Origin: Clavibacter sp. VKM Ac-2873
GTDB lineage: Bacteria; Actinomycetota; Actinomycetes; Actinomycetales; Microbacteriaceae
Reading direction: 5' to 3'
NCBI RefSeq assembly: GCF_015351075.1
Contig: NZ_JADKRS010000001.1
Location: 186,001-250,000, forward strand
DNA: 64,000 nt
Part shown: piece by piece, positions 1 to 64,000 of the stretch
Layout of the letters: every line of letters begins with the position of its first letter
Position numbering within the stretch: position 1 is the stretch's first letter
Notes under the pieces: model-generated
Seen by the model: the letters and a program-made list of their open reading frames with translations, nothing else
Told to the model about the DNA's origin: nothing
The model's database searches: none
Translations under genes and position numbers: made by a program

Positions 1-37
1 GGCCCGGCACCTGCCCGTCGACGGCGGTGCGCGATGA
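1..37 (+). CDS. 3' end of an upstream gene (partial)
   Basis: One frame is open from base 2 and ends in TGA at 35-37, giving a short C-terminal tail (ARHLPVDGGAR). The stop overlaps the Nudix start as ATGA. Four-base overlaps are common in this window, so this is plausibly the tail of a co-transcribed gene. Too little is present to name it. Confidence 0.35.
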   Translation, partial: ARHLPVDGGAR

Positions 38-507
38 CCGACGGCGATGTGGTGCGGCACGTCCGCGACACCGCGCGGATCCTGCTGGTCGACGAGCGCG
101 ACCGGCTCCTGCTCTTCCTCACGAACTACTCGACCGACATCGACCTGCCGCCGCGCTGGCTGACGCCCGGCGGCGGGATCGACCCGGGGGAGTCGCCTGC
201 CCAGGCCGCCCGCCGCGAGCTGTTCGAGGAGACCGGCCTGCGCGTCGAGTCCGTCGGCGAATCCGTCTGGGAGCACGACTACGCGCGCGAGCGCATCGAC
301 GGCGACCTCGACACCGGCCACTCGACGTTCTACCTCGTGCGCACGACGGCGTTCGCGCCGGTGTCCGACAACTGGATGCCCGACGAGTTCGACGACATCC
401 ACGCGCACCGCTGGTTCGGCCTCGACGAGCTGGCCGCGGCGCATGAGCCGTTCGAGCCGGCCGAGCTGGTGGAGGTCGCCCGCGAGGTGCTGTCGCGCCG
501 CGGTTGA
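34..507 (+). CDS. Nudix hydrolase
   Basis: A 157-aa soluble protein, usual length for a single-domain Nudix hydrolase. The full Nudix box (G-x5-E-x7-REU-x-EE-x-GU) is at residues 47-69, with G47, E53 and the R61-E-L-x-E-E66 helix that binds the catalytic metal. Such enzymes cleave nucleoside diphosphates linked to another moiety; nothing here fixes the substrate. The ATG overlaps the stop of a preceding gene (ATGA), suggesting an operon that continues beyond the left edge. Confidence 0.88.
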   Translation: MTDGDVVRHVRDTARILLVDERDRLLLFLTNYSTDIDLPPRWLTPGGGIDPGESPAQAARRELFEETGLRVESVGESVWEHDYARERIDGDLDTGHSTFYLVRTTAFAPVSDNWMPDEFDDIHAHRWFGLDELAAAHEPFEPAELVEVAREVLSRRG

Positions 508-549
508 TCCCGCGGAATGCCAGCCCTACTGGGTCGCAGCAGTGTGCCG

Positions 550-563
550 ATAATGCACATTAT
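550..563. promoter_or_regulatory. AT-rich palindrome
   Basis: ATAATG-CA-CATTAT is a perfect 6-bp inverted repeat in a very GC-rich genome, lying between two convergent genes. It could be a protein-binding site or chance. No adjacent start codon fits it. Confidence 0.25.
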
Positions 564-572
564 GTCATGTAA

Positions 573-587
573 CGTCTCGCGGAGACG
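573..587. terminator. Short hairpin between convergent genes
   Basis: CGTCTC-GCG-GAGACG forms a 6-bp stem with a 3-base loop downstream of both the Nudix gene and the minus-strand gene ending at 690. There is no clear U-tract. The rest of the 508-689 gap shows nothing else. Confidence 0.3.
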
Positions 588-689
588 CTCCCTGGTGAGG
601 TCCGCCGCCCGCGCGCCCGCGCTCCGCCTGCGTGCGCCTCGGTCACCGCGAGCCCGCGCACCGGCGCCGTGCCGGCGCTGGTGGTCGTC

Positions 690-1124
690 TCACGCCGTGA
701 GCGCCGTCCATCTCCACCAGAGCGCATGGTGCTCGCCCTCCTCGACACGGAACCGCCTGCCGCACACGGCGCATGCGCACTCGAAGGTCGCCGGCCACCC
801 GGAAGGATCCCGTCGGAGGACGGTCGCATGCCCGCGCTCCTCCTCCCGGTCGGGGTCGAAGGCCAGGAGCCTCGGGTAGTCGTCGCACCAGCATCGCCAG
901 CTCCGGTAGCCCCGCACCTTGCGGAGCGCGTGATCGAGGGCGTCGCGGTTGGGCCGGATCATCCCGCCGAGCTCGATGTCCACCGTAGCCCGCCGGATCC
1001 TCGGCAGCGCGATCCGGAGTTCCTCTAGCAGCACGGTGTCGCGGGAGCCGATGACCTCCCAGGTCGCCTGCCAGATGCGCTGCGGATCCGAGGAGAGCAG
1101 GTCGTCGAGCGTGTTCGTCACCAC
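690..1124 (-). CDS. Conserved hypothetical protein with clustered Cys residues
   Basis: A 144-aa protein with no signal peptide or membrane segment. The N-terminal half is charged and helical with an SSDPQRIWQATWEVI-like opening. The middle has a WRCWC pair, and the C-terminal third has CACAVCG followed by acidic and Trp-rich residues, so the cysteines could form a metal site. It resembles a family of small solo proteins in actinobacteria and other bacteria that look like polymorphic-toxin immunity proteins. That likeness is from memory and uncertain. No toxin gene is adjacent. The start is GTG and the ribosome site is weak. Confidence 0.6.
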   Translation of the reverse strand: MVTNTLDDLLSSDPQRIWQATWEVIGSRDTVLLEELRIALPRIRRATVDIELGGMIRPNRDALDHALRKVRGYRSWRCWCDDYPRLLAFDPDREEERGHATVLRRDPSGWPATFECACAVCGRRFRVEEGEHHALWWRWTALTA

Positions 1125-1402
1125 ATCACCACCGTACGTCGCCCGGGAATGCCCCGAGCTGCCGTCGCGCGCTCCGCCTGGATCGTCCGAGGCGCACGGG
1201 CCGTCCCCGTTGCACCCGCAGCCATGCAGGAGTCCTGGTCATGAGCTCGACTCCCCCTGACGGTCCGGGGCGGTGGGTCTCACGAGATCCGCGCCCTCGC
1301 GGCCTCCCGCACCCGATCCCGGTCGCGACCCGGCTGCCCGCCTGGGTCGGGCGCCGGGAGCGCGCGCTCCCCCGTGTCCACGACGTCGGCGCCGTCCTCG
1401 GA

Positions 1403-2302
1403 TCACGCGGTGCCAGCGGATCCGCTCGCGCCTCGCCCGGTGGCCGCCAGGAACTCCGCCAGGCTCGTGGCCCGGCGGCCGAGCACGCGCTCGACGTCGC
1501 CGCTCACGTGCTCCATCTCGCCGGCGGCCATGGCCGTGTACGTGCTGATCCACGCATCCAGCTGCCACTCCGGCGCCTGCCACACGGCGCGCGACGCGCG
1601 CGCCTCCTCGAGGGTCTCGGCCCGGTACGTGACGGGGCGCCCCTGGGCGGCGGCGACCGTCGCGGCGATCTCCCCCATCGTCAGCGCCTCCGGCCCGGTC
1701 AGCTCGTAGGCGGCGCCGGCGTGCGCCTCGGGACCGCGGAGGATCGTCGCGGCCACCTCGGCGACGTCGGCGCGCGTGACCGCGGCCACGCGCCCGTCGC
1801 CGGCGGGACCGCGGATCACGTCGTCCTCGCCGACGAGCTGGCTCACGAAGTCGATGTAGAAGGCGTCGCGCAGGAAGGTCCAGGCCATGCCGGACGCGCG
1901 GATCCGCTCCTCCGTCGCGTGGTGGTCGCGCGCCAGGGTGAACGTCGCGTCGGGAGCCGCGCCCTGGAACGACGTGTAGACCACGTGGCGGACCCCCGCC
2001 TCCGCCGCCGCGTCGACGAAGGCGATGTGCTGCGCCCGCCGGTGCTCGTCCTCGGCGGCGGACACCATGAGGAGCGTCGACACGCCCGTGAGCGCCGCGA
2101 CGGAGGCCGCGTGGTCCCCGTAGGACACCTCGTGCACGGTGGCGTCGGGCAGCCGGGGCGCTCGAGCGGGCGTGCGCGCGAGGAGGCGCAGCGGGACGCC
2201 GGCGTCGGCGAGGCGGCGGGCCACCGCTCCCCCGACGGCGCCGGTGACGCCGGTGACGGCGATGACGCCGGTGACGGCGATCGAGCTGGTCGGCGTGGTC
2301 AT
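1403..2302 (-). CDS. NmrA-type NAD(P)-binding oxidoreductase
   Basis: A 299-aa atypical short-chain dehydrogenase of the NmrA/quinone-oxidoreductase-2 type. The N-terminal Rossmann motif TGVTGAVG is at about residues 17-24, with RTPAR after strand 2 for NADP recognition, a YTSFQG segment and a long C-terminal substrate lobe. It probably reduces a quinone or acts as a redox sensor; substrate unknown. The start is ATG with a strong GGAGGGGAG site. The first Rossmann strand is encoded by an exact 18-bp tandem duplication (2246-2281), so IAVTGV occurs twice. It stands alone; the 1125-1402 gap downstream shows no other gene. Confidence 0.85.
   Translation of the reverse strand: MTTPTSSIAVTGVIAVTGVTGAVGGAVARRLADAGVPLRLLARTPARAPRLPDATVHEVSYGDHAASVAALTGVSTLLMVSAAEDEHRRAQHIAFVDAAAEAGVRHVVYTSFQGAAPDATFTLARDHHATEERIRASGMAWTFLRDAFYIDFVSQLVGEDDVIRGPAGDGRVAAVTRADVAEVAATILRGPEAHAGAAYELTGPEALTMGEIAATVAAAQGRPVTYRAETLEEARASRAVWQAPEWQLDAWISTYTAMAAGEMEHVSGDVERVLGRRATSLAEFLAATGRGASGSAGTA
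2246..2281. repeat. Exact 18-bp tandem duplication in coding sequence
   Basis: Bases 2246-2263 and 2264-2281 are identical 18-mers. On the coding (minus) strand each copy encodes IAVTGV, lengthening the first strand of the Rossmann fold by six residues in frame. Confidence 0.9.
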
Positions 2303-2541
2303 GGTGGTCTCCCCTCCGCGCGGCGGGCGCCGCGGATGCGGGTGCGATCCGATGCGCCCCGCGATCGTCCGACACTATCCGGGCGAGCGCCGCGGAGGAC
2401 GAGGTGAGCTGTCCCGACCGGCCGGGCGGCCCGGCACTCTACCCGTGACCGACGCTCGTCTCGACCCCTGCCCGGGCATTTGCCCATCCGCGGCCCTGCT
2501 CGTAGATTCGGCCGGATCCGATCCGAGGGCGAGCCGCATCC

Positions 2542-3747
2542 ATGACCATCGCGCGAGACGACGGACCGGCGTGGTCGGGACACGACCGCGGCTCCCGCGA
2601 GTACCGCCGGATCCTCGTCGCGCTCCTCGGCGCCGGCCTGGCGACGTTCGCGCAGCTGTACTGCCCGCAGGGCGTGCTGCCGCTGCTGGCGAGCGACCTC
2701 CGCGTCGACGCCGCGCAGGCCAGCCTGTCGGTCTCCGGAGCCACGATGGGCCTCGCGCTCGGGACGCTGCCGTGGTCGCTGGTGTCCGACCGCATCGGCC
2801 GCATCGCCTCGATGCGCCTCTCGTTGACCGCGGCGACCGTCCTCGGGCTGGCGATGCCCTGGTCCCCCACCTTCGGGATCCTGCTGGTCGTCCGCGTCCT
2901 CGAGGGCCTCGCGCTCGGGGGCATCCCGGCCCTCGCCGTCACCTACCTCGGGGAGGAGATCCGGCCGAGCCGCGTGGCCGTCGCCGCGGGCACGTACGTC
3001 TCCGGCACCACGCTCGGCGGCCTCGTGGGGCGGCTGGTCGCCGGACCGGTGGCCGACGTCGGCGGATGGCGCGTCGGGACGTTCGCCGTGGCGATCCTCG
3101 GCGCCGCCGCCACGGCGGTCTTCTTCGCGGCGACCCCGCGCCCCCGGGGATTCACCGCCAGGGCGGTCTCGGCGACGCGGCTGATCCGATCCACCGGCCT
3201 CCTCCTCCGCGACCCGCGGCTGCTCGTCCTCCTCGCGCAGGGGGCGCTCCTCGCCGGGAGCTTCGTGGCCGTCTACAACTACCTCGCCTTCCGTCTGGAG
3301 GCCGCGCCGTTCGGCCTGGCGCCCGGTCTGGCGAGCCTGCTCTTCGTCGCCTACCTGTCCGGCACGGTCTCCGCGCGCGTCGCCGGAGGGCGCGTGCCGC
3401 GGTTCGGGCGGCGTCGCGTGCTCCTGGCCTCGACGCTCGTGATGGCCGCGGGGACGGCGCTGACCCTCAGCGACCTGCTCCCGGTCGTGATCGTCGGCCT
3501 CGTCGTCATGACCGGCGGCTTCTTCGGCGCCCACTCGATCGCCTCGGGCTGGTCGGGGATCCTCACCGCGCACGACCGAGCGCAGTCCGCGTCGCTGTAC
3601 AACCTCGCCTACTACACCGGCTCGAGCGTCATCGGGTACGCGGGCGGCTTCGCCTGGACGGCGCTCGGATGGCCGGGCGTGGTGGGGATGGGCATGCTGC
3701 TCATGTCCGTCGCCGGCGCGTGGGCGATGCTGTCCGCGCGCGAGTGA
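2542..3747 (+). CDS. MFS transporter, YnfM-like
   Basis: A 401-aa integral membrane protein with about twelve hydrophobic segments. The signature loop between helices 2 and 3 reads SDRIGRIAS, and a second one (GGRVPRFGRRRV) sits in the C-terminal half. The opening region (FAQLYCPQGVLPLLASDL) resembles YnfM/YbcL-type drug or metabolite exporters. Substrate unknown. It is a single-gene unit facing the xylanase genes and separated from them by a hairpin terminator. The ATG chosen lacks a strong ribosome site but precedes the first charged stretch before helix 1. Confidence 0.87.
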   Translation: MTIARDDGPAWSGHDRGSREYRRILVALLGAGLATFAQLYCPQGVLPLLASDLRVDAAQASLSVSGATMGLALGTLPWSLVSDRIGRIASMRLSLTAATVLGLAMPWSPTFGILLVVRVLEGLALGGIPALAVTYLGEEIRPSRVAVAAGTYVSGTTLGGLVGRLVAGPVADVGGWRVGTFAVAILGAAATAVFFAATPRPRGFTARAVSATRLIRSTGLLLRDPRLLVLLAQGALLAGSFVAVYNYLAFRLEAAPFGLAPGLASLLFVAYLSGTVSARVAGGRVPRFGRRRVLLASTLVMAAGTALTLSDLLPVVIVGLVVMTGGFFGAHSIASGWSGILTAHDRAQSASLYNLAYYTGSSVIGYAGGFAWTALGWPGVVGMGMLLMSVAGAWAMLSARE

Positions 3748-3768
3748 CGACCGTCGCCCACGTCCGAC

Positions 3769-3805
3769 ACGGATCCCACGCCCCGCGGGAGGGCGCGGGA
3801 TCCGT
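3769..3805. terminator. Bidirectional hairpin terminator
   Basis: An inverted repeat with outer arms CGGATCCC (3770-3777) and GGGATCCG (3797-3804) and an inner CGCCC/GGGCG stem interrupted by one A-C mismatch. It lies between the convergent MFS gene and first xylanase. Confidence 0.65.
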
Positions 3806-3824
3806 CGACGCGGATGTCAGCGCA

Positions 3825-5843
3825 TCACGAGCCCGCGCGCGTGACGACGACGTCGAACGTCGTCGTCCGGACGTTGCCCGCGCGGTCCTCCGCCGTGCAC
3901 GTGACCGTGGTGGTGCCGACGGGGAAGATGCCGCTCCGCGCTGGCGCGCACACCACCCGCACGGTCCCGTCGCGCGTGTCCGCCGCCGACGGGAGCGCGT
4001 ACGGCACGCGCACGCCGGTGGGCTTCGTCGCCACCGCCGTGATGTCGTCCACGTCCGCGATGCGCGGCGCCGAGAGGTCCGCGGGGCGCGCCGGGAGCCT
4101 CTTCGCGTCGACGATCCCCCAGTAGGCGGGAGCGGCCTGCAGGTCGTCGTCGAACGGCAGCGGCTGCTCCCACGGCCGCGCGATGGGCCACGTGCGCAGC
4201 CAGCTGCGCGCGTTGCCGACGCCCCAGAAGGTGACCGAGTCGATCGACGCGGCCTGCTGGCGGATCATCTGGAAGAGGTCGCGGTAGTAGTAGCCGACCT
4301 CGGCCGCCGCCTGCGCGTCGTCCGCGTACACGGGCGTGTACGGATCCTGCGGCGTGCCGCTCACGTCGGCGCCCTCGTCCTGGTTCGACGCGTTGACGTC
4401 GAGCTCCGTGATCGCCTGCAGCAGGCGCGGGTCGATGCGCTCGACCGCGCGGATGGAGTCGCGCAGCCAGGACACGGGCCGCGCGAAGTCGACGTGCGCC
4501 TGGTGGCCCACGCCGTCGATCGGCACCCCGCGGGTGACGAGGGCGGAGATCAGCTCGAGGTAGTCCGCGCGCTTCGTGGGCAGCTCCGTGTTGTAGTCGT
4601 TGATGAACAGCTTCACCCCCGGGAAGGCGGCGCGCGCCAGGCGGAAGCCCTCGTCGACGAAGCCCTCCCCCAGCACCTGGTACCAGCGGCTGTCGCGCAT
4701 GTCGTGCGCGTTGGCGTTCGCGCCGTCGTCGATGACCTCGTTGACGACGTCCATCGCCCAGATGGGGCTGCCGCCGTCGGGGTAGCGCGCGGCGATGTGG
4801 TCGGCGATGCCCGTCACGTGCGCCGCCATGCGCGCCTTCAGCAGCGCCTGGTCGGCGGGGCTGTCGGTGAGCGGCCGGTCGCCGTCGAGGAAGAACCAGG
4901 CGGGCGTCTGCGAGTGCCAGAACAGCACGTGGTAGTAGACCTTCGTGCCGGTCCGGTCGGCGAAGTCGAGCAGCTGGTCGAGCTGCGTGAAGGTGAAGCG
5001 CCCCTCCTCCGGCTGGATGCTCTCGGGCTTGCCCGCGTTCTCCGGCGTGAAGGCGTCGAACTGGCGGCTGACGAGGTCCGCTCCGGCGCCGACGGTCTCG
5101 CGGCCGTCGATGGCGACGCCCACGTGCTCGATGCCGCGGGCGCCCAGGACGTCCTTCAGCGCCGGGATGCCGGTCTGCACCGGGGTGCCCACGGCGTCGC
5201 CGAGCTGGAAGTCGTCGAGGAGGAAGTCCGCGCCGACGGTGCCCTCCACGTAGATCTGCGCTCGGTCGACCGGGCCGCCCGACGTGTAGGTGCCGGTGAG
5301 CTCGGTCCACGCGTCGGCGGTGACGCGCGCGGCGGCGCCCGCCACCGCGTCGTAGCCGCTGCCGCCGCCGGTGTCGCGCTGCACGGAGACCTGGAGCGAT
5401 GCGGGCTCCTCCCCCGGCGTCAGGCGCGCCCAGACGGTCACCTCGACCTCCTGGCCGACGGCGAGCGACGACGTGACGTCGAGGGCGGCGCCGTGCCACT
5501 CCTGCGTGCGGTCGGTCACGAGGAGGCTGCCGGATCCGGTGCGCGCCGTCGTGCTGGGCGCGATGGTCACGCCGTCGCCGCGCGGGGCCCACGCGCCGGT
5601 GCCGGACTCGAAGTCGGACCCGATCCCGGCGGGGGCGACGGCGTCCGTCGCCTCCGCCGCCTGCGCGGCCGGTGCGGCGAGGGCGCCCGCGCCCACGACC
5701 AGGCCGAGCGCGGTGAGGACGGAGATCCCCCGTCGGCGGGCGGGGCGGGTGCCGACGGTGCGGCGGCCGGCGGACCTGCTGCGGTCCGGGCTCGGAGGGC
5801 TGACGTCCGCGGGCGCGGACGGGCTGGTGCGGGGAATGCTCAT
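3825..5843 (-). CDS. Secreted GH10 endo-1,4-beta-xylanase with CBM and HYR domains
   Basis: A 672-aa precursor that hydrolyses internal beta-1,4 bonds in xylan outside the cell. The start is the ATG at 5843, behind GAGAGGTG; a longer frame to 5900 lacks a better site. A signal peptide (RRR then a hydrophobic core, ending near AQAAEA) covers residues 1-64. A CBM22/CBM4_9-like xylan-binding domain spans about 70-220, the GH10 barrel about 224-585, and a HYR-type beta-sandwich 590-672. The acid/base is E369 in DVVNE, the nucleophile E480 in ITELD, and H310 sits in the conserved WHSQTP loop. It is paralogous to the next gene. In Clavibacter a comparable tandem pair is called xysA/xysB; which is which I cannot tell. 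A palindrome-rich promoter lies upstream. Confidence 0.93.
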   Translation of the reverse strand: MSIPRTSPSAPADVSPPSPDRSRSAGRRTVGTRPARRRGISVLTALGLVVGAGALAAPAAQAAEATDAVAPAGIGSDFESGTGAWAPRGDGVTIAPSTTARTGSGSLLVTDRTQEWHGAALDVTSSLAVGQEVEVTVWARLTPGEEPASLQVSVQRDTGGGSGYDAVAGAAARVTADAWTELTGTYTSGGPVDRAQIYVEGTVGADFLLDDFQLGDAVGTPVQTGIPALKDVLGARGIEHVGVAIDGRETVGAGADLVSRQFDAFTPENAGKPESIQPEEGRFTFTQLDQLLDFADRTGTKVYYHVLFWHSQTPAWFFLDGDRPLTDSPADQALLKARMAAHVTGIADHIAARYPDGGSPIWAMDVVNEVIDDGANANAHDMRDSRWYQVLGEGFVDEGFRLARAAFPGVKLFINDYNTELPTKRADYLELISALVTRGVPIDGVGHQAHVDFARPVSWLRDSIRAVERIDPRLLQAITELDVNASNQDEGADVSGTPQDPYTPVYADDAQAAAEVGYYYRDLFQMIRQQAASIDSVTFWGVGNARSWLRTWPIARPWEQPLPFDDDLQAAPAYWGIVDAKRLPARPADLSAPRIADVDDITAVATKPTGVRVPYALPSAADTRDGTVRVVCAPARSGIFPVGTTTVTCTAEDRAGNVRTTTFDVVVTRAGS

Positions 5844-5876
5844 CGTCGAACACCTCTCGTGTGTTCCGACTTCGCT

Positions 5877-5951
5877 GTCGGATGCTCGCACCGTAGGCAC
5901 CCGAACCGGCGGGGAGCAAGGTATTCGAAAACCTTTGTTGCGTTAGGCAAC
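5877..5951 (-). promoter_or_regulatory. Xylanase promoter with two operator-like inverted repeats
   Basis: Read on the minus strand, TTGCTC (5914-5919) and TACGGT (5890-5895) are 18 bases apart and fit -35 and -10 boxes. Overlapping the -35 is an 18-bp near-palindrome at 5918-5935 (AAGGT..TTCGAA..ACCTT with two mismatches). Next to it, at 5937-5951, is GTTGC-n5-GCAAC. Positions over and just upstream of -35 suit a repressor or activator. The regulator is not identifiable from sequence. Confidence 0.5.
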
Positions 5952-5960
5952 GAACGCGAC

Positions 5961-5993
5961 GCGGCCCCCGTCCTCGGTGAGGACGGGGGCCGC
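5961..5993 (-). terminator. Terminator of the second xylanase gene
   Basis: A perfect 13-bp stem, GCGGCCCCCGTCC (5961-5973) with GGACGGGGGCCGC (5981-5993), and a 7-base loop. It starts 21 bases past the stop codon of the gene ending at 6014. It insulates the two xylanase genes, so they are probably separate transcripts. Confidence 0.8.
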
Positions 5994-6013
5994 GGTCGTG
6001 CAGCGTGCGGTGA

Positions 6014-7309
6014 TCAGCCCTTCGGCAGCGGCGGACGCGGCGGGAGCAGGTCCGGCCTCACGATGCCCCAGTACGCGGGCATGGCCTCCTGATGCGTCCC
6101 GAACGGGAGCGGCTGGTCCCACGGCTGGTCGATCGACGGGCCGTGCAGCCAGGTCCGCGAGTTGTCGGACCCCCAGAAGGTGACCGACTCGAGGTTCGCG
6201 GCCTCCTGCCGGATCATCGTGAACAGGTCCTTGTAGACCCAGCCCACTGCCGCGGCGGTGTCGTCCGGGTTCGAGTAGATCGGCGCCGTGTGGTTCCGGT
6301 TCTCGCTGTTGCCCGTCGCGGCGGCCTGCGACGCGCCGACGTCCAGCTCGGAGATGGCCTGGAGGAGGTTCGGGTCGAGGGCCTTCACCGCGTGGATCGT
6401 GTTCCTCAGCTCCTCGATGTTGCTGCGGAGGCCGATGTGGCTCTGCTGCGAGACGCCCTCGACCGGGATGTTCCGCTTCAGGAGGTCGGAGACGAGCCCG
6501 AGGTAGTCGGCGCGCTTGCTCGGCGAGTCGGTGTTGTACTCGTTGATGAAGAGCTTGACGCCCGGGAAGTACTTCTTCGCGAGCTGGAAGCCCTCGTCGA
6601 CGAAGCCCTCGCCGAGCACCCGGAAGAAGGGCGTGTCCTTCATGTCGTGCGGGTTGCCGTTGGGGCCGTCGTCGATGACCTCGTTGACGACGTCCATGGC
6701 CCAGATGGGGCTGTTCCCCTTCGGGTAGCGGGACGCGATGTGGTCGGCGATCGCCTTCATGTGGGCGTCCATGCGCGCCTTCAGCAGCGCCTGGTCGGCC
6801 GGGCTGTTCGTCAGCGGCCGGCCGTGGTCGAGGAAGAACCAATAGGGCGTCTGCGGCTTCCAGTACGGGACGTGGAAGTACATCTTCATGCTGTGCGCGT
6901 CGGCGAAGTCGAGCAGCTTGTCGATGCCGGTGAAGTCGAACCGGCCCTCGACGGGCTGGATGGCGTCGGCCTTGCCCTCGTTCTCCGGGGTCATGGCGTT
7001 GAAGTGGCGGGCGATGAGATCGGCCGAGGCGCCCTGCACCTCGCCGCTGCCCATCGCCACGCCGACGTGCTCGATGCCGGCGTCGCCGAGGACGTCCTTG
7101 AGGGCGGGGACCTCCATGCCGGAGACGGGGGTGCTCGGTGCGGCCGCGGACGCGGACCCCACGGGGACGCCGACGGCGACCGCGGTGAGGACGGCGGCGG
7201 CCGAGGCGAGGGCGGCCAGGCCGCGACGGGGGCGACGGCGGGCGCCGGGGTTCGGGAGGGACGGCGTCGTGCGGACGGACGCCTCGGGACGGGGTGGGGT
7301 GAAGGTCAC
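6014..7309 (-). CDS. Secreted GH10 endo-1,4-beta-xylanase, single domain
   Basis: A 431-aa precursor. The signal peptide has RRRPRRG then a hydrophobic stretch and probably ends near SASAAA (about residue 57). The GH10 barrel covers about 65-425, with acid/base E210 in DVVNE, nucleophile E321 in ISELD, the QQSH substrate loop and FWG. It lacks the CBM and HYR domains of its neighbour. One departure stands out: the conserved active-site WH in the WHSQTP loop is W150-K151 here, so a residue that normally contacts the -1 sugar is Lys. The paired glutamates are intact, so it may still be active with altered kinetics or substrate. The two barrels are clearly paralogous (shared VPALKDVLG/IPALKDVLG opening). 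ATG start behind GAGAGGCACC. Confidence 0.92.
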   Translation of the reverse strand: MTFTPPRPEASVRTTPSLPNPGARRRPRRGLAALASAAAVLTAVAVGVPVGSASAAAPSTPVSGMEVPALKDVLGDAGIEHVGVAMGSGEVQGASADLIARHFNAMTPENEGKADAIQPVEGRFDFTGIDKLLDFADAHSMKMYFHVPYWKPQTPYWFFLDHGRPLTNSPADQALLKARMDAHMKAIADHIASRYPKGNSPIWAMDVVNEVIDDGPNGNPHDMKDTPFFRVLGEGFVDEGFQLAKKYFPGVKLFINEYNTDSPSKRADYLGLVSDLLKRNIPVEGVSQQSHIGLRSNIEELRNTIHAVKALDPNLLQAISELDVGASQAAATGNSENRNHTAPIYSNPDDTAAAVGWVYKDLFTMIRQEAANLESVTFWGSDNSRTWLHGPSIDQPWDQPLPFGTHQEAMPAYWGIVRPDLLPPRPPLPKG

Positions 7310-7395
7310 TGGTGCCTCTCGTACGGTGGATGGGACACCGCGACCCTAGGGAGGACCGGCAGCCCGCCGAGGAGGTTGTGGACAGGAGGCAACGA

Positions 7396-7417
7396 GATCC
7401 GCGGCAGCGTGCGGATC
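7396..7417 (-). terminator. Possible terminator hairpin
   Basis: GATCCGC (7396-7402) pairs with GCGGATC (7411-7417) across an 8-base loop, 33 bases past the stop of the methyltransferase gene. Short stem and no U-tract, so only a candidate. The rest of 7310-7395 would hold the promoter of the second xylanase. Confidence 0.4.
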
Positions 7418-7449
7418 CGTGGTCGCGTCGCCGTGCCGTGCGACGAGGG

Positions 7450-8421
7450 TCAGCGCGGGCGTCTGCCGGTGACGACCCGGGTGCCGTCGTCCTCGTCGTC
7501 GCTCGCGTCGCTCGCGTCGCTCGGCTCGAGCTGCGCGTCCAGGCCGGCGGCCGCGAGGGCGTCGAGGGCGGCGTCGAGCTGCGCGTCCGCGACCTCGACG
7601 AGGAGCAGCCCGTCGGGTGCGAGCCAGGAGCAGCTGCCGCGCGCCACCCGCCGGAGCACGTCGAGGCCGTCGGCGCCGCCGTCGCGCGTGGCCTCCGGCT
7701 CGTGCAGGCGCGCCTCGGGCGGCATGAGGTCGATCGCGGAATGGGGCACGTAGGGCACGTTGGCGACGAGGACGTCTATCCGCCCGCGGAGGTCGTCGGG
7801 CAGGGCGTCGAGCAGGTCGCCGCGGTGCACGTCGACGCCGCGCGGCACGAGGTTCTCCGCGGCGCAGGCGACCGCGACCGGGTCCACGTCGGCCGCGTGC
7901 ACGACCGCGCCCGGCACGTCGTCCGCGACCACGGCGGCGATGGCGCCCGATCCGCAGCATAGGTCGACGACGACCGGTGGGTCGGCCGTCCGCGCCGCGG
8001 CGACGGCGGCCCGGGCCAGGCGCTCAGTGCGTCGGCGCGGCACGAAGACGCCGGGACGCACGAGGATCCGCCGCCCGGCGAACGCCGCCCAGCCGAGGAC
8101 CGTCTCGAGGGGCTCCCCGGCGACGCGGGCCGCCGTCATCCGCTCGAGCTCCTCCGCGCGAGCCTCTCCCCCGTCACCCGGGCCGGCAGGGGGATGCCGG
8201 TCCTCGGACTCGGCGACGAGCAGGGCGGCCTCCTCCTCGGCGAACACGCATCCGGCGGCCCGCAGGCGCGCGACCAGGTCGTCGCCGCGCAGACCACCGG
8301 TCGCGACCTGCCGATTCAGCGGGGCTCCGAGGCGCCGAGGTGCTCCAGCAGCGCCGCGGCCCGCAGGAGGTCGGCACCGTGCACGGGCGGGATCGCCTGG
8401 AGCGCGGCCTGCTCCAGCCAC
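7450..8421 (-). CDS. PrmC/HemK-like protein N5-glutamine methyltransferase
   Basis: An S-adenosylmethionine-dependent methyltransferase. Motif I is VVDLCCGSGAIA, and the NPPY catalytic motif appears as ANVPYVP, as in actinobacterial putative N5-glutamine methyltransferases. The family modifies glutamine in release factors, but the variant motif makes the substrate uncertain. The longest ATG frame (323 aa) begins at 8421 and overlaps the MarR-like gene by 106 bases. Its first about 34 residues are Arg/Pro/Ala-rich and look like read-through of another frame. Family members begin near the DDLVARLRAAGC segment, and the only nearby start there is a CTG at 8317-8319 overlapping the upstream stop as CTGA. 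The C-terminal tail is acidic (SDASDASDDEDDG). Confidence 0.8.
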   Translation of the reverse strand: MAGAGRAPGDPARARCRPPAGRGAAGAPRRLGAPLNRQVATGGLRGDDLVARLRAAGCVFAEEEAALLVAESEDRHPPAGPGDGGEARAEELERMTAARVAGEPLETVLGWAAFAGRRILVRPGVFVPRRRTERLARAAVAAARTADPPVVVDLCCGSGAIAAVVADDVPGAVVHAADVDPVAVACAAENLVPRGVDVHRGDLLDALPDDLRGRIDVLVANVPYVPHSAIDLMPPEARLHEPEATRDGGADGLDVLRRVARGSCSWLAPDGLLLVEVADAQLDAALDALAAAGLDAQLEPSDASDASDDEDDGTRVVTGRRPR

Positions 8422-8825
8422 TCGGCTCGTGCGGCGCGGACGCCCAGCAGCAGTGCCCGACCGCCGTCGGAGAGGTGCAGGTACGAGCCCACCGGGTCCT
8501 CGGACTCGAGCACGAACCCCTTCTGGATGAGCGACGCGAGGCTCGGCACGGTGGCCGCGCGGGCGGTGCGGGTGTCGAGGGCGAGCGACGCCCGGTCCAT
8601 CCGCTCGGCGCCGGAGAGCCGTCGGAGGATGAGGATCTGCACTCCCGTGAGGCCGTCCCAGCTCCCGTAGACGAACGCGTCCATGCGCTCGTACACGGCG
8701 CTGAGCGCGTCGGCGAGGCGGACATGCGGGACGGCGTGATCGGTCACGATGCTCCTGACGGTGGTCCGCGCCCCAGCCGGTCCGAGGCTCTGGCCCCCGG
8801 CCGGAGGGAGCGGCGTGTCGCTCAC
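8316..8825 (-). CDS. MarR-like winged-helix protein
   Basis: A 169-aa protein from the GTG at 8825, preferred because GAGGGG lies 6 bases upstream; an upstream ATG at 8867 has none. Residues about 40-150 fit a MarR-type fold: a helix bundle, GVQILILRRLSG recognition region, then a wing ending LHLSDGGRALL. The sequence is divergent, so DNA binding and ligand are inferred. It sits directly upstream of the methyltransferase gene, whose start overlaps its stop, so the two are probably co-transcribed. Confidence 0.62.
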   Translation of the reverse strand: MSDTPLPPAGGQSLGPAGARTTVRSIVTDHAVPHVRLADALSAVYERMDAFVYGSWDGLTGVQILILRRLSGAERMDRASLALDTRTARAATVPSLASLIQKGFVLESEDPVGSYLHLSDGGRALLLGVRAARAEWLEQAALQAIPPVHGADLLRAAALLEHLGASEPR

Positions 8826-8882
8826 GCTAGCCCCCTCGCGGCTCCACGCACGAGCGTCGCGGGGCACGGGGGCGCCGACGCG

Positions 8883-8919
8883 ACGACGCCCGCCAGGCGA
8901 AGGGCCGGACGGGCGTCGT
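8883..8919 (-). terminator. Terminator of the aldo-keto reductase gene
   Basis: ACGACGCCCG (8883-8892) pairs perfectly with CGGGCGTCGT (8910-8919) over a 17-base loop, 24 bases past the reductase stop codon. Confidence 0.65.
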
Positions 8920-8943
8920 GCTGCCGGCGTGCCGGCGGTCGGA

Positions 8944-9783
8944 TCAGGACGGGAACTGCGTGAAGTCCGCCGTGGCCGGGTCGGCGCCGAGGCGCGTGCC
9001 GGTCTCGAGTGTGTCGATCTCCGCGAGCTCCTCGACCGAGAGCTCGACCGCGATGGCCTGGAAGTTGGCGACGATGCGCTCGGGCGTGACCGACTTGGGG
9101 ATCACGATGCGGCCCTGCGCGAGGTGCCAGGCGAGCACGATCTGCGCGGGGGTGGCGTCGTGCTCCTTCGCCAGGCGGGTGACGATCTCGGACTCCAGGT
9201 CCGCGCCCTGCCCGAGCGGGCTGTACGCCTCGACCTCGATGCCGCGCTCGACCGAGAAGGTCGAGAGGTCGTGCTGCTGGAACGTCGGGTGCACCTCGAT
9301 CTGGTTCACCGCGGGCACGACGTCGGACTCGGCGGCCAGCTTCTCCAGGTGCTCCGGGAGGAAGTTGGAGACGCCGATCGCGCGGATGAGGCCCTCGGCG
9401 TGCAGCGCCTCGAAGGTCTTCCAGGTCTCGACGTACAGGCCGTGCTTCGGGTAGGGCCAGTGGATGAGGTAGAGGTCCACCGCGTCGACGCCGAGCTTGC
9501 GCCGGCTGTCCTCGAACGCGCTGCGGGCGCTGTCCGCGCCCTGGTCGCCGTTCCGGAGCTTCGTGGTGATGAAGAGCTCCTCGCGCGGGATGCCCGTCGC
9601 GGCGATCGCGGCGCCCACGCCCTCCTCGTTGTAGTAGCCGGCCGCGGTGTCGATGTGGCGGTAGCCCGCCTCGAATGCGCGCTCCACGGCCTGCTGCGTC
9701 TCGGCGGGCGGGGTCTGGAAGACGCCGAACCCGAGCTGCGGGATGGTGACGCCGTTGTTCAGGGTGATGAGGGGGGATGCCAT
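8944..9783 (-). CDS. Aldo-keto reductase (AKR5-like)
   Basis: A 279-aa NADPH-dependent (beta/alpha)8 carbonyl reductase of the 2,5-diketo-D-gluconate reductase type. The full catalytic tetrad is visible: D45, Y50, K75 and H108. GVSNF and the NADPH-binding IPKSVTPERIVAN segment are present. Length is typical. It reduces aldehydes or ketones in the cytoplasm; substrate not predictable. It forms a single-gene unit with its own terminator. Confidence 0.92.
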   Translation of the reverse strand: MASPLITLNNGVTIPQLGFGVFQTPPAETQQAVERAFEAGYRHIDTAAGYYNEEGVGAAIAATGIPREELFITTKLRNGDQGADSARSAFEDSRRKLGVDAVDLYLIHWPYPKHGLYVETWKTFEALHAEGLIRAIGVSNFLPEHLEKLAAESDVVPAVNQIEVHPTFQQHDLSTFSVERGIEVEAYSPLGQGADLESEIVTRLAKEHDATPAQIVLAWHLAQGRIVIPKSVTPERIVANFQAIAVELSVEELAEIDTLETGTRLGADPATADFTQFPS

Positions 9784-9964
9784 GTGCTCTCGTCTTCTTC
9801 GTCTCGATGGTCACGTCGGGGCGGGAGGTGTCGTCGTGCGCTCCTCACCGCCTCCGTCCACCGTACGCCCGGGCGGCATCCGACCCACCGGCTCCGGCGC
9901 TCGCTCCGCGCAGGGCGAACAGGGCTGGTCGCGCCCCGCGCGACGCGGCGACAGCGACACGACG

Positions 9965-10001
9965 GACGGGCGCCGCCCTCTCGCGAGGTGCGGCGCCCGT
10001 C
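9965..10001 (-). terminator. Terminator of amtB
   Basis: GACGGGCGCCGC (9965-9976) pairs perfectly with GCGGCGCCCGTC (9990-10001), and the loop carries an inner CCTC/GAGG stem. It starts 22 bases past the amtB stop. Confidence 0.8.
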
Positions 10002-10022
10002 GTGGTCGTGCAGCGGAGCGGG

Positions 10023-11309
10023 TCAGCGGCCGGAGGTCTCCAGCACGTAGCCCTCCTCGCCGTGGACGATCGTGTCGATGCCGGCGATCTCGTCCTCGTT
10101 CTTCACCCGGAAGCCCATGGTCTTCTGGATGATCGTGCCGATGACGTACGAGAGCACGAAGGAGTAGATCAGCACCGCGAACGCGGCGAGGGCCTGCTTG
10201 CCGAGCTGGTCGAGCGAGCCCGAGTAGATGAGGCCCACCTTCGTCGCGAAGATGCCGATGTACAGCGTCCCGATGAGGCCGCCGATGAGGTGGATCCCCA
10301 CCACGTCGAGCGAGTCGTCGAAGCCGAGCTTGAACTTGAGCTCGATCGCGACCGCGCAGACGGCACCGGCGACGAGGCCGAGGACGATCGCCCAGGTCGG
10401 CGAGAGCGCGGCGCACGCCGGGGTGATGGCGACGAGGCCCGCGACCGCGCCGGACGCGGCGCCCACCGAGGTCGGCTTGCCGTCGCGGATCTTCTCCACG
10501 ACGAGCCAGCCGAGGATGGCGGCGGCCGGAGCGGCGATGGTGTTGAGGAACGCGATGGCCGCGATGCCGTCGGCCGCGAGCTCGGACCCGGCGTTGAAGC
10601 CGAACCAGCCGAACCACAGGAGGCCGGCGCCGAGGAGGACGAAGGGCGGGTTGTGCGGCACGTGCATGCCCTTGGCGAAGCCGACGCGCTTGCCGAGGAC
10701 CAGCGAGAGGGCGAGCGCCGCGGCACCCGCGTTGATGTGGACCGCCGTGCCGCCCGCGAAGTCGATGGCGCCGAGGTTGTAGGCGATCCAGCCGCCGTCG
10801 ACGGTCGATCCGTCGGCGACCGTGAAGTTGAAGACCCAGCTGGCGACCGGGAAGTAGACGACCGTGGCCCACACGCCCGCGAAGACCATCCACGCGCCGA
10901 ACTTGGCGCGGTCGGCGATGGCGCCGGAGATGAGGGCGACCGTGATGATCGCGAACGTGGCCTGGAAGGCCGCGAAGGCGAGCGTCGGGTACGCCGACGT
11001 CTGGTCGCCGAGGGCCGCGGTGTAGGCGTCGCCGAGGCCGAGCTGGCCGAGGTCGATGCCGAGGACGCCGTCGATGCCGACGAAGCGCGGGTTGCCCGCG
11101 GCGCCGTCGGGGCCGTTGCCGAACGCGATGGCGTAGCCGTACAGGACCCAGAGGAGCCCGATGAGGCCCATGGCCCCGAAGCTCATCATCATCATGCTGA
11201 TGACGCTCTTGGCCTTGACGAGTCCGCCGTAGAAGAACGCCAGACCCGGCGTCATCAGGAGGACCAGCGCCGCGGCGATCAGGAGGAAGGCGGTGTTGCC
11301 TTGATCCAT
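10023..11309 (-). CDS. amtB: Ammonium transporter AmtB
   Basis: A 428-aa membrane protein of the Amt/Rh family that moves ammonium across the cytoplasmic membrane. About eleven hydrophobic segments are present. The family pore signatures are visible: MTPGLAFFYGGL near the N-terminus, the first pore His in GTAVHINAGAAAL, the second in VGIHLIGGLIG, and the HNPPFVLLGAGLLWFGWFGFN signature region. Strong GAGAGGTG site before the ATG. No glnK or glnD follows it here, unlike in many actinobacteria. A GlnR-type half-operator lies 145-160 bases upstream, pointing to induction under nitrogen limitation. Confidence 0.95.
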   Translation of the reverse strand: MDQGNTAFLLIAAALVLLMTPGLAFFYGGLVKAKSVISMMMMSFGAMGLIGLLWVLYGYAIAFGNGPDGAAGNPRFVGIDGVLGIDLGQLGLGDAYTAALGDQTSAYPTLAFAAFQATFAIITVALISGAIADRAKFGAWMVFAGVWATVVYFPVASWVFNFTVADGSTVDGGWIAYNLGAIDFAGGTAVHINAGAAALALSLVLGKRVGFAKGMHVPHNPPFVLLGAGLLWFGWFGFNAGSELAADGIAAIAFLNTIAAPAAAILGWLVVEKIRDGKPTSVGAASGAVAGLVAITPACAALSPTWAIVLGLVAGAVCAVAIELKFKLGFDDSLDVVGIHLIGGLIGTLYIGIFATKVGLIYSGSLDQLGKQALAAFAVLIYSFVLSYVIGTIIQKTMGFRVKNEDEIAGIDTIVHGEEGYVLETSGR

Positions 11310-11453
11310 GGTGTTTCACCTCTCGTAGATCGTGCAGGGGTCGCACCGGACGGTGGCGAGCGGCCGCCCGTGTGGTCGGGTGGTTCGGCGCGAGCCGGAT
11401 GCCGGGTACGCGTCCAGTGTCGGGGGGCGAGGTTTCGCCGGCTCGCCGGACGT

Positions 11454-11469
11454 GTTTCCGGCGCGTTAC
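11454..11469 (-). promoter_or_regulatory. GlnR-type operator upstream of amtB
   Basis: On the minus strand the site reads GTAAC-GCGCCG-GAAAC, an exact match to the GTnAC-n6-GAAAC unit that GlnR recognises in actinobacteria. It lies between amtB and zapE, 145 bases before the amtB start. The second unit expected in full boxes is not evident. The rest of 11310-11559 shows no gene. Confidence 0.65.
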
Positions 11470-11559
11470 ACGGATGGCGGGCGTGTGAACATCGTGTTTC
11501 CGCGCGCGGCGGGGATGCCGGCGACGGCCCCCGATCCAGGGACGGCGGAGCGCGGTGGG

Positions 11560-12645
11560 CTAGAGGTCGCGTCCGGCCGCGGTGAGCGAGATGAGCCGCG
11601 AGATCGCGCGCAGGTACTTCTTGCGGTAGCCGCCGGCGAGCATCTCGGCCGAGAACGCCTCGTCGAACGGCGTGCCGGAGGCGAGCAGCGGGATCTGCGC
11701 GTCGTAGACCCGGTCGACGAAGGCGACGAAGCGGAGCGCGTCGGTCTGGCCCTGCAGCTGGGTGACGTCGCGGAGCGCGATGGCGTCCACGCCCTCGATG
11801 ACCTTCACGTACTTGGAGGGGTGCAGCCGCGAGAGGTGCGCGACGAGCTCGGGGAACCCGTCGACGGTCACGGCACGGCCGCCGGACTGCGCGGCAGCCG
11901 CCCGCGCGTCGAGGTCGTCGGCGTCCACCGTGACCGCGTGGCCCTCGAAGGCGCGGCGCCGGTAGTCGAGCCCGTCGATGCGGATGGTGTCGAACCGGTC
12001 GCTCATGGCCTGGATCTCGCGCAGGAAGTCCGCCGCGGCGAAGCGCCCCTCCCCCAGCGCGTTCGGCGGCGTGTTGCTCGTCGCGGCGATGCGCGTGCCG
12101 TCGGCGACGAGGTCGGACAGCAGGCGCGTCATCATCATCGTGTCGCCCGGGTCGTCCAGCTCGAACTCGTCGATGGCCACGAGCGTCGCGCCGCGGAGGA
12201 TCCCCACGGCGCCGTGGTAGCCGAGGGCCCCGACGAGCGCCGTGTACTCGATGAACGTGCCGAAGTACTTGGGTCCCGGCATGGCGTGCCACAGCGACGC
12301 CAGGAGGTGCGTCTTGCCCACGCCGAACCCGCCGTCGAGGTAGACGCCGGGCTTCAGGGCGGGCGCCTTCCTCCGGGAGAACAGACCGCCGCGGGATCCG
12401 CCGCGGTCGCCCGAGAAGGACCGCAGCACCTCGACCGCCTGCGCCTGCGTGTCGTACTCGGGGTCGGGCCGGTAGGTGTCGAACCTGGCCTCGTCGAACT
12501 GGCGCGGGGGCACGAGGTGCGCGGCGATCTCGGCTCCCGTGATGCTCGGCGAGCGGCCGACGAGCGCGCCGGGTCCGGTGCCCTCCGCGTCGTGGCTCCG
12601 CGATCCGATGTCGGCGTTCGTCACAGGTGGGTCTCCGGCTGTCAT
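11560..12645 (-). CDS. zapE: ZapE/AFG1-like ATPase
   Basis: A 361-aa P-loop ATPase of the AFG1 family, which in E. coli acts at the divisome (ZapE). Walker A is GGFGVGKT at residues 105-112, Walker B is ATLVAIDEFELDD near 153-165, and a sensor region ATSNTPP follows. The QFDEARFDTYRPDP region at about 49-62 is typical of the family. The ATG at 12645 is the longest start. A GTG seven codons in (12624) is better spaced from GGAG and may be the real one. Transcribed divergently from sseA. Confidence 0.9.
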   Translation of the reverse strand: MTAGDPPVTNADIGSRSHDAEGTGPGALVGRSPSITGAEIAAHLVPPRQFDEARFDTYRPDPEYDTQAQAVEVLRSFSGDRGGSRGGLFSRRKAPALKPGVYLDGGFGVGKTHLLASLWHAMPGPKYFGTFIEYTALVGALGYHGAVGILRGATLVAIDEFELDDPGDTMMMTRLLSDLVADGTRIAATSNTPPNALGEGRFAAADFLREIQAMSDRFDTIRIDGLDYRRRAFEGHAVTVDADDLDARAAAAQSGGRAVTVDGFPELVAHLSRLHPSKYVKVIEGVDAIALRDVTQLQGQTDALRFVAFVDRVYDAQIPLLASGTPFDEAFSAEMLAGGYRKKYLRAISRLISLTAAGRDL

Positions 12646-12792
12646 GTGGCGGTGTCGGGAAGTCCCGCGCAGGGCGAACCGTTACCGTGGACGGTGGTCG
12701 ACGCGCGGCGCTTGGTGCCCGCGGGACACCCACCAGACTAATCCGCGTCCCACCCAGCGCGGCCCCGCGGGCCGCGAGATCAGGAGAGCCCC

Positions 12793-13704
12793 ATGGCCGT
12801 CGAACAGGACACCACCCCCAGGTTCGCCGAGTACGCCCACCCGGAGCGGCTCGTGAGCGGCGACTGGCTGCAGGAGCGCCTCGCCGACGGCGCGCTGACG
12901 CCCGGCCTCGTGGTCGTCGAGTCCGACGAGGACGTGCTGCTCTACGAGACCGGCCACATCCCCGGCGCCGTGAAGCTCGACTGGCACACCGACCTCAACG
13001 ACCCCGTCCAGCGCGACTACGTCGACGGCGCGCGGTTCGCCGAGCTGATGTCCGAGCGCGGCATCGCGCGCGACAGCACGGTCGTCATCTACGGCGACAA
13101 GAGCAACTGGTGGGCCGCGTACGCCCTGTGGGTCTTCACGCTGTTCGGCCACGAGGACGTGCGCCTGCTCGACGGCGGCCGCGACAAGTGGATCGCCGAG
13201 GGCCGCCCGACCACGACCGACCGCCCCGAGGTCACGCCCGTCGAGTACCCCGTCGTGGAGCGCCGCGACGAGGAGATCCGCGCGTTCAAGGACGACGTGC
13301 TCGCGCACCTCGGCAACCCGCTCATCGACGTCCGCAGCCCCGAGGAGTACACGGGCCAGCGGACCACCGCGCCCGCCTACCCCGAGGAGGGCGCGCTCCG
13401 CGCCGGCCACATCCCCACCTCGCAGAACGTCCCGTGGGCCAGGGCCGCCGCCGAGGACGGCTCGTTCAAGACGCGTGCCGAGCTCGACGCGGTGTACCGC
13501 GACGGCGCGGGCCTCGCGGACGGTGACGACGTGGTGGTCCTCTGCCGCATCGGCGAGCGGTCGAGCCACACGTGGTTCGTGCTCACGCACCTGCTCGGCT
13601 TCGAGGGGGTCCGCAACTACGACGGCTCCTGGACCGAGTGGGGCTCCGCGGTCCGCGTCCCCATCGTGCAGGGCGCCGAGCCCGGGGAGCTGCCCGCCCG
13701 ATGA
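12793..13704 (+). CDS. sseA: Thiosulfate/3-mercaptopyruvate sulfurtransferase
   Basis: A 303-aa two-domain rhodanese that transfers sulfane sulfur to cyanide, thiols or a partner protein. The N-terminal inactive domain covers about 20-140. The C-terminal domain carries the catalytic loop C251-RIGER at 251-256; CRIGERS is the actinobacterial SseA/CysA-type loop. Both domains show the GHIPGA/GHIPTS signature. AGGAGAG precedes the ATG. The stop overlaps sufE (ATGA), and the two proteins probably work together in sulfur trafficking, as proposed for the SseA-SufE pair of mycobacteria. Confidence 0.93.
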
Positions 13705-14141
13705 CCGCGTCCCCCGAGCTGCCGGCGGCGCTCGCCGAGATCCGCGACGACTTCCTCGCCCTCGAGCAGCGCGACCGGCTCCTGCTCCTCCTCGACTTCA
13801 GCAACGAGCTGCCCGAGCTGCCCGCGCGGTACGCCGAGCACCCCGACCTGCTGGAGCGCGTGGAGGAGTGCCAGTCCCCGGTGTTCATGTTCGTGGATGT
13901 GGTCGACGGCGACGTGCACGTGCACGCCCAGGCGCCCGCCGAGGCGCCGACGAGCCGCGGGTTCGCGTCGATCCTCGCGCAGGGCCTCGACGGGCTCCCC
14001 GCCGACGTGGTGCTCGCGGTGCCCGACGACTACCCGTCCACCATCGGGCTCGACGCGGCCGTGTCGCCGCTGCGCATGCGCGGCATGACGGCGATGCTGG
14101 GGCGGGTCAAGCGCCAGGTGCGCGAGCGGCTCGCCGGGTGA
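13701..14141 (+). CDS. sufE: SufE-like sulfur acceptor
   Basis: A 146-aa SufE family protein. The persulfide-accepting cysteine is C57 in the VEECQSP motif, on the exposed loop typical of the family. The start ATG overlaps the sseA stop and its own stop overlaps the next GTG, so translation is probably coupled through three genes. In place of a cysteine desulfurase, the neighbour is a rhodanese, so the likely sulfur donor is SseA. Confidence 0.92.
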
Positions 14142-14884
14142 GGATCACCCGGGCCATCCCCGTCGCCGGGCCCGGCGACGACCCGGCCACCCGCGGGCTC
14201 GACGACGACGGCACCCGGGAGTGGCTCGAGGACCTCTACCGACCGGGATCCGCCGACCACGTGCGCCTCAACTTCGTGGCGTCCGTCGACGGCAGCGTCA
14301 TCGGCGCGGACGGGACGTCCGACAGCCTCTCGAGCGTGGTCGACCGGCGGATCCTCGGGGTCATCCGCGAGCTCGCCGACGTCGTCCTCGTGGGCGCGGG
14401 CACGGTGCGCGCCGAGCGCTACGTCCTCCCCCGCCGCACCCTCCTGGCCGTCGCGACGTCCACGGGCGACCTGGAGGGGCACCGGTTCGACCCGGACGCC
14501 GCGCCCGGCCGCCTCCTCGTGCTCTGCCCGCCCGAGGCGCGCGACCGCGCCGTCGCGACGCTCGGGGGCGTGCCCGCCGAGATCGTCCCGGTGCCGCTGG
14601 GCGCCGCGGCCGCTGGGCGGATGGGCGGTGACGACGTCATCGACGCGCTCCGCGGCCAGGGGCTGACCCACGTCGTCTGCGAGGGCGGGCCCGCGCTCGC
14701 CGCCTCCCTGCTGTCGGCGGGCCGCGTCGACGAGCTCTGCCTCACGACGTCGCCCGAGCTCACGACGCCGCTGACACCGCTCGTGCCATCGGGATCCGGC
14801 GTCCACGCCGCGATGCGGCTCGACCAGCTGCTCGTGGACGACGACCACCGCACGTACGCGCGCTGGACGCTGCCGCGGGGCTGA
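14138..14884 (+). CDS. RibD C-terminal-like pyrimidine reductase
   Basis: A 248-aa protein of the dihydrofolate-reductase-like RibD C-terminal fold. Diagnostic parts are LNFVASVDGSVIGADGTS (about residues 45-62), VLVGAGTVRAERY and VVCEGGPALAASLL, which bind NADPH and the pyrimidine. No deaminase domain is present. The precise substrate is unknown; solo members occur widely in actinobacteria. The GTG start overlaps the sufE stop (GTGA), making it the third gene of the operon. Confidence 0.85.
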   Translation: MRITRAIPVAGPGDDPATRGLDDDGTREWLEDLYRPGSADHVRLNFVASVDGSVIGADGTSDSLSSVVDRRILGVIRELADVVLVGAGTVRAERYVLPRRTLLAVATSTGDLEGHRFDPDAAPGRLLVLCPPEARDRAVATLGGVPAEIVPVPLGAAAAGRMGGDDVIDALRGQGLTHVVCEGGPALAASLLSAGRVDELCLTTSPELTTPLTPLVPSGSGVHAAMRLDQLLVDDDHRTYARWTLPRG

Positions 14885-14977
14885 TCCCCTGGTCGTGCCG
14901 CCATCGGCGGCCGTGCCGCACGGCCCCGCCGCGGCGTGGCTCCCGGGCCGCGGCGCGCCGGAACGTAGTCTGCCCAC

Positions 14978-15574
14978 GTGGTAGACACCCGTGACAGTGC
15001 CGAGGATCCGCCCGAGTTCCGCGCGGCGCTGGACGCGCTGCGGCGCGCGACCACGCGATCCGAGCTCGTGCTGACGGAGATCCCCTCGCCCTCGAGCAAC
15101 CTGGCGCCGTACGCCGTGGCGCTCGCCGCGGACGTCTCGCCCTCGGGCCACGCCGCCGACTCGGAGCTCGGCACCGGCCGCTTCATCCTGCTGCACGACC
15201 CGGAGGAGCCGGAGGCGTGGGGCGGCGCATTCCGCGTCGTCTGCTTCGCGCAGGCGCCGCTGGAGACCGACATGGGGACGGATCCGTTCCTCGCCGACGT
15301 CGCGTGGTCCTGGCTCGTCGACGGCCTCGCGTCGCGCGGCGCCCGGTACTCCTCGCCGTCGGGGACCGCCACCCGGATCATCTCCACCGGCTACGGCGAG
15401 CTCGCCCGCCAGGGCAGCGGCGCCAAGATCGAGCTGCGCGCCTCGTGGACACCCGCGGACGCCGACGTGACCGCCCATGTGGAAGGCTGGGGGGAACTAC
15501 TGTGCATGCTCGCAGGGCTCCCTCCCGCGGGCGAAGGAGTGACACTGCTATCAGCGCGACGCACCCGGACGTGA
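14978..15574 (+). CDS. DUF3000 family protein
   Basis: A 198-aa soluble protein recognisable as DUF3000, an actinobacterial family of unknown function normally encoded just before RNase D. The core runs from FRAALDALRRA through RFILLHDPEEPEAWGGAFRVVCFA to the WSWLVDGL segment. GTG start. Its stop overlaps the next GTG (GTGA), so the two are co-translated. Confidence 0.9.
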   Translation: MVDTRDSAEDPPEFRAALDALRRATTRSELVLTEIPSPSSNLAPYAVALAADVSPSGHAADSELGTGRFILLHDPEEPEAWGGAFRVVCFAQAPLETDMGTDPFLADVAWSWLVDGLASRGARYSSPSGTATRIISTGYGELARQGSGAKIELRASWTPADADVTAHVEGWGELLCMLAGLPPAGEGVTLLSARRTRT

Positions 15575-17067
15575 ACGCCCCGTCCGACACCCCCGACCCC
15601 GACGCGACCACCGGCGACGTGCCTCCGCCGACGCCCGCCGCCCTGGGACGCCCGGCCATGGGGACGTCCCTGTTCTCCGACGTCCCGGGTTCGACGGCGA
15701 CCGACGCCGTCGTGGCCCGCACCCGCACGCGCACCCGACGTGCCGCGTCGGAGCAGGTCGTCGCTCCCGCCGCGGCACCGGAGCCGCAGCCGGATGACCG
15801 CGCGGCACCGGCGCAGCGATCCTCCACCGACGACGCGCCCGCCCGCCCGCCGCTCCGCGAGGCCGCGGCGACCGGTGACCTCACCGTCATCGACACGCGC
15901 GAGGAGTACCTGCGCGCCGTCGCGGCGATCGCCGGCGGCACGGGTCCCATCGCCGTCGACGCCGAGCGCGCCTCCGGCTTCCGCTACAGCCAGCGCGCGT
16001 ACCTCATCCAGGTGTTCCGCCGCGGCGCCGGCACGTTCCTCTTCGACCCGCCCGCCGTCGGCGACTTCTCGGAGCTCGACGAGGTCATCCGCGACGTCGA
16101 GTGGGTCCTGCACGCCGCCAGCCAGGACCTCGCGTGCCTCCGCGAGGTCGGCCTCGACCCGCAGCGCATCTTCGACACCGAGCTCGCCTCGCGCCTGCTC
16201 GGCCTGCCGCGCGTGGGCCTCGGCACGGTGGTGGAGGAGCTGCTCGGGATCCACCTGGCCAAGGAGCACTCGGCCGCCGACTGGTCGACCCGCCCGCTCC
16301 CCCGCGCCTGGCTCGTCTACGCCGCGCTCGACGTGGAGCTGCTCGTCGACGTGCGCGACGAGATCGCCCGCCGCCTCGACGAGCAGGGGAAGACCGGCAT
16401 CGCCGAGCAGGAGTTCGCCGCGACGATCGCCAAGGAGGCGAAGCCCGCCCGGGTCGAGCCGTGGCGCCGGCTCAGCGGCCTGCACGGGGTGCGCGGAGGT
16501 CGGAACCTCGCGGTCGCGAAGGAGCTGTGGGAGGCCCGCGACGCGTACGCGCGCGAGGTCGACACGAGCCCCGGCCGCCTCGTCCCCGACGGATCCCTCG
16601 TCGCGGTCGCGCGCGTCCTGCCGCAGACCAAGCGGGACCTGGCTGCCGTGCGCGAGTTCTCCGGCCGGGCGAGCCGCAGCGAGATCGACCGCTGGTGGGC
16701 CGCCGTCGAACGCGGCCTCGCCGCGACCGAGTTCCCGCAGCTCCGCGGCACGGGCGAGACCATGCCGCCGCCCAAGGCCTGGGCCGACAAGGACCCGGCA
16801 GCCGATCGCCGGCTGAAGCGCGCCCGCGTCGCCGTGCAGGAGGTCGCGACCGGGATGGGCCTGCCGCAGGAGAACCTGCTGACCCCCGAGGTGCTGCGTC
16901 GCGTCGCCTGGACGCCGCCCGCCGACCTCGCGCCCGACGCGGTCGCGGAGGCCCTCGCGTCGTGGGGCGCCCGGCCCTGGCAGATCGAGGCGACGGCCGC
17001 TCCGGTGGCGGCGGCCTTTGTCGATGCTGGCCAAGCCGACGACGTGACCGACGACGAGGCCTCGTAG
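15571..17067 (+). CDS. rnd: Ribonuclease D-like 3'-5' exonuclease
   Basis: A 498-aa protein from the GTG at 15571, which overlaps the DUF3000 stop. An upstream extension of this frame lies inside DUF3000 and is not used. Residues 1-100 are low complexity (Ala, Pro, Thr, Arg). The DEDD exonuclease domain spans about 105-285 with D130 and E132 in VDAER, a HAASQDLACL motif and the YAALDVELL motif. A HRDC domain follows at about 320-400. It trims RNA 3' ends in the cytoplasm. Confidence 0.92.
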   Translation: MNAPSDTPDPDATTGDVPPPTPAALGRPAMGTSLFSDVPGSTATDAVVARTRTRTRRAASEQVVAPAAAPEPQPDDRAAPAQRSSTDDAPARPPLREAAATGDLTVIDTREEYLRAVAAIAGGTGPIAVDAERASGFRYSQRAYLIQVFRRGAGTFLFDPPAVGDFSELDEVIRDVEWVLHAASQDLACLREVGLDPQRIFDTELASRLLGLPRVGLGTVVEELLGIHLAKEHSAADWSTRPLPRAWLVYAALDVELLVDVRDEIARRLDEQGKTGIAEQEFAATIAKEAKPARVEPWRRLSGLHGVRGGRNLAVAKELWEARDAYAREVDTSPGRLVPDGSLVAVARVLPQTKRDLAAVREFSGRASRSEIDRWWAAVERGLAATEFPQLRGTGETMPPPKAWADKDPAADRRLKRARVAVQEVATGMGLPQENLLTPEVLRRVAWTPPADLAPDAVAEALASWGARPWQIEATAAPVAAAFVDAGQADDVTDDEAS

Positions 17068-17138
17068 GAACAGTCAACGGATTCGGCGCCCGTCCGGCTT
17101 CTTCCTAGGGTGGGGGAAATCGATGCGAGGAGGCGTCA

Positions 17139-18347
17139 GTGGTCGAGAGAGCCGAAGTCCATTTCGTGGACGGGGTCCGCACCCCGTTCGGACGAGCGGG
17201 TGAGAAGGGCATGTACTGGCGGACCCGCGCCGACGACCTGGTGGTCAAGGCCATGATCGGGTTGCTCGAGCGGAACCCGGAGGTGCCGAAGGACCGGATC
17301 GACGAGGTCGCCATCGCGGCCACGACGCAGACGGGCGACCAGGGACTCACGCTCGGCCGCACGGCCGCCCTCCTGGCCGGGCTCCCCCGCTCCGTCCCCG
17401 GGTTCGCCATCGACCGGATGTGCGCGGGCGCCATGACGAGCGTCACCGCCACCGCGGGCGGCATCGCGTTCGGCGCGTACGACCTCGCGATCGCGGGCGG
17501 CGTCGAGCACATGGGCCGGCACCCGATGGGCTTCGACGCGGACCCGAACCCCCGCTTCCTCGCCGAGCGCCTGGTGAGCCAGGACGCCCTCAACATGGGG
17601 AGCACGGCCGAGCGGATCCACGACCGCTTCCCGGCGCTCACCCGCGAGCGCGCCGACCGCTACGCGCTGGCGAGCCAGCAGAAGACCGCCCTCGCGTACG
17701 CCAACGGCGACATCCAGCCCGACCTCGTGCCCGTCGCGACGCGGTCCGACCAGGGCTGGGGCCTCGCCACGCGCGACGAGGCGATGCGCCCCGAGACGAC
17801 GCTGGAGGGCCTCGCCGGCCTCCGCACCCCGTTCCGCCCGCACGGCCGCGTCACGGCCGGCAACTCCTCGGGCCTCAACGACGGCGCCACGGCCGCCCTG
17901 CTCGCGAGCGGCGACGCCGTGAAGGAGCTCGGGCTCACGCCGAAGATGACCCTGGTGTCGTTCGCGTTCGCCGGAGTGGAGCCCGAGATCATGGGCATCG
18001 GGCCCGTCCCGAGCACGGAGAAGGCGCTCCGCAAGGCCGGGCTCACGATCGAGGACATCGGCCTCTTCGAGCTCAACGAGGCGTTCGCCATCCAGGTGCT
18101 CAGCCTCCTCGACCACTTCGGGATCGACGACGACGACCCGCGCGTCAACGAGTACGGCGGCGCGATCGCCGTCGGCCACCCGCTCGCGTCCAGCGGCGTC
18201 CGGCTGATGAACCAGCTCGCGCGGCAGTTCGAGCAGCACCCCGAGGTCCGCTACGGGCTCACGGCCATGTGCGTCGGACTCGGCCAGGGCGGCAGCGTCA
18301 TCTGGGAGAACCCGCACTTCACCGGCAAGAGGAAGAGGAACACGTGA
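17139..18347 (+). CDS. fadA: Acetyl-CoA acyltransferase (thiolase) FadA
   Basis: A 402-aa thiolase, the last step of the beta-oxidation cycle. The acyl-accepting C95 is in RMCAGAMTS, the second catalytic pair is His in GHPLASSG and Cys in TAMCVGLGQGG. FELNEAFA is also intact. GTG start behind AGGAGG. Its stop overlaps the following gene (GTGA), forming the classical fadA-fadB operon in reversed order relative to E. coli. Confidence 0.95.
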   Translation: MVERAEVHFVDGVRTPFGRAGEKGMYWRTRADDLVVKAMIGLLERNPEVPKDRIDEVAIAATTQTGDQGLTLGRTAALLAGLPRSVPGFAIDRMCAGAMTSVTATAGGIAFGAYDLAIAGGVEHMGRHPMGFDADPNPRFLAERLVSQDALNMGSTAERIHDRFPALTRERADRYALASQQKTALAYANGDIQPDLVPVATRSDQGWGLATRDEAMRPETTLEGLAGLRTPFRPHGRVTAGNSSGLNDGATAALLASGDAVKELGLTPKMTLVSFAFAGVEPEIMGIGPVPSTEKALRKAGLTIEDIGLFELNEAFAIQVLSLLDHFGIDDDDPRVNEYGGAIAVGHPLASSGVRLMNQLARQFEQHPEVRYGLTAMCVGLGQGGSVIWENPHFTGKRKRNT

Positions 18348-20473
18348 CCGACACCAGCCGCTTCCGGGAGCTCGTCGCGCTCGATCCCGACGAGGTCGTC
18401 ACGCACTCGTTCGTCCGCGACGTCCCGCTCCCCTCGGGCGGCGTGCTCGCGCTCGTCACGCTCGACAACGGACGCGACCACACGCGCCCCTCCACGCTCG
18501 GGCCGGCCACCCTGCTGGAGCTCGCCGACGCGCTCGACGGGCTGGCTGCCCGGGCGGCCGCCGGGGAGATCCGCGGCGTGGCCATCACGGGCAAGCCGTT
18601 CATCCTCGCCGCCGGCGCGGACCTCAGCAAGGTCGGCGAGATCCCGAGCCGCGAGGTCGGCCGCCAGATGGCGCAGCTCGGCCACGACACCCTCGGCCGG
18701 CTGCATCGCCTCGGCGTGCCGTCGTTCACGTTCGTCAACGGGCTCGCGCTCGGCGGCGGGCTCGAGATCGGCCTGAACTCGGACTACCGCACGGTCGACG
18801 AGTCCGTGCCCGCCGTCGCGCTGCCGGAGGTGTTCCTCGGGATCATCCCCGGGTGGGGCGGAGCGTGGCTGCTGCCGAACCTCATCGGCATCGAGAACGC
18901 CCTCAAGGTGATCATCGAGAACCCGCTCAAGAACAACCGCACGCTGAAGGCGGAGGACGTGATGGAGCTCGGCATCGCCGATGCGTCGTTCCCCTCCGCC
19001 TCGTTCCTCGAGCAGTCGATCCGCTGGGCCGACGGCGTCATCTCCGGCGCCATCGAGGTGAAGCGCCCGAACGCACCTGGTCGGCTCGAGCGCACGCTGA
19101 AGTGGGACATCGCCATCGGCATCGCCCGCAAGTCCCTCGAGCAGCGCATCGGCACGGTCGCCCACTCGCCGTACCGTGCGCTCGACCTGCTGAGGGCCGC
19201 CCGCAACACGACGCGCGAGGAGGGCTTCGCGGCCGAGGACGAGGCCCTGGCGGACCTGATCTCGGGCGACCAGTTCCGCGCCAGCATCTACGCGTTCGAC
19301 CTGGTGCAGAAGCGCGCGAAGCGCCCGGCGGGAGCCCCGGACACGGCCCTGGCCCGCCCCATCACCAAGGTCGGCGTCGTCGGCGCCGGCCTCATGGCCT
19401 CGCAGTTCGCGTTGCTGTTCGTGCGCCGCCTCCAGGTCCCCGTGGTCATCACGGACCTCGACCAGGCGCGCGTCGACGCCGGGGTCGCCGGGATCCACGG
19501 CGAGATCCGGAAGCTCGCCGAGAAGGGGCGCGTGTCCCCCGACGAGGCCAACCGGCTCACCGCGCTCGTCACCGGCACGACGGACAAGGCCGACTTCGCC
19601 GACGCGGACTGGGTGATCGAGGCCGTCTTCGAGGAGCTCGGCGTCAAGCAGGCCGTCTTCGCCGAGATCGAGCAGCACGTCTCCGAGACCGCGATCCTCG
19701 CCACCAACACGTCGAGCCTCTCGGTCGAGCGCATCGCGGAGCGGCTGCGGCACCCGGAGCGCGTGGTGGGGTTCCACTTCTTCAACCCCGTCGCCGTGAT
19801 GCCGCTCATCGAGGTCTTGCGCACGCCGCAGACCACCGACGCGACGCTGTCGACCGCCATGCGGGTCGCGAAGGAGCTCCGGAAGAACGCCGTCATCACC
19901 CGGGACACCCCGGGCTTCGTGGTGAACCGGATCCTCGCGAAGGTCCTCGGCGAGGCGATGCACGCGGTGGACACGGGCACGCCGTTCGAGGTCGTCGACC
20001 GGTCGCTCGCGCCGTTCGGGCTCCCCATGACGCCGTTCGAGCTGCTCGAGCTCGTGGGCCTCAAGGTCGGCGCGCACGTGCTCGACACGCATCACGCGGC
20101 GTTCCCCGACCGGTTCTTCGAGAGCCCGAACCTGCACCGGCTCGCCGATCTCGGGCGCATCTTCGCGCGCGACGCGAAGGGCCGGCCGACGGGCTTCGAC
20201 AAGGAGGCCGTGCGCATCGTCAAGGGCGGCACGGAGCCGATGACGGCGGAGCAGATCCGCGAGCGGGTCGAGACGGGCCTCGCGGACGAGGTGCACCGCA
20301 TGCTCGAGGACGACGTCGTGCACGCGGCGGAGGACATCGACCTGTGCCTCATCCTCGGCGCCGGCTACCCGTTCCAGATGGGCGGGCTCACGCCGTACCT
20401 CGACCGCGTCGGGGCGAGCGATCGCGCCTTCGGCGACACGTTCCACCACCCGCCGATCCGCGGCGTGGCGTAG
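18344..20473 (+). CDS. fadB: Multifunctional fatty-acid oxidation protein FadB
   Basis: A 709-aa two-enzyme protein. The N-terminal enoyl-CoA hydratase domain (about 1-290) has both catalytic glutamates in GGGLE and ALPEVFLG and the oxyanion-hole AAGAD segment. The 3-hydroxyacyl-CoA dehydrogenase Rossmann domain starts near 340 (VGVVGAGLMAS) with catalytic His in HFFNPVAVMP, and the C-terminal dehydrogenase domains follow. It hydrates and then oxidises acyl-CoA for FadA to cleave. GTG start overlaps fadA. Confidence 0.95.
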   Translation: MTDTSRFRELVALDPDEVVTHSFVRDVPLPSGGVLALVTLDNGRDHTRPSTLGPATLLELADALDGLAARAAAGEIRGVAITGKPFILAAGADLSKVGEIPSREVGRQMAQLGHDTLGRLHRLGVPSFTFVNGLALGGGLEIGLNSDYRTVDESVPAVALPEVFLGIIPGWGGAWLLPNLIGIENALKVIIENPLKNNRTLKAEDVMELGIADASFPSASFLEQSIRWADGVISGAIEVKRPNAPGRLERTLKWDIAIGIARKSLEQRIGTVAHSPYRALDLLRAARNTTREEGFAAEDEALADLISGDQFRASIYAFDLVQKRAKRPAGAPDTALARPITKVGVVGAGLMASQFALLFVRRLQVPVVITDLDQARVDAGVAGIHGEIRKLAEKGRVSPDEANRLTALVTGTTDKADFADADWVIEAVFEELGVKQAVFAEIEQHVSETAILATNTSSLSVERIAERLRHPERVVGFHFFNPVAVMPLIEVLRTPQTTDATLSTAMRVAKELRKNAVITRDTPGFVVNRILAKVLGEAMHAVDTGTPFEVVDRSLAPFGLPMTPFELLELVGLKVGAHVLDTHHAAFPDRFFESPNLHRLADLGRIFARDAKGRPTGFDKEAVRIVKGGTEPMTAEQIRERVETGLADEVHRMLEDDVVHAAEDIDLCLILGAGYPFQMGGLTPYLDRVGASDRAFGDTFHHPPIRGVA

Positions 20474-20486
20474 GCCGCCAGGATGA

Positions 20487-20521
20487 GGGGAGGGCCCGGC
20501 CGATGCGGCCGGGCCCTCCCC
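20487..20521. terminator. Bidirectional terminator between fadB and dxs
   Basis: A perfect 16-bp stem (20487-20502 with 20506-20521) and a 3-base loop ATG, 14 bases past the fadB stop and 16 past the dxs stop. Confidence 0.85.
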
Positions 20522-20536
20522 GCGTGCGACGTGCGG

Positions 20537-22489
20537 TCAGGCCTGCTCGTCGTCCTCCGCGCGGATCGACACGCGCTCCTCGACCCCGGGCAGCGGACGT
20601 GCCGAGGGCACGCGGCTCCCGAGCACCTGGGCGACGACGTCCCGCGCGATGTGCTGCGGGGTGAGCCCGACGCGCTCGAGGATCTCCGAGCGCGTCCCGT
20701 GGTCGAGGAACTCGTCCGGGAGGCCCAGCTCCGTCACGCCGGTGTCGATGCCCGCCTCACGGAGGTCCTGGCGGATCCGCGTGCCGATGCCGCCGACCAC
20801 GACGCCGTCCTCGATCGTCACGACCAGGCGGTGGGCGGCCCCCAGCTCCACGACGCTGCGCGGTACGGGCACGACCCACCGGGGATCCACGACGGTCGCG
20901 CCGATCCCCTGCGCGGCGAGGCGCTCGGCGACCTCGATGCCCATGGTCGCCATGGGCCCGACCGTGACGATGAGCACGTCCTGCGATGCCGACTCGTGCA
21001 GCACGTCGACGCCGTCGTCGAGGCGTCGCAGCGCCTCGATCTCATCCCCGACGTTGCCCTTGGAGAAGCGCACGACCGTGGGGCCGTCGTCGACCCTGAC
21101 GGCCTCCCCCAGCTCCTCGCGGAGCCGCGTGGCGTCGCGCGGTGCGCTCAGACGGATGTGCGGCACGATCTGCAGCAGGGCGAGATCCCACATGCCGTGG
21201 TGGCTCGGCCCGTCGGGGCCCGTGACGCCCGCGCGGTCGAGCACGAAGGTCACCCCGGCGCGATGCAGCGCCACGTCCATGAGCACCTGGTCGAAGGCGC
21301 GGTTGACGAAGGTGGCGTAGAGGGCGACGACGGGGTGCAGGCCGCCGTACGCGAGTCCCGCGGCGCTCGTCACGGCGTGCTGCTCCGCGATGCCGACGTC
21401 GTGCACGCGCTCCGGGTGCTTCTCGGCGAACTTGTGCAGGCCCACCGGGCGCAGCATCGCGGCGGTGATGCCGACGATGCGGGGATCCTCGTCCGCGAGG
21501 GCCAGGATCTCGTCCGCGAAGACGCTCGTCCAGCTCACGGCCTGCGACGGATCGATGGGCTCCCCGGTCTCGGGATCGATCTGCCCCACCGCGTGGAACT
21601 GGTCGGCCACGTCCCGGCGGGCGGGCTCGTAGCCGCGGCCCTTCTCGGTGATGGCGTGGACGATGACGGGTGCGCCGTAGTCGCGGGCCTGCTGGAGCGC
21701 CTCCTCCATCGCCTGCTGGTCGTGCCCGTCGATGGGGCCCAGGTACTTGATGTCCAGGTTGGAGTACAGCGCCTCGTTGTCGGTGACGCGGGTGAGGAAG
21801 CCGTGGAGCCCGCCGCGCAGGCCGCGGTACAGGCTGTCCCCCGGCGCGCCGAACACGCCGAAGACGCGCTGGCTGGTCTCGTACAGCCCGCGGTAGGTGC
21901 GGCGGGTGCGCACGGTGTTGAGGAACCGGGCCATTCCGCCGATGGTCGGCGCGTAGGAGCGGCCGTTGTCGTTGACGACGATGATCAGCTTCCGCGTGTT
22001 GTCGTCGGAGATGTTGTTGAGGGCCTCCCACGTCATGCCGCCCGTGAGGGCGCCGTCGCCCACCACCGCGACCACGTGCCGGTCGGTCTGGCCGGTGATC
22101 CCGAACGCCCGCGAGATGCCGTCCGCCCAGCTCAGCGAGCTGGACGCATGCGAGCTCTCGACGATGTCGTGCTCGGACTCGGAGCGCTGCGGGTAGCCGG
22201 CGAGGCCGCCCGACTCGCGGAGCCGGGAGAAGTCCTGCCGGCCCGTGAGCAGCTTGTGGACGTACGACTGGTGGCCGGTGTCGAAGACGATGGGGTCCCG
22301 CGGCGAGTCGAAGACCCGGTGGATGGCGAGCGTCGTCTCGACGACGCCGAGGTTCGGCCCGAGGTGGCCGCCCGTCTTGGAGACCTCCGCGACGAGGAAC
22401 TGCCGGATCTCGGCGGCGAGCTCGAGCATCTGCTCGCGGCTCAGCCTGTCGAGGTCCCGGGGTCCCGTGATCGTCTCGAGGATTCCCAT
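20537..22489 (-). CDS. dxs: 1-deoxy-D-xylulose-5-phosphate synthase
   Basis: A 650-aa thiamine-diphosphate enzyme that joins pyruvate and glyceraldehyde-3-phosphate in the MEP isoprenoid pathway. The TPP motif is GDGALTGGMTWEALNN (about residues 148-163); GHLGPNLG, DGHD and the transketolase-like HPVVALYATFVNRAFDQ region are present. The start is the ATG at 22489 (MGILETI) behind AAGGCGG; a longer frame to 22561 is unlikely. Single-gene unit. Confidence 0.96.
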   Translation of the reverse strand: MGILETITGPRDLDRLSREQMLELAAEIRQFLVAEVSKTGGHLGPNLGVVETTLAIHRVFDSPRDPIVFDTGHQSYVHKLLTGRQDFSRLRESGGLAGYPQRSESEHDIVESSHASSSLSWADGISRAFGITGQTDRHVVAVVGDGALTGGMTWEALNNISDDNTRKLIIVVNDNGRSYAPTIGGMARFLNTVRTRRTYRGLYETSQRVFGVFGAPGDSLYRGLRGGLHGFLTRVTDNEALYSNLDIKYLGPIDGHDQQAMEEALQQARDYGAPVIVHAITEKGRGYEPARRDVADQFHAVGQIDPETGEPIDPSQAVSWTSVFADEILALADEDPRIVGITAAMLRPVGLHKFAEKHPERVHDVGIAEQHAVTSAAGLAYGGLHPVVALYATFVNRAFDQVLMDVALHRAGVTFVLDRAGVTGPDGPSHHGMWDLALLQIVPHIRLSAPRDATRLREELGEAVRVDDGPTVVRFSKGNVGDEIEALRRLDDGVDVLHESASQDVLIVTVGPMATMGIEVAERLAAQGIGATVVDPRWVVPVPRSVVELGAAHRLVVTIEDGVVVGGIGTRIRQDLREAGIDTGVTELGLPDEFLDHGTRSEILERVGLTPQHIARDVVAQVLGSRVPSARPLPGVEERVSIRAEDDEQA

Positions 22490-22564
22490 GCTGACCGCCT
22501 TCCATCGGGAGCCATGTCGCGACCCCCGCCTCATCGAGTGTACGCAGGGCCCTGCATGCACGAA

Positions 22565-22592
22565 GGAGGCCGGGCGTCGCCGCCCGGCCTCC
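22565..22592 (-). terminator. Terminator of acnA
   Basis: GGAGGCCGGGCG (22565-22576) pairs perfectly with CGCCCGGCCTCC (22581-22592), loop TCGC, 11 bases past the acnA stop. Confidence 0.8.
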
Positions 22593-22603
22593 TCAGGTTG
22601 CTG

Positions 22604-25417
22604 TTACGCGACCAGGCTGCGCAGCACGTACTGCAGGATCCCGCCGTTGCGGTAGTAGTCCGCCTCGCCGGGGGTGTCGATGCGCACGACCGCGTCGAAC
22701 TCGACCGTCTGCGCGTCCGCGGCCGAGTCGGCGGTGGGCGTCGCGACGACGTGCACCGTGCGCGGCGTCGTGCCGGAGTTCAGCTCCTCGAGCCCGGTGA
22801 TGCTGATCTCCTCGGTGCCGTCGAGCCCGAGCGACGCCCAGGTCTCGCCGGCCGGGAACTGCAGCGGGACGACGCCCATGCCGATGAGGTTGGAGCGGTG
22901 GATCCGCTCGAAGCTCTCGGTGATGACCGCCTTGACGCCCAGGAGGCTCGTCCCCTTCGCCGCCCAGTCGCGCGACGAGCCGGAGCCGTACTCCTTGCCG
23001 CCGAGGATCACGAGCGGGGTGCCCGCGGCCTGGTAGTTCTCGGACGCGTCGTAGATGAACGACTGCGGGCCGCCCTCCTGCGTGAAGTCGCGGGTGTAGC
23101 CGCCCTCCACGCCGTCGAGCAGCTGGTTGCGCAGCCGGATGTTCGCGAACGTGCCGCGGATCATGACCTCGTGGTTGCCGCGGCGCGAGCCGTAGGAGTT
23201 GTAGTCCTTGCGGCCGACGCCGTGCTCGTCGAGGTAGCGGCCCGCGGGGCTGTCCGCCTTGATGGAGCCGGCGGGGCTGATGTGGTCGGTCGTGACCGAG
23301 TCGCCCAGCTTGGCCAGCACCCGCGCGCCCTGGATGTCGGAGACCGGCGTGGTCTCCATGGTGAGGCCATCGAAGTACGGGGGCTTCCGCACGTAGGTGG
23401 ACTCCGCGTCCCACTCGAACGTGGCGCCCGTGGGCGTGGGGAGCGAGCGCCAGCGCTCGTCGCCGTCGAAGACGCCGGCGTACTGGTGCGTGAACATGCC
23501 GGTGTCGATCGAGCTGTCGATGGTCGACTGCACCTCGTCCGCGTCCGGCCAGATGTCCTTGAGGAACACGTCGTTGCCCTCGGTGTCGGTGCCGAGCGCG
23601 TCGGAGTCGAAGTCGAAGTTCATCGACCCGGCCAGCGCGTAGGCGATCACGAGCGGCGGGCTCGCGAGGTAGTTCATCTTCACGTCGGGGTTGATGCGGC
23701 CCTCGAAGTTCCGGTTGCCCGAGAGGACGGCCGTGACGGCGAGGTCGTTGTCCTGCACCGCGGTGGAGATCTCGTCGATCAGCGGGCCCGAGTTGCCGAT
23801 GCAGGTCGTGCAGCCGTAGCCCACCGTGTAGAAGCCGAGGTCCTCGAGGTACGTGGTGAGCCCGGACTTCTCGTAGTAGTCCGTGACGACCTTGGATCCG
23901 GGCGCGAGCGTGGTCTTCACCCACGGCTTGGCCTTGAGGCCCTTCTTGCTGGCGTTGCGGGCGAGGAGCCCGGCCGCGAGCATGACCGACGGGTTCGACG
24001 TGTTGGTGCACGAGGTGATGGCCGCTATGGCGACGGCGCCGTGGTCCAGCGTGAAGTCGCTGCCGTCCGGGAGGGTGACGCGCGTGGGCTTCGTGACCGA
24101 GGTCGGGCTCTGCGACGCGTGGTGGTGCTCGTGCGACGAGTGCGCGTCCTCCGGCTGGAGCTCGCCCGGGTCGGACGCGGGGAAGCTCATCGCCGTCGTG
24201 AGCTCGACGATGTCGTGGTCGACCTGGGCGTAGTCGTTGAGGTCGCGCTCGAACTGCGACTTCGCGTCGGTCAGCTCGATGCGGTCCTGCGGGCGCTTCG
24301 GGCCGGCGATGGACGGGACGACCGTCGAGAGGTCGAGCTCGAGGTACTCGCTGAACGACGGCTCGACGTCCGCGTCGTGCCAGAGCCCTTGCTCCTTGGC
24401 GTAGGCCTCGACGAGCGCGACCTGCTCCTCGCTGCGCCCGGTGAGGCGCAGGTACTCGAGCGTGACGTCGTCGATGGGGAACACCGCGGCGGTGGAGCCG
24501 AACTCCGGGCTCATGTTGCCGATGGTGGCGCGGTTCGCGAGCGGCACGGCGCCGACGCCCGTCCCGTAGAACTCGACGAACTTGCCGACGACCCCGTGCG
24601 CGCGCAGCATCTGCGTGATGGTGAGCACCACGTCGGTCGCGGTGACGCCCGTGGGGATCTCGCCCGAGAGCTTGAAGCCGACGACCTTGGGGATCAGCAT
24701 CGAGACGGGCTGGCCGAGCATGGCCGCCTCCGCCTCGATCCCGCCGACGCCCCAGCCCAGCACGCCCAGGCCGTTGACCATGGTGGTGTGCGAGTCGGTG
24801 CCGACGCAGGTGTCGGGGTACGCCTGGAGGGATCCGCCGACCTCGCGGGTCATGGTGACCCGGGCGAGGTGCTCGATGTTGACCTGGTGGACGATGCCCG
24901 TGCCGGGCGGGACGACCTTGAAGTCCTCGAACGCCGTCTGGCCCCAGCGCAGGAACTGGTACCGCTCGCCGTTGCGCTCGTACTCGATGTCGACGTTGCG
25001 CTCGAGCGCGTCCTCGGAGCCGAACAGGTCGGCGATGACCGAGTGGTCGATCACGAGCTCGGCGGGGGCCAGCGGGTTGATCTTGGTCGGGTCGCCGCCC
25101 AGCTCGCCGACGGCCTCGCGCATGGTGGCGAGGTCGACGATGCAGGGGACGCCCGTGAAGTCCTGCATCACGACGCGCGCGGGCGTGAACTGGATCTCGG
25201 TGTCCGGCTCCGCATCGGGCGCCCAGTCGCCGAGGGCGCTGATCTGGCTTCCGGTGACGTTCTTGCCGTCCTCGGTGCGGAGCAGGTTCTCCAGGAGCAC
25301 CTTGAGGCTGAACGGGAGACGCTCGTGGCCCGCCACGGTGTCGATGCGGTAGATCTCGTAGTCGGTGTCCCCGACGCGGAGTGTGTCCTTCGCGCCGAAG
25401 CTGTTGATTGCAGACAC
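22604..25417 (-). CDS. acnA: Aconitate hydratase A
   Basis: A 937-aa aconitase of the AcnA/IRP1 type, interconverting citrate and isocitrate in the TCA cycle. The three Fe-S cysteines are C470 in ITSCTN and the pair in [12 protein letters not shown]. Typical motifs [12 protein letters not shown] and the C-terminal swivel domain with SSRDWAAKG are present. A His-rich acidic insert (H426, H429, H431-H433) lies in the linker just before the first cluster cysteine. ATG start. Confidence 0.96.
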
Positions 25418-25603
25418 GTGGCCCTCTTCCCTCGCTGGATGGGCGCGGAAAGTCCATTCCGCCCGTCATCCGATCTTGGTCGCCCGCCGCTGCCTGGTCC
25501 AGTAAGGCGACCCTGATCGGGCGCGCCGACACGAGGCGGGACGGCGCCGATGTATCTCGACGTCGAGATGAATCTAGCATCGCGTCGCCGTGCCGCACGC
25601 GAC

Positions 25604-25639
25604 GGCGCGCGGCCAGGCGCGCGGCCAGGCGCGCGGTCG
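25604..25639. repeat. 12-bp tandem repeat, three copies
   Basis: Two exact copies of GGCGCGCGGCCA (25604-25615, 25616-25627) and a third with changes at the end (25628-25639), in the gap between the acnA promoter side and the end of the DUF3159 gene. Otherwise 25418-25656 shows no gene. Confidence 0.85.
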
Positions 25640-25656
25640 ACGGGGCGATCCCCGGC

Positions 25657-26448
25657 TCAGTCGGTCGCGGCGGCCGCCGGGTCCTTCGCGTACACGGCCC
25701 GGACGAAGAGCCACGACAGGACCAGGAGCACGCCGTAGAGGGGCGTGCCCATAACCAGGCGTGCCACGCCGAGCGCGTCGATCGCGTCGGCGAGGTAGAG
25801 CGGGAGCTGCACGGCCAGGCGCAGGGCGAAGAAGGCGACCCAGACGAGGGTGAGGAGGCGCAACGCCCTCGCCTTCCTGCGGTCCTGCCGCCATGCCGTG
25901 CCGTCGCCCATGAGGAAGCCCACGGCGACGCCGACGAGCGGCCAGCCGACCACGACCGAGACCAGGAGCACCGCGAAGTACGCGCCGTTGGTCCAGAGGC
26001 CGAGCGCGTAGAAGTCGCGCCCCTCCCCCGAGCGCAGCGCCAGCACGGCGGAGATCACGATGCCGACGAGCCCGCCCACCGCGGGCGCGACGGCCGAGCG
26101 CTGCACGAGGCGGGCGACGACGGCCACGACAGCCACGACGACGGGCACGGCGACCGAGAGAACGATGTCGCGGGTGATGGTGAAGGCGACGAGGAAGAGG
26201 AGCCCGGGCACGATCGCCTCGAGGACGCCGCGGACGCCGCCCATCGCCGTGATCAGCGTCGCGGCGGTCATGGTCTCGCCGCGTGCGGCCTGCCCGAGGC
26301 CCGCGCGCTCGGCCGCCTGCGCCATGCTCGCGCCGAGCGCCTCGGAGGGTGCGGGGGCGGATCCGCGCTCCGGGACGTCGGGTGCCGACGGCCCGCCAGC
26401 GGGCATCGGGTGCTGGGGGCCCTCGCCGACCGGACCCTCCCCCGACAC
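25657..26448 (-). CDS. DUF3159 membrane protein
   Basis: A 263-aa membrane protein, DUF3159 family. Residues 1-65 are a Pro/Gly/Ala-rich cytoplasmic tail; about six hydrophobic helices follow from residue 70. Function unknown. GTG start two bases past the DUF3710 stop, so it is the third gene of the dut-DUF3710-DUF3159 operon, an arrangement seen in many actinobacteria. Confidence 0.88.
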   Translation of the reverse strand: MSGEGPVGEGPQHPMPAGGPSAPDVPERGSAPAPSEALGASMAQAAERAGLGQAARGETMTAATLITAMGGVRGVLEAIVPGLLFLVAFTITRDIVLSVAVPVVVAVVAVVARLVQRSAVAPAVGGLVGIVISAVLALRSGEGRDFYALGLWTNGAYFAVLLVSVVVGWPLVGVAVGFLMGDGTAWRQDRRKARALRLLTLVWVAFFALRLAVQLPLYLADAIDALGVARLVMGTPLYGVLLVLSWLFVRAVYAKDPAAAATD

Positions 26449-26450
26449 GC

Positions 26451-27146
26451 TCAGGATCCCAGCGCCGGTGCCGCCGGGCCCTCGCCGACCGGAGCGGCAC
26501 CCGGGGCGGTGCCGACCTGGGCCGCGGGCATCTTCAGCGGGATGAGGTCGCGCGGGGGCATGGGCGAGGATCCGCGCACCACGACGACGCTGCGGAAGAG
26601 GTCCTCGACCGCCGCGGCGGCCTCGGGGTCGGACACGGCGCGGCCGGTGATGACGCCGCGCAGGAACCAGCGGGGGCCGTCCACGCCGATGAAGCGGGCC
26701 TCGCGGGTGCTCGCCGCGGGCTGGCCGGGCTGCTGCACGACCGGGATGACGGCGTGGAGCTCAGGGCCGAACGGACCGTCCGCCAGGCGCGTCGTGCCGC
26801 CCTGGCGCTGGATCTGCTCGCCGATGGTCGTGCGGATCTCGTGCCACAACCCGCTGGAGCGCGGCGCGGCGAACGGCTGCACCTGCAGGCTCGACTCCGC
26901 GAAGTCGAGGCCGATCGCGACGACCTGCTGCGTGCCCTCGGCCACCTCGAGACGCAGGTGGAGGCCCTCGCGCGGCAGGATCTTGATCCCGCCGAGGTCC
27001 ACGTACGGACGGACGGGGTTCGCCTCGGTCTCGTCGAGAGGGCCCTCGTCGGCGCGGTCGTCGGGTGCGGACTTGGCGTCCAGGACGTGCTCGGCGTCGT
27101 CCGCGACGGCGGCGTCATCCGGCTGGTTCGCGTTCTCGTCGGTCAT
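26451..27146 (-). CDS. DUF3710 family protein
   Basis: A 231-aa soluble protein, DUF3710. The acidic N-terminus (1-40) leads into the core VDLGGIKILPREGLHLRLEV and a WHEIR segment, then RFIGVDGPRWFLRGVITG. Function unknown. The ATG at 27146 follows AGGAG and overlaps the dut stop (ATGA), so production is coupled to dUTPase. Confidence 0.9.
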   Translation of the reverse strand: MTDENANQPDDAAVADDAEHVLDAKSAPDDRADEGPLDETEANPVRPYVDLGGIKILPREGLHLRLEVAEGTQQVVAIGLDFAESSLQVQPFAAPRSSGLWHEIRTTIGEQIQRQGGTTRLADGPFGPELHAVIPVVQQPGQPAASTREARFIGVDGPRWFLRGVITGRAVSDPEAAAAVEDLFRSVVVVRGSSPMPPRDLIPLKMPAAQVGTAPGAAPVGEGPAAPALGS

Positions 27147-27613
27147 GTTCGGTCTCCTGGATCTCGGGCGGGGAGGGCGCCGGTGCCCGTGGAGCCGAAG
27201 CCCCCCGTGCCGCGGTGGCTCCCGGGCAGCTTCTCGACGGGCACGAAGCGCACCCGGCTGACCGGCATGACGACGACCTGCGCGATGCGGTCGCCGACCG
27301 CGACATCGTACGCGGCCTCGGCGTCGGTGTTGAGGAGGGTGACCCGGATCTCGCCGCGGTAGCCCGCGTCGACCGTGCCGGGCGCGTTGACGATCGTGAT
27401 GCCGTGGCGCGCGGCGAGGCCGCTGCGGGGCAGGACGAAGGCGGCGAACCCGTCCGGCAGGGCGATCGACACGCCCGAGCCGATGGTCGCGCGCTGGCCG
27501 GGCTCGAGGCGCGCCGCCTCCGCGCTCACGAGGTCGGCGCCGGCGTCGCCGGGATGCGCGTAGGCCGGGATCGGGGCGTCGCCCGCGATGAGGACGTCGA
27601 CGGGATCGGGCAC
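27143..27613 (-). CDS. dut: dUTP diphosphatase
   Basis: A 156-aa trimeric dUTPase that hydrolyses dUTP to dUMP, limiting uracil in DNA. All conserved motifs are visible: AGADL, PRSGLA, the GTVDAGYRGE uracil-binding hairpin with catalytic Asp, and the C-terminal RGTGGFGSTG arm. GTG start. First gene of the operon; divergent from the DUF3093 gene across 38 bases. Confidence 0.95.
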   Translation of the reverse strand: MPDPVDVLIAGDAPIPAYAHPGDAGADLVSAEAARLEPGQRATIGSGVSIALPDGFAAFVLPRSGLAARHGITIVNAPGTVDAGYRGEIRVTLLNTDAEAAYDVAVGDRIAQVVVMPVSRVRFVPVEKLPGSHRGTGGFGSTGTGALPARDPGDRT

Positions 27614-27651
27614 GGTCCGAGGCTAGTGCAGGAATCTGATCGAATAGGCGC

Positions 27652-28101
27652 ATGCCCGCATCCCCCTACGCCGAGCGGCTGTGGCCCGCTCCGTGGCTCT
27701 TCGTCTCCACCGCCCTCGTCATCCCCGCGAGCCTGCTCGTGTTCCTCCCCATCAGCGTCGTCGCCGGGGTGATCGTCGCGATCGTGCTCTACGCGGGCGT
27801 CGTCGCGACGCTGGTGCTCACGAGCCCGGTCGTCCGGGTCGTCGACGGGCGGCTGCAGGCGGGACGCGCGTCCATCGACGTCGACCAGCTCGGCGAGCCC
27901 GAGGGATTCCGCGGCGCGCAGGCGACGGCCGAGCGCGGCACGCGGCTGCACGCGCGCGCGTACCTCGTGATCCGCGGGTGGGTGGATCCGGTCGTCAGGG
28001 TGCCGCTCCTGGACGCGACCGACCCCGCTCCCTACTGGCTGATCTCCACGCGGACCCCGGAACGACTGATCGCCGCGATCCGGGGATCGCGGCGATCATG
28101 A
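27652..28101 (+). CDS. DUF3093 membrane protein
   Basis: A 149-aa protein with two adjacent transmembrane helices (about residues 15-57), then a beta-rich cytoplasmic domain starting VVRVVDGRLQAG and ending YWLISTRTPERL. This matches DUF3093, an actinobacterial family found next to dut, function unknown. The start ATG lies 38 bases from the divergent dut start. Confidence 0.88.
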   Translation: MPASPYAERLWPAPWLFVSTALVIPASLLVFLPISVVAGVIVAIVLYAGVVATLVLTSPVVRVVDGRLQAGRASIDVDQLGEPEGFRGAQATAERGTRLHARAYLVIRGWVDPVVRVPLLDATDPAPYWLISTRTPERLIAAIRGSRRS

Positions 28102-28147
28102 CGTGCGGTCGGGCGCGGGGCCCGTGGGGGGTGTCCCCGGCGTCGCT

Positions 28148-28441
28148 CTAGGCGGCGCACTCCTGGCAGATGGGCCCGAGCTTCTCCTGGTGGTCGATCT
28201 GCGAGCGGTGCTTCACGAGGAAGCAGCTCACGCAGGTGAACTCGTCCGCCTGGGGCGGGAGCACCACCGTCTCGAGCTCGAGGTCGGAGAGGTCGGCTCC
28301 GGCGAGGTCGAAGCTCCCGGGGTTGTCGGCATCGTCGACGTCCACGACCCCGGACATGCGGTCCGGGACGCGCTCCTTCAGAGCCTCGATCGAGTCGGAG
28401 TCGTCCTCCGTCTTGCGCGGGGCGTCGTAATCAGTTGCCAT
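28148..28441 (-). CDS. DUF4193 protein with zinc-ribbon-like CxxC pairs
   Basis: A 97-aa acidic protein. The N-terminus MATDYDAPRK is diagnostic of DUF4193, and the C-terminus has CVSC and CQEC pairs that could bind zinc. Function unknown; the family is near-universal in actinobacteria. The ATG at 28441 is chosen, since the longer frame to 28612 is not family-like. AGGA precedes it closely. Confidence 0.9.
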   Translation of the reverse strand: MATDYDAPRKTEDDSDSIEALKERVPDRMSGVVDVDDADNPGSFDLAGADLSDLELETVVLPPQADEFTCVSCFLVKHRSQIDHQEKLGPICQECAA

Positions 28442-28767
28442 TCCTGTCCACTTCTCGAATAACCGCCGAACGGAATCGGCGGGCACAGTTTGCATGAATC
28501 GCATCCGGATAGCAAACCGTCCTCCTGACCCCTGTCGGGGCTCCTGATCGGCGGTTTGGATGCGGGGAGCCGGCCCGTCCCCGGGCCGCGGATGCGGACT
28601 CACACGGTACACCGTTCGCGCACGAACAGCCTGCGTCCGGGGCCCGCGATCCCGCCCTCCGGCGCTCTCGTCGGACCCAAGTCGCGGCGCGCCACGCGTA
28701 TTCCCCGGAAGAGGGGTCGAGTCGTGCGATCGTGAATCGTCCAGTGAGCGCGAGAGGCGTGGAACCC

Positions 28768-29958
28768 ATGCAGGATCTGAAAATCGTCGGAGTCGAGGAC
28801 GGCGCCCTCGTCGTCGAGGCCATGGGCGGTGAGCGGCACCGTCTCGTGATGGACGACGCGTTCCGCTCGGCGCTGCGCCGCCAGTCCGCCGACGGCGGTG
28901 CCACGCGCAAGGCCGCGCCGCGCATCATCCAGTCCTTCATCCGCCAGGGCATGAGCGCCGAGGACGTCGCGCGGGAGACCGGCGCGTCCGTCGAGTACGT
29001 CCGGAAGTTCGAGGGCCCCGTCGTCGCCGAGCGCGAGCACGTCGTGCGCAGCGCGATGAAGGTGCCCGTCCACACCGCCATCGAGGTCGACCCGATGGGC
29101 CAGGGCACGCTGTTCGGCCAGGTCATCGAGGAGCGCCTCGAGTCCCTCGGCGCCCAGGCCGTGCGCTGGAGCAGCTGGAGGGAGCAGCTCGGCGGCTGGG
29201 TGGTGAAGGTCGCCTTCACGAGCGAGCAGATCGAGCACGACGCGCGCTGGTCGTACGACGCCAAGAAGCACGCGCTCTCCCCCGCCAACAACGAGGCGAT
29301 CACCCTCTCGCAGCAGGGCGAGATCCGCGGCGCCCTCATCCCGCGGCTCCGGGCGCTGCCGCCCGAGGCCGTGGACACGCACGAGGAGGCCGGCGTCACG
29401 CGATTCGACAGCGGGGCGTTCCGCCTTCCCGAGCCGACCGCGTCGAGCTCGCAGGACACGGCTCCGCAGCCCTGGGAGGCGGCCCGCCGCGACGAGGGCG
29501 CCTCCGTGTCGCACCTCGGACGGCAGGGCAACCACCCCGCCGGCAGCCAGCAGCCGGCGCGCGTCGCGCAGGTCGAGCTGAACGAGACCGCCGATCTCCT
29601 GGAGGCCCTGCGTCGCCGCCGCGGCGAGCGGGAGTCCGTGCCGCGCGACGACGAGGGAGACGATCAGGTCGAGGACGCCCCCGCGCCCGCCGCCCGTCGT
29701 GACGAGCCGCTGTCCCGCCCGCGCGGCGGCCAGCGCTCCGTGCCGCCGCTGCGGTCCGCGGTGATCCCCGGCATCGGCCGCGTGGACCCCGCCCGCGACC
29801 GGTCGCGCGACGAATCCGAGGACGAGGGCCTGCGCACGCCCGGCAGCGGCGAGGGCCGCGGCTCCGGCAAGCCGTCCGGCCGACGCGGACGCACCGCGAT
29901 GCCGAGCTGGGACGAGATCGTCTTCGGCGCCCGCAGCGACGACGACCACCTGGCCTGA
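28768..29958 (+). CDS. sepH: Septation protein SepH
   Basis: A 396-aa protein. The N-terminal DUF3071 domain (MQDLKIVGVEDGALVVEA) includes a helix-turn-helix-like segment (GMSAEDVARETGASVEYVRKFEG, about 64-86), and a long disordered Arg/Glu/Pro-rich tail ends in the conserved PSWDEIVFG motif. In Streptomyces and mycobacteria SepH binds FtsZ and promotes its assembly. Start at ATG 28768 behind GAGAGG. Confidence 0.93.
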   Translation: MQDLKIVGVEDGALVVEAMGGERHRLVMDDAFRSALRRQSADGGATRKAAPRIIQSFIRQGMSAEDVARETGASVEYVRKFEGPVVAEREHVVRSAMKVPVHTAIEVDPMGQGTLFGQVIEERLESLGAQAVRWSSWREQLGGWVVKVAFTSEQIEHDARWSYDAKKHALSPANNEAITLSQQGEIRGALIPRLRALPPEAVDTHEEAGVTRFDSGAFRLPEPTASSSQDTAPQPWEAARRDEGASVSHLGRQGNHPAGSQQPARVAQVELNETADLLEALRRRRGERESVPRDDEGDDQVEDAPAPAARRDEPLSRPRGGQRSVPPLRSAVIPGIGRVDPARDRSRDESEDEGLRTPGSGEGRGSGKPSGRRGRTAMPSWDEIVFGARSDDDHLA

Positions 29959-29973
29959 TCCCCCGGCGCCATC

Positions 29974-30004
29974 CGGCCGGGTCGCCCCGACGGCGACCCG
30001 GCCG
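29974..30004. terminator. Bidirectional terminator between sepH and the phosphodiesterase gene
   Basis: A perfect 13-bp stem, CGGCCGGGTCGCC with GGCGACCCGGCCG, and a 5-base loop, between convergent stops at 29958 and 30020. Confidence 0.82.
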
Positions 30005-30019
30005 TCGTCGTCCCGCGCG

Positions 30020-31168
30020 TCAGCCGCGCGCGAACGCGCCGGCGCGGATGAGCGGCACCAGGCGCTCCTCATCCGAGAACGACCCGTGCTGGCCGATCAT
30101 GCGACGGGCGCCCTGGTCCCGCGGGCGGCCGTCGTAGTAGGCGATGAGCGCGCGGGTCGCGACGACCACGTCGCCGATGCGCGCCGCGACGCCCTCGCGC
30201 ACGGGGCCGTACCAGCCGGCGGCGATCGCCTCCGCCCGCGTCGCGACGTGCGCCCTCGTCCCCTCCGAGGCGCGCCACGCCTCGGCCAGGGCGTCCGCGT
30301 CGAGGCCGGGCTCCAGATGGAGGTGGAGGCAGCGCGGCTCCCCCGCGACGTGCCGGACGCCGGCGACGAGCTCCGGCGCACGGTCGAACAGAACCTGGGA
30401 TCCGGCGGGCACGTCGACGATGCCGTGGTCGGCCGTGATCAGCGCGCCCTCGCGCGGGCCGAGGCGGCCGAGGAACGGACCGGCCGCCTGGTCGAGCTCC
30501 TCCAGGGACCTCAGCCAGCGGTCCGACTCCCAGCCGTGCGAGTGGGCGACCTGGTCGAGCTCGGGCACGTAGAGGTACACGAGCGCCCGCGGCTCCCGGT
30601 CCAGGAGCGCGCGGGTGGTCGCGAAGCGGTCGGCGATGGACTCGGCGGCGACGTAGGTCGCACCGCGCAGCGCGGCGCGGGAGAACCCGGATCCGGCGTA
30701 GCGCGCGGATCCGACGACGAACGCCGGGACGCCCGCGGCGACCGCACGCTCGAAGACGGTCGGCACCGGCTGCCACTCCTCCGGCACGCTCCGGGCGTCC
30801 CATCCGGACAGCAGCTTGAGGACGCGGTCGTGGGCGGGGTCCAGCGCGGAGTAGCCGACGAGGCCGTGCTCGCCCGCGCGCACGCCCGTGGTCAGCGAGG
30901 TGATGCTGGCGGCGGTCGTGGTGGGGAAGCCCACGTCCACGACGTCCTTCTTGCGCCAGCCCTGGACGAGGTGGCGCGCGTGGCCGGCGCGGGCACGGAG
31001 GGCGGCGGCGCCGAGCCCGTCCACGAGGACGACGACGGCCCGGTCGACGGGCGGGAGGCCCGCCTCCGACTCCTCCCCCGCGAGGGCCGCGAGGCAACCC
31101 GGCATCACCGCGGTGAGGCTCATCCGGCTCGATCCGGGCGCCGGTAGCATGGGGGCCATCCGGCCCAT
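30020..31168 (-). CDS. Alkaline phosphatase superfamily / nucleotide pyrophosphatase-like protein
   Basis: A 382-aa type I phosphodiesterase/NPP-like metal-dependent hydrolase. Metal and nucleophile signatures: VVVLVDGLG, the FPTTTAAS segment with the nucleophilic Thr, DQVAHSHG and ITADHGIVD. No signal peptide is evident, so it is probably cytoplasmic. Substrate unknown. Several in-frame ATGs (31168, 31159, 31150) lie close together with no decisive ribosome site. Divergent from the topoisomerase subunit A gene. Confidence 0.85.
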
Positions 31169-31255
31169 CCTGCCACAGCGGTCGGGCGCGCATCCGCGTC
31201 ACGACGCCGATCCGGCGCAGCGCCGAGACCGAGCCGATCCCGACCCAGAGAGTCC

Positions 31256-33802
31256 ATGAGTCCCTCCACCACGAACACCACGCCCGACGAGCCCGCCGAG
31301 CGCATCGAGGACGTCGACGTCTCCACCGAGATGGAGAACTCGTTCCTCGAGTACGCGTACTCGGTCATCTACTCCCGTGCCCTGCCGGACGCGCGCGACG
31401 GGCTGAAGCCCGTGCAGCGCCGCATCCTCTACCAGATGAGCGAGATGGGCCTGCGCCCCGACCGCGGGCACGTGAAGTCCGCGCGCGTCACGGGCGAGGT
31501 GATGGGCAAGCTCCACCCGCACGGCGACTCGGCCATCTACGACGCGATGGTGCGCATGGCCCAGCCGTTCACGCTGCGGGTGCCGCTCATCGACGGGCAC
31601 GGCAACTTCGGATCGCTCGACGACGGGCCGGCGGCGCCCCGCTACACGGAGGCCCGGCTCGCGGCGTCCGCGCTCGCGATGGTCGAGGGCCTCGACGAGG
31701 ACGTCGTCGACTTCGTCCCGAACTACGACAACGCCTTCATGCAGCCGGCGGTCCTCCCCGCAGCGTTCCCGAACCTGCTCGTGAACGGCGCGAGCGGGAT
31801 CGCGGTCGGCATGGCGACGAACATGGTGCCCCACAACCTCATCGAGGTCGTGGGCGCCGCGCGCCACCTCATCGACCACCCCGACGCCGGCCTCGACGAC
31901 CTCATGGCCTTCGTGCCGGGACCGGATCTGCCCACGGGCGGCACGATCATCGGGCTGTCGGGCGTCAAGGACGCGTACCTCACCGGCCGCGGCAGCTTCA
32001 AGACCCGCGCGCGCGTCTCCGTCGAGAGCCTCACGCCGCGGAAGTCGGGGCTCGTGGTCACCGAGCTGCCGTACCTCGTCGGACCCGAGAAGGTCATCGA
32101 GAAGATCAAGGACGGGGTCCAGAACAAGAAGCTCTCCGGCATCACCAACGTCACCGACCTGACCGATCGCACGCACGGACTGCGGCTCGTCATCGAGATC
32201 AAGACGGGATTCAACCCCGAGGCGGTGCTCGAGCAGCTGTACCGCTACACGCCGCTCGAGGACGGCTTCAGCATCAACAACGTCGCGCTCGTCGACGGCA
32301 GCCCGCAGACGCTCGGTCTGAAGGAGCTGCTGCAGGTCTACGTGGCGCACCGGCTGGATGTCGTCACGCGCCGCACGCGCTACCGCCTCGCCCGCAGGCA
32401 GGAGCGGCTGCACCTCGTGCTGGGCCTCCTCATCGCGATCCTCGACATCGACGAGGTCATCCAGGTCATCCGCGGGAGCGACGACACCGAGCAGGCGCGC
32501 GCGCGCCTCATGGACGTGTTCGACCTGTCGACCCTGCAGGCCGACTACATCCTGGAGCTCCGCCTCCGCCGGCTCACGCGGTTCAGCCGCATCGAGCTGG
32601 AGGAGGAGCGCGACCGGCTGCAGGCCGAGATCGCGGAGCTCGAGGCTATCCTCGCCGACCCGCGCCGGCTCCGCGCCCTCGTCTCGACCGAGCTGCAGGA
32701 GGTCGCCGACCGCTTCGGCACGCCGCGACGCACGCTGCTCACCGAGGCCGCGCCGAGCGTCGCCGGGGCGGCGAGCCGCCGGTCGGCGCCCGTGCTCGAG
32801 ATCGCCGACGTCCCCTGCCGGGTGCTGCTGTCGACCACGGGCCGCGCGGTCCGCGTCGACCTGCCGCCCGATGCTCCGGGGACGCCCCTGCAGACGGTCC
32901 GTCGCAGCTCGCACGACGCCGTCCTCACGGCGATCGAGACCACGAGCCGCACGCGCATCGGCGCCATCACGAACACGGGCCGGCTCATCACGATGACGCC
33001 CGTCGACCTGCCGGTGGTCCCCGTCGCGAGCGTGCAGCTGGGGGCCGGCGTCCGGATCCGCGACTACCTCGGCCTCACCGACAAGAAGGAGCGCGTCGTC
33101 GCGCTCGTGGCGCTCGGCACGGACGAGGCGATCGCCCTCGGCACGCGCCAGGGCGTCGTCAAGCGCATCGCGCCGTCCGCCCTCCCCGCGAAGCCCGAGT
33201 TCGAGGTCATCACGCTCAAGAAGGGCGACGAGGTCGTCGGCGCGCGTCAGGGCGCGGAGACCGACGAGCTCGTCTTCGTCACCAGCGAGGCGCAGCTGCT
33301 GCACTTCCCCGCGGTCTCGGTGCGGCCGCAGGGCGTCCAGGCGGGCGGTGTCGCCGGGGTCAACCTGGGGGCCGGCGCGCGCGTGCTGTTCTTCTCCTCC
33401 GTCGCCCCCGGGAGCGCCCAGGTCGTGACGATCTCGGCGTCGTCGGACACCATCGGCGGCGTGGATCCCGGCCGCGCGAAGGTCAGCGCCTTCGCCGACT
33501 TCCCGCGCAAGGGCCGCGCCACGGGCGGGGTCAGGGCGCACGCCTACCTGAAGGGCGAGGACCACCTCGCCCTGGCCTGGGTGGGTCCGGGGCCGGCCCT
33601 CGCGGTGGGGTCGGCTGGCGAGGTCAGGCAGCTGCCGCCCACGGGGATGAAGCGCGACGGATCGGGCATCCCGCTCGAGAAGGCCGTCAGGAGCGTCGGC
33701 CAGGCCGTCACGCCCGACGAGGTGCCCGATGCCGCGTCGGGCGCGGCGGCGGGTGTCGTGGAGGTCGCGGCCGAGGACGGCCAGGCGCCGCTCGAGACCT
33801 AG
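31256..33802 (+). CDS. parC: Type IIA topoisomerase subunit A (topoisomerase IV-like)
   Basis: An 848-aa GyrA/ParC protein that cleaves and rejoins DNA. The catalytic Tyr is in [10 protein letters not shown], the quinolone-determining segment is [12 protein letters not shown], and a C-terminal beta-pinwheel begins about residue 520. I do not see the GyrA-box QRRGGKG, which favours a decatenating topoisomerase IV-like role alongside the gyrase expected elsewhere. Its partner subunit B is convergent on the other side of a terminator rather than in an operon. Confidence 0.9.
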
Positions 33803-33822
33803 GCGCGCCAGCACGCGACATG

Positions 33823-33859
33823 CGGACGGCCGCGGACCCTGGTGGTCCGCGGCCGTCCG
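33823..33859. terminator. Bidirectional terminator between the two topoisomerase genes
   Basis: A perfect 16-bp stem (33823-33838 with 33844-33859) with loop CTGGT, between convergent stops at 33802 and 33884. Confidence 0.87.
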
Positions 33860-33883
33860 TGCGTCCGGCTCGTCGCCGCCCGA

Positions 33884-35962
33884 TCACACGTCGATGCGGT
33901 CCCGCACGGATCCGGCGCCGTCGATGATGAACTCCTTGCGGGGCGCGACGTCGTTGCCCATGAGCAGCTCGAACATGCGGGTGGCCGCCTCGGCGTCGTC
34001 GACGCGCACGCGGCGGAGCGTCCGGTTGCGGCGGTCCATCGTGGTCGTGGCCAGCTGGTCGGCGTCCATCTCCCCCAGGCCCTTGTAGCGCTGGATGGGG
34101 TCCTGGTAGCGCTTGCCCTGCCTCTTCGCCTGGGCGAGCACGGCCGCGAGCTCGCGCTCGGAGTAGGTGTAGATCACGTCGTTGGGCTTCGAGCCCGGGT
34201 TCATGACGACCACGCGGTGCAGCGGCGGCACGGCGGCGAACACGCGGCCCTCGTCGATCATGGGCCGCATGTAGCGGAAGAAGAGCGTGAGCAGGAGCGT
34301 GCGGATGTGGGCGCCGTCGACGTCCGCGTCGCTCATGATGATGATCTTCCCGTAGCGCGCCGCCGACAGGTCGAAGGTGCGGCCGGATCCGGCGCCCAGA
34401 ACCTGGATGATCGACGCGCACTCCGTGTTGGAGAGCATGTCGGGCAGGGAGGCCTTCTGGACGTTGAGGATCTTGCCGCGGATGGGCAGCAGCGCCTGGT
34501 ACTCGCTGTCGCGCGCGAGCTTCGCCGTGCCGAGCGCCGAGTCGCCCTCGACGATGAAGAGCTCGCTGTTGGCGACGTCGTTCGACCGGCAGTCCACGAG
34601 CTTCGCCGGGAGGGACGAGCTCTCCAGCGCGTTCTTCCGCCGCTGGGTCTCCTTGTGGGTGCGCGCGGAGATGCGCGACTTCATCTCGCCCACGACCTTC
34701 TCGAGGAGCACGGCGGTCTGCGCCTTGTCCTCGCGGCGCGTCGAGGCGAAGCGCTCGGCCATGGCCTTCTGGACCACCTGCGACACGATGGCGCGGACGG
34801 CGGGCGTGCCGAGCACCTCCTTGGTCTGGCCCTCGAACTGCGGCTCCGGGAAGCGGACCGTGAGGACGGCCGTGAGACCGGCGAGCACGTCGTCCTTCTC
34901 GAGCTTGTCGGTGCCGACCTTCAGCTTGCGCGCGTTGGCCTCGACCTGCGCGCGCACGAACTTGAGCAGTCCCGCCTCGAAGCCCGCCTGGTGGGTGCCG
35001 CCCTTGGGCGTGGAGATGATGTTGACGAACGACTTGAACCGGGTGTCGTAGCCGGTGCCCCAGCGCAGCGCGATGTCGACGGCGCACTCGCGCGTCAGCT
35101 CGGTCGGCACCATGGCGCCGCCGTCGGTGAGCACGGGCACGGTCTCGGTGAACGTGCCCGACCCCTCGAGCCGCCACGTGTCCGTCAGCGGCGCGTCGAC
35201 GGCGAGGTGGTCCACGAACTCCGCGATGCCGCCGTCGAAGCGGAAGGACTCGTGCACGGGCTGCTCGCCGCGCAGGTCCTCGATGTCGATGCGCAGCCCG
35301 GGCACGAGGAAGGCCGTCTGTCGCGCGCGGCCGAGGAGCTCCTCGGTGAGGAACGAGGCGCCGCGCGTGAAGATCTGCCGGTCGGCCCAGTAGCGGATCC
35401 GCGTGCCGGTCACGCCCTTCCGCACCTTGCCGACGACCCGCAGCTCGCTCCCGGACGTGAACGGACGGAACGGCGCGTCGGGGCTCGCCTCGCCCTCGTC
35501 CTCGAAGATGCCCGGCTCGCCGCGCCGGAAGGACATGGCGTACGTCTTGCCGCCGCGGTCGACCTCGACGTCGAGACGCTCCGACAGGGCGTTCACGACG
35601 GACGCGCCCACGCCGTGCAGGCCGCCCGACGAGGCGTAGGAGCCGGATCCGAACTTGCCGCCGGCGTGCAGCTTGGTGAACACGACCTCGACGCCGGAGA
35701 GCCCGGTCTTGGGCTCGATGTCGACCGGGACGCCCCGCGCGGTGTCCCGCACCTCGACGCTCCCGTCCGGGTGGAGCCGCACGTCGATCAGGTCGCCGTG
35801 CCCGCCGAGGGCCTCGTCGACGCTGTTGTCGATGATCTCCCAGAGGCAGTGCATGAGGCCGCGCGAGTCGGTGGATCCGATGTACATGCCAGGCCGCTTG
35901 CGCACCGCCTCGAGGCCCTCGAGGACGGAGAGATGGCGGGCGGAATAATCGGATGCTGCCAC
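33884..35962 (-). CDS. parE: Type IIA topoisomerase subunit B (topoisomerase IV-like)
   Basis: A 692-aa GyrB/ParE ATPase subunit. GHKL ATPase motifs: EIIDNSVDEA, DTARGVPVD and GGLHGVGASVVNAL. The TOPRIM metal site has EGDSALGTAK and DADVDGAH. EGDSALG replaces the gyrase-type EGDSAGG, as in other actinobacterial second-topoisomerase subunits. Ends after the YKGLGEM motif with a short tail. Forms the enzyme with the convergently encoded subunit A. Confidence 0.92.
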   Translation of the reverse strand: MAASDYSARHLSVLEGLEAVRKRPGMYIGSTDSRGLMHCLWEIIDNSVDEALGGHGDLIDVRLHPDGSVEVRDTARGVPVDIEPKTGLSGVEVVFTKLHAGGKFGSGSYASSGGLHGVGASVVNALSERLDVEVDRGGKTYAMSFRRGEPGIFEDEGEASPDAPFRPFTSGSELRVVGKVRKGVTGTRIRYWADRQIFTRGASFLTEELLGRARQTAFLVPGLRIDIEDLRGEQPVHESFRFDGGIAEFVDHLAVDAPLTDTWRLEGSGTFTETVPVLTDGGAMVPTELTRECAVDIALRWGTGYDTRFKSFVNIISTPKGGTHQAGFEAGLLKFVRAQVEANARKLKVGTDKLEKDDVLAGLTAVLTVRFPEPQFEGQTKEVLGTPAVRAIVSQVVQKAMAERFASTRREDKAQTAVLLEKVVGEMKSRISARTHKETQRRKNALESSSLPAKLVDCRSNDVANSELFIVEGDSALGTAKLARDSEYQALLPIRGKILNVQKASLPDMLSNTECASIIQVLGAGSGRTFDLSAARYGKIIIMSDADVDGAHIRTLLLTLFFRYMRPMIDEGRVFAAVPPLHRVVVMNPGSKPNDVIYTYSERELAAVLAQAKRQGKRYQDPIQRYKGLGEMDADQLATTTMDRRNRTLRRVRVDDAEAATRMFELLMGNDVAPRKEFIIDGAGSVRDRIDV

Positions 35963-36175
35963 GTGCTGTCCTCCATGTACGTCCGGCGATCGCCGGACGC
36001 GAGCCGCATCGATCTTAACCGCCGCCCGCCGCCACCCCCTCCGAATCGCCGACAGCAGCCCCGCGCCCTACGCGCAGAGCGAAACAGGCGGCCGCGGTCG
36101 GGTCGACTGCCGGGAGCACGTGGTCTACTTGATCCATTCGGCTCGACCCAGACCCGACCCGGAGGGGAGCATCAC

Positions 36176-36403
36176 ATGACACCGACCGCGACCGAGCGTC
36201 CCGTGGACGAGCTCGACAACAACCAGCTCACCGCCAACGACCGCTGCGACAGCTGCGGAGCCCAGGCGTACATCCGCGTCGAGGTGAACAGCAGCGAGCT
36301 CCTCTTCTGCGCCCACCACGGCAAGAAGTACCAGGAGAAGCTGTCGGCCATCGCCACGAGCTGGCACGACGAGTCGAGCCGACTGCTCGACGAGCGCGCC
36401 TAG
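36176..36403 (+). CDS. DUF7455 small zinc-ribbon-like protein
   Basis: A 75-aa protein with CDSCG (about residues 24-28) and CAHHG (about 46-50), forming a likely CxxC/CxxH zinc site. It matches the small DUF7455 family encoded near sigA in actinobacteria. Function unknown. GGAGGGG lies upstream of the ATG. Divergent from parE. Confidence 0.85.
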   Translation: MTPTATERPVDELDNNQLTANDRCDSCGAQAYIRVEVNSSELLFCAHHGKKYQEKLSAIATSWHDESSRLLDERA

Positions 36404-36434
36404 GACCACCCGCTCCGGTGCCGCCGGAGCACGA

Positions 36435-36468
36435 CGAAGGGCGCATCCCCACGGGGATGCGCCCTTCG
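36435..36468. terminator. Bidirectional terminator between DUF7455 and gatD
   Basis: A 16-bp perfect stem (36435-36450 with 36453-36468) that includes GGGCGCATCCCC/GGGGATGCGCCC with a tight AC loop, between convergent stops at 36403 and 36505. Confidence 0.85.
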
Positions 36469-36504
36469 CCATGTCCGGATGGTCCGCGTTCGCGCGGATC
36501 CGCG

Positions 36505-37239
36505 TCAGTAGTGCGCGGGTCGCGCCATCACGGTCGCCCGCGCCTCGCGCGCCCACTCGTCGAGCCGCTCGAGCGTCCCCGAGATGTCCGCGGGCAGCTC
36601 ACGGCCGTGTCGGGCGAGGGCCGTCGACAGCAGCTCGTCCGCGAGCCGCGGGTTGAGCGCGAGGACGGGGCCGCCGAGGTGCGTGCCGATGGACCCGCCC
36701 ACGCGGACGCCCTCCCCCCCGCCCTGGCCGGCGTTGCCGAAGCCGGCGCGCACCGTCCCGAGGGGCGACGACGTGCCGATGTCGAGGGTGGATCCGTGGT
36801 TCTCGTAGCCGACGACATCGCCCTCCGGCGTGTCGAGCACGAGGTCGCCCACGCGCCGTTCGGCCGTCAGCGTGGTGCGCACCGGCAGGACGCCCGCGCC
36901 CACGAGCTCGCCGCCGTCGACGAGGCGGACGGACTCCCCCAGGATCTGCAGGCCGCCGCCGACCGCGAGAAGCGGGACGCCGGCCTCGTGCAGCGCGATG
37001 AGGCGCGGGGCATGCGCGACGAGGTCCGGCAGGACGGCGCGCTGCGCCGTGAGCGGTCCGGATCCGACGACGACCAGGTCGGCATCGCCCGGGTCGCCGC
37101 CGCCCGGGGCGTGCCGGACGACCTCGGTGCGGATCCCGCGGATGCGCGCGCGCTCGACGAGCACGGTCACGTTCCCGCGGTCGCCGTTGATGCCGAGCTC
37201 CTCGGGGTACAGGTGCAGGATGCGCAGGGCGTCGCTCAC
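36505..37239 (-). CDS. gatD: GatD-like glutamine amidotransferase, catalytic Cys and His missing
   Basis: A 244-aa class I glutamine-amidotransferase-like protein of the CobQ/GatD type, partner of MurT. It has LYPEELGINGDRGNV at the N-terminus and YENHGS at 145-150, typical of GatD, which supplies ammonia to MurT. But the nucleophile-elbow reads A92-V-G-G-G-L-Q98 where GatD has (I/V)CGGxQ, so position 94 is Gly rather than Cys. The LHGP catalytic His motif is L188-G-G-P191. There is no cysteine anywhere in the protein. It therefore should not hydrolyse glutamine by the usual route. GTG start overlaps the murT stop (GTGA). Confidence 0.9.
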   Translation of the reverse strand: MSDALRILHLYPEELGINGDRGNVTVLVERARIRGIRTEVVRHAPGGGDPGDADLVVVGSGPLTAQRAVLPDLVAHAPRLIALHEAGVPLLAVGGGLQILGESVRLVDGGELVGAGVLPVRTTLTAERRVGDLVLDTPEGDVVGYENHGSTLDIGTSSPLGTVRAGFGNAGQGGGEGVRVGGSIGTHLGGPVLALNPRLADELLSTALARHGRELPADISGTLERLDEWAREARATVMARPAHY

Positions 37240-38516
37240 GCGGGTCCTCCCTCGAGGTCCGTGTACCCGAGGATGCGGCGGATCGCCATCATCTGCTCGT
37301 AGTTGACGATCATGGTCTTCACCCCGCGGGACGGCTTCCCCATCGCGAGGAACGCCTGCACCGCACGGCGCAGGTCGGGCTCGACCCGGCCGACCTCGAG
37401 GCCCTCGTACCCGAAGCGCACGGCCAGCTGGTAGCCCTTCGTGCCGGAGACGACGTCGGCGTGCGTGAGCGCGGAGAGGTCCGTGTCGTAGATCCACGAG
37501 GGGTCCGGCGTGCCGTCGTCCACCGCGAGCAGCACCTGCTCGGGCGGGTCGGCGAGCGCGTCGAGGTTCATCTGCAGGCTCGCCGGGTTCTTCATCATGA
37601 TGATCTCGATGTCCTCGTCGCCGGCGCGCAGCACCTCGCCGCGCCCGTAGACGGCGGCGACGGACCCGAGGCCCTCGGCCGCGCGGGCCGGGTCGAATCG
37701 GTCGCCGAGCACACGGCGCGCGGTCGCCAGCGCCCCCGCGGCGTCGACCGCGTAGTGCAGGCCGCGCGACGGCAGCGTCACCGGGAGGTCGCCGGACGCC
37801 AGGCGGAACACGGCGTCGCGGCCCGAGAGCGCGACGGCCTCGACGCCCGCGGCCACATGCACCGGGTCGGGATCCTCGGAGCCGAACCGCGGTGCGGAGG
37901 CCAGCCCGTGCTTGCTGTCGCCGAGGAGCTCCTCCGACACGCCGAACCAGTCGACGGCGGCGCGGCCGGACCGTGCGGTGTGCGCGGCGATGGCGTTGAC
38001 GTGCGCGTCGTCCCGGTTGGCGACGACCGCCTCGGTCGCCGTGGAGGCGATGCGCTCGAGCATGCCCACGACGCGGTCGGGCTCGTGGAACCGGTTGAGC
38101 TGGTCGATCTGGATGTTGAGCAGCAGCACCGTCCGCGGGGTGAGCAGAGCGGAGAGGGCGACGCCGTAGGCCTCGTCGATCTCGAGCACGGCCACGTCGG
38201 CGTCCAGGCGGCCCGACGCGTCGGCGTCCGCGAGCACCGCCGACGCGATGCCCTGCGGCAGGTTGCCGCCCGAGGGGTTCGTGAAGACGCGGAGGCCGTG
38301 GGCGCGCAGCACGGCGGTGAGCATGTGCGTGGTCGTCGACTTGCCGTTCGAGCCCGTGACCGCGACCACCCCGTGGGGCAGGTCGGCGATCGTGCGCTCG
38401 AGGAAGCGGGGATCGAGGCGGAGGGCGACGACGCCGGGCACGGCGGAGCCGCCCCCGCGGAGACGGGCGGCCCAACGGGCGGCCCGTCCCGCGGCGACGG
38501 CGAGGCGTAGGGGCAC
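37236..38516 (-). CDS. murT: MurT-like lipid II ligase subunit lacking the zinc ribbon
   Basis: A 426-aa Mur-ligase-fold protein. The ATP P-loop is TGSNGKSTTT (54-63), followed by EIDEAYG, NIQIDQLNRFHEPDRV and, in the C-terminal domain, the DPSWIYDTDLSAL segment (338-350) of MurT. In MurT/GatD the enzyme activates the D-Glu alpha-carboxyl of lipid II and amidates it. Usual MurT proteins carry a four-Cys zinc ribbon in the middle domain. Here the corresponding stretch (about 200-245) is short and the protein has no Cys at all. GTG start 3 bases after the sigA stop, so sigA-murT-gatD is probably one operon. Confidence 0.9.
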   Translation of the reverse strand: MPLRLAVAAGRAARWAARLRGGGSAVPGVVALRLDPRFLERTIADLPHGVVAVTGSNGKSTTTHMLTAVLRAHGLRVFTNPSGGNLPQGIASAVLADADASGRLDADVAVLEIDEAYGVALSALLTPRTVLLLNIQIDQLNRFHEPDRVVGMLERIASTATEAVVANRDDAHVNAIAAHTARSGRAAVDWFGVSEELLGDSKHGLASAPRFGSEDPDPVHVAAGVEAVALSGRDAVFRLASGDLPVTLPSRGLHYAVDAAGALATARRVLGDRFDPARAAEGLGSVAAVYGRGEVLRAGDEDIEIIMMKNPASLQMNLDALADPPEQVLLAVDDGTPDPSWIYDTDLSALTHADVVSGTKGYQLAVRFGYEGLEVGRVEPDLRRAVQAFLAMGKPSRGVKTMIVNYEQMMAIRRILGYTDLEGGPA

Positions 38517-38519
38517 GGC

Positions 38520-39989
<1,470 letters not shown>

Positions 39990-40134
39990 GCGAACACCTT
40001 TCGTCCCCACGACGACCGGTCGTGCGCTCCGCGGTGATGCTGCGGGGTGACCTGCCGGAGGTGGGTCGGGGTTGTTTTCGGACATTGCTAGGACCCATGT
40101 CAAGTCCGCTGCTCACGCATCACAGATGTGATGC

Positions 40135-40150
40135 CACCACCGAGGTGGTG
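40135..40150. terminator. Short hairpin in the sigA upstream gap
   Basis: CACCACC-GA-GGTGGTG, 7-bp stem, between the sigA promoter region and the end of the MFS gene at 40238. It might terminate the MFS transcript. The remainder of 39990-40237 shows no gene. Confidence 0.35.
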
Positions 40151-40237
40151 CGAGATGCAGGACATGAACGGGTCCGTACCTGATTATTGCACGGATGGGC
40201 GCGGAGGCGAGCCACTGCGCGCCCGTGGCGGCCGATG

Positions 40238-41560
40238 TCACGCGCGGCGTCGGCGTCGCCTGTCGAGGTAGGCAACCCAGAGGGGCCCCACCCGTATTCC
40301 CTCGTCGGCCATCCGGCGACGCGTCCGCCGCCGGGTGCGCACCAGCATCAGCGCGCCCGCGCCGACGACGAGGTACTGGACGGCGAAGGCGACGCGGAAC
40401 GAATCGAACGCGTAGAGGTCGCTCGGCGCCCCGCCCGCGACCCGGATCGCGTCCTGCGCGTCGAGCGCGATGCCGATGAGCAGCATCATCGTGAAGCTCG
40501 CGGTGAACCCCCCGACGTTCACGATGCCGGACGCCGCGCCGAGGCTCCGGGGCGGGTTGAACGTGCGAGCGAAGTCCAGGCCGACCTGCGAACCGGGACC
40601 GCCGACGCCGATCGCCACCACGACGAGCACCACGACCGCGAGCGGCGGCACGCCCGGCCAGAGGAGCAGCAGGGCCCAGGCAGCGCCCATCATCGCGACG
40701 AGCCCGAGCACCAGGTTCGAGCGTCGGAACGGGAAGCGCCCGGTGAGGATGCCGATCACGGGCCCGACCACCATGCCGGACGCCACGATCGCGATGAGGA
40801 GGCCCGACGCGAGCGCCGGACCGTAGCCCAGGCCGTCGACGAGGAACGGGAAGCCCCAGAGCAGGCTGAACACCGAACCGGACGACTGCGTGACGAAGTG
40901 GGACCAGAAGCCGAGCTGCGTCCCGGGCCGACGCAGGCTCCGGCCGAGCTCCCGCATGGAGTCGACCCAGGGCACGCGCGGAGGTGGGGGATCCCCCGTG
41001 GGCCGATCGCGGACGGCCACGACGACCGCGATGAAGGCGACCACCGCGACGGAGGCGGAGCCGAGGAACGCGGGCGTCCAGCCCGCGATGTGCAGCACGA
41101 GCGAGAGCGGGATCGCCGAGAGCACCTGCCCGAGCTGTCCGACGTTGGCGAACCACTGCGACAGCACGGGCACGCGCGTGCCCGAGAACCAGGAGTTGAT
41201 GAGGCGCAGACCCGACACGAACGTCATGGCGTCGCCGGCGCCCACGAGCATGCGACCCAGGATCGCGACCTCGAGCGAGGTGGAGAGGGCCAGGGTGACC
41301 TGCCCGGCCACCATGAGGAGCGCGCCGGTCGCGAGGAGGGCGCGCGGGCCGATCCGGTCGATGAGGACGCCGACCGGGATCTGCAGCGCCGCGTAGACGA
41401 CGAGCTGGGTCACCGCGAGCGTCGAGAGCAGCGACGCCGAGACGTGGAACCGCTCCCCTGCCTCGACCGAGGCGATGCCGAGCGAGCCACGCTGCAGGAC
41501 AGAGGAGAGGTACGCCACCATGGCGACGCCGAGGACGATGCGGGCGCGGCGGGTGCTCAT
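40238..41560 (-). CDS. MFS transporter
   Basis: A 440-aa membrane protein with about twelve helices. The signature loop between helices 2 and 3 is GVLIDRIGPRAL. A long intracellular loop (about 185-215) splits the halves. The basic C-terminal tail RRRRRRA lies in the cytoplasm. The family resembles nitrate/sugar-phosphate type MFS carriers in the YQWFANVGQLG region, but the substrate is not predictable. Single-gene unit. Confidence 0.85.
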   Translation of the reverse strand: MSTRRARIVLGVAMVAYLSSVLQRGSLGIASVEAGERFHVSASLLSTLAVTQLVVYAALQIPVGVLIDRIGPRALLATGALLMVAGQVTLALSTSLEVAILGRMLVGAGDAMTFVSGLRLINSWFSGTRVPVLSQWFANVGQLGQVLSAIPLSLVLHIAGWTPAFLGSASVAVVAFIAVVVAVRDRPTGDPPPPRVPWVDSMRELGRSLRRPGTQLGFWSHFVTQSSGSVFSLLWGFPFLVDGLGYGPALASGLLIAIVASGMVVGPVIGILTGRFPFRRSNLVLGLVAMMGAAWALLLLWPGVPPLAVVVLVVVAIGVGGPGSQVGLDFARTFNPPRSLGAASGIVNVGGFTASFTMMLLIGIALDAQDAIRVAGGAPSDLYAFDSFRVAFAVQYLVVGAGALMLVRTRRRTRRRMADEGIRVGPLWVAYLDRRRRRRA

Positions 41561-41635
41561 CGGGACGAGGATACCGACCCCGCGGAGTCCTCCCCGCCGG
41601 CTCGAGCGGACCTCGCCGGGATCAGCTCGCGGGCG

Positions 41636-42556
41636 TCACGCCGCGTCGCCGTCGCCGGGACGGCGCCGTGCGAGGAACTTCTCCAGCTCCGCGGCGATCT
41701 CGTCCGCCGTCGGCAGCGCGCCGTCCTCGTCGGTGAGCGGCGACTTGAGGGGGGTGTCCTCCATGTAGCTGTCGTAGCGCTCCTCGAGGGTCGTGACGAG
41801 GCGTGCCAGCTCCTGGTTGCCCGCGACCTGCTCGTCGATGCGGCCCACGAAGTCACGGCCCTCCTCACGGAGCCGGTCGGTCGGGAAGATGAGGCCGGTC
41901 GCGGCGCTGATGCTCTCCAGCGCGGCGACCGCGGCGAGGGGGAACTCCGTGTCCGCGAGGTAGTGCGGGACGAGGAGCACGAAGCCGGCGACGGGGTGGC
42001 CGGCGTCGTGCAGGCGGTGCTCGACCAGGTGCAGCGCGTTCGCCGGCACCTGCGTGTGCGGCTTCCACACGCTGAGCGCATCGATGAGCTCCGCGCGGTT
42101 GCCGCTCACGGTGACGTTGATGTCGCGCGTGTGCGGCACGGGCATCGGGATGGCGTGCACCCACGTGGTGGTGGACACCCGGTAGCGGTCGACGATGCCC
42201 AGGACGGCCGCCGTGAACGCCTCCCAGCGGAAGTCGGGCTCGAACCCGGTGAGGAGGAGGAACGGCTGCCCGATCTCGTCGTGCGCGAGGTAGAGAGCCA
42301 GGCGCGCCGGACGGTAGTCGGCCAGGTGGTCCTGGTCGAAGTAGATCGTGGGTCGGCGCGCGCGGTAGTCGAGCAGGGTGTCGGTGTCGAAGCGGAGGAC
42401 GTCACGGTGGCTCAGGGTGCTCAGCAGGTACTCGCTCACCTGGGACACGCCGGAGCCCGCATCGGAGAAGCCGGTGAGCCCGGCGACCAGGGGCAGGCCG
42501 GTCGGCACCTCGCCGATGTCGGTGTCGATCTCGTACAGTCCGTCCGCATCTGCCAT
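41636..42556 (-). CDS. PAC2 family protein
   Basis: A 306-aa soluble protein of the PAC2 (proteasome assembly chaperone 2-like) superfamily. Characteristic parts are VAGLTGFSDAGSGVSQ, PFLLLTGFEPDFRWEAF and AIPMPVPHTR. Bacterial members have no assigned role. Divergent from pepA, with about 170 bases between starts. Confidence 0.88.
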   Translation of the reverse strand: MADADGLYEIDTDIGEVPTGLPLVAGLTGFSDAGSGVSQVSEYLLSTLSHRDVLRFDTDTLLDYRARRPTIYFDQDHLADYRPARLALYLAHDEIGQPFLLLTGFEPDFRWEAFTAAVLGIVDRYRVSTTTWVHAIPMPVPHTRDINVTVSGNRAELIDALSVWKPHTQVPANALHLVEHRLHDAGHPVAGFVLLVPHYLADTEFPLAAVAALESISAATGLIFPTDRLREEGRDFVGRIDEQVAGNQELARLVTTLEERYDSYMEDTPLKSPLTDEDGALPTADEIAAELEKFLARRRPGDGDAA

Positions 42557-42723
42557 GGATCAACTCTAAGCCGCGCCTCCGACGGCCCCTCCCGGGCCGG
42601 GCGCCGTCCGTGCCGCCGAGAGCGAACACGGATGCCGGGCCGGACGGGCTCGCGGTGTCGGCCGTCCTCGGGAGCGACGGCTCCCAGGCGTGGCGTCCGC
42701 GCGCGTCGCTAGGCTCGACGCCC

Positions 42724-44232
42724 ATGACCCTCCCCCTTCTCTCCGTGTCCTCCGACCGCGCCGTCGACGTGGAGGCGGACGCGCTCGTCGTCGCCGTCTC
42801 CAGCGAGAAGGAGGGGATCCGGGTGCACGCGCCCGAGGGCCTCGAGCTCGACGCGGACGTGCTGTCCGCCGTCGGCGTCACCGGCGGTCGCGACGAGGTC
42901 GTCCGCGTCGCGGGGACGGGCACGGCCGCCCGCACGATCGCGCTGGTGGGCGTCGGCTCGGGACCGCTGGACGCCGTGGCGCTCCGCTACGCCGTCGGCA
43001 GCGCGACCCGCCAGCTGCGCGGCGTGGAGAGCGTGGCCGTCGCGGTCCCCGTGGACACCGTCGTGGAGCTCGCCGCCGTGCTCGAGGGCGCGGCCCTCGG
43101 CGTCTACTCCTTCGACTCCTACCGCCGCGACTCGCTCGCCGGACAGAAGCCGCGCGCCTCCTCCATCACCGTGCTCGCCTCGGGCGATTCGTGGACCGCC
43201 GAGGACGCCGACGAGGCCGTGGCACGGGCGGTCGCGGTCGCCGGCGCGGTCGCGGGGACCAAGGACCTCGTGAACACCCCGCCGCTCGACCTGTATCCCG
43301 CGACGTTCGTGGACGCGGTCCGGGAGCGCACGGCAGGTCTGCCCGTGGACGTCCGCGTCTGGGACGAGGAGGCGCTCGCGGCCGACGGCTTCGGCGGCAT
43401 CCTCGGCGTGGGCCAGGGTTCGACGCGCCCGCCCCGCCTCGTGAAGGTCTCCTACTCCCCCGCCGGCGCGACGCGGCACCTCGCGCTCGTGGGCAAGGGC
43501 ATCACCTACGACACGGGCGGCATCTCGCTGAAGCCCGCCGTTCCCATGATCGGCATGAAGTACGACATGACCGGCGCCGCGACGATCCTCGAGGTCGTCG
43601 TCGCGGCCGCGCGGCTGGAGCTGCCCGTCCGCCTCACGGCCTGGCTCTGTATCGCCGAGAACATGCCGTCCGGCTCCGCGATCCGCCCGGACGACGTCCT
43701 GCGCATGCGCGGCGGCACGACCGTGGAGGTCCTCAACACGGACGCCGAGGGCCGGCTCGTCATGGCTGACGGCATCGTCGCGGCCAGCGAGGAGCACCCG
43801 GATGCCATCGTCGACATCGCGACGCTGACCGGGGCGCAGGTCGTGGCTCTCGGCGAGCGGTACTCCGCCGTCATGGGCGAGGACGCCCTCGTGGCGCGTC
43901 TCCTCGACGCGGCCCGTGAACAGGGCGAGAGCATGTGGGGCATGCCGCTCCCCGAGGAGATGCGCGCGCTGCTCGCCTCCGACATCGCGGACATCGCCAA
44001 CGTCAAGCCCGGAAATCCCGCCGGCGGCATGCTCGTCGCCGGCGTGTTCCTCAAGGAGTTCGTGGGCCGGACCGGCGACGCCGACGACGCCCCCCGCATC
44101 CCGTGGGCGCACATCGACATCGCGGGTCCGTCGCACAACAAGGGCGGCGGCCACGGCTTCACGGGGAAGGGCCCGACCGGCGTCGCGGTGCGCACGCTGC
44201 TGGCCCTGGCCTCCGGGTTTTCACGCGCGTAG
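42724..44232 (+). CDS. pepA: Leucyl aminopeptidase
   Basis: A 502-aa M17 zinc/manganese aminopeptidase that removes N-terminal residues from peptides. The active-site block is KGITYDTGGISLKP and the NTDAEGRL signature is in the C-terminal catalytic domain (about 160-502). ATG start at 42724; the extension upstream is not needed. Length is normal for the family. Confidence 0.95.
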   Translation: MTLPLLSVSSDRAVDVEADALVVAVSSEKEGIRVHAPEGLELDADVLSAVGVTGGRDEVVRVAGTGTAARTIALVGVGSGPLDAVALRYAVGSATRQLRGVESVAVAVPVDTVVELAAVLEGAALGVYSFDSYRRDSLAGQKPRASSITVLASGDSWTAEDADEAVARAVAVAGAVAGTKDLVNTPPLDLYPATFVDAVRERTAGLPVDVRVWDEEALAADGFGGILGVGQGSTRPPRLVKVSYSPAGATRHLALVGKGITYDTGGISLKPAVPMIGMKYDMTGAATILEVVVAAARLELPVRLTAWLCIAENMPSGSAIRPDDVLRMRGGTTVEVLNTDAEGRLVMADGIVAASEEHPDAIVDIATLTGAQVVALGERYSAVMGEDALVARLLDAAREQGESMWGMPLPEEMRALLASDIADIANVKPGNPAGGMLVAGVFLKEFVGRTGDADDAPRIPWAHIDIAGPSHNKGGGHGFTGKGPTGVAVRTLLALASGFSRA

Positions 44233-44323
44233 TAGGCTCGGAGAGGCCTCCTGAGGGGGTCCCGCGCCCGCCCGGTCGGGCGGTCGCATGAGACGACCTT
44301 GATGCATACGAGGGAGATCCTGG

Positions 44324-45697
44324 GTGTCGGAACAGAACTTTGACGTGGTGGTGCTCGGCGGCGGGAGCGGCGGCTACGCAGCGGCGCTCCGTGCGGTGCA
44401 GCTGGGCAAGACCGTGGGCCTCGTGGAGAAGGGCAAGCTGGGCGGCACCTGCCTCCACCGCGGCTGCATCCCCACGAAGGCGCTCCTGCACTCGGCCGAG
44501 GTGGCCGACGTCTCGCGGGAGTCGGAGAAGTACGGCGTCAACGTCACGTTCGACGGGGTCGACATCGCGCGGGTCAACGCCTACCGCGAGGCCATCGTCG
44601 CCAGCAAGTACAAGGGCCTCCAGGGCCTCATCAAGGCCCGCGGCATCACCGTCATCGAGGGCGAGGGCCGCCTGACCTCCGGCACCACCGTGCAGGTCGG
44701 CGACCAGACCATCACCGGGAAGAGCATCGTCCTCGCGACCGGGTCGTACTCCCGGACCCTCCCCGGCCTCGAGATCGGCGGCCGCGTCATCACGAGCGAG
44801 CAGGCGCTCGAGCTCGACTACATCCCCAAGAAGGTCGCGATCCTCGGCGGCGGCGTCATCGGCGTCGAGTTCGCCTCCGTCTGGCGCTCCTTCGGCGTCG
44901 AGGTGCAGATCATCGAGGCCCTCCCCCACCTCGTGCCGAACGAGGAGGAGTCGATCAGCAAGCAGTTCGAGCGTGCGTTCCGCAAGCGCGGCATCGCGTT
45001 CTCCCTCGGCGTGCGCTTCAAGTCCGTGACGCAGGACGACCAGGGCGTCCAGGTCTCCCTCGAGGACGGCACGACCTACGACGCCGACCTCCTGCTCGTC
45101 GCCGTGGGCCGTGGCCCGGCGACCCAGGGCCTCGGCTTCGAGGAGGCGGGCGTCACGACGGACCGCGGCTTCGTGTTGACGGACGAGCGGCTGCAGACCA
45201 GCGTCCCCGGCGTCTACGCCGTCGGCGACATCGTCCCCGGCCTCCAGCTCGCCCACCGGGGCTTCCAGCAGGGCATCTTCGTCGCGGAGGAGATCGCGGG
45301 CAACAAGCCCGTGGTCGTCGAGGACATCAACATCCCCAAGGTCACCTACTCCGACCCCGAGGTCGCGAGCGTGGGCTACAGCGAGGCCAAGGCCGTCGAG
45401 AAGTTCGGTGCCGACAAGGTCTCCAGCTACGAGTACAACCTCGGCGGCAACGGCAAGAGCTCCATCCTGGGCACAGCCGGATCCATCAAGGTCGTCCGCG
45501 TCCAGGACGGCCCCGTCGTCGGCATCCACATGATCGGCGCCCGGGTCGGCGAGCTCATCGGCGAAGGCCAGCTCATCGTCAACTGGGAGGCCTACCCCGA
45601 GGACGTCGCCAACCTGGTGCACGCCCACCCCACCCAGAACGAGGCGCTCGGCGAGGCCCATCTGGCACTCGCCGGCACTCCGTTGCACGCCCTGTAG
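44324..45697 (+). CDS. lpdA: Dihydrolipoyl dehydrogenase (E3)
   Basis: A 457-aa flavoprotein disulfide reductase that reoxidises dihydrolipoyl groups of the 2-oxoacid dehydrogenase complexes. FAD motif GGGSGGYAA (12-20), redox-active disulfide C43-C48 in GGTCLHRGCIPTK, and the C-terminal HAHPTQNE dimer motif with the catalytic His. GTG start. Followed by sucB after 60 bases, so it is probably co-transcribed as E3 of that complex. Confidence 0.95.
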   Translation: MSEQNFDVVVLGGGSGGYAAALRAVQLGKTVGLVEKGKLGGTCLHRGCIPTKALLHSAEVADVSRESEKYGVNVTFDGVDIARVNAYREAIVASKYKGLQGLIKARGITVIEGEGRLTSGTTVQVGDQTITGKSIVLATGSYSRTLPGLEIGGRVITSEQALELDYIPKKVAILGGGVIGVEFASVWRSFGVEVQIIEALPHLVPNEEESISKQFERAFRKRGIAFSLGVRFKSVTQDDQGVQVSLEDGTTYDADLLLVAVGRGPATQGLGFEEAGVTTDRGFVLTDERLQTSVPGVYAVGDIVPGLQLAHRGFQQGIFVAEEIAGNKPVVVEDINIPKVTYSDPEVASVGYSEAKAVEKFGADKVSSYEYNLGGNGKSSILGTAGSIKVVRVQDGPVVGIHMIGARVGELIGEGQLIVNWEAYPEDVANLVHAHPTQNEALGEAHLALAGTPLHAL

Positions 45698-45757
45698 CAC
45701 CCCGCCACCACCGACACACAAGCCGGGTCCGGAGTCGGGCCTGAAGGAGACAACAGC

Positions 45758-47197
45758 ATGAGCGAATCCGTCAACCTGCCCGCACTCGGCGAGAGCGTCA
45801 CCGAGGGCACGGTGACCCGCTGGCTCAAGAACGTCGGCGACCACGTCGAGGTCGACGAGCCCCTGCTCGAGGTGTCGACCGACAAGGTGGACACCGAGAT
45901 CCCGTCGCCGGTCGCCGGCGTCATCGAGGAGATCCTCGTCCAGGAGGACGAGACCGTCGAGGTCGGCGCCGAGCTGGTCCGGATCGGCGACGGTTCGGGC
46001 GGGGGCGACGCTCCCTCGGAGGAGCCGGCCGCGACGCAGCCCGAGGAGCCGGCGGCCGATGAGGCCGTCGAGGACACCGTCACCCCCTCCACCGAGGCGG
46101 ACGACGACGCCGAGGCGCCCGCGCCCGTGGAGCCCGAGCCGGCACCCGCCGCCGCGCAGGAGGCCCCCGCCGCCGCGGAGGCTCCCGCACCCGTACCCGC
46201 GCCGGCTACGCCGGCGCCCGCCGCCGCTGCGCCCGCGCCCGCCACCGCTCCCGCGCCTGCCCCGGCTCCCGCCGCATCCGGCAACGCCGGCTACGTGACG
46301 CCGCTCGTCCGCAAGCTCGCCAACGAGCGCGGCGTGGACATCGGCACGCTCACCGGCACCGGTGTGGGAGGACGCATCCGCAAGGAGGACGTCCTCGCCG
46401 CGGCCGAGGCGGCCGCGGCGACGAGCACCCCCGCGGCATCGGCTCCCGCCGCCCCCGCGGCAGCGCCCCTGGAGACGTCGCCGCTGCGCGGCACGACCGC
46501 GAAGATGTCCCGCATGCGCAAGCTCATCGCCGACCGCGCGGTGGTGTCGATGCAGTCGACGGCCCAGCTCACCTCGGTGGTGGAGGTCGACGTCACGAAG
46601 GTGGCTCGCTTCCGCGACCGCGTGAAGGGCGACTTCCTCGAGAAGACGGGCGTCAAGCTCTCGTTCCTGCCCTTCTTCGCCCTCGCCGCGGCCGAGGCGC
46701 TGAAGGCCTACCCCGTCGTCAACGCGACGGTCGACGGCGACAGCATCGTCTACCCGGACCACGAGAACATCAGCATCGCGGTCGACACGGAGCGCGGGCT
46801 GCTCACCCCCGTCGTCAAGAACGCCGAGGGCAAGAACCTGGCGCAGTTCGCGGCGGAGATCGCCGACCTGGCCGCACGCACGCGCGACAACAAGCTGTCC
46901 CCCGACGAGCTGGCCGGCGGCACCTTCACGCTGACCAACACCGGCTCGCGCGGCGCGCTGTTCGACACGCCCGTGGTGTTCCTGCCGCAGTCCGCCATCC
47001 TCGGCACCGGCATCGTCACGAAGCGCCCGGTCGTCATCACGGCAGACGGGCAGGACACCATCGCCATCCGCTCCACCGTCTACCTCGCGCTCTCCTACGA
47101 CCACCGGATCGTCGACGGGGCCGACGCCTCGCGCTTCCTCGTGGCCGTGAAGAACCGTCTCGAGGCAGGTGCGTTCGACGCCGACCTGGGCATCTAG
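45758..47197 (+). CDS. sucB: 2-oxoglutarate dehydrogenase E2 (dihydrolipoamide succinyltransferase)
   Basis: A 479-aa E2 core enzyme. One lipoyl domain (1-80) with lipoyl-lysine K43 in [10 protein letters not shown], an Ala/Pro/Glu linker (about 85-170), a peripheral subunit-binding domain beginning [14 protein letters not shown], a second linker, and a catalytic acyltransferase domain ending in [14 protein letters not shown] with the catalytic His and Asp. Single lipoyl domain and neighbouring lpdA favour the 2-oxoglutarate complex; pyruvate E2 is the alternative. Confidence 0.9.
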
Positions 47198-47223
47198 GTC
47201 AGTCCGGGTCCCGAAGGCGTCCC

Positions 47224-48918
47224 TCATCGGTCGTCCATCAGGTCCCTGATCCGCCATCCGGCCTCTCCCCTGACGATCAGGAGGGAGGCCGGTCGGCGTC
47301 CGGGGGTCGTCGAGCCGGCCGCGACCTCGGGGGTCAGGCCGATGAGGGCGCTGTCACCCATCCGCTGGGCAGCAGCCCGGGCATCGGCGACGTGGAGTGC
47401 GGCGTCGTCGAGGTCCGCCGCTGCTGTCGAGGCGAGGGCGGTGCGATCGGCGTCCTCCACTGCTGAGCCGGCCTCGTCCACCGCGTCCAGGCAGCCCATG
47501 TCGCCGTGCCGGAGGCAGGACGCACGCAGTCGGAGGAGAGCAGGGGCGGCCACGTCGGGATCCGGCGAGGACGTCGCATCGGCATCGGCATCGGCCGCGG
47601 CATCCGTCGCAGGCGTGACGTCGACGCCGGTCGACAGCGGCGCCGCTGTCGACGGAGTCGACGTGTTCGTCGGTGACGCCGTCGCGCCGTGCGCGGGTCC
47701 GGTGAGAGCGGGCACAGCGACCACGCCCGCCAGCAGGAGCAGGAGCGCGGAGGCCCCGAGCGCCCAGACGCGGGGGCGCACCGCTCCGAGCTCGCTCGTG
47801 AGCCGGGCCCGAGCAGCCGTTCCTCGTGACCCCTCTCCGCCCGCCCGGCGGGTGCTCTCCGCGCGATGCCGACGATGGCCCCTCCTCGTCGCGCGCGGGA
47901 AGAGCGAGCGCCCGCGACCGCTCGTGGCCGTCCCTGGGGCGGCGCCGTCGAGAGGACCGGAGCTGATGGCGCCGATCGCCACATTAGGCGGCATGACGGC
48001 ACCGTGTTCGCGGGAGCGCATCGGTGCTCCCGCGTCGGCCAACGGGGCTGCATCCGCGACGTCGAGCAGACGGTCCGCCAGATCGTGCGCGGTGAGATCC
48101 GCCTCCCTGTGGACGGCGGCGTCGAGCAGCGCCAGCCAGCGGTCCCAGCGGTCCTCGGACGTGCGCCCCCGTGCGTCAGCCGGGTCGCGGAGGGCCTGCA
48201 CGATGCGCGACACCCGCCCCAGGTCCTGCTCCACGGGGTCGACCCCCGGGGGCGCGTCCGCGGTCGTCTCCCCGGCGACGGCCCGGGAGGAGCCGAGCCC
48301 GCTCAGCATCGGACGTCCGGTGGCGTCGAGGACCACGTGGGTCAGGTCGACCGCGCCGTGCGCGATGCCCGCCTCATGGAGATCCCCCAGGCCGCGGAGC
48401 ACGGAGGCGACGAGCGTCACGGTCTCGCCGGGCGTGATGCTGCCGCGTCGGGCGACCAGGGCCGACGCCGTCCCGCGCTGGCCGATCGACTGCACGATGC
48501 AGAGGCTGCCGTCGGCGAGCGTGGCGACATCCCGCAGCGCGACGACGTGCTCGGAGGTCACCGCCTGCAAGGCGACGATCTCCGCCTCCCCCCGGCTCCG
48601 CTCGGTCGCGGGCACGATCTTCACCGCGACGTTGCCCGCCGTGCCGCTCACGGAAGCCGCGGGGCGGGACGGGCGGGCCAGGTGCACCTCGCACCGGGTG
48701 CCCCGCCCGATCAGCCGGACGAGCCGATACCCCGCGACGGCGGTGCCGGGGGTGTCGATCCCGTCGTCGACCGAGCCCGTCCCCTTCCTCCGTCTCCGCG
48801 GCGCTCGCCCCGCAGCCGAGGCCGATCGACCCGGATCGGCCGCCGAGCCGAGCGACCCGGCGCCCCGCTCCCGGCCCGCGACCCGTCCCTCGTGCGCATG
48901 AGCGCGTCCCTCCGCCAT
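47224..48918 (-). CDS. Membrane-anchored Ser/Thr pseudokinase
   Basis: A 564-aa protein from ATG 48918 (GAGGAGAGGA upstream; a longer frame exists but is less likely). A kinase-like fold spans about 63-290: Gly-rich loop LIGRGTRCEVHLA and the ATP-binding Lys K100 in VAVKIVP. The catalytic HRDLKPxN loop is instead HGAVDLTH (187-194), and DFG is GLG (207-209), so the catalytic Asp and the metal-binding Asp are gone. A basic linker (about 340-372) leads to one transmembrane helix (about 385-405), then a Ser/Thr/Ala-rich extracytoplasmic stalk and a domain with two cysteines (C468, C476). It probably binds but does not phosphorylate. No operon partner. Confidence 0.8.
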   Translation of the reverse strand: MAEGRAHAHEGRVAGRERGAGSLGSAADPGRSASAAGRAPRRRRKGTGSVDDGIDTPGTAVAGYRLVRLIGRGTRCEVHLARPSRPAASVSGTAGNVAVKIVPATERSRGEAEIVALQAVTSEHVVALRDVATLADGSLCIVQSIGQRGTASALVARRGSITPGETVTLVASVLRGLGDLHEAGIAHGAVDLTHVVLDATGRPMLSGLGSSRAVAGETTADAPPGVDPVEQDLGRVSRIVQALRDPADARGRTSEDRWDRWLALLDAAVHREADLTAHDLADRLLDVADAAPLADAGAPMRSREHGAVMPPNVAIGAISSGPLDGAAPGTATSGRGRSLFPRATRRGHRRHRAESTRRAGGEGSRGTAARARLTSELGAVRPRVWALGASALLLLLAGVVAVPALTGPAHGATASPTNTSTPSTAAPLSTGVDVTPATDAAADADADATSSPDPDVAAPALLRLRASCLRHGDMGCLDAVDEAGSAVEDADRTALASTAAADLDDAALHVADARAAAQRMGDSALIGLTPEVAAGSTTPGRRPASLLIVRGEAGWRIRDLMDDR

Positions 48919-49126
48919 CGACCCACGTCCTCTCCTCGTCCCGACCCGTCCACCGGTGGTCCGTCCATGCCCGTCGCCGGGAGTGTGCCGGTCATCGCGT
49001 CGGTGGACTGCCGCGAGGGTGATCGCGGGGGCATCGCGTCGGCGTGGAGCGCCTGTGAGGGGACGCGACGGGGCATCGACCCGCCGCCGTTCCGGCTGCC
49101 GCCCGCGCACCGGTATCCTGAGCACC

Positions 49127-49837
49127 ATGGCCCGCAAGACAGCCTCGAAGAAGGCACCCAAGGAACCCGGCCGCATCAAGCAGATGTGGCAGGTCTTCCA
49201 GATGACCCGGCGCTACGACAAGAGCTCGGTCTGGTGGATGCTCCTGGCGCTGCTCGGCCCCATCGTCGTCGGCATCCTGCTCGCGGTGTTCGCGACCGGC
49301 GGCAACTGGCTGACCGCCATCCTCTTCGTCATCGCGGGCGTGTTCGCCGGCATCCTCGCCTTCCTGATCGTCCTCGGACGCAAGGCCGAGCGCGCGGCGT
49401 ACCTGCAGATCAAGGGCCAGCCCGGCGCCGTCGGCGTCGTCCTCCGCAGCTCGTTGAAGCGCGGGTGGGTCGGCAGCGAGATGCCGGTCGCCGTCAACGG
49501 CAAGTCCCAGGACGCCGTGTACCGTGCCGTCGGACGTCCCGGCGTCGCCCTCATCGGGGAGGGCCCGAAGAGCCGCACCACGCGCATGCTCGAGGATGAG
49601 CGCCGCAAGATCGCGCGCGTCCTCCCGAACGTGCCCGTGCACTTCGTGTTCGTCGGCCCCGACGCCGACTCGGTCGAGCTCCACAAGCTGGCCGGTCGCC
49701 TGCAGCGGTTCCCGCGCACCATCACGAAGGCCGAGGTCCTGGCCGTGAACAACCGGCTCACCTCCCTCGGGCAGAACAGCATGCCCATCCCCAAGGGCGT
49801 CGACCCCTTCAAGGTCCGCCCCTCCCGGGCTCGCTGA
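49127..49837 (+). CDS. DUF4191 membrane protein
   Basis: A 236-aa protein with a Lys-rich N-terminus (MARKTASKKAPKEP), two transmembrane helices (about 36-56 and 60-85), and a basic cytoplasmic domain with KGQPGAVGVVL and the RGWVGSEMPVAVN segment. This is the DUF4191 family, widely conserved in actinobacteria near glnA1, function unknown. ATG at 49127. Confidence 0.9.
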   Translation: MARKTASKKAPKEPGRIKQMWQVFQMTRRYDKSSVWWMLLALLGPIVVGILLAVFATGGNWLTAILFVIAGVFAGILAFLIVLGRKAERAAYLQIKGQPGAVGVVLRSSLKRGWVGSEMPVAVNGKSQDAVYRAVGRPGVALIGEGPKSRTTRMLEDERRKIARVLPNVPVHFVFVGPDADSVELHKLAGRLQRFPRTITKAEVLAVNNRLTSLGQNSMPIPKGVDPFKVRPSRAR

Positions 49838-49891
49838 TCCTGCGCGCGCGGGGCGTTTGCGCGGGCACCGTGCCCGGCGCAGACTGAGCGC

Positions 49892-50608
49892 ATGGATCCG
49901 GCCTCCGCTGCGGCGCTGCTCGGCGTCGCCGCGGACGCCGACCGCCCGGCCGTCAGCCGCGCGTACCTCCGTCAGGCGCGCGAGACGCATCCGGACCGCC
50001 TTCCCGGCGCGACCCCGCAGCAGCTGAGGGCCGCTCACGAGCGCTTCGTGCAGCTGACCCTCGCGAGGGACGCGCTGCTCCTCGGTCAGCGCACGGCGAC
50101 CGGACAGCGGCATCCTGCTGCGGCCCCGGGATCTTCCCACCCGGGACGGACGGCCCCGCCGCCGCCCCGCGCGACGCCGGAGCGGCTGTCGCCGTACGGG
50201 CGTTCGCGACGTGAGCGCGCCCGACGGGGTCTCGGTCCGTCCATCGCCGCGGTCTGCGCACTGGCCGGGGTGCTGGTGGTGGTCGTCAGCTTCCAGGACT
50301 CGACGCGCGCGCGGTTCACCACGGTCGGTGCCGACCTCACGCAGGGGGCGACCGTCGTGCCCGTCGAGGATCCCGCCTCCCGGGCGAGCGAGTGCGTGGA
50401 CACGACCTCGTGCACGCTCCTCGACATGACCGCGCCCGAGGACTGCAGCGCGGCGCTCGTCCGGTTCGAGGTCACGACGGGGCGGTCGGACGACGGGCGG
50501 GAGACCGAGAGCCGGGAGCTCGGCGCGGTCCGGGCGGGGTCCCCCGCCCGCGTGGTCCTCGGCGGGGTCGACCCGGAGCTCGTGTACCTCGGCTGCGAGC
50601 CCGGCTGA
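49892..50608 (+). CDS. Membrane-anchored J-domain protein
   Basis: A 238-aa protein. The first 70 residues form a J-domain with the diagnostic HPD at THPDR (about 32-36), needed to stimulate Hsp70 ATPase. A Pro/Arg linker follows (about 78-110). One transmembrane helix lies at about 116-136, and an outside domain at 140-238 has four cysteines (paired C-x-C-type spacing ECVDTTSC, later two). No zinc-finger or DnaJ C-terminal domains. It would recruit DnaK to the membrane inner face. Role unknown. Confidence 0.72.
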   Translation: MDPASAAALLGVAADADRPAVSRAYLRQARETHPDRLPGATPQQLRAAHERFVQLTLARDALLLGQRTATGQRHPAAAPGSSHPGRTAPPPPRATPERLSPYGRSRRERARRGLGPSIAAVCALAGVLVVVVSFQDSTRARFTTVGADLTQGATVVPVEDPASRASECVDTTSCTLLDMTAPEDCSAALVRFEVTTGRSDDGRETESRELGAVRAGSPARVVLGGVDPELVYLGCEPG

Positions 50609-50634
50609 TTCCTCCGTCGACGCACGGGGCCGGC

Positions 50635-51066
50635 TCAGGACGTGCGGACCAGGACCGTCCCCGAGAACACGTCGTGCAGCCCCCGCTGGTCGGCGTTCCA
50701 CACGACCGCGGGGACCACCAGGCACAGGAGCACGGTGCGCAGGGCCGGACGCCACAGCGACACGTACCCGCCGCCGAGCGGGCGCACGCGCATCCCGAGC
50801 ACGACGTGTCCGACGCTCCCCCCGAGGGTGACGATGAGGACGTACTGCATCACGGCGAAGATCGCGAGCGTCGCCGTCGGGTCGTACGAGAAGAAGGCCC
50901 AGGAGACGAGCACGGCGAGGGCCCAGTCGATGCAGATGCCCACGATGCGGCGGCCGGCGCGGGCGACGGATCCCCGCCCGCGCTCCGGCAGGCCGAGGCG
51001 CTCCCCCGGCCAGCGGTTGCGGCCGGGATCGCCGAGGTCGGGGTTCGTGGGGGTCGCGGACACCAT
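50635..51066 (-). CDS. RDD family membrane protein
   Basis: A 143-aa protein with three hydrophobic segments. The RDD signature appears as RRIVGICIDWALA at about 39-51, and GHVVLGMRVRPLGGG follows. Family members are proposed to be small-molecule or ion transporters; no substrate here. Convergent with the J-domain gene and divergent from glnA1, as commonly seen upstream of actinobacterial glnA1. Confidence 0.87.
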   Translation of the reverse strand: MVSATPTNPDLGDPGRNRWPGERLGLPERGRGSVARAGRRIVGICIDWALAVLVSWAFFSYDPTATLAIFAVMQYVLIVTLGGSVGHVVLGMRVRPLGGGYVSLWRPALRTVLLCLVVPAVVWNADQRGLHDVFSGTVLVRTS

Positions 51067-51146
51067 GCGATCCTAGGCGCGCGCGACGCGGATCCCCTGG
51101 TCGCGACAGCCTGGGAACGGTCGCCGACTCGCCCGGGACAGCCCGC

Positions 51147-51184
51147 GTAACATCGCGGAAACACGGCGGTTATGGCGAGGTAAC
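51147..51184 (+). promoter_or_regulatory. Full GlnR-type box at glnA1
   Basis: Four 5-mers spaced by exactly six bases: GTAAC-n6-GAAAC-n6-GTTAT-n6-GTAAC. This is the double a/b-site arrangement bound by GlnR in actinobacteria. It lies 73 bases before the glnA1 ATG, with a likely -10 (TAGGGT) just downstream near 51195. Confidence 0.78.
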
Positions 51185-51256
51185 CCCTTCCCCCTAGGGT
51201 CGGAGAGGCTGAAACCGTCAGTCTCATCCGCTCCGGCCCCCTTTTGGAGACACCAC

Positions 51257-52681
51257 ATGTTCAGAGACTCATCCGAGGTGCTCGCGTTCATCAAGGACAC
51301 CGACGTCAAGTTCCTCGATATCCGGTTCACCGACCTCCCCGGGGTGCAGCAGCACTTCAACATCCCCGCATCCACCGTCGACGAGGAGTTCTTCTCGGTC
51401 GGCCAGCTGTTCGACGGCTCGTCCATCCGCGGCTTCGCGAGCATCCACGAGTCGGACATGCAGCTCATCCCGGACGTGACGACGGCCTACATCGACCCGT
51501 TCCGCATCGAGCGCACCCTGATCATGGTGTTCGACATCTACAACCCCCGCAACGGCGAGATCTACGCCCGCGACCCGCGCCAGGTGGCCAAGAAGGCCGA
51601 GAAGTTCCTCGCCGCGTCCGGCATCGCCGACACCGCGTTCTTCGCGCCCGAGGCCGAGTTCTACATCTTCGACGACGTCCGCTACGAGGTGAACCAGCAC
51701 ACGAGCTTCTACTCGGTCGACTCCGAGGAGGGCGCCTGGAACTCCGGACGTGAGGAGGAGGGCGGCAACCTCGGCAACAAGACCCCGTACAAGGGCGGCT
51801 ACTTCCCCGTCAGCCCCGTCGACAAGCAGGCCGACCTCCGTGACGACATCAGCCTCAAGCTGATCGACGCCGGCCTCATCCTCGAGCGCGCGCACCACGA
51901 GGTGGGCACGGGCGGCCAGGCCGAGATCAACTACCGCTTCGACACGATGGTCCACGCGGCGGACGACATCCTGAAGTTCAAGTACATCGTCAAGAACACG
52001 GCCGAGCAGTGGGGCAAGACGGCCACGTTCATGCCGAAGCCGCTGTTCGGCGACAACGGCTCGGGCATGCACACGCACCAGTCGCTCTGGAACGACGGCA
52101 AGCCGCTGTTCTACGACGAGGCCGGATACGGCGGACTCTCGGACGTCGCGCGCTGGTACATCGGCGGCATCCTCAAGCACGCGCCTGCCATCCTCGCCTT
52201 CACGAACCCGACGGTGAACTCCTACCACCGCCTCGTGCCCGGCTTCGAGGCGCCCGTCAACCTGGTCTACTCGGCGGGCAACCGCTCGGCGTCGATCCGC
52301 ATCCCGATCACGGGCACGAACCCCAAGGCCAAGCGCATCGAGTTCCGCGCGCCCGACGCGTCGAGCAACCCGTACCTCGCGTTCGCGGCGCAGCTGATGG
52401 CCGGCATCGACGGCATCAAGAACCGCATCGAGCCGCACGAGCCCGTCGACAAGGACCTCTACGAGCTCCCGCCCGAGGAGGCGAAGGGCATCCCGCAGGT
52501 CCCCGCGTCGCTCGGCGCCGCGCTCGAGGCGCTCGAGGCCGACCACGAGTTCCTCACCGCGGGCAACGTGTTCACGCCCGACCTCATCGAGACGTGGATC
52601 GAGTACAAGCGCGAGATGGAGATCAAGCCCCTCGCGCAGCGCCCGCACCCGTTCGAGTTCGAGCTGTACTACGGCGTCTGA
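51257..52681 (+). CDS. glnA: Type I glutamine synthetase GlnA1
   Basis: A 474-aa glutamine synthetase that makes glutamine from glutamate and ammonia. Motifs: FDGSSIRGF, the metal-binding [25 protein letters not shown] and NRSASIRIP. The adenylylation tyrosine is Y402 in [10 protein letters not shown], the site modified by GlnE encoded next door. GGAG-spaced ATG. Upstream GlnR-type box implies control by nitrogen status. Confidence 0.97.
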
Positions 52682-52713
52682 TCCCGCCGGCACCCGCTAG
52701 GGGTGCGTGACGC

Positions 52714-52745
52714 ACGGGCCGTCCTCCTCCGGGAGGGCGGCCCGT
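52714..52745. terminator. Bidirectional terminator between glnA1 and glnE
   Basis: A 14-bp stem with one T-G wobble (52714-52727 with 52732-52745) and a 4-base loop, between the convergent stops at 52681 and 52776. Confidence 0.75.
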
Positions 52746-52775
52746 CGTCATGCGCGCCCGATGATGAGGGCGGCG

Positions 52776-55700
52776 TCAGGCCCCGCGCGGGTCGGGTTGC
52801 TCGTCGAGGCCGTAGAAGAGGCGCTCGAACACCGCGCGGGAGCGACGGGTCACGCCGAGGTACTCCTCCTCGAGCACGGACGCGGACCCGGGCGGGTACT
52901 CGAGGAGCCGCGCGATGGCGTCGAGCGCGGCGCGATCGGCGGGCAGCACGTCGGCCGTGCGATTGGTCCACAGGGTCATTGCCGAGCGGACCCGCGACGC
53001 GAGGAGCCAGGCGTCCCGGAGGCGGGCGGCGTCGCCCTCGGCGACGAGGCGCGACGCGACGGCGGCATCGAGCGCACCGAGGGTGGTCGGCGTCCGCAGG
53101 GCGGGGTGCGCGTGCGCGTGCTGCAGCTGGAGCAGCTGGACCAGCCACTCCACGTCGCTGAGCGACCCACGACCCAGCTTCAGGTGACGCGTGGGATCCG
53201 CGCCCTGCGGGAGCCGTTCGTTCTCCACCCGCGCCTTGATGCGCTTGATCTCGCGCACGGCGGCGTCCCCGATGCCGTCCGGGTAGCGGTAGCCGTCCGC
53301 GAGCGCCGTGAAGTCGGCGATGAGGCCGCTGTCGCCGACCACGCCGCGTGCGCGCAGCAGCGCCTGCGCCTCCCAGGTGAGGGACCAGCGCTCGTAGTAC
53401 GCGCGGTAGGACGCGAACGAGCGCACGACGGGTCCGTTCCGGCCCTCGGGACGGAGACCGGTGTCGAGATCCAGCGGCAGGCGGGCGTCCTCCGTGAGGC
53501 GCGTCAGCTCGGTGACGATGAGCTGGGCGCGGCGCTGGGCGAGCTCGGGATCCATGCCGGCGATCGGGCGGAACACGTACATGACGTCGGCGTCGGATCC
53601 GAAGCCGAGCTCGGCCCCGCCGTAGCGGCCCATGGCGACCACGGCGAACTCGGGCCACGGGCCGTCCTCGCGGCGGATGGCGCGCATGACCCCGCGGAGC
53701 GTCGCGGTGGTGATGTCGGCGAGCGACGGTCCGAGCGTCTCGACGTGCGTGACGCCCACGATCGCGCCGATCGCGAGGCGCAGGACCTCCCGGCGGCGGA
53801 GCGTGCGCAGCGCGGAGGCCGCGGCGTCGGCGGTGGGGTGCCGGTTGACGGTGGCGACGGCCTCCTCCTCCAGGGCCGCCCAGGTGCGGGGGCGCAGGTC
53901 CTCGTCGCGCGCGAGCCACGCCGCGGTCTCGGGGACCCGGTCGAGGAGCTCCGAGACGAACCGGGATCCCGAGAGGACCTGCGCGAGGCGCTGCGCGGCA
54001 CCCGCCGAGTCCCGGAGCATCCGGAGGAACCAGTTCGACTCCCCCAGCGCCTCGCTGAGCCGTCGGAACGCGAGCAGGCCGTGGTCGGGATCCGGGCCGT
54101 CGGCGAACCACTGCAGGAGCACGGGCAGGAGGTGGCGCTGGATGGCGGAGCTGCGCGAGACCCCCTGCGTGAGCGCGCGGATGTGCGCGAGCGCCCCGCG
54201 CGCGTCGACGAAGCCGATGGCCGAGAGGCGCGCGGCCGCCTGGTCGCTGGTGAGCGCGAGCGACTCCTCGGGGAGCGACGCCACCGCGGCGAGGAGCGGC
54301 CGGTAGAAGAGGCGCTCGTGCAAGGTGCGGACGGCGGTCTTCGTGGCGGTCCACCGCGCCGTCAGCTCCTCCGCCCGACCGTCGAGGCCCGTGCTGCGCG
54401 CGAGGATGCGCAACCGCTCCTCATCGGTCGGCATGAGGTGGGTGCGCCGCAGCTGATCCAGCTGCAGGCGATGCTCCAGCAGACGGAGGTAGCGGTAGTC
54501 CTTCGCGAACTCGCCGGCCTCCGTGCGGCCGATGTAGCCCCCGTCCGCGAGGGACACGAGCGCGGCGAGCGTGCTGCGGTCGCGGACGGCCTCGTCGCCC
54601 TGCCCGTGCACGAGCTGCAGGAGCTGCACCGTGAACTCGATGTCGCGGATCCCGCCCGGTCCGAGCTTGATCTGCTGGTGCAGCTCATCGGCGGGGATGT
54701 TGTCGGTGACGCGCGTGCGCATCCGCTGCACCTGCCCGACGAAGCCCTCCCGTGACGCGCTCGACCAGACGAGCGGCGCGACGGCGTCGGCGTACCGCTC
54801 CCCCAGCTCGACGTCGCCGGCCAGCGGCCGGGCCTTGAGCAGGGCCTGGAACTCCCAGTCCTTCGCCCACCGCTCGTAGTACGCGAGGTGCGAGTCGAGC
54901 GTCCGGACGAGCGCGCCGGCCTTCCCCTCGGGCCGCAGGTTGGCGTCGACCTCCCAGAGGGCCGGCTCGATCTCGTGCTCGTCGATGCCGCGCATGGTCA
55001 GCACGGCGAGGCGCGTCGCGAGCTCGACCGCTCGGGCCGGCTCGACCACGGTCTCGCCGTCGTCGTCGGTGGCGGCCTCGGCGACGAAGATGACGTCGAC
55101 GTCGCTGACGTAGTTGAGCTCGCGGGCGCCGGCCTTCCCCATGCCGATGACCGCGAGGCGCGTCGCGGCGATCTCCCCGGGTCGTGCGCGACCGAACGTC
55201 CCGGGTGCCGAGAGCTCCGCGCGGGCGACGGCGAGCGACACCTCGAGGGCCGCGCCCGCGAGGTCGGCGAGGGCCGCGGTGACCGGGCGCACGGCCGCCA
55301 GAGGATCCGGGTGCACGAGGTCCCACGCCGCCACCCGGGCGACGAGCGCGCGGTAGCGGACCCGCAGGGCGGTCCGGGCGGCCGGACCGGTCATCGCGGC
55401 CACGCCGTCGACGGCGCCGACGGCGTCGAGCAGGCGGGCACGGACGTCGGCCGGAGCGGGCGCGCCCTCCAACGGGCGGGCGAACGCGTCGAGCTCGACG
55501 GTGTGCCGCGCGAGGAACTCGGCGAGACCGCGCGACGACCCGAGCACCCGCGCCAGGCGGTGGCACGCGTCGGGGTCGGCGAGGACCGCGCGCGTGCGCT
55601 CTGGATCCGCGCGGAGGAGCCGGACGAGGGCGTCGAGGGCCCCGTCCGGATCCGCGCTCGAGTGGAGCGCCTCCACGAGGTCCGCCTCCGCCCATCCGGA

Positions 55701-55796
55701 CAGCGCAGCGGCCTCCTCGAGGGCCTCGCCGACCTCGCTCAGTCGCGCGAAGCCGGCGCGCGCCAGAGCGCCGAGCAGGGTCTGCCCACGTCTCAT
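52776..55796 (-). CDS. glnE: Glutamine synthetase adenylyltransferase/deadenylylase GlnE
   Basis: A 1006-aa bifunctional enzyme that adds and removes AMP on GlnA1. Two nucleotidyltransferase-like modules: the N-terminal one has YVSDVDVIFV, the C-terminal one GFGSDADVMYVF, each with a DxD-type metal site, joined by helical linker regions (including KRIKARVENERLPQG and LGRGSLSDVEW). ATG with GGAG upstream. glnA2 precedes it by 58 bases on the same strand. Confidence 0.95.
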   Translation of the reverse strand: MRRGQTLLGALARAGFARLSEVGEALEEAAALSGWAEADLVEALHSSADPDGALDALVRLLRADPERTRAVLADPDACHRLARVLGSSRGLAEFLARHTVELDAFARPLEGAPAPADVRARLLDAVGAVDGVAAMTGPAARTALRVRYRALVARVAAWDLVHPDPLAAVRPVTAALADLAGAALEVSLAVARAELSAPGTFGRARPGEIAATRLAVIGMGKAGARELNYVSDVDVIFVAEAATDDDGETVVEPARAVELATRLAVLTMRGIDEHEIEPALWEVDANLRPEGKAGALVRTLDSHLAYYERWAKDWEFQALLKARPLAGDVELGERYADAVAPLVWSSASREGFVGQVQRMRTRVTDNIPADELHQQIKLGPGGIRDIEFTVQLLQLVHGQGDEAVRDRSTLAALVSLADGGYIGRTEAGEFAKDYRYLRLLEHRLQLDQLRRTHLMPTDEERLRILARSTGLDGRAEELTARWTATKTAVRTLHERLFYRPLLAAVASLPEESLALTSDQAAARLSAIGFVDARGALAHIRALTQGVSRSSAIQRHLLPVLLQWFADGPDPDHGLLAFRRLSEALGESNWFLRMLRDSAGAAQRLAQVLSGSRFVSELLDRVPETAAWLARDEDLRPRTWAALEEEAVATVNRHPTADAAASALRTLRRREVLRLAIGAIVGVTHVETLGPSLADITTATLRGVMRAIRREDGPWPEFAVVAMGRYGGAELGFGSDADVMYVFRPIAGMDPELAQRRAQLIVTELTRLTEDARLPLDLDTGLRPEGRNGPVVRSFASYRAYYERWSLTWEAQALLRARGVVGDSGLIADFTALADGYRYPDGIGDAAVREIKRIKARVENERLPQGADPTRHLKLGRGSLSDVEWLVQLLQLQHAHAHPALRTPTTLGALDAAVASRLVAEGDAARLRDAWLLASRVRSAMTLWTNRTADVLPADRAALDAIARLLEYPPGSASVLEEEYLGVTRRSRAVFERLFYGLDEQPDPRGA

Positions 55797-55854
55797 GGCG
55801 CGCTCCGGCCTCGTCGTCGGATATCGGTCGTGATGCTGCTGGCGGGCGTCCGGC

Positions 55855-57192
55855 TCAGAGCATCTCGAGGTTGGAGCGCAGCTCGTAGGGCGTCACCTGG
55901 GCGCGGTAGTCGCGCCACTCCTGCCGCTTGTTGAGCAGCACGTAGTTGAAGACCTGCTCCCCCAGCGTCTCGGCGACGAGCTCGGAGCGCTCCATGAGCT
56001 GGATCGCGTGGTCCAGGCTCGACGGCAGCGGCGCGTACCCGAGGGCGCGGCGCTCGGCGTCGCTCAGGGTCCACACGTTGTCCTCGGCCTCGGCCGGGAG
56101 CTCGTAGCCCTCCTCGATGCCCTTGAGGCCCGCAGCCAGCATGAGCGAGAAGGAGAGGTACGGGTTCGCGGCGGAGTCGATCGCGCGGTACTCGACGCGG
56201 GAGCTGTTGCCCTTGTTGGGCTTGTACAGCGGCACGCGCACGAGCGCGGACCGGTTGTTGTGGCCCCACGTCACGAAGCTCGGCGCCTCCCCGCCGCCCC
56301 AGAGCCGCTTGTAGGAGTTGACGAACTGGTTCGTCACCGCGGTGATCTCGGGCGCGTGCTTGAGCAGGCCCGCGATGAACTGCCGGCCGATGGTGGAGAG
56401 CTGGTACTCGGCGCCGGATGAGTAGAACGCGTTGACGTCGCCCTCGAACAGGGACATGTGCGTGTGCATCCCGCTGCCGGGGTGCGCGGCGAGCGGCTTC
56501 GGCATGAACGTCGCGTAGACGCCCTGCTCGATCGCCACCTCCTTGATGACCGTGCGGAACGTCATGATGTTGTCGGCCGTCGTGAGCGCGTCCGCGTAGC
56601 GGAGGTCGATCTCGTTCTGGCCGGGGCCTGCCTCGTGGTGGCTGAACTCGACGGAGATGCCGAGGTCCTCCAGCATGCGCACCGAGCGGCGGCGGAAGTC
56701 GTGCGCCGTGCCCCCGGGCACGTTGTCGAAGTAGCCCGCCGCGTCGACCGGCTCGGGCCCGTCGACGCCGAACTCGCTCGACTTGAGCAGGTAGAACTCG
56801 ATCTCGGGGTGCGTGTAGAAGGTGAAGCCGCGGTCGGCGGCCTTCTCCAGCGTGCGCTTGAGGACGTTGCGGGGATCCGCGATGGCGGGCTGCCCGTCGG
56901 GCGTCGAGATGTCGCAGAACATGCGCGCGGTCGGGTCGATCTCGCCGCGCCACGGGAGGATCTGGAACGTCGTCGGATCCGGGTGGGCGAGCATGTCGGC
57001 CTCGTACGAGCGGGTGAGGCCCTCGATGGCCGACCCGTCGAACCCGAGGCCCTCCGCGAACGCGCCCTCGACCTCCGCCGGGGCGATCGCCACCGACTTG
57101 AGGGTGCCGGTCACGTCGGTGAACCACAGGCGCACGAACTTGATCCCGCGCTCCTCGATCGTCCGCAGGACGAAGTCACGCTGCTTGTCCAT
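55855..57192 (-). CDS. glnA2: Glutamine synthetase-like GlnA2
   Basis: A 445-aa type I glutamine synthetase family protein, start at ATG 57192 (GAGAGGGTGG upstream). FDGSAIEG, MPKPLAAHPGSGMHTHMSLF and NRSALVRVP are present. At the adenylylation loop, where GlnA1 has DLYELPPEE, this protein reads NVWTLSDAE, so the modifiable Tyr is Trp. It should therefore escape GlnE. Whether it makes glutamine or a gamma-glutamyl derivative, as reported for some actinobacterial GlnA2-like enzymes, is open. Confidence 0.93.
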   Translation of the reverse strand: MDKQRDFVLRTIEERGIKFVRLWFTDVTGTLKSVAIAPAEVEGAFAEGLGFDGSAIEGLTRSYEADMLAHPDPTTFQILPWRGEIDPTARMFCDISTPDGQPAIADPRNVLKRTLEKAADRGFTFYTHPEIEFYLLKSSEFGVDGPEPVDAAGYFDNVPGGTAHDFRRRSVRMLEDLGISVEFSHHEAGPGQNEIDLRYADALTTADNIMTFRTVIKEVAIEQGVYATFMPKPLAAHPGSGMHTHMSLFEGDVNAFYSSGAEYQLSTIGRQFIAGLLKHAPEITAVTNQFVNSYKRLWGGGEAPSFVTWGHNNRSALVRVPLYKPNKGNSSRVEYRAIDSAANPYLSFSLMLAAGLKGIEEGYELPAEAEDNVWTLSDAERRALGYAPLPSSLDHAIQLMERSELVAETLGEQVFNYVLLNKRQEWRDYRAQVTPYELRSNLEML

Positions 57193-57277
57193 CCACCACC
57201 CTCTCGTCGGTGTCCAACCTACCGGCTGACCAGGGGTCGGGCGGAGCGCGCGCGGGGCCCGCCGTAGACTCCGAGGC

Positions 57278-58147
57278 ATGCAGAGCCCCGACGCTGCCGT
57301 CACCCCGCCCGATCCCGCCCGCCTCCCGAGCGAGCCCGCCGGACCGCCCAAGCGGGTCCGGATCCGGCACTTCGCCCGGGCCAAGGAGCAGGGCCTCCCG
57401 ATCACGGGGCTCACCAGCTACGACATGCTCACGGCCGGCATCTTCGACGAGGCCGGCATCGACTTCCTGCTCGTCGGCGACTCCGCCGGGAACACGGTGC
57501 TGGGCTACGACACGACCGTGCCGGTCACCGTGGACGAGCTGATCCCGCTCGCCCGCGCCGTCGCCGGATCCGCCGCACGGGCCCTCGTCGTCGCTGACCT
57601 GCCATTCGGGTCCTACGAATCGGGGCCGGACCAGGCGCTCGCGACCTCCGTGCGCTTCATGAAGGAAGCCCGCGCCCACGCCGTGAAGCTCGAGGGCGGG
57701 GTGCGCAGCGCCGAGCAGATCCGTCGCGTCGTCTCCTCCGGCATCCCCGTGATGGGCCACATCGGCTTCACCCCGCAGAGCGAGCACGGGCTGGGCGGAC
57801 ACATCATCCAGGGCCGCGGCGACGCCGCGGAGGCGCTCCTCGCGGACGCGCGCGCCGTCCAGGACGCGGGCGCCTTCGCCGTGGTGCTCGAGATGGTGCC
57901 GCAGGAGATCGCCCGGCGCGTGAGCGAGGAGCTGCGCATCCCCACCATCGGCATCGGCGCCGGGAACGGCACGGACGGTCAGATCCTCGTCTGGACCGAC
58001 TTCGCCGGCCTCACGAGCGGCCGCGTGCCGAGGTTCGTCCGGCGCTACGCGGACATGCGCGCGGTGCTCCTCGACGCGGCGATCCGGTACCGGGAGGACG
58101 TCGTCTCGGGCGCGTTCCCTGCCGAGGAGGAGAGCTACTCCGACTGA
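57278..58147 (+). CDS. panB: Ketopantoate hydroxymethyltransferase
   Basis: A 289-aa (beta/alpha)8 enzyme that transfers hydroxymethyl from methylene-tetrahydrofolate to 2-oxoisovalerate, the first step of pantothenate synthesis. The metal-binding [22 protein letters not shown] and the catalytic Glu region EMVPQE are visible. A non-conserved 30-residue N-terminal tail. Single gene; panC is not adjacent. Confidence 0.95.
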
Positions 58148-58155
58148 GCTGGGGC

Positions 58156-58338
58156 TCAGCCGTCGTCGCGGTCCTCGGCGGCCCACTGCTCGGCCCGCTC
58201 GCGGAGCCGCTGCGGAGCCTTGGCCGCCTCCTCCGCCGTGGCGAAGGGGCCGATCCGATGGGCCGCAGGGGACAGCATCCCCTTCTCCACCTCGCCCGTG
58301 CGGTCGTCGTACCAGTACTGCTCGTCGCTGTCGCTCAT
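58156..58338 (-). CDS. Small SPOR-like protein
   Basis: A 60-aa acidic protein (YWYDDRTGEVEKGM, then IGPFATAEEAAKAPQRL). The second half fits the start of a SPOR-type fold. The family is small, actinobacterial and of unknown role. ATG at 58338 chosen as family-like; weak ribosome site. Convergent with panB, 8 bases apart. Confidence 0.7.
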   Translation of the reverse strand: MSDSDEQYWYDDRTGEVEKGMLSPAAHRIGPFATAEEAAKAPQRLRERAEQWAAEDRDDG

Positions 58339-58412
58339 GCTGCCGATGCTAGGCCCGTCCGCCCCGCGCGCGACGGCCGGACGGCGTCGGGCGAGCCGGT
58401 AGGGTCGCTTCC

Positions 58413-59234
58413 ATGAGCGAGGACGCGACGACCGCAATCGGCATCGACATCGGCGGGACCGGCATCAAGGGCGCCATCGTGGACGTCGCCACCGGCGAGC
58501 TGCGCAGCGAGCGCGTGAAGCTGCCGACGCCCCAGGGCGGCGAGCCGGACGACATCGTCGCCACCGTGAAGCAGATCATCGACGCGCTCGGCGATGTGCC
58601 CGCGGGCACGCCGCTCGGCGTGTGCTTCCCCGCCGCGATCGTCCACGGCACGACCATGTCGGCCGCGAACGTCTCCCCCAGCTGGATCGGCCTCGAGGCC
58701 GAGAAGCTGTTCGAGGAGCGCCTGGGGCTCGAGATCACCTTCGTCAACGACGCGGACGCGGCCGGCTACGCGGAGGCCCGCTACGGCGCGGCCAAGGACG
58801 TGCGCGGCCTCGTCATCATGACCACGCTCGGCACGGGCATCGGCACGGCCCTCATCCACGACGGCGTCCTCATCCCCAACGCCGAGCTCGGCCACATGGA
58901 CGTCGCGGGCCGCCGCGACTTCGAGCGCCGCGCCTCGTACGCGGCCAAGGAGCGCGCGCACCTGAACTGGAAGCGCTGGGCCGCCCGGCTGCAGGTGTAC
59001 TACGGCCAGCTCGAGAAGCTGATGTGGCCGGAGCTGTTCATCGTCGGCGGCGGCGTGTCCAAGAACCACAAGCACTTCCTGCCGCTGCTGCGCCTGCGCA
59101 CCCCGATCGTGCCGGCGGAGCTGCGCAACAACGCCGGGATCATGGGCGCGGCTGCTCTCGCGGCGCACGCGGCCGGGGCCATCACGCACGCCCCGGCGTC
59201 CGACCTGGTCGACAAGACCAAGCCCGAGGACTGA
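58413..59234 (+). CDS. ppgK: Polyphosphate glucokinase
   Basis: A 273-aa ROK-fold kinase phosphorylating glucose with polyphosphate or ATP. The phosphate-1 motif is GIDIGGTGIKGA (9-20), GTGIGTAL follows, the glucose-binding NDADAAGYAE is present, and the PpgK-specific C-terminus (FIVGGGVSKNHKHFLPLL) is clear. Length typical for actinobacterial PpgK. Confidence 0.95.
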   Translation: MSEDATTAIGIDIGGTGIKGAIVDVATGELRSERVKLPTPQGGEPDDIVATVKQIIDALGDVPAGTPLGVCFPAAIVHGTTMSAANVSPSWIGLEAEKLFEERLGLEITFVNDADAAGYAEARYGAAKDVRGLVIMTTLGTGIGTALIHDGVLIPNAELGHMDVAGRRDFERRASYAAKERAHLNWKRWAARLQVYYGQLEKLMWPELFIVGGGVSKNHKHFLPLLRLRTPIVPAELRNNAGIMGAAALAAHAAGAITHAPASDLVDKTKPED

Positions 59235-59254
59235 CGCACCCCAGCCCGGACGAC

Positions 59255-59292
59255 GGAAGCGGTCGGACCCCCGAGGGGATCCGACCGCTTCC
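59255..59292 (+). terminator. Terminator downstream of ppgK
   Basis: GGAAGCGGTCGGA (59255-59267) pairs perfectly with TCCGACCGCTTCC (59280-59292), with an additional inner CCCC/GGGG pairing. It also lies 14 bases past the 3' end of rnpB on the other strand. Confidence 0.8.
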
Positions 59293-59308
59293 GCGTCTGG
59301 CGCGTGGT

Positions 59309-59697
59309 GCGGATGGGCCGGCTGATACGCCGGGTTCTGTCCCGGTGCCTCAGGCACCATGGACGGCCATCTATCTCGGAGCTGCGTCGCCGCAGCCCTC
59401 CAGCGGTCTACCCGGGGACTGGACGAGCAGCCTGTGCGTCCCCTGTTCGACCTTGCTCCGGGCGAGGTTTGCATAGCCGACCCGATCACTCGGGCCGCTG
59501 GTGGTCTCTTACACCGCCGTTTCACCCTCACCCGCCGCTTCCGCGACGGGCGGTCTGCTCTCTGTTGCACTGTCTCGCGGGTCACCCCGGGTGGGTGTTA
59601 CCCACCGCCCTGCTCTACGGAGCCCGGACGTTCCTCGACGCGGTCTCCCCCTCTCGGGATCCACCGCGGCGCGACCGTCTTGCCGACCCATCCGCGG
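59309..59697 (-). ncRNA. rnpB: RNase P RNA, bacterial type A
   Basis: Read on the minus strand the region contains the universal RNase P RNA segments in order: GAGGAACGTCCGGGCTC, AGTGCAACAGAGAGCAGACCGC, GGGTGAAACGG, AGAGACCACC, and near the 3' end GATAGATGGCCGTC and ACAGAACCCGGCGTATCAGCCGG. The P1 helix forms between the two ends: GCGGATGGGTCGGC (59682-59695 complement) with GCCGGCCCATCCGC (59309-59322 complement). It is the catalytic RNA that trims tRNA 5' leaders. The exact ends are estimated from P1. Confidence 0.95.
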
Positions 59698-59733
59698 GGT
59701 CGAGTCTAGGGCAGCGTGCGGGTGGCGCTCCCG

Positions 59734-60468
59734 CTAGAGGCCGGACTCGTCCGTCCGCACGAGGATCGCGTTGCTCTCGGGGTCGATGACGACGTCGTCG
59801 GGCGCGCGCTTGCGGAGCGCGTCCAGGTCGCTCTGGTGGAGGGCGATGTTGCTGCCGAGGGAGATCCCTCGATGCAGCATGGCGGCGCCCACGCCGTACC
59901 GTGCGCGCTGCTTCTCGTAGAGCGCGAGGAGGTCATCGGGGAACCGCGGCGCGAGCGCGTCCCGGTCCTTCCGCGCCTGCTCGGCCTGCGCGCGCAGCTC
60001 GACGGCCGCGGCGTCCCGCTCCGCCTCCACCGCGCCGAGGCGATCGGCGAGCGCGTCCCGTTCGACGGCCACCTCGGCCTGCGCGGCCTGGGCCTCCTCG
60101 AGACGCTGCATCACCTCGAGCTCGACCTCCTCGAGGGTGTCGCGGCGACGCAGCAGCGACTCGAGCTCGCGCTCCAGCGCCTGCACGTCCTTCGAGCTGC
60201 CGCCCGCCTCGATGCGGGTGCGGTCGCGGTCCATGCGCGCCTGCACGACCGCCACGTCGGACTCGATGCGCGAGAGCTCGGTCTGGGCGTCCTCCACGAC
60301 GCCCGTCCTCTCCCCGAGCCGACGGCGGACGAGCTCCATCTCCCGCTGCAGCTCCTCGATCCTCTTCAGCTGCGGGAGCTGCGCGAGCTGGCGCGTGAGG
60401 TGCGTGAGCCGGGTGTCGATCTCCTGCAGGTCGAGGAGCTCCTTCTGGATGCTCGGATCGGCTTTCAT
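59734..60468 (-). CDS. Coiled-coil zf-RING_7-type protein lacking its cysteines
   Basis: A 244-aa protein with a long coiled coil (about 5-180: IQKELLDLQEIDTRLTHL through EQARKDRDALAPRF) followed by a globular tail that aligns with the C4 zinc ribbon of the zf-RING_7/CT398 family. In the family the tail has a CxxC pair and CxxCGRIL. Here the corresponding segments are RGISLGSN and DPESNAILVR, with no Cys anywhere. Function unknown; the zinc-less version may still keep the fold. Encoded directly upstream of rnpB and downstream of the Nif3-like gene on the same strand, an order common in actinobacteria. Confidence 0.85.
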   Translation of the reverse strand: MKADPSIQKELLDLQEIDTRLTHLTRQLAQLPQLKRIEELQREMELVRRRLGERTGVVEDAQTELSRIESDVAVVQARMDRDRTRIEAGGSSKDVQALERELESLLRRRDTLEEVELEVMQRLEEAQAAQAEVAVERDALADRLGAVEAERDAAAVELRAQAEQARKDRDALAPRFPDDLLALYEKQRARYGVGAAMLHRGISLGSNIALHQSDLDALRKRAPDDVVIDPESNAILVRTDESGL

Positions 60469-60559
60469 GCTCTCCCTCTCGTGGTGCGGCTCCGCCGGTG
60501 TGGGGCGAGCACGCGATGCGTGTGTCGTGGATGCGCGGGACCGCCCGCGCGGCGGCCGC

Positions 60560-61387
60560 TCACTGCGTGACGGCGAAGTCCCAGGGGTCGGTGCGCATGT
60601 CGCTGACGGTGACCTCCACGTCGGGGAGCGCCGCCCGCAGCGTGCCGGCGGCCTGGTCGAGCCACAGCCACTCGCTCGCCCAGTGGGACGTGTCGATGAG
60701 GTACGGCGTGCCGCCGCGGAGGGCAGCGGACTCGCGCGCCTCGCTGGCCGGGTGATGGCGGAGGTCGGAGGTGATGTAGACGTCGGCGCCGACCACCTCG
60801 GGCGCGGCCAGCAGCGAGTCGCCGGCTCCCCCGCAGAGCGCCACGCGGGTCACGGGCGCGTCGTAGGGGCCCGCGACGCGGATCCCCGTCGCCGTGGGCG
60901 GCAGGATCCGGGCCAGCTCGCCGGCCAGGCGGCCGAGCGACGTCGGCGCGGGCAGGTCGCCGACGCGGCCGATGCCGCGCACGCCGTCCCCGGCCGGGTC
61001 GATCGGCCGCAGGGTCTCGGGCACGAGGCCGAGGAGCGCCGCGAGCCGACCTGAGGTGCCCTCCTCGACCACGTCGGCGGTGGTGTGCGCGGCGTGCAGG
61101 GCGCAGTCGGCGCGCACGAGGTCGGCGAGGAGCGCTCCCTTGTAGCCGGTCTCGGCGATGGTGGTGACGCCGCGGAGCAGCAGCGGGTGGTGCACGAGCA
61201 GCAGGTCGGCGTCGGCGGCGACGGCCTCGTCGACCGTCGCGCGGACGGCGTCGACGGCGAGGTGGATGCGGCGGACCGGCCGACGCGGATCCCCCGAGAC
61301 GAGCCCGGAGGCGTCCCAGTCGGACGCGCCCGCGGGAGGCCATGCGTCCTCGACGACCCGGACGACGTCGGCGAGGGTGGGGATCAC
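60560..61387 (-). CDS. Nif3-like dinuclear metal centre protein
   Basis: A 275-aa protein of the Nif3/YbgI/YqfO family, whose hexamers bind two metals. Metal-ligand motifs: HHPLLL near residue 66, AHTTADV near 98, and the late HWASEWLW. The GTG at 61387 begins VIPTLADVVRVVE, the family-typical N-terminus; the upstream frame extension is Arg/Pro-rich noise. Role unknown in bacteria, with a possible GTP-cyclohydrolase-like link. Confidence 0.9.
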   Translation of the reverse strand: MIPTLADVVRVVEDAWPPAGASDWDASGLVSGDPRRPVRRIHLAVDAVRATVDEAVAADADLLLVHHPLLLRGVTTIAETGYKGALLADLVRADCALHAAHTTADVVEEGTSGRLAALLGLVPETLRPIDPAGDGVRGIGRVGDLPAPTSLGRLAGELARILPPTATGIRVAGPYDAPVTRVALCGGAGDSLLAAPEVVGADVYITSDLRHHPASEARESAALRGGTPYLIDTSHWASEWLWLDQAAGTLRAALPDVEVTVSDMRTDPWDFAVTQ

Positions 61388-61716
61388 CTGCCCATCGTAA
61401 CGAAGGGGCGACCGCCGCCCGTCCCGGGCCGCGCGCCCGTCAGCCTCGGCGCGTGTCGCGGCGGGTGCGTCCGTCGCCCCGCGCCGCGTCGGGCGCGACG
61501 CCCGGCGACGGCACGAGCGGCTCGAGCGGCCAGAGGCTCCGCTGGGCGGATCCGCGGTGGGTGCTCGACCCATGCGTCGCGGCGTCGACGACCGACCATG
61601 CGGCGGCGCCATCGGCCGTGTCGGAGCTCATGCGTGGATGCTACCGCGACACGCCCGCGACGACGCGGGCCGCGCGGCCCGTGGACATCGCGATCGGGCG
61701 GGTGCGGCCCGGCTCG
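61388..61716. other. Intergenic stretch between Nif3-like gene and bioN
   Basis: About 330 bases of GC-rich sequence. It holds one weak minus-strand reading frame (61440-61631, listed separately). I see no RNA gene, clear operator or good terminator. Confidence 0.5.
61440..61631 (-). CDS. Small hypothetical protein, doubtful
   Basis: A possible 63-aa product (MSSDTADGAAAWSVVDAATHG then Arg/Pro-rich). No ribosome site is visible, and the C-terminal half is low complexity. It may be a spurious frame; kept because it fills most of an otherwise empty 330-base gap. Confidence 0.25.
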   Translation of the reverse strand: MSSDTADGAAAWSVVDAATHGSSTHRGSAQRSLWPLEPLVPSPGVAPDAARGDGRTRRDTRRG

Positions 61717-62328
61717 TCACCTCACCCCGCGGGCGGTGAGCGCGTCGCCCAGCTGGTCGGCGTGCTTGAGGGCGACGACGAGGAAGGGGACGACGAAGGT
61801 CCGGAGTCCTGGACGTGCCCCCCGCGCGCGCTGCGCCTCGCGGACGTCGGCGGCCAGGCGTCCGAGGACCGGGACGGTGCCGGCGGTCACGGTGAGGAGC
61901 AGCGAGATCCGCTCCGTGTCGAGGCCGAGCCTCCGCAACGGACCCAGGCCGCGCTCGATGCCGTCGAGGAGCGCGGTCATGGAGGTCGTGAGGACGAGCA
62001 GTCCGGCGACGGCGATCGCCGACGTCACGCGCGCCGTGTTCGCCACCGCGGGCTCGGGCCCGAGCAGCACGAGCTGGCTGACGAGCGTGACGAGCATCAG
62101 CCAGCGCACCGCGCGCACCTGTTCGGCGAGGCGGCGGAGGCCGAGGAGGCCGTCGCCGAGCTGCGCGGCCGCGTAGGCGACGACGGCCACGGCGACCGCG
62201 GTGCCCGCCGCCCACCAGGTGGACGGCAGGAGCGAGACGCCGAGCACGACCACCATGAGCGCCACCAGCTCGGGTCCCGCCGCCATGCGCTCGAGGCGAC
62301 CGGGTCGTCGCGGCTCCGTCGACGTCAT
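61717..62328 (-). CDS. bioN: Energy-coupling factor transmembrane protein (EcfT/BioN)
   Basis: A 203-aa CbiQ/EcfT-type protein, somewhat short, with four to five helices. The two Ala-Arg-Gly coupling motifs are RARGARP and LTARGVR near the C-terminus; these contact the ATPase. The start overlaps the ATPase stop (ATGA). With bioM and bioY it forms a biotin ECF importer. Confidence 0.9.
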   Translation of the reverse strand: MTSTEPRRPGRLERMAAGPELVALMVVVLGVSLLPSTWWAAGTAVAVAVVAYAAAQLGDGLLGLRRLAEQVRAVRWLMLVTLVSQLVLLGPEPAVANTARVTSAIAVAGLLVLTTSMTALLDGIERGLGPLRRLGLDTERISLLLTVTAGTVPVLGRLAADVREAQRARGARPGLRTFVVPFLVVALKHADQLGDALTARGVR

Positions 62329-63029
62329 CCGAGCATCGCCTCGTACTCGGCGATGACCGGGGCGGGAGCTCCCGTGCGGATGAGGCGGCCGTCGGCGAAC
62401 AGGATGGCGGCGTCGCAGCGCGCGGCGGCCGCGAGGTCGTGGGTGACGAGCACGAGGCGGTGGCCCTCCTCGAGGAGGTGGTCCGCGACCCGGCGGGCGT
62501 TCCGGGCGTCGAGGTACGCGGTGGGCTCGTCGGCGATGACGAGCTCGGGGCGCCGGACGAAGGCCCCCGCCAGCGCGAGCAGCTGCTTCTGCCCGCCGGA
62601 GAGCTCGTGCGACGACCGGTCGGCGAGGTGCTCGATGCCGAGCCGGCGGAGGGCCTCGGCGACCCGGGCGTCCGACTCGGCGCGGGGCAGGCGCTCCGGC
62701 CGCAGGGAGAACGCGACGTCCTCGGCGACGGTGGGCATGACGATCTGCGCGTCGGGGTTGCTGAAGACGAGGGCGACGCGTCGCCGGAGCTCCCGGGATC
62801 CGCGCTCCGGGTCGATGCCCAGCACGGCGAGATCCCCCGTGGTGCGTCCGACGAGCCCCCCGACGAGGCGGGCGAAGGTGCTCTTGCCCGAGCCGTTCTC
62901 CCCGATCACGGCGAGGGTGCGCGCATCCGCGTCGAGCGTGACGTCGTGCAGCGCCTCGACGTCGCCGAGGCGCACGCCGACGCCGGCGAGGTGGAGGGCC
63001 GCCGCGCCGACCCCGTCCGTCGGGGTCAC
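62325..63029 (-). CDS. bioM: ECF transporter ATPase (EcfA/BioM)
   Basis: A 234-aa ABC ATPase. Walker A GENGSGKST (about 43-51), Q-loop NPDAQIV, signature LSGGQKQLL, Walker B ELVIADEP and the H-loop LVTHDLA are all intact. The GTG start overlaps the bioY stop (GTGA). It energises biotin uptake via BioN. Confidence 0.92.
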   Translation of the reverse strand: MTPTDGVGAAALHLAGVGVRLGDVEALHDVTLDADARTLAVIGENGSGKSTFARLVGGLVGRTTGDLAVLGIDPERGSRELRRRVALVFSNPDAQIVMPTVAEDVAFSLRPERLPRAESDARVAEALRRLGIEHLADRSSHELSGGQKQLLALAGAFVRRPELVIADEPTAYLDARNARRVADHLLEEGHRLVLVTHDLAAAARCDAAILFADGRLIRTGAPAPVIAEYEAMLG

Positions 63030-63667
63030 CTGGCGGTCGCCGCCGCGGCGTCCCGCCGTGCCGTGGTCCAGCCGGTCGGACGACGGAAGGCGCGGGGGTA
63101 GCCGCGCGCCAGCGTCATCACGATCCCCGTGGCGATGGCGGCCTTGATGAGGTCGCCGGGGAGGAAGACGAGGCTGGTGTAGGCGGTCTGCGTCAGCGGC
63201 AGGCGCGTGACGAGGCTCTGCACGGGGATCCCCACGGCGTAGATGACGAGGATCCCGCCGACCACCATGGCCGCGGCCGTGCGCCACACGGTGGGTCGTC
63301 GGCCGCCGAGGTGGACGAGGAGCCCGACCACGGCGGCTCCGGGGATCCAGCCCACGAGGTAGCCGGCGGACGGGCCGAGGAAGACGCCCAGGCCGCCGGT
63401 CCCTCCGGCGAGCAGCGGCAGCCCCACCGCGACCAGGACGAGGAGGACGGCGAGGGCGAGGGCCCCGAGACGCGGCCCGAGGACGGCGCCGGCCAGCATC
63501 ACGCCGAGCGTCTGGGCGGTGATGGGCACGCTGCCGAGGACGCTGATGCTGCCCGGCAGCCCGAGCACCGCGACGACGGCGGCGAGCACGGCGACCCGCG
63601 CGAGGTCGGTCGCGTCGAGGTGGGCGCGCCGGTCGGCGCGCAGGGGCTGGGTGCGGGACGGGGTCAT
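63026..63667 (-). CDS. bioY: Biotin transporter substrate-binding component BioY
   Basis: A 213-aa membrane S-component with about six helices. The family features VPITAQTLGVMLAGAVLG, GPSAGYLVGW and FLPGDLIKAAIA (biotin pocket) are clear. ATG behind GAAGGAAG. First gene of bioY-bioM-bioN, read away from the operator region at 63703-63730. Confidence 0.95.
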   Translation of the reverse strand: MTPSRTQPLRADRRAHLDATDLARVAVLAAVVAVLGLPGSISVLGSVPITAQTLGVMLAGAVLGPRLGALALAVLLVLVAVGLPLLAGGTGGLGVFLGPSAGYLVGWIPGAAVVGLLVHLGGRRPTVWRTAAAMVVGGILVIYAVGIPVQSLVTRLPLTQTAYTSLVFLPGDLIKAAIATGIVMTLARGYPRAFRRPTGWTTARRDAAAATAR

Positions 63668-63702
63668 GGGCTTCCTTCAGCACGAGGCGGTCGACAACGA
63701 CC

Positions 63703-63715
63703 TGAACGATGTTCA
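63703..63715. promoter_or_regulatory. BioQ-type operator 1
   Basis: TGAAC-GAT-GTTCA, a perfect palindrome matching the TGAAC-n3-GTTCA core described for the TetR-family biotin regulator BioQ in actinobacteria. Lies in the divergent bioY/bioQ promoter region. Confidence 0.8.
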
Positions 63716-63717
63716 CC

Positions 63718-63730
63718 TGAACGGCGTTCA
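63718..63730. promoter_or_regulatory. BioQ-type operator 2
   Basis: TGAAC-GGC-GTTCA, a second perfect copy 15 bases from the first and just upstream of TATAGT (63732-63737), a probable -10 box for the rightward gene. Confidence 0.82.
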
Positions 63731-63743
63731 CTATAGTGGCGGC

Positions 63744-64000
63744 ATGGCTCGAGCGCAGGCGACGGGGCGGCACAGCCGCGACGACGTCGCCCGCACCGCG
63801 CTGCGGATCCTCGACGAGCACGGCCTGCCGGACTTCACGATGCGACGCCTCGGGGCCGCGCTCGACGTCCAGCCGAGCGCGCTCTACTGGCACTTTCCCG
63901 ACAAGCAGAGCCTCCTGGCCGAGCTGGCCGACCGCATCGTCGCCGAGGCGGTCATCGCGACGACGGTCCGCCCGCACGCCGACTGGCGGGAGCGGGTCCG
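63744..64000 (+). CDS. bioQ: TetR family regulator, BioQ-like (partial)
   Basis: The first 85 residues of a TetR-family repressor are present; the gene runs off the right edge. The N-terminal helix-turn-helix is DVARTALRILDEHGLPDFTMRRLGAALDV then ALYWHFPDKQSLL, typical of the family. Divergent from bioY with two BioQ-type operators between, so it is probably the biotin regulator BioQ. The ATG lies only 6 bases past a TATAGT box, so the transcript may be leaderless. Confidence 0.83.
   Translation, partial: MARAQATGRHSRDDVARTALRILDEHGLPDFTMRRLGAALDVQPSALYWHFPDKQSLLAELADRIVAEAVIATTVRPHADWRERV

What the first reader, a model, noticed from the sequence alone, without database searches (positions are those of the whole stretch)
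36505..38516. MurT-GatD pair with a glutaminase-dead GatD and a zinc-less MurT: possible cross-bridge ligase of group-B peptidoglycan
Seen: GatD has Gly94 where the nucleophile Cys is expected (AVGGGLQ) and Gly189 where the catalytic His of LHGP is expected. Neither GatD nor MurT contains any cysteine, so MurT has lost its four-Cys zinc ribbon. Yet both genes are intact, overlap by 4 bases and sit 3 bases behind sigA, and MurT keeps its ATP and C-terminal motifs. Known: MurT/GatD normally amidates the D-Glu alpha-carboxyl of lipid II with ammonia from glutamine (S. aureus GatD uses C94 and H189, as I recall). In group-B peptidoglycan, found in Microbacteriaceae, that same carboxyl carries the interpeptide diamino acid, so amidation would be counterproductive. 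Inference: MurT still activates the carboxyl but accepts a diamino acid, such as D-diaminobutyrate, instead of ammonia, with GatD kept as a structural or substrate-binding subunit. I know of no described enzyme for this step.
Basis: partly seen in the sequence, partly recalled or inferred. Interest (0 to 1): 0.88.

Follow-up and report, generated by a model that had tools for sequence, protein, structure and literature searches.

The report
Repurposed enzyme pair for wall cross-bridges
A cell-wall enzyme pair that normally attaches ammonia has lost its ammonia-making half in one bacterial family, and comparative evidence suggests it now attaches the amino acid that ties neighbouring wall strands together, a step for which we know no enzyme.

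Summary
In detail: GatD has Gly94 and Gly189 where the catalytic Cys and His belong, neither protein has a cysteine, and the pair follows sigA. It is no quirk of one strain. A MurT clade seen only in the window's family (78 of 78 fetched loci without the GatD Cys; 0 of 184 other-family genomes of the order) sits behind sigA, is under purifying selection, and lost the gate Arg135 (0 of 118; 105 of 105 in live pairs). Zinc loss also occurs in live pairs. Behind sigA, other members carry a CofE-like ligase cassette instead (strong CofE in 21 of 29 MurT-less genomes, 0 of 121 others). MurT subtype (residue 139 Tyr versus Asp/Asn) follows the interpeptide diamino acid (Orn/Lys versus DAB) across the species tree; Agreia (L-DAB at position 3, D-Orn bridge) ties it to the bridge. 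Best reading: a ligase putting the bridge diamino acid on the D-Glu alpha-carboxyl, with GatD as pseudo-enzyme partner. Inferred, not assayed. Against: D-Glu amidation is reported in C. michiganensis, many group-B species lack the pair, independent contrasts are few, and several wall types are recalled.

The parts
36505..37239 (-). GatD-like pseudo-glutaminase (244 aa)
   Evidence: PF07685 E 7.1e-18; PDB matches 5n9m/6gs2 GatD E 1e-26; AlphaFold model pLDDT 96.1, Foldseek TM 0.87 to 5n9m
36958..36960 (-). codon of Gly94 in place of the catalytic Cys
   Evidence: alignment to S. aureus GatD, numbering, sequence
36673..36675 (-). codon of Gly189 in place of the catalytic His
   Evidence: alignment to S. 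aureus GatD, numbering, sequence
37236..38516 (-). MurT-like ligase (426 aa), clade D, no cysteine
   Evidence: PF08245 and PF08353; 6fqb MurT E 7e-29; AlphaFold model pLDDT 92.6, best Foldseek match S. aureus MurT 6h5e
38331..38357 (-). P-loop of MurT (TGSNGKSTT, residues 54-62)
   Evidence: G55, G58, K59 invariant in 51 aligned clade-D MurTs
38091..38108 (-). MurT loop IDQLNR (residues 137-142): Ile at the gate-Arg135 position, Asn at the 139 position (S. pneumoniae numbering)
   Evidence: column counts over 119 clade-D, 106 live and 17 T-type MurTs
37503..37505 (-). MurT Asp338 (Asp355 in S. pneumoniae), kept
   Evidence: 113 of 113 clade-D MurTs with a letter there
38520..40103 (-). sigA, upstream gene; MurT starts 3 bases after its stop
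   Evidence: linkage in 74 of 78 clade-D loci of the family survey
36176..36403 (+). small CxxC protein that flanks the place on the other side (called DUF7455 here from memory, no call names it)
   Evidence: read, relatives in 53 loci
33884..35962 (-). parE/gyrB-like gene (name recalled), far border of the exchange place; used for the species tree

Best explanation
The pair is an ATP-dependent ligase of peptidoglycan precursor. MurT activates the D-Glu alpha-carboxyl as an acyl phosphate, as MurT and Mur ligases are thought to do, and joins to it the interpeptide diamino acid (D-DAB in the window's probable organism, D-Orn or D-Lys in the Tyr139 subtype) in place of ammonia. GatD no longer hydrolyses glutamine; it stays because MurT needs it as partner, and its old pocket may help hold the incoming amino acid. 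Shown here: loss of the glutaminase residues and the gate Arg, retention of the ATP site, purifying selection, alternation with a second ligase cassette at one place, and subtype following wall type. Inferred: substrate, product, and the role of GatD.
For: (1) Clade D is one MurT clade (support 0.94) with the GatD Cys lost in 78 of 78 fetched loci and the His in 30 of 78; dN/dS 0.03-0.20 for MurT in 15 pairs and 0.10-0.37 for GatD in 14. (2) Gate Arg135, described as flanking the MurT opening that faces GatD (PMC6085368, passages), is Arg in 105 of 105 live MurTs and 0 of 118 clade-D MurTs with a letter there; Q137, R140 and D355 are kept throughout and D136 in 115 of 118. (3) Precedent: S. 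aureus GatD C94G, the same substitution, abolishes glutamine-dependent but not ammonia-dependent MurT activity, and MurT's interaction with GatD is called crucial (PMC3266927, passages). (4) Same place, other ligase: of 80 loci of the named scan, 77 have 281-7,906 bases behind sigA; 42 carry MurT and 35 a CofE-like gene, none both in the DNA held. In 150 family genomes strong CofE is in 21 of 29 MurT-less and 0 of 121 MurT-bearing genomes, p 2e-19 without phylogenetic correction; three weaker CofE matches are in MurT-bearing genomes. (5) MurT subtype follows the bridge: Tyr139 in Curtobacterium, Frigoribacterium, Agreia and MurT-type Microbacterium; Asp or Asn in Rathayibacter, Cryobacterium, Glaciihabitans, Leifsonia aquatica and the window. 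Tyr139 forms a group in the MurT tree but is rejected as one clade on ParE, AU p 7e-5. Agreia separates bridge (D-Orn) from position 3 (L-DAB) (PMC5945732, passages). (6) An Alr-like racemase lies in the locus in 0 of 9 Asp139 loci against 10 of 18 Asn/Tyr139 loci with 2.9 kb or more.
Against: No assay. C. michiganensis muropeptides are reported with D-Glu amidation or hydroxylation (PMC9603630, passage), which an amidase would explain. Group-B Microbacterium without MurT show that the pair is not needed for group B as such. D-Orn occurs with both the Tyr139 MurT (Curtobacterium, recalled) and the CofE cassette (M. schleiferi; M. testaceum and M. liquefaciens clades; PMC10978784, PMC10757982), so cassette and diamino acid do not map one to one. 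Independent contrasts of bridge against Tyr139: 3 of 3 agree, sign test p 0.25, recalled types included. Exceptions: a MAG named Cryobacterium with Tyr139, and Salinibacterium soli with Asn139 in a genus listed as Lys/Orn. Diamino acids of Curtobacterium, Agromyces, Herbiconiux, Pseudoclavibacter, Galbitalea, Amnibacterium and Okibacterium are recalled. The window's organism is inferred to be Clavibacter, not named by any tool. Some genomes hold a live and a dead pair.
Confidence: 0.6

Rival explanations
1. Ammonia-dependent amidase: MurT with dead GatD amidates the D-Glu alpha-carboxyl with free ammonia, and another enzyme builds the bridge.
For: S. aureus MurT with GatD C94G still amidates lipid II with ammonia at pH 8.5 (PMC3266927, passages). 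D-Glu amidation is among the modifications assigned in C. michiganensis (PMC9603630, passage), and the window genome has no other MurT match.
Against: Loss of gate Arg135 in 118 of 118, residue-139 subtypes that follow the bridge diamino acid, and replacement by a second amide-ligase cassette are not expected of an amidase. The reported amide could be a side product of the same enzyme.
Confidence: 0.15
2. Wall-type marker, not the bridge enzyme: the pair acts on another carboxyl or step of the group-B precursor (position 1 Gly, position 3, or a later edit), and its subtype follows wall type only because the wall genes travel together.
For: The correlation is comparative and rests on few independent contrasts (3 of 3, p 0.25); position 3 also varies between these genera.
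Against: Position 3 and bridge are separated in Agreia and the subtype goes with the bridge (PMC5945732). Studied MurT/GatD pairs act on the D-Glu alpha-carboxyl (PMC3266927), which is the bridge's anchor in group-B walls (2-4 cross-link in PMC9603630; the carboxyl is recalled).
Confidence: 0.12
3. Decaying or regulatory pair without catalysis.
For: GatD has lost its active-site Cys in 78 of 78 and is short or very divergent in some loci.
Against: P-loop residues invariant in 51 aligned MurTs, dN/dS 0.03-0.20, kept behind sigA in 74 of 78 loci.
Confidence: 0.05

Closest known systems
MurT/GatD lipid II isoglutaminyl synthase (S. aureus, S. pneumoniae)
   Same: Overlapping gene pair here, Mur_ligase_M plus MurT_C domains, GatD fold (Foldseek TM 0.87 to 5n9m), P-loop, DQ..R loop and Asp355
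   Different: No catalytic Cys, His absent in the window, no gate Arg135, residue 139 variable, no cysteine ribbon, sigA linkage, scores far under the NCBIfam equivalog cut-offs
Mur ligases MurC-F and archaeal pseudomurein ligases pMurC/E
   Same: Couple an amino acid to a carboxyl with ATP (recalled); structural matches just after MurT
   Different: No GatD partner; the window MurT has the MurT_C domain and lacks the N-terminal UDP-binding domain of MurC-F (recalled)
CofE-like (PF01996) + ATPgrasp_ST (PF14397) + Alr-like cassette behind sigA in other Microbacteriaceae (no published name known to me)
   Same: Same place between sigA and parE, amide-ligase type families; strong CofE never in a MurT-bearing genome of the 150
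   Different: Unrelated protein families; mostly in Microbacterium, whose walls have Lys or Orn, rarely DAB (PMC10757982)
T-type MurT/GatD (GatD FTxNAxExLG, zinc-ribbon MurT)
   Same: Glutaminase residues lost; behind sigA in 8 of 9 family loci; one congener has D and another T in g37, g42, g48, g67
   Different: Gate Arg kept 17 of 17, Asp355 lost 17 of 17, cysteine ribbon present, separate clade shared with unnamed families f56 and f35

Membership tests
MurT/GatD lipid II isoglutaminyl synthase | murT-gatD gene pair with Mur_ligase_M, MurT_C and GATase_3 domains | tested here: met
   4-base overlap
MurT/GatD lipid II isoglutaminyl synthase | glutaminase Cys and His in GatD | tested here: not met
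   Gly94 and Gly189
MurT/GatD lipid II isoglutaminyl synthase | conserved gate Arg135 of MurT | tested here: not met
   Ile in the window; 0 of 118 clade-D MurTs have Arg, 105 of 105 live ones do
MurT/GatD lipid II isoglutaminyl synthase | NCBIfam equivalog score cut-offs | tested here: not met
   MurT 107.5 of 800 bits; GatD 107.8 of 450 and 78.6 of 400; live actinobacterial pairs were not scored, so this row is weak
MurT/GatD lipid II isoglutaminyl synthase | zinc ribbon of four Cys in MurT | tested here: not met
   no cysteine; not a required feature, since live pairs can lack it and PMC6085368 reports it only in some Actinobacteria
MurT/GatD lipid II isoglutaminyl synthase | glutamine-dependent amidation of lipid II | not testable with these tools
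   needs an assay; the residue loss predicts none (C94G in PMC3266927)
Mur ligase superfamily | P-loop GxxGK and Mur ligase fold | tested here: met
Group-B cross-bridge ligase (proposed role, no established family) | adds the interpeptide diamino acid to the D-Glu alpha-carboxyl | not testable with these tools
   comparative support only
Group-B cross-bridge ligase (proposed role, no established family) | present in group-B and absent from group-A organisms | tested here: inconclusive
   clade D in 0 of 184 other-family genomes of the order, whose walls were not established, but absent from many group-B Microbacterium

The most novel reading that the evidence does not exclude
The interval behind sigA is the bridge-determining locus of Microbacteriaceae: two unrelated ligase systems, MurT with a pseudo-GatD and a CofE-like ligase with ATP-grasp and racemases, replace one another there and set which residue is hung on the D-Glu alpha-carboxyl. 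In MurT, residue 139 is a selectivity switch (Asp: DAB, perhaps L; Asn: D-DAB; Tyr: D-Orn or D-Lys), and the emptied glutamine pocket of GatD, where position 189 varies with subtype, has become part of the amino-acid site.
Probability: 0.3. Interest if true: 0.93.

Novelty: new variant of a known kind. Interest (0 to 1): 0.82.

Why it matters
The 2-4 (group-B) cross-link of peptidoglycan has long been known chemically (recalled), yet six searches of an open-access library aimed at its enzyme listed no paper that I recognised as naming one; subscription papers were not searched. If right, a glutamine amidotransferase was turned into an amino-acid ligase by losing its ammonia source, with the dead subunit kept as partner, a clear case of pseudo-enzyme evolution. 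It gives genes, a candidate selectivity residue and a second unrelated candidate system, all testable in harmless species, and could let genome sequence predict wall type in a family where wall type is a standard taxonomic character.

Tried and rejected
Zinc loss as a marker of the new function: rejected, since live pairs lack the ribbon too. Universal group-B enzyme: rejected after MurT-less CofE-type Microbacterium. Subtype following the position-3 residue: disfavoured by Agreia. Simple lysine-versus-ornithine split between CofE and MurT inside Microbacterium: not supported, since D-Orn species carry CofE; a bridge glycine is a possible second variable, untested. A cross-phylum test in group-B Bacillota (Eubacterium, Erysipelothrix) was wanted but not run: the single genome-contig scan went to sigA loci. 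Sequence searches of solved structures for the CofE-like and ATP-grasp proteins gave nothing useful. The viral, phage, plasmid and Rfam tools were not used. In the phylum survey 138 places are listed, 135 outside the window's family; 50 were read: the 30 best and 20 picked by me, which include all seven weaker than 1e-15. Of the 65 order places outside the family 50 were read. Rows left out of the genus-level Fisher test: Salinibacterium (mixed), the Cryobacterium MAG, Leifsonia sp. ALI-44-B, and genera whose wall I did not know.
Full report
1. Observation. The window holds, on the minus strand, sigA (38520-40103), MurT (37236-38516) and GatD (36505-37239); MurT starts 3 bases after the sigA stop and overlaps GatD by 4 bases. 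Against S. aureus GatD the nucleophile Cys and the catalytic His are both Gly, at residues 94 and 189 of the protein itself. Neither protein has a cysteine. MurT keeps Mur_ligase_M and MurT_C domains. One MurT was found in the genome. No tool names the organism; the window's ParE falls among named Microbacteriaceae, and I take it to be Clavibacter by inference.

2. A family trait, not an accident. In 150 genomes of the window's family PF08353 matched 103; all 107 places were fetched and each holds a MurT and a GatD. A MurT tree made without GatD puts 78 loci in one clade (support 0.94, no other tip inside), here called clade D. In all 78 the GatD Cys is replaced (G 53, A 16, S 4, N 3, T 2); the His is kept in 48. 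MurT has no CxxC in 78 of 78. Seventeen loci have live Cys/His GatDs; only 3 of those have a CxxC, so ribbon loss is not tied to the dead GatD, and PMC6085368 (passages) already notes the ribbon in only some Actinobacteria. Clade D lies behind sigA in 74 of 78 loci; no sigA end was seen in the stretch held around the 17 live pairs. With a clade-D profile 121 of 150 genomes match at 1e-20: by score and tree I count about 95 with clade D, 11 with only a live ribbon-less pair, 3 live with ribbon, 9 T-type and 3 odd; three (G054, G066, G124) hold a live and a clade-D pair. dN/dS in 15 related pairs is 0.03-0.20 (MurT) and, in 14, 0.10-0.37 (GatD; one pair failed; the GatD stretches carry some upstream overlap).

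3. Outside the family. In the order, 71 of 198 genomes match PF08353, 6 of them of the family. Clade D (580 bits or more) occurs in 9 of the 14 family genomes of that draw and 0 of the other 184, whose best match has 425 bits. Of 100 loci fetched outside the family (50 of 65 order places; 50 of 135 phylum places, which include all seven weaker than 1e-15), 96 GatDs could be read: 89 live, 7 dead. The 7 dead ones come from two unnamed families and are of another type (T): zinc-ribbon MurT and GatD FTxNAxExLG. The T-type also occurs behind sigA in some genomes of the window's family (8 of 9 loci) and the two sets group in the MurT tree.

4. Active site. In S. pneumoniae numbering, gate Arg135 is Arg in 105 of 105 live MurTs, 17 of 17 T-type and 0 of 118 clade-D MurTs; Q137 and R140 (118 of 118), D136 (115 of 118) and D355 (113 of 113) stay in clade D; residue 139, Asp in 105 of 105 live pairs, is D 42, N 36, Y 35, F 3, H 2. 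PMC6085368 (passages) places Arg135 beside the opening of MurT that faces GatD and residues 137-141 in a loop that may bridge over the GatD active site. GatD position 189 varies with it: His in 23 of 28 Asp139, 20 of 27 Asn139 and 4 of 18 Tyr139 loci. Models are confident (MurT pLDDT 92.6; GatD 96.1) and match MurT and GatD structures best. In S. aureus the C94G GatD loses glutamine-dependent but keeps ammonia-dependent MurT activity, and the interaction with GatD is described as crucial (PMC3266927, passages). So a dead GatD can serve a MurT that takes its amine from outside.

5. An exchange place. In 29 of the 150 genomes no MurT was found. Behind sigA many of these carry a PF01996 (CofE-like) gene, mostly with a PF14397 ATP-grasp gene on the other strand and one or two alanine-racemase-like genes, before the small CxxC protein and parE. 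A CofE profile finds strong matches (1e-112 or better) in 21 of those 29 and in 0 of the 121 MurT-bearing genomes (p 2e-19, not corrected for relatedness). In G044 and G094 the CofE gene lies on another contig than sigA. Three weaker matches lie in G053, G123 and G147, which have MurTs. Members of one genus code differ: D versus CofE in g7, g9, g13, g57, g76, g84; D versus T in g37, g42, g48, g67; T versus CofE in g58. In some genomes, including live-pair ones, only the small CxxC protein lies between sigA and parE.

6. Named species. 77 have 281-7,906 bases behind sigA: 42 carry MurT (within 1.1 kb) and 35 CofE, none both in the DNA held. No Cys in the 31 GatDs of these that could be read. 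MurT: Rathayibacter, Curtobacterium, Leifsonia, Cryobacterium, Agreia, Agromyces, Herbiconiux, Pseudoclavibacter, Frigoribacterium, Amnibacterium, Galbitalea, Okibacterium and others, and a few Microbacterium (among them M. aurantiacum, M. aoyamense). CofE: most Microbacterium, some Salinibacterium, Gulosibacter, Pseudolysinimonas; one record is titled Stenotrophomonas. Of 50 of these genomes searched whole, 24 of 24 CofE-type have no MurT match and 26 of 26 others (23 MurT-type, 3 with too little DNA behind sigA) have clade D; the T-type MAG (L355) has both and looks mixed. Leifsonia aquatica has in addition a live pair with gate Arg.

7. Subtype and bridge. The MurT tree of 42 clade-D rows (41 from scanned records, MAGs included, and the window) falls into an Asp139 group (14 rows, 100), an Asn139 group (10 rows, 91) and a Tyr139 group (18 rows, 94; SH-aLRT). 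On a quick ParE tree of 62 rows the cassette states need at least 14 changes, Tyr against Asp/Asn 6, and Tyr139 as one clade against all other rows is rejected (AU p 7e-5). Diamino acids seen in papers (passages, tables or cited titles): C. [quoted passage not shown] Rathayibacter species split off a genus defined by B2gamma DAB, and Leifsonia a DAB genus by a cited title (PMC5882085); Cryobacterium and Glaciihabitans DAB, Frigoribacterium D-Lys, Salinibacterium Lys/Orn (PMC7033078); Agreia L-DAB with D-Orn (PMC5945732); Microbacterium L-Lys, D-Orn or DAB by strain (PMC10757982). Asp/Asn139 goes with Clavibacter (the window), Rathayibacter, Cryobacterium, Glaciihabitans and Leifsonia, and Tyr139 with Frigoribacterium, Agreia and MurT-type Microbacterium (Fisher 5 versus 3, p 0.018; with recalled genera 10 versus 5, p 0.0003; neither corrected for relatedness; Salinibacterium and three doubtful rows left out). 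Independent contrasts: 3 of 3 agree on well supported branches, p 0.25. Agreia matters most: position 3 is L-DAB, the bridge D-Orn, and its MurT is the Tyr type. From memory, Rathayibacter and Agromyces have only L-DAB and Clavibacter both isomers, which would split Asp139 from Asn139; not checked (one search failed). An Alr-like racemase lies in the locus in 0 of 9 Asp139, 6 of 8 Asn139 and 4 of 10 Tyr139 loci (Asp against the rest p 0.009); the window itself has none there.

8. Against. PMC9603630 lists amidation or hydroxylation of D-Glu among C. michiganensis muropeptides. D-Orn species use both systems. Exceptions: Cryobacterium ACE_ACT10 MAG (Tyr), Salinibacterium soli (Asn), and Leifsonia sp. 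ALI-44-B (Tyr), whose ParE and MurT are next to identical with Okibacterium, so its name is doubtful. No group-B lineage outside the family was tested.

9. Verdict. By anatomy the pair works like a Mur ligase with a pseudo-glutaminase partner. It descends from MurT/GatD but fails that family's tested catalytic features, so it should not be called an isoglutaminyl synthase. Its likeliest job is joining the bridge diamino acid to the D-Glu alpha-carboxyl (confidence 0.6).

Noticed in passing
L317:54-3796, L308-L324, 35 loci of L328-L407: CofE-like (PF01996) gene, mostly with ATPgrasp_ST (PF14397) and one or two Alr-like genes, between sigA and parE in Microbacteriaceae without MurT; a candidate second cross-bridge system.
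   Followed up: partly
L278-L284 (families f56 and f35, unnamed), L019-L026, L080, L355: T-type MurT/GatD: dead GatD (FTxNAxExLG), zinc-ribbon MurT without Q137 and Asp355; shared by some genomes of the window's family and two other families. Function unknown.
   Followed up: partly
L027, L028 and sigA loci L188, L197 (G053, G123): In G123 a divergent CofE-like gene directly behind sigA is followed by an odd zinc-ribbon MurT and dead GatD, so both systems stand together; in G053 the same two genes lie about 260 kb from sigA.
   Followed up: no
L329 (JACEFY010000023.1): A record titled Stenotrophomonas maltophilia carries a sigA-CofE-parE stretch whose ParE falls inside Microbacterium; probably a contaminated or mislabelled assembly.
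   Followed up: no
L396 (Cryobacterium sp. ACE_ACT10 MAG): Tyr139 MurT in a record of a DAB genus; Cryobacterium inferilacus from an Antarctic lake is reported with ornithine plus DAB (PMC12113805, passages), so such a wall may exist there.
   Followed up: no
L352 and L340: Leifsonia sp. ALI-44-B has a ParE and MurT next to identical with Okibacterium fritillariae; the record's genus name looks wrong.
   Followed up: no
L501, L505 (G702, Curtobacterium flaccumfaciens): MurT and also ParE are matched in two pieces each, suggesting sequence errors in that record rather than a broken gene.
   Followed up: no
order survey: PMC6085368 calls murTgatD universally present in Actinobacteria, but only 71 of 198 genomes of the window's order match MurT_C at 1e-3, and weak members are missed by that model.
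   Followed up: no
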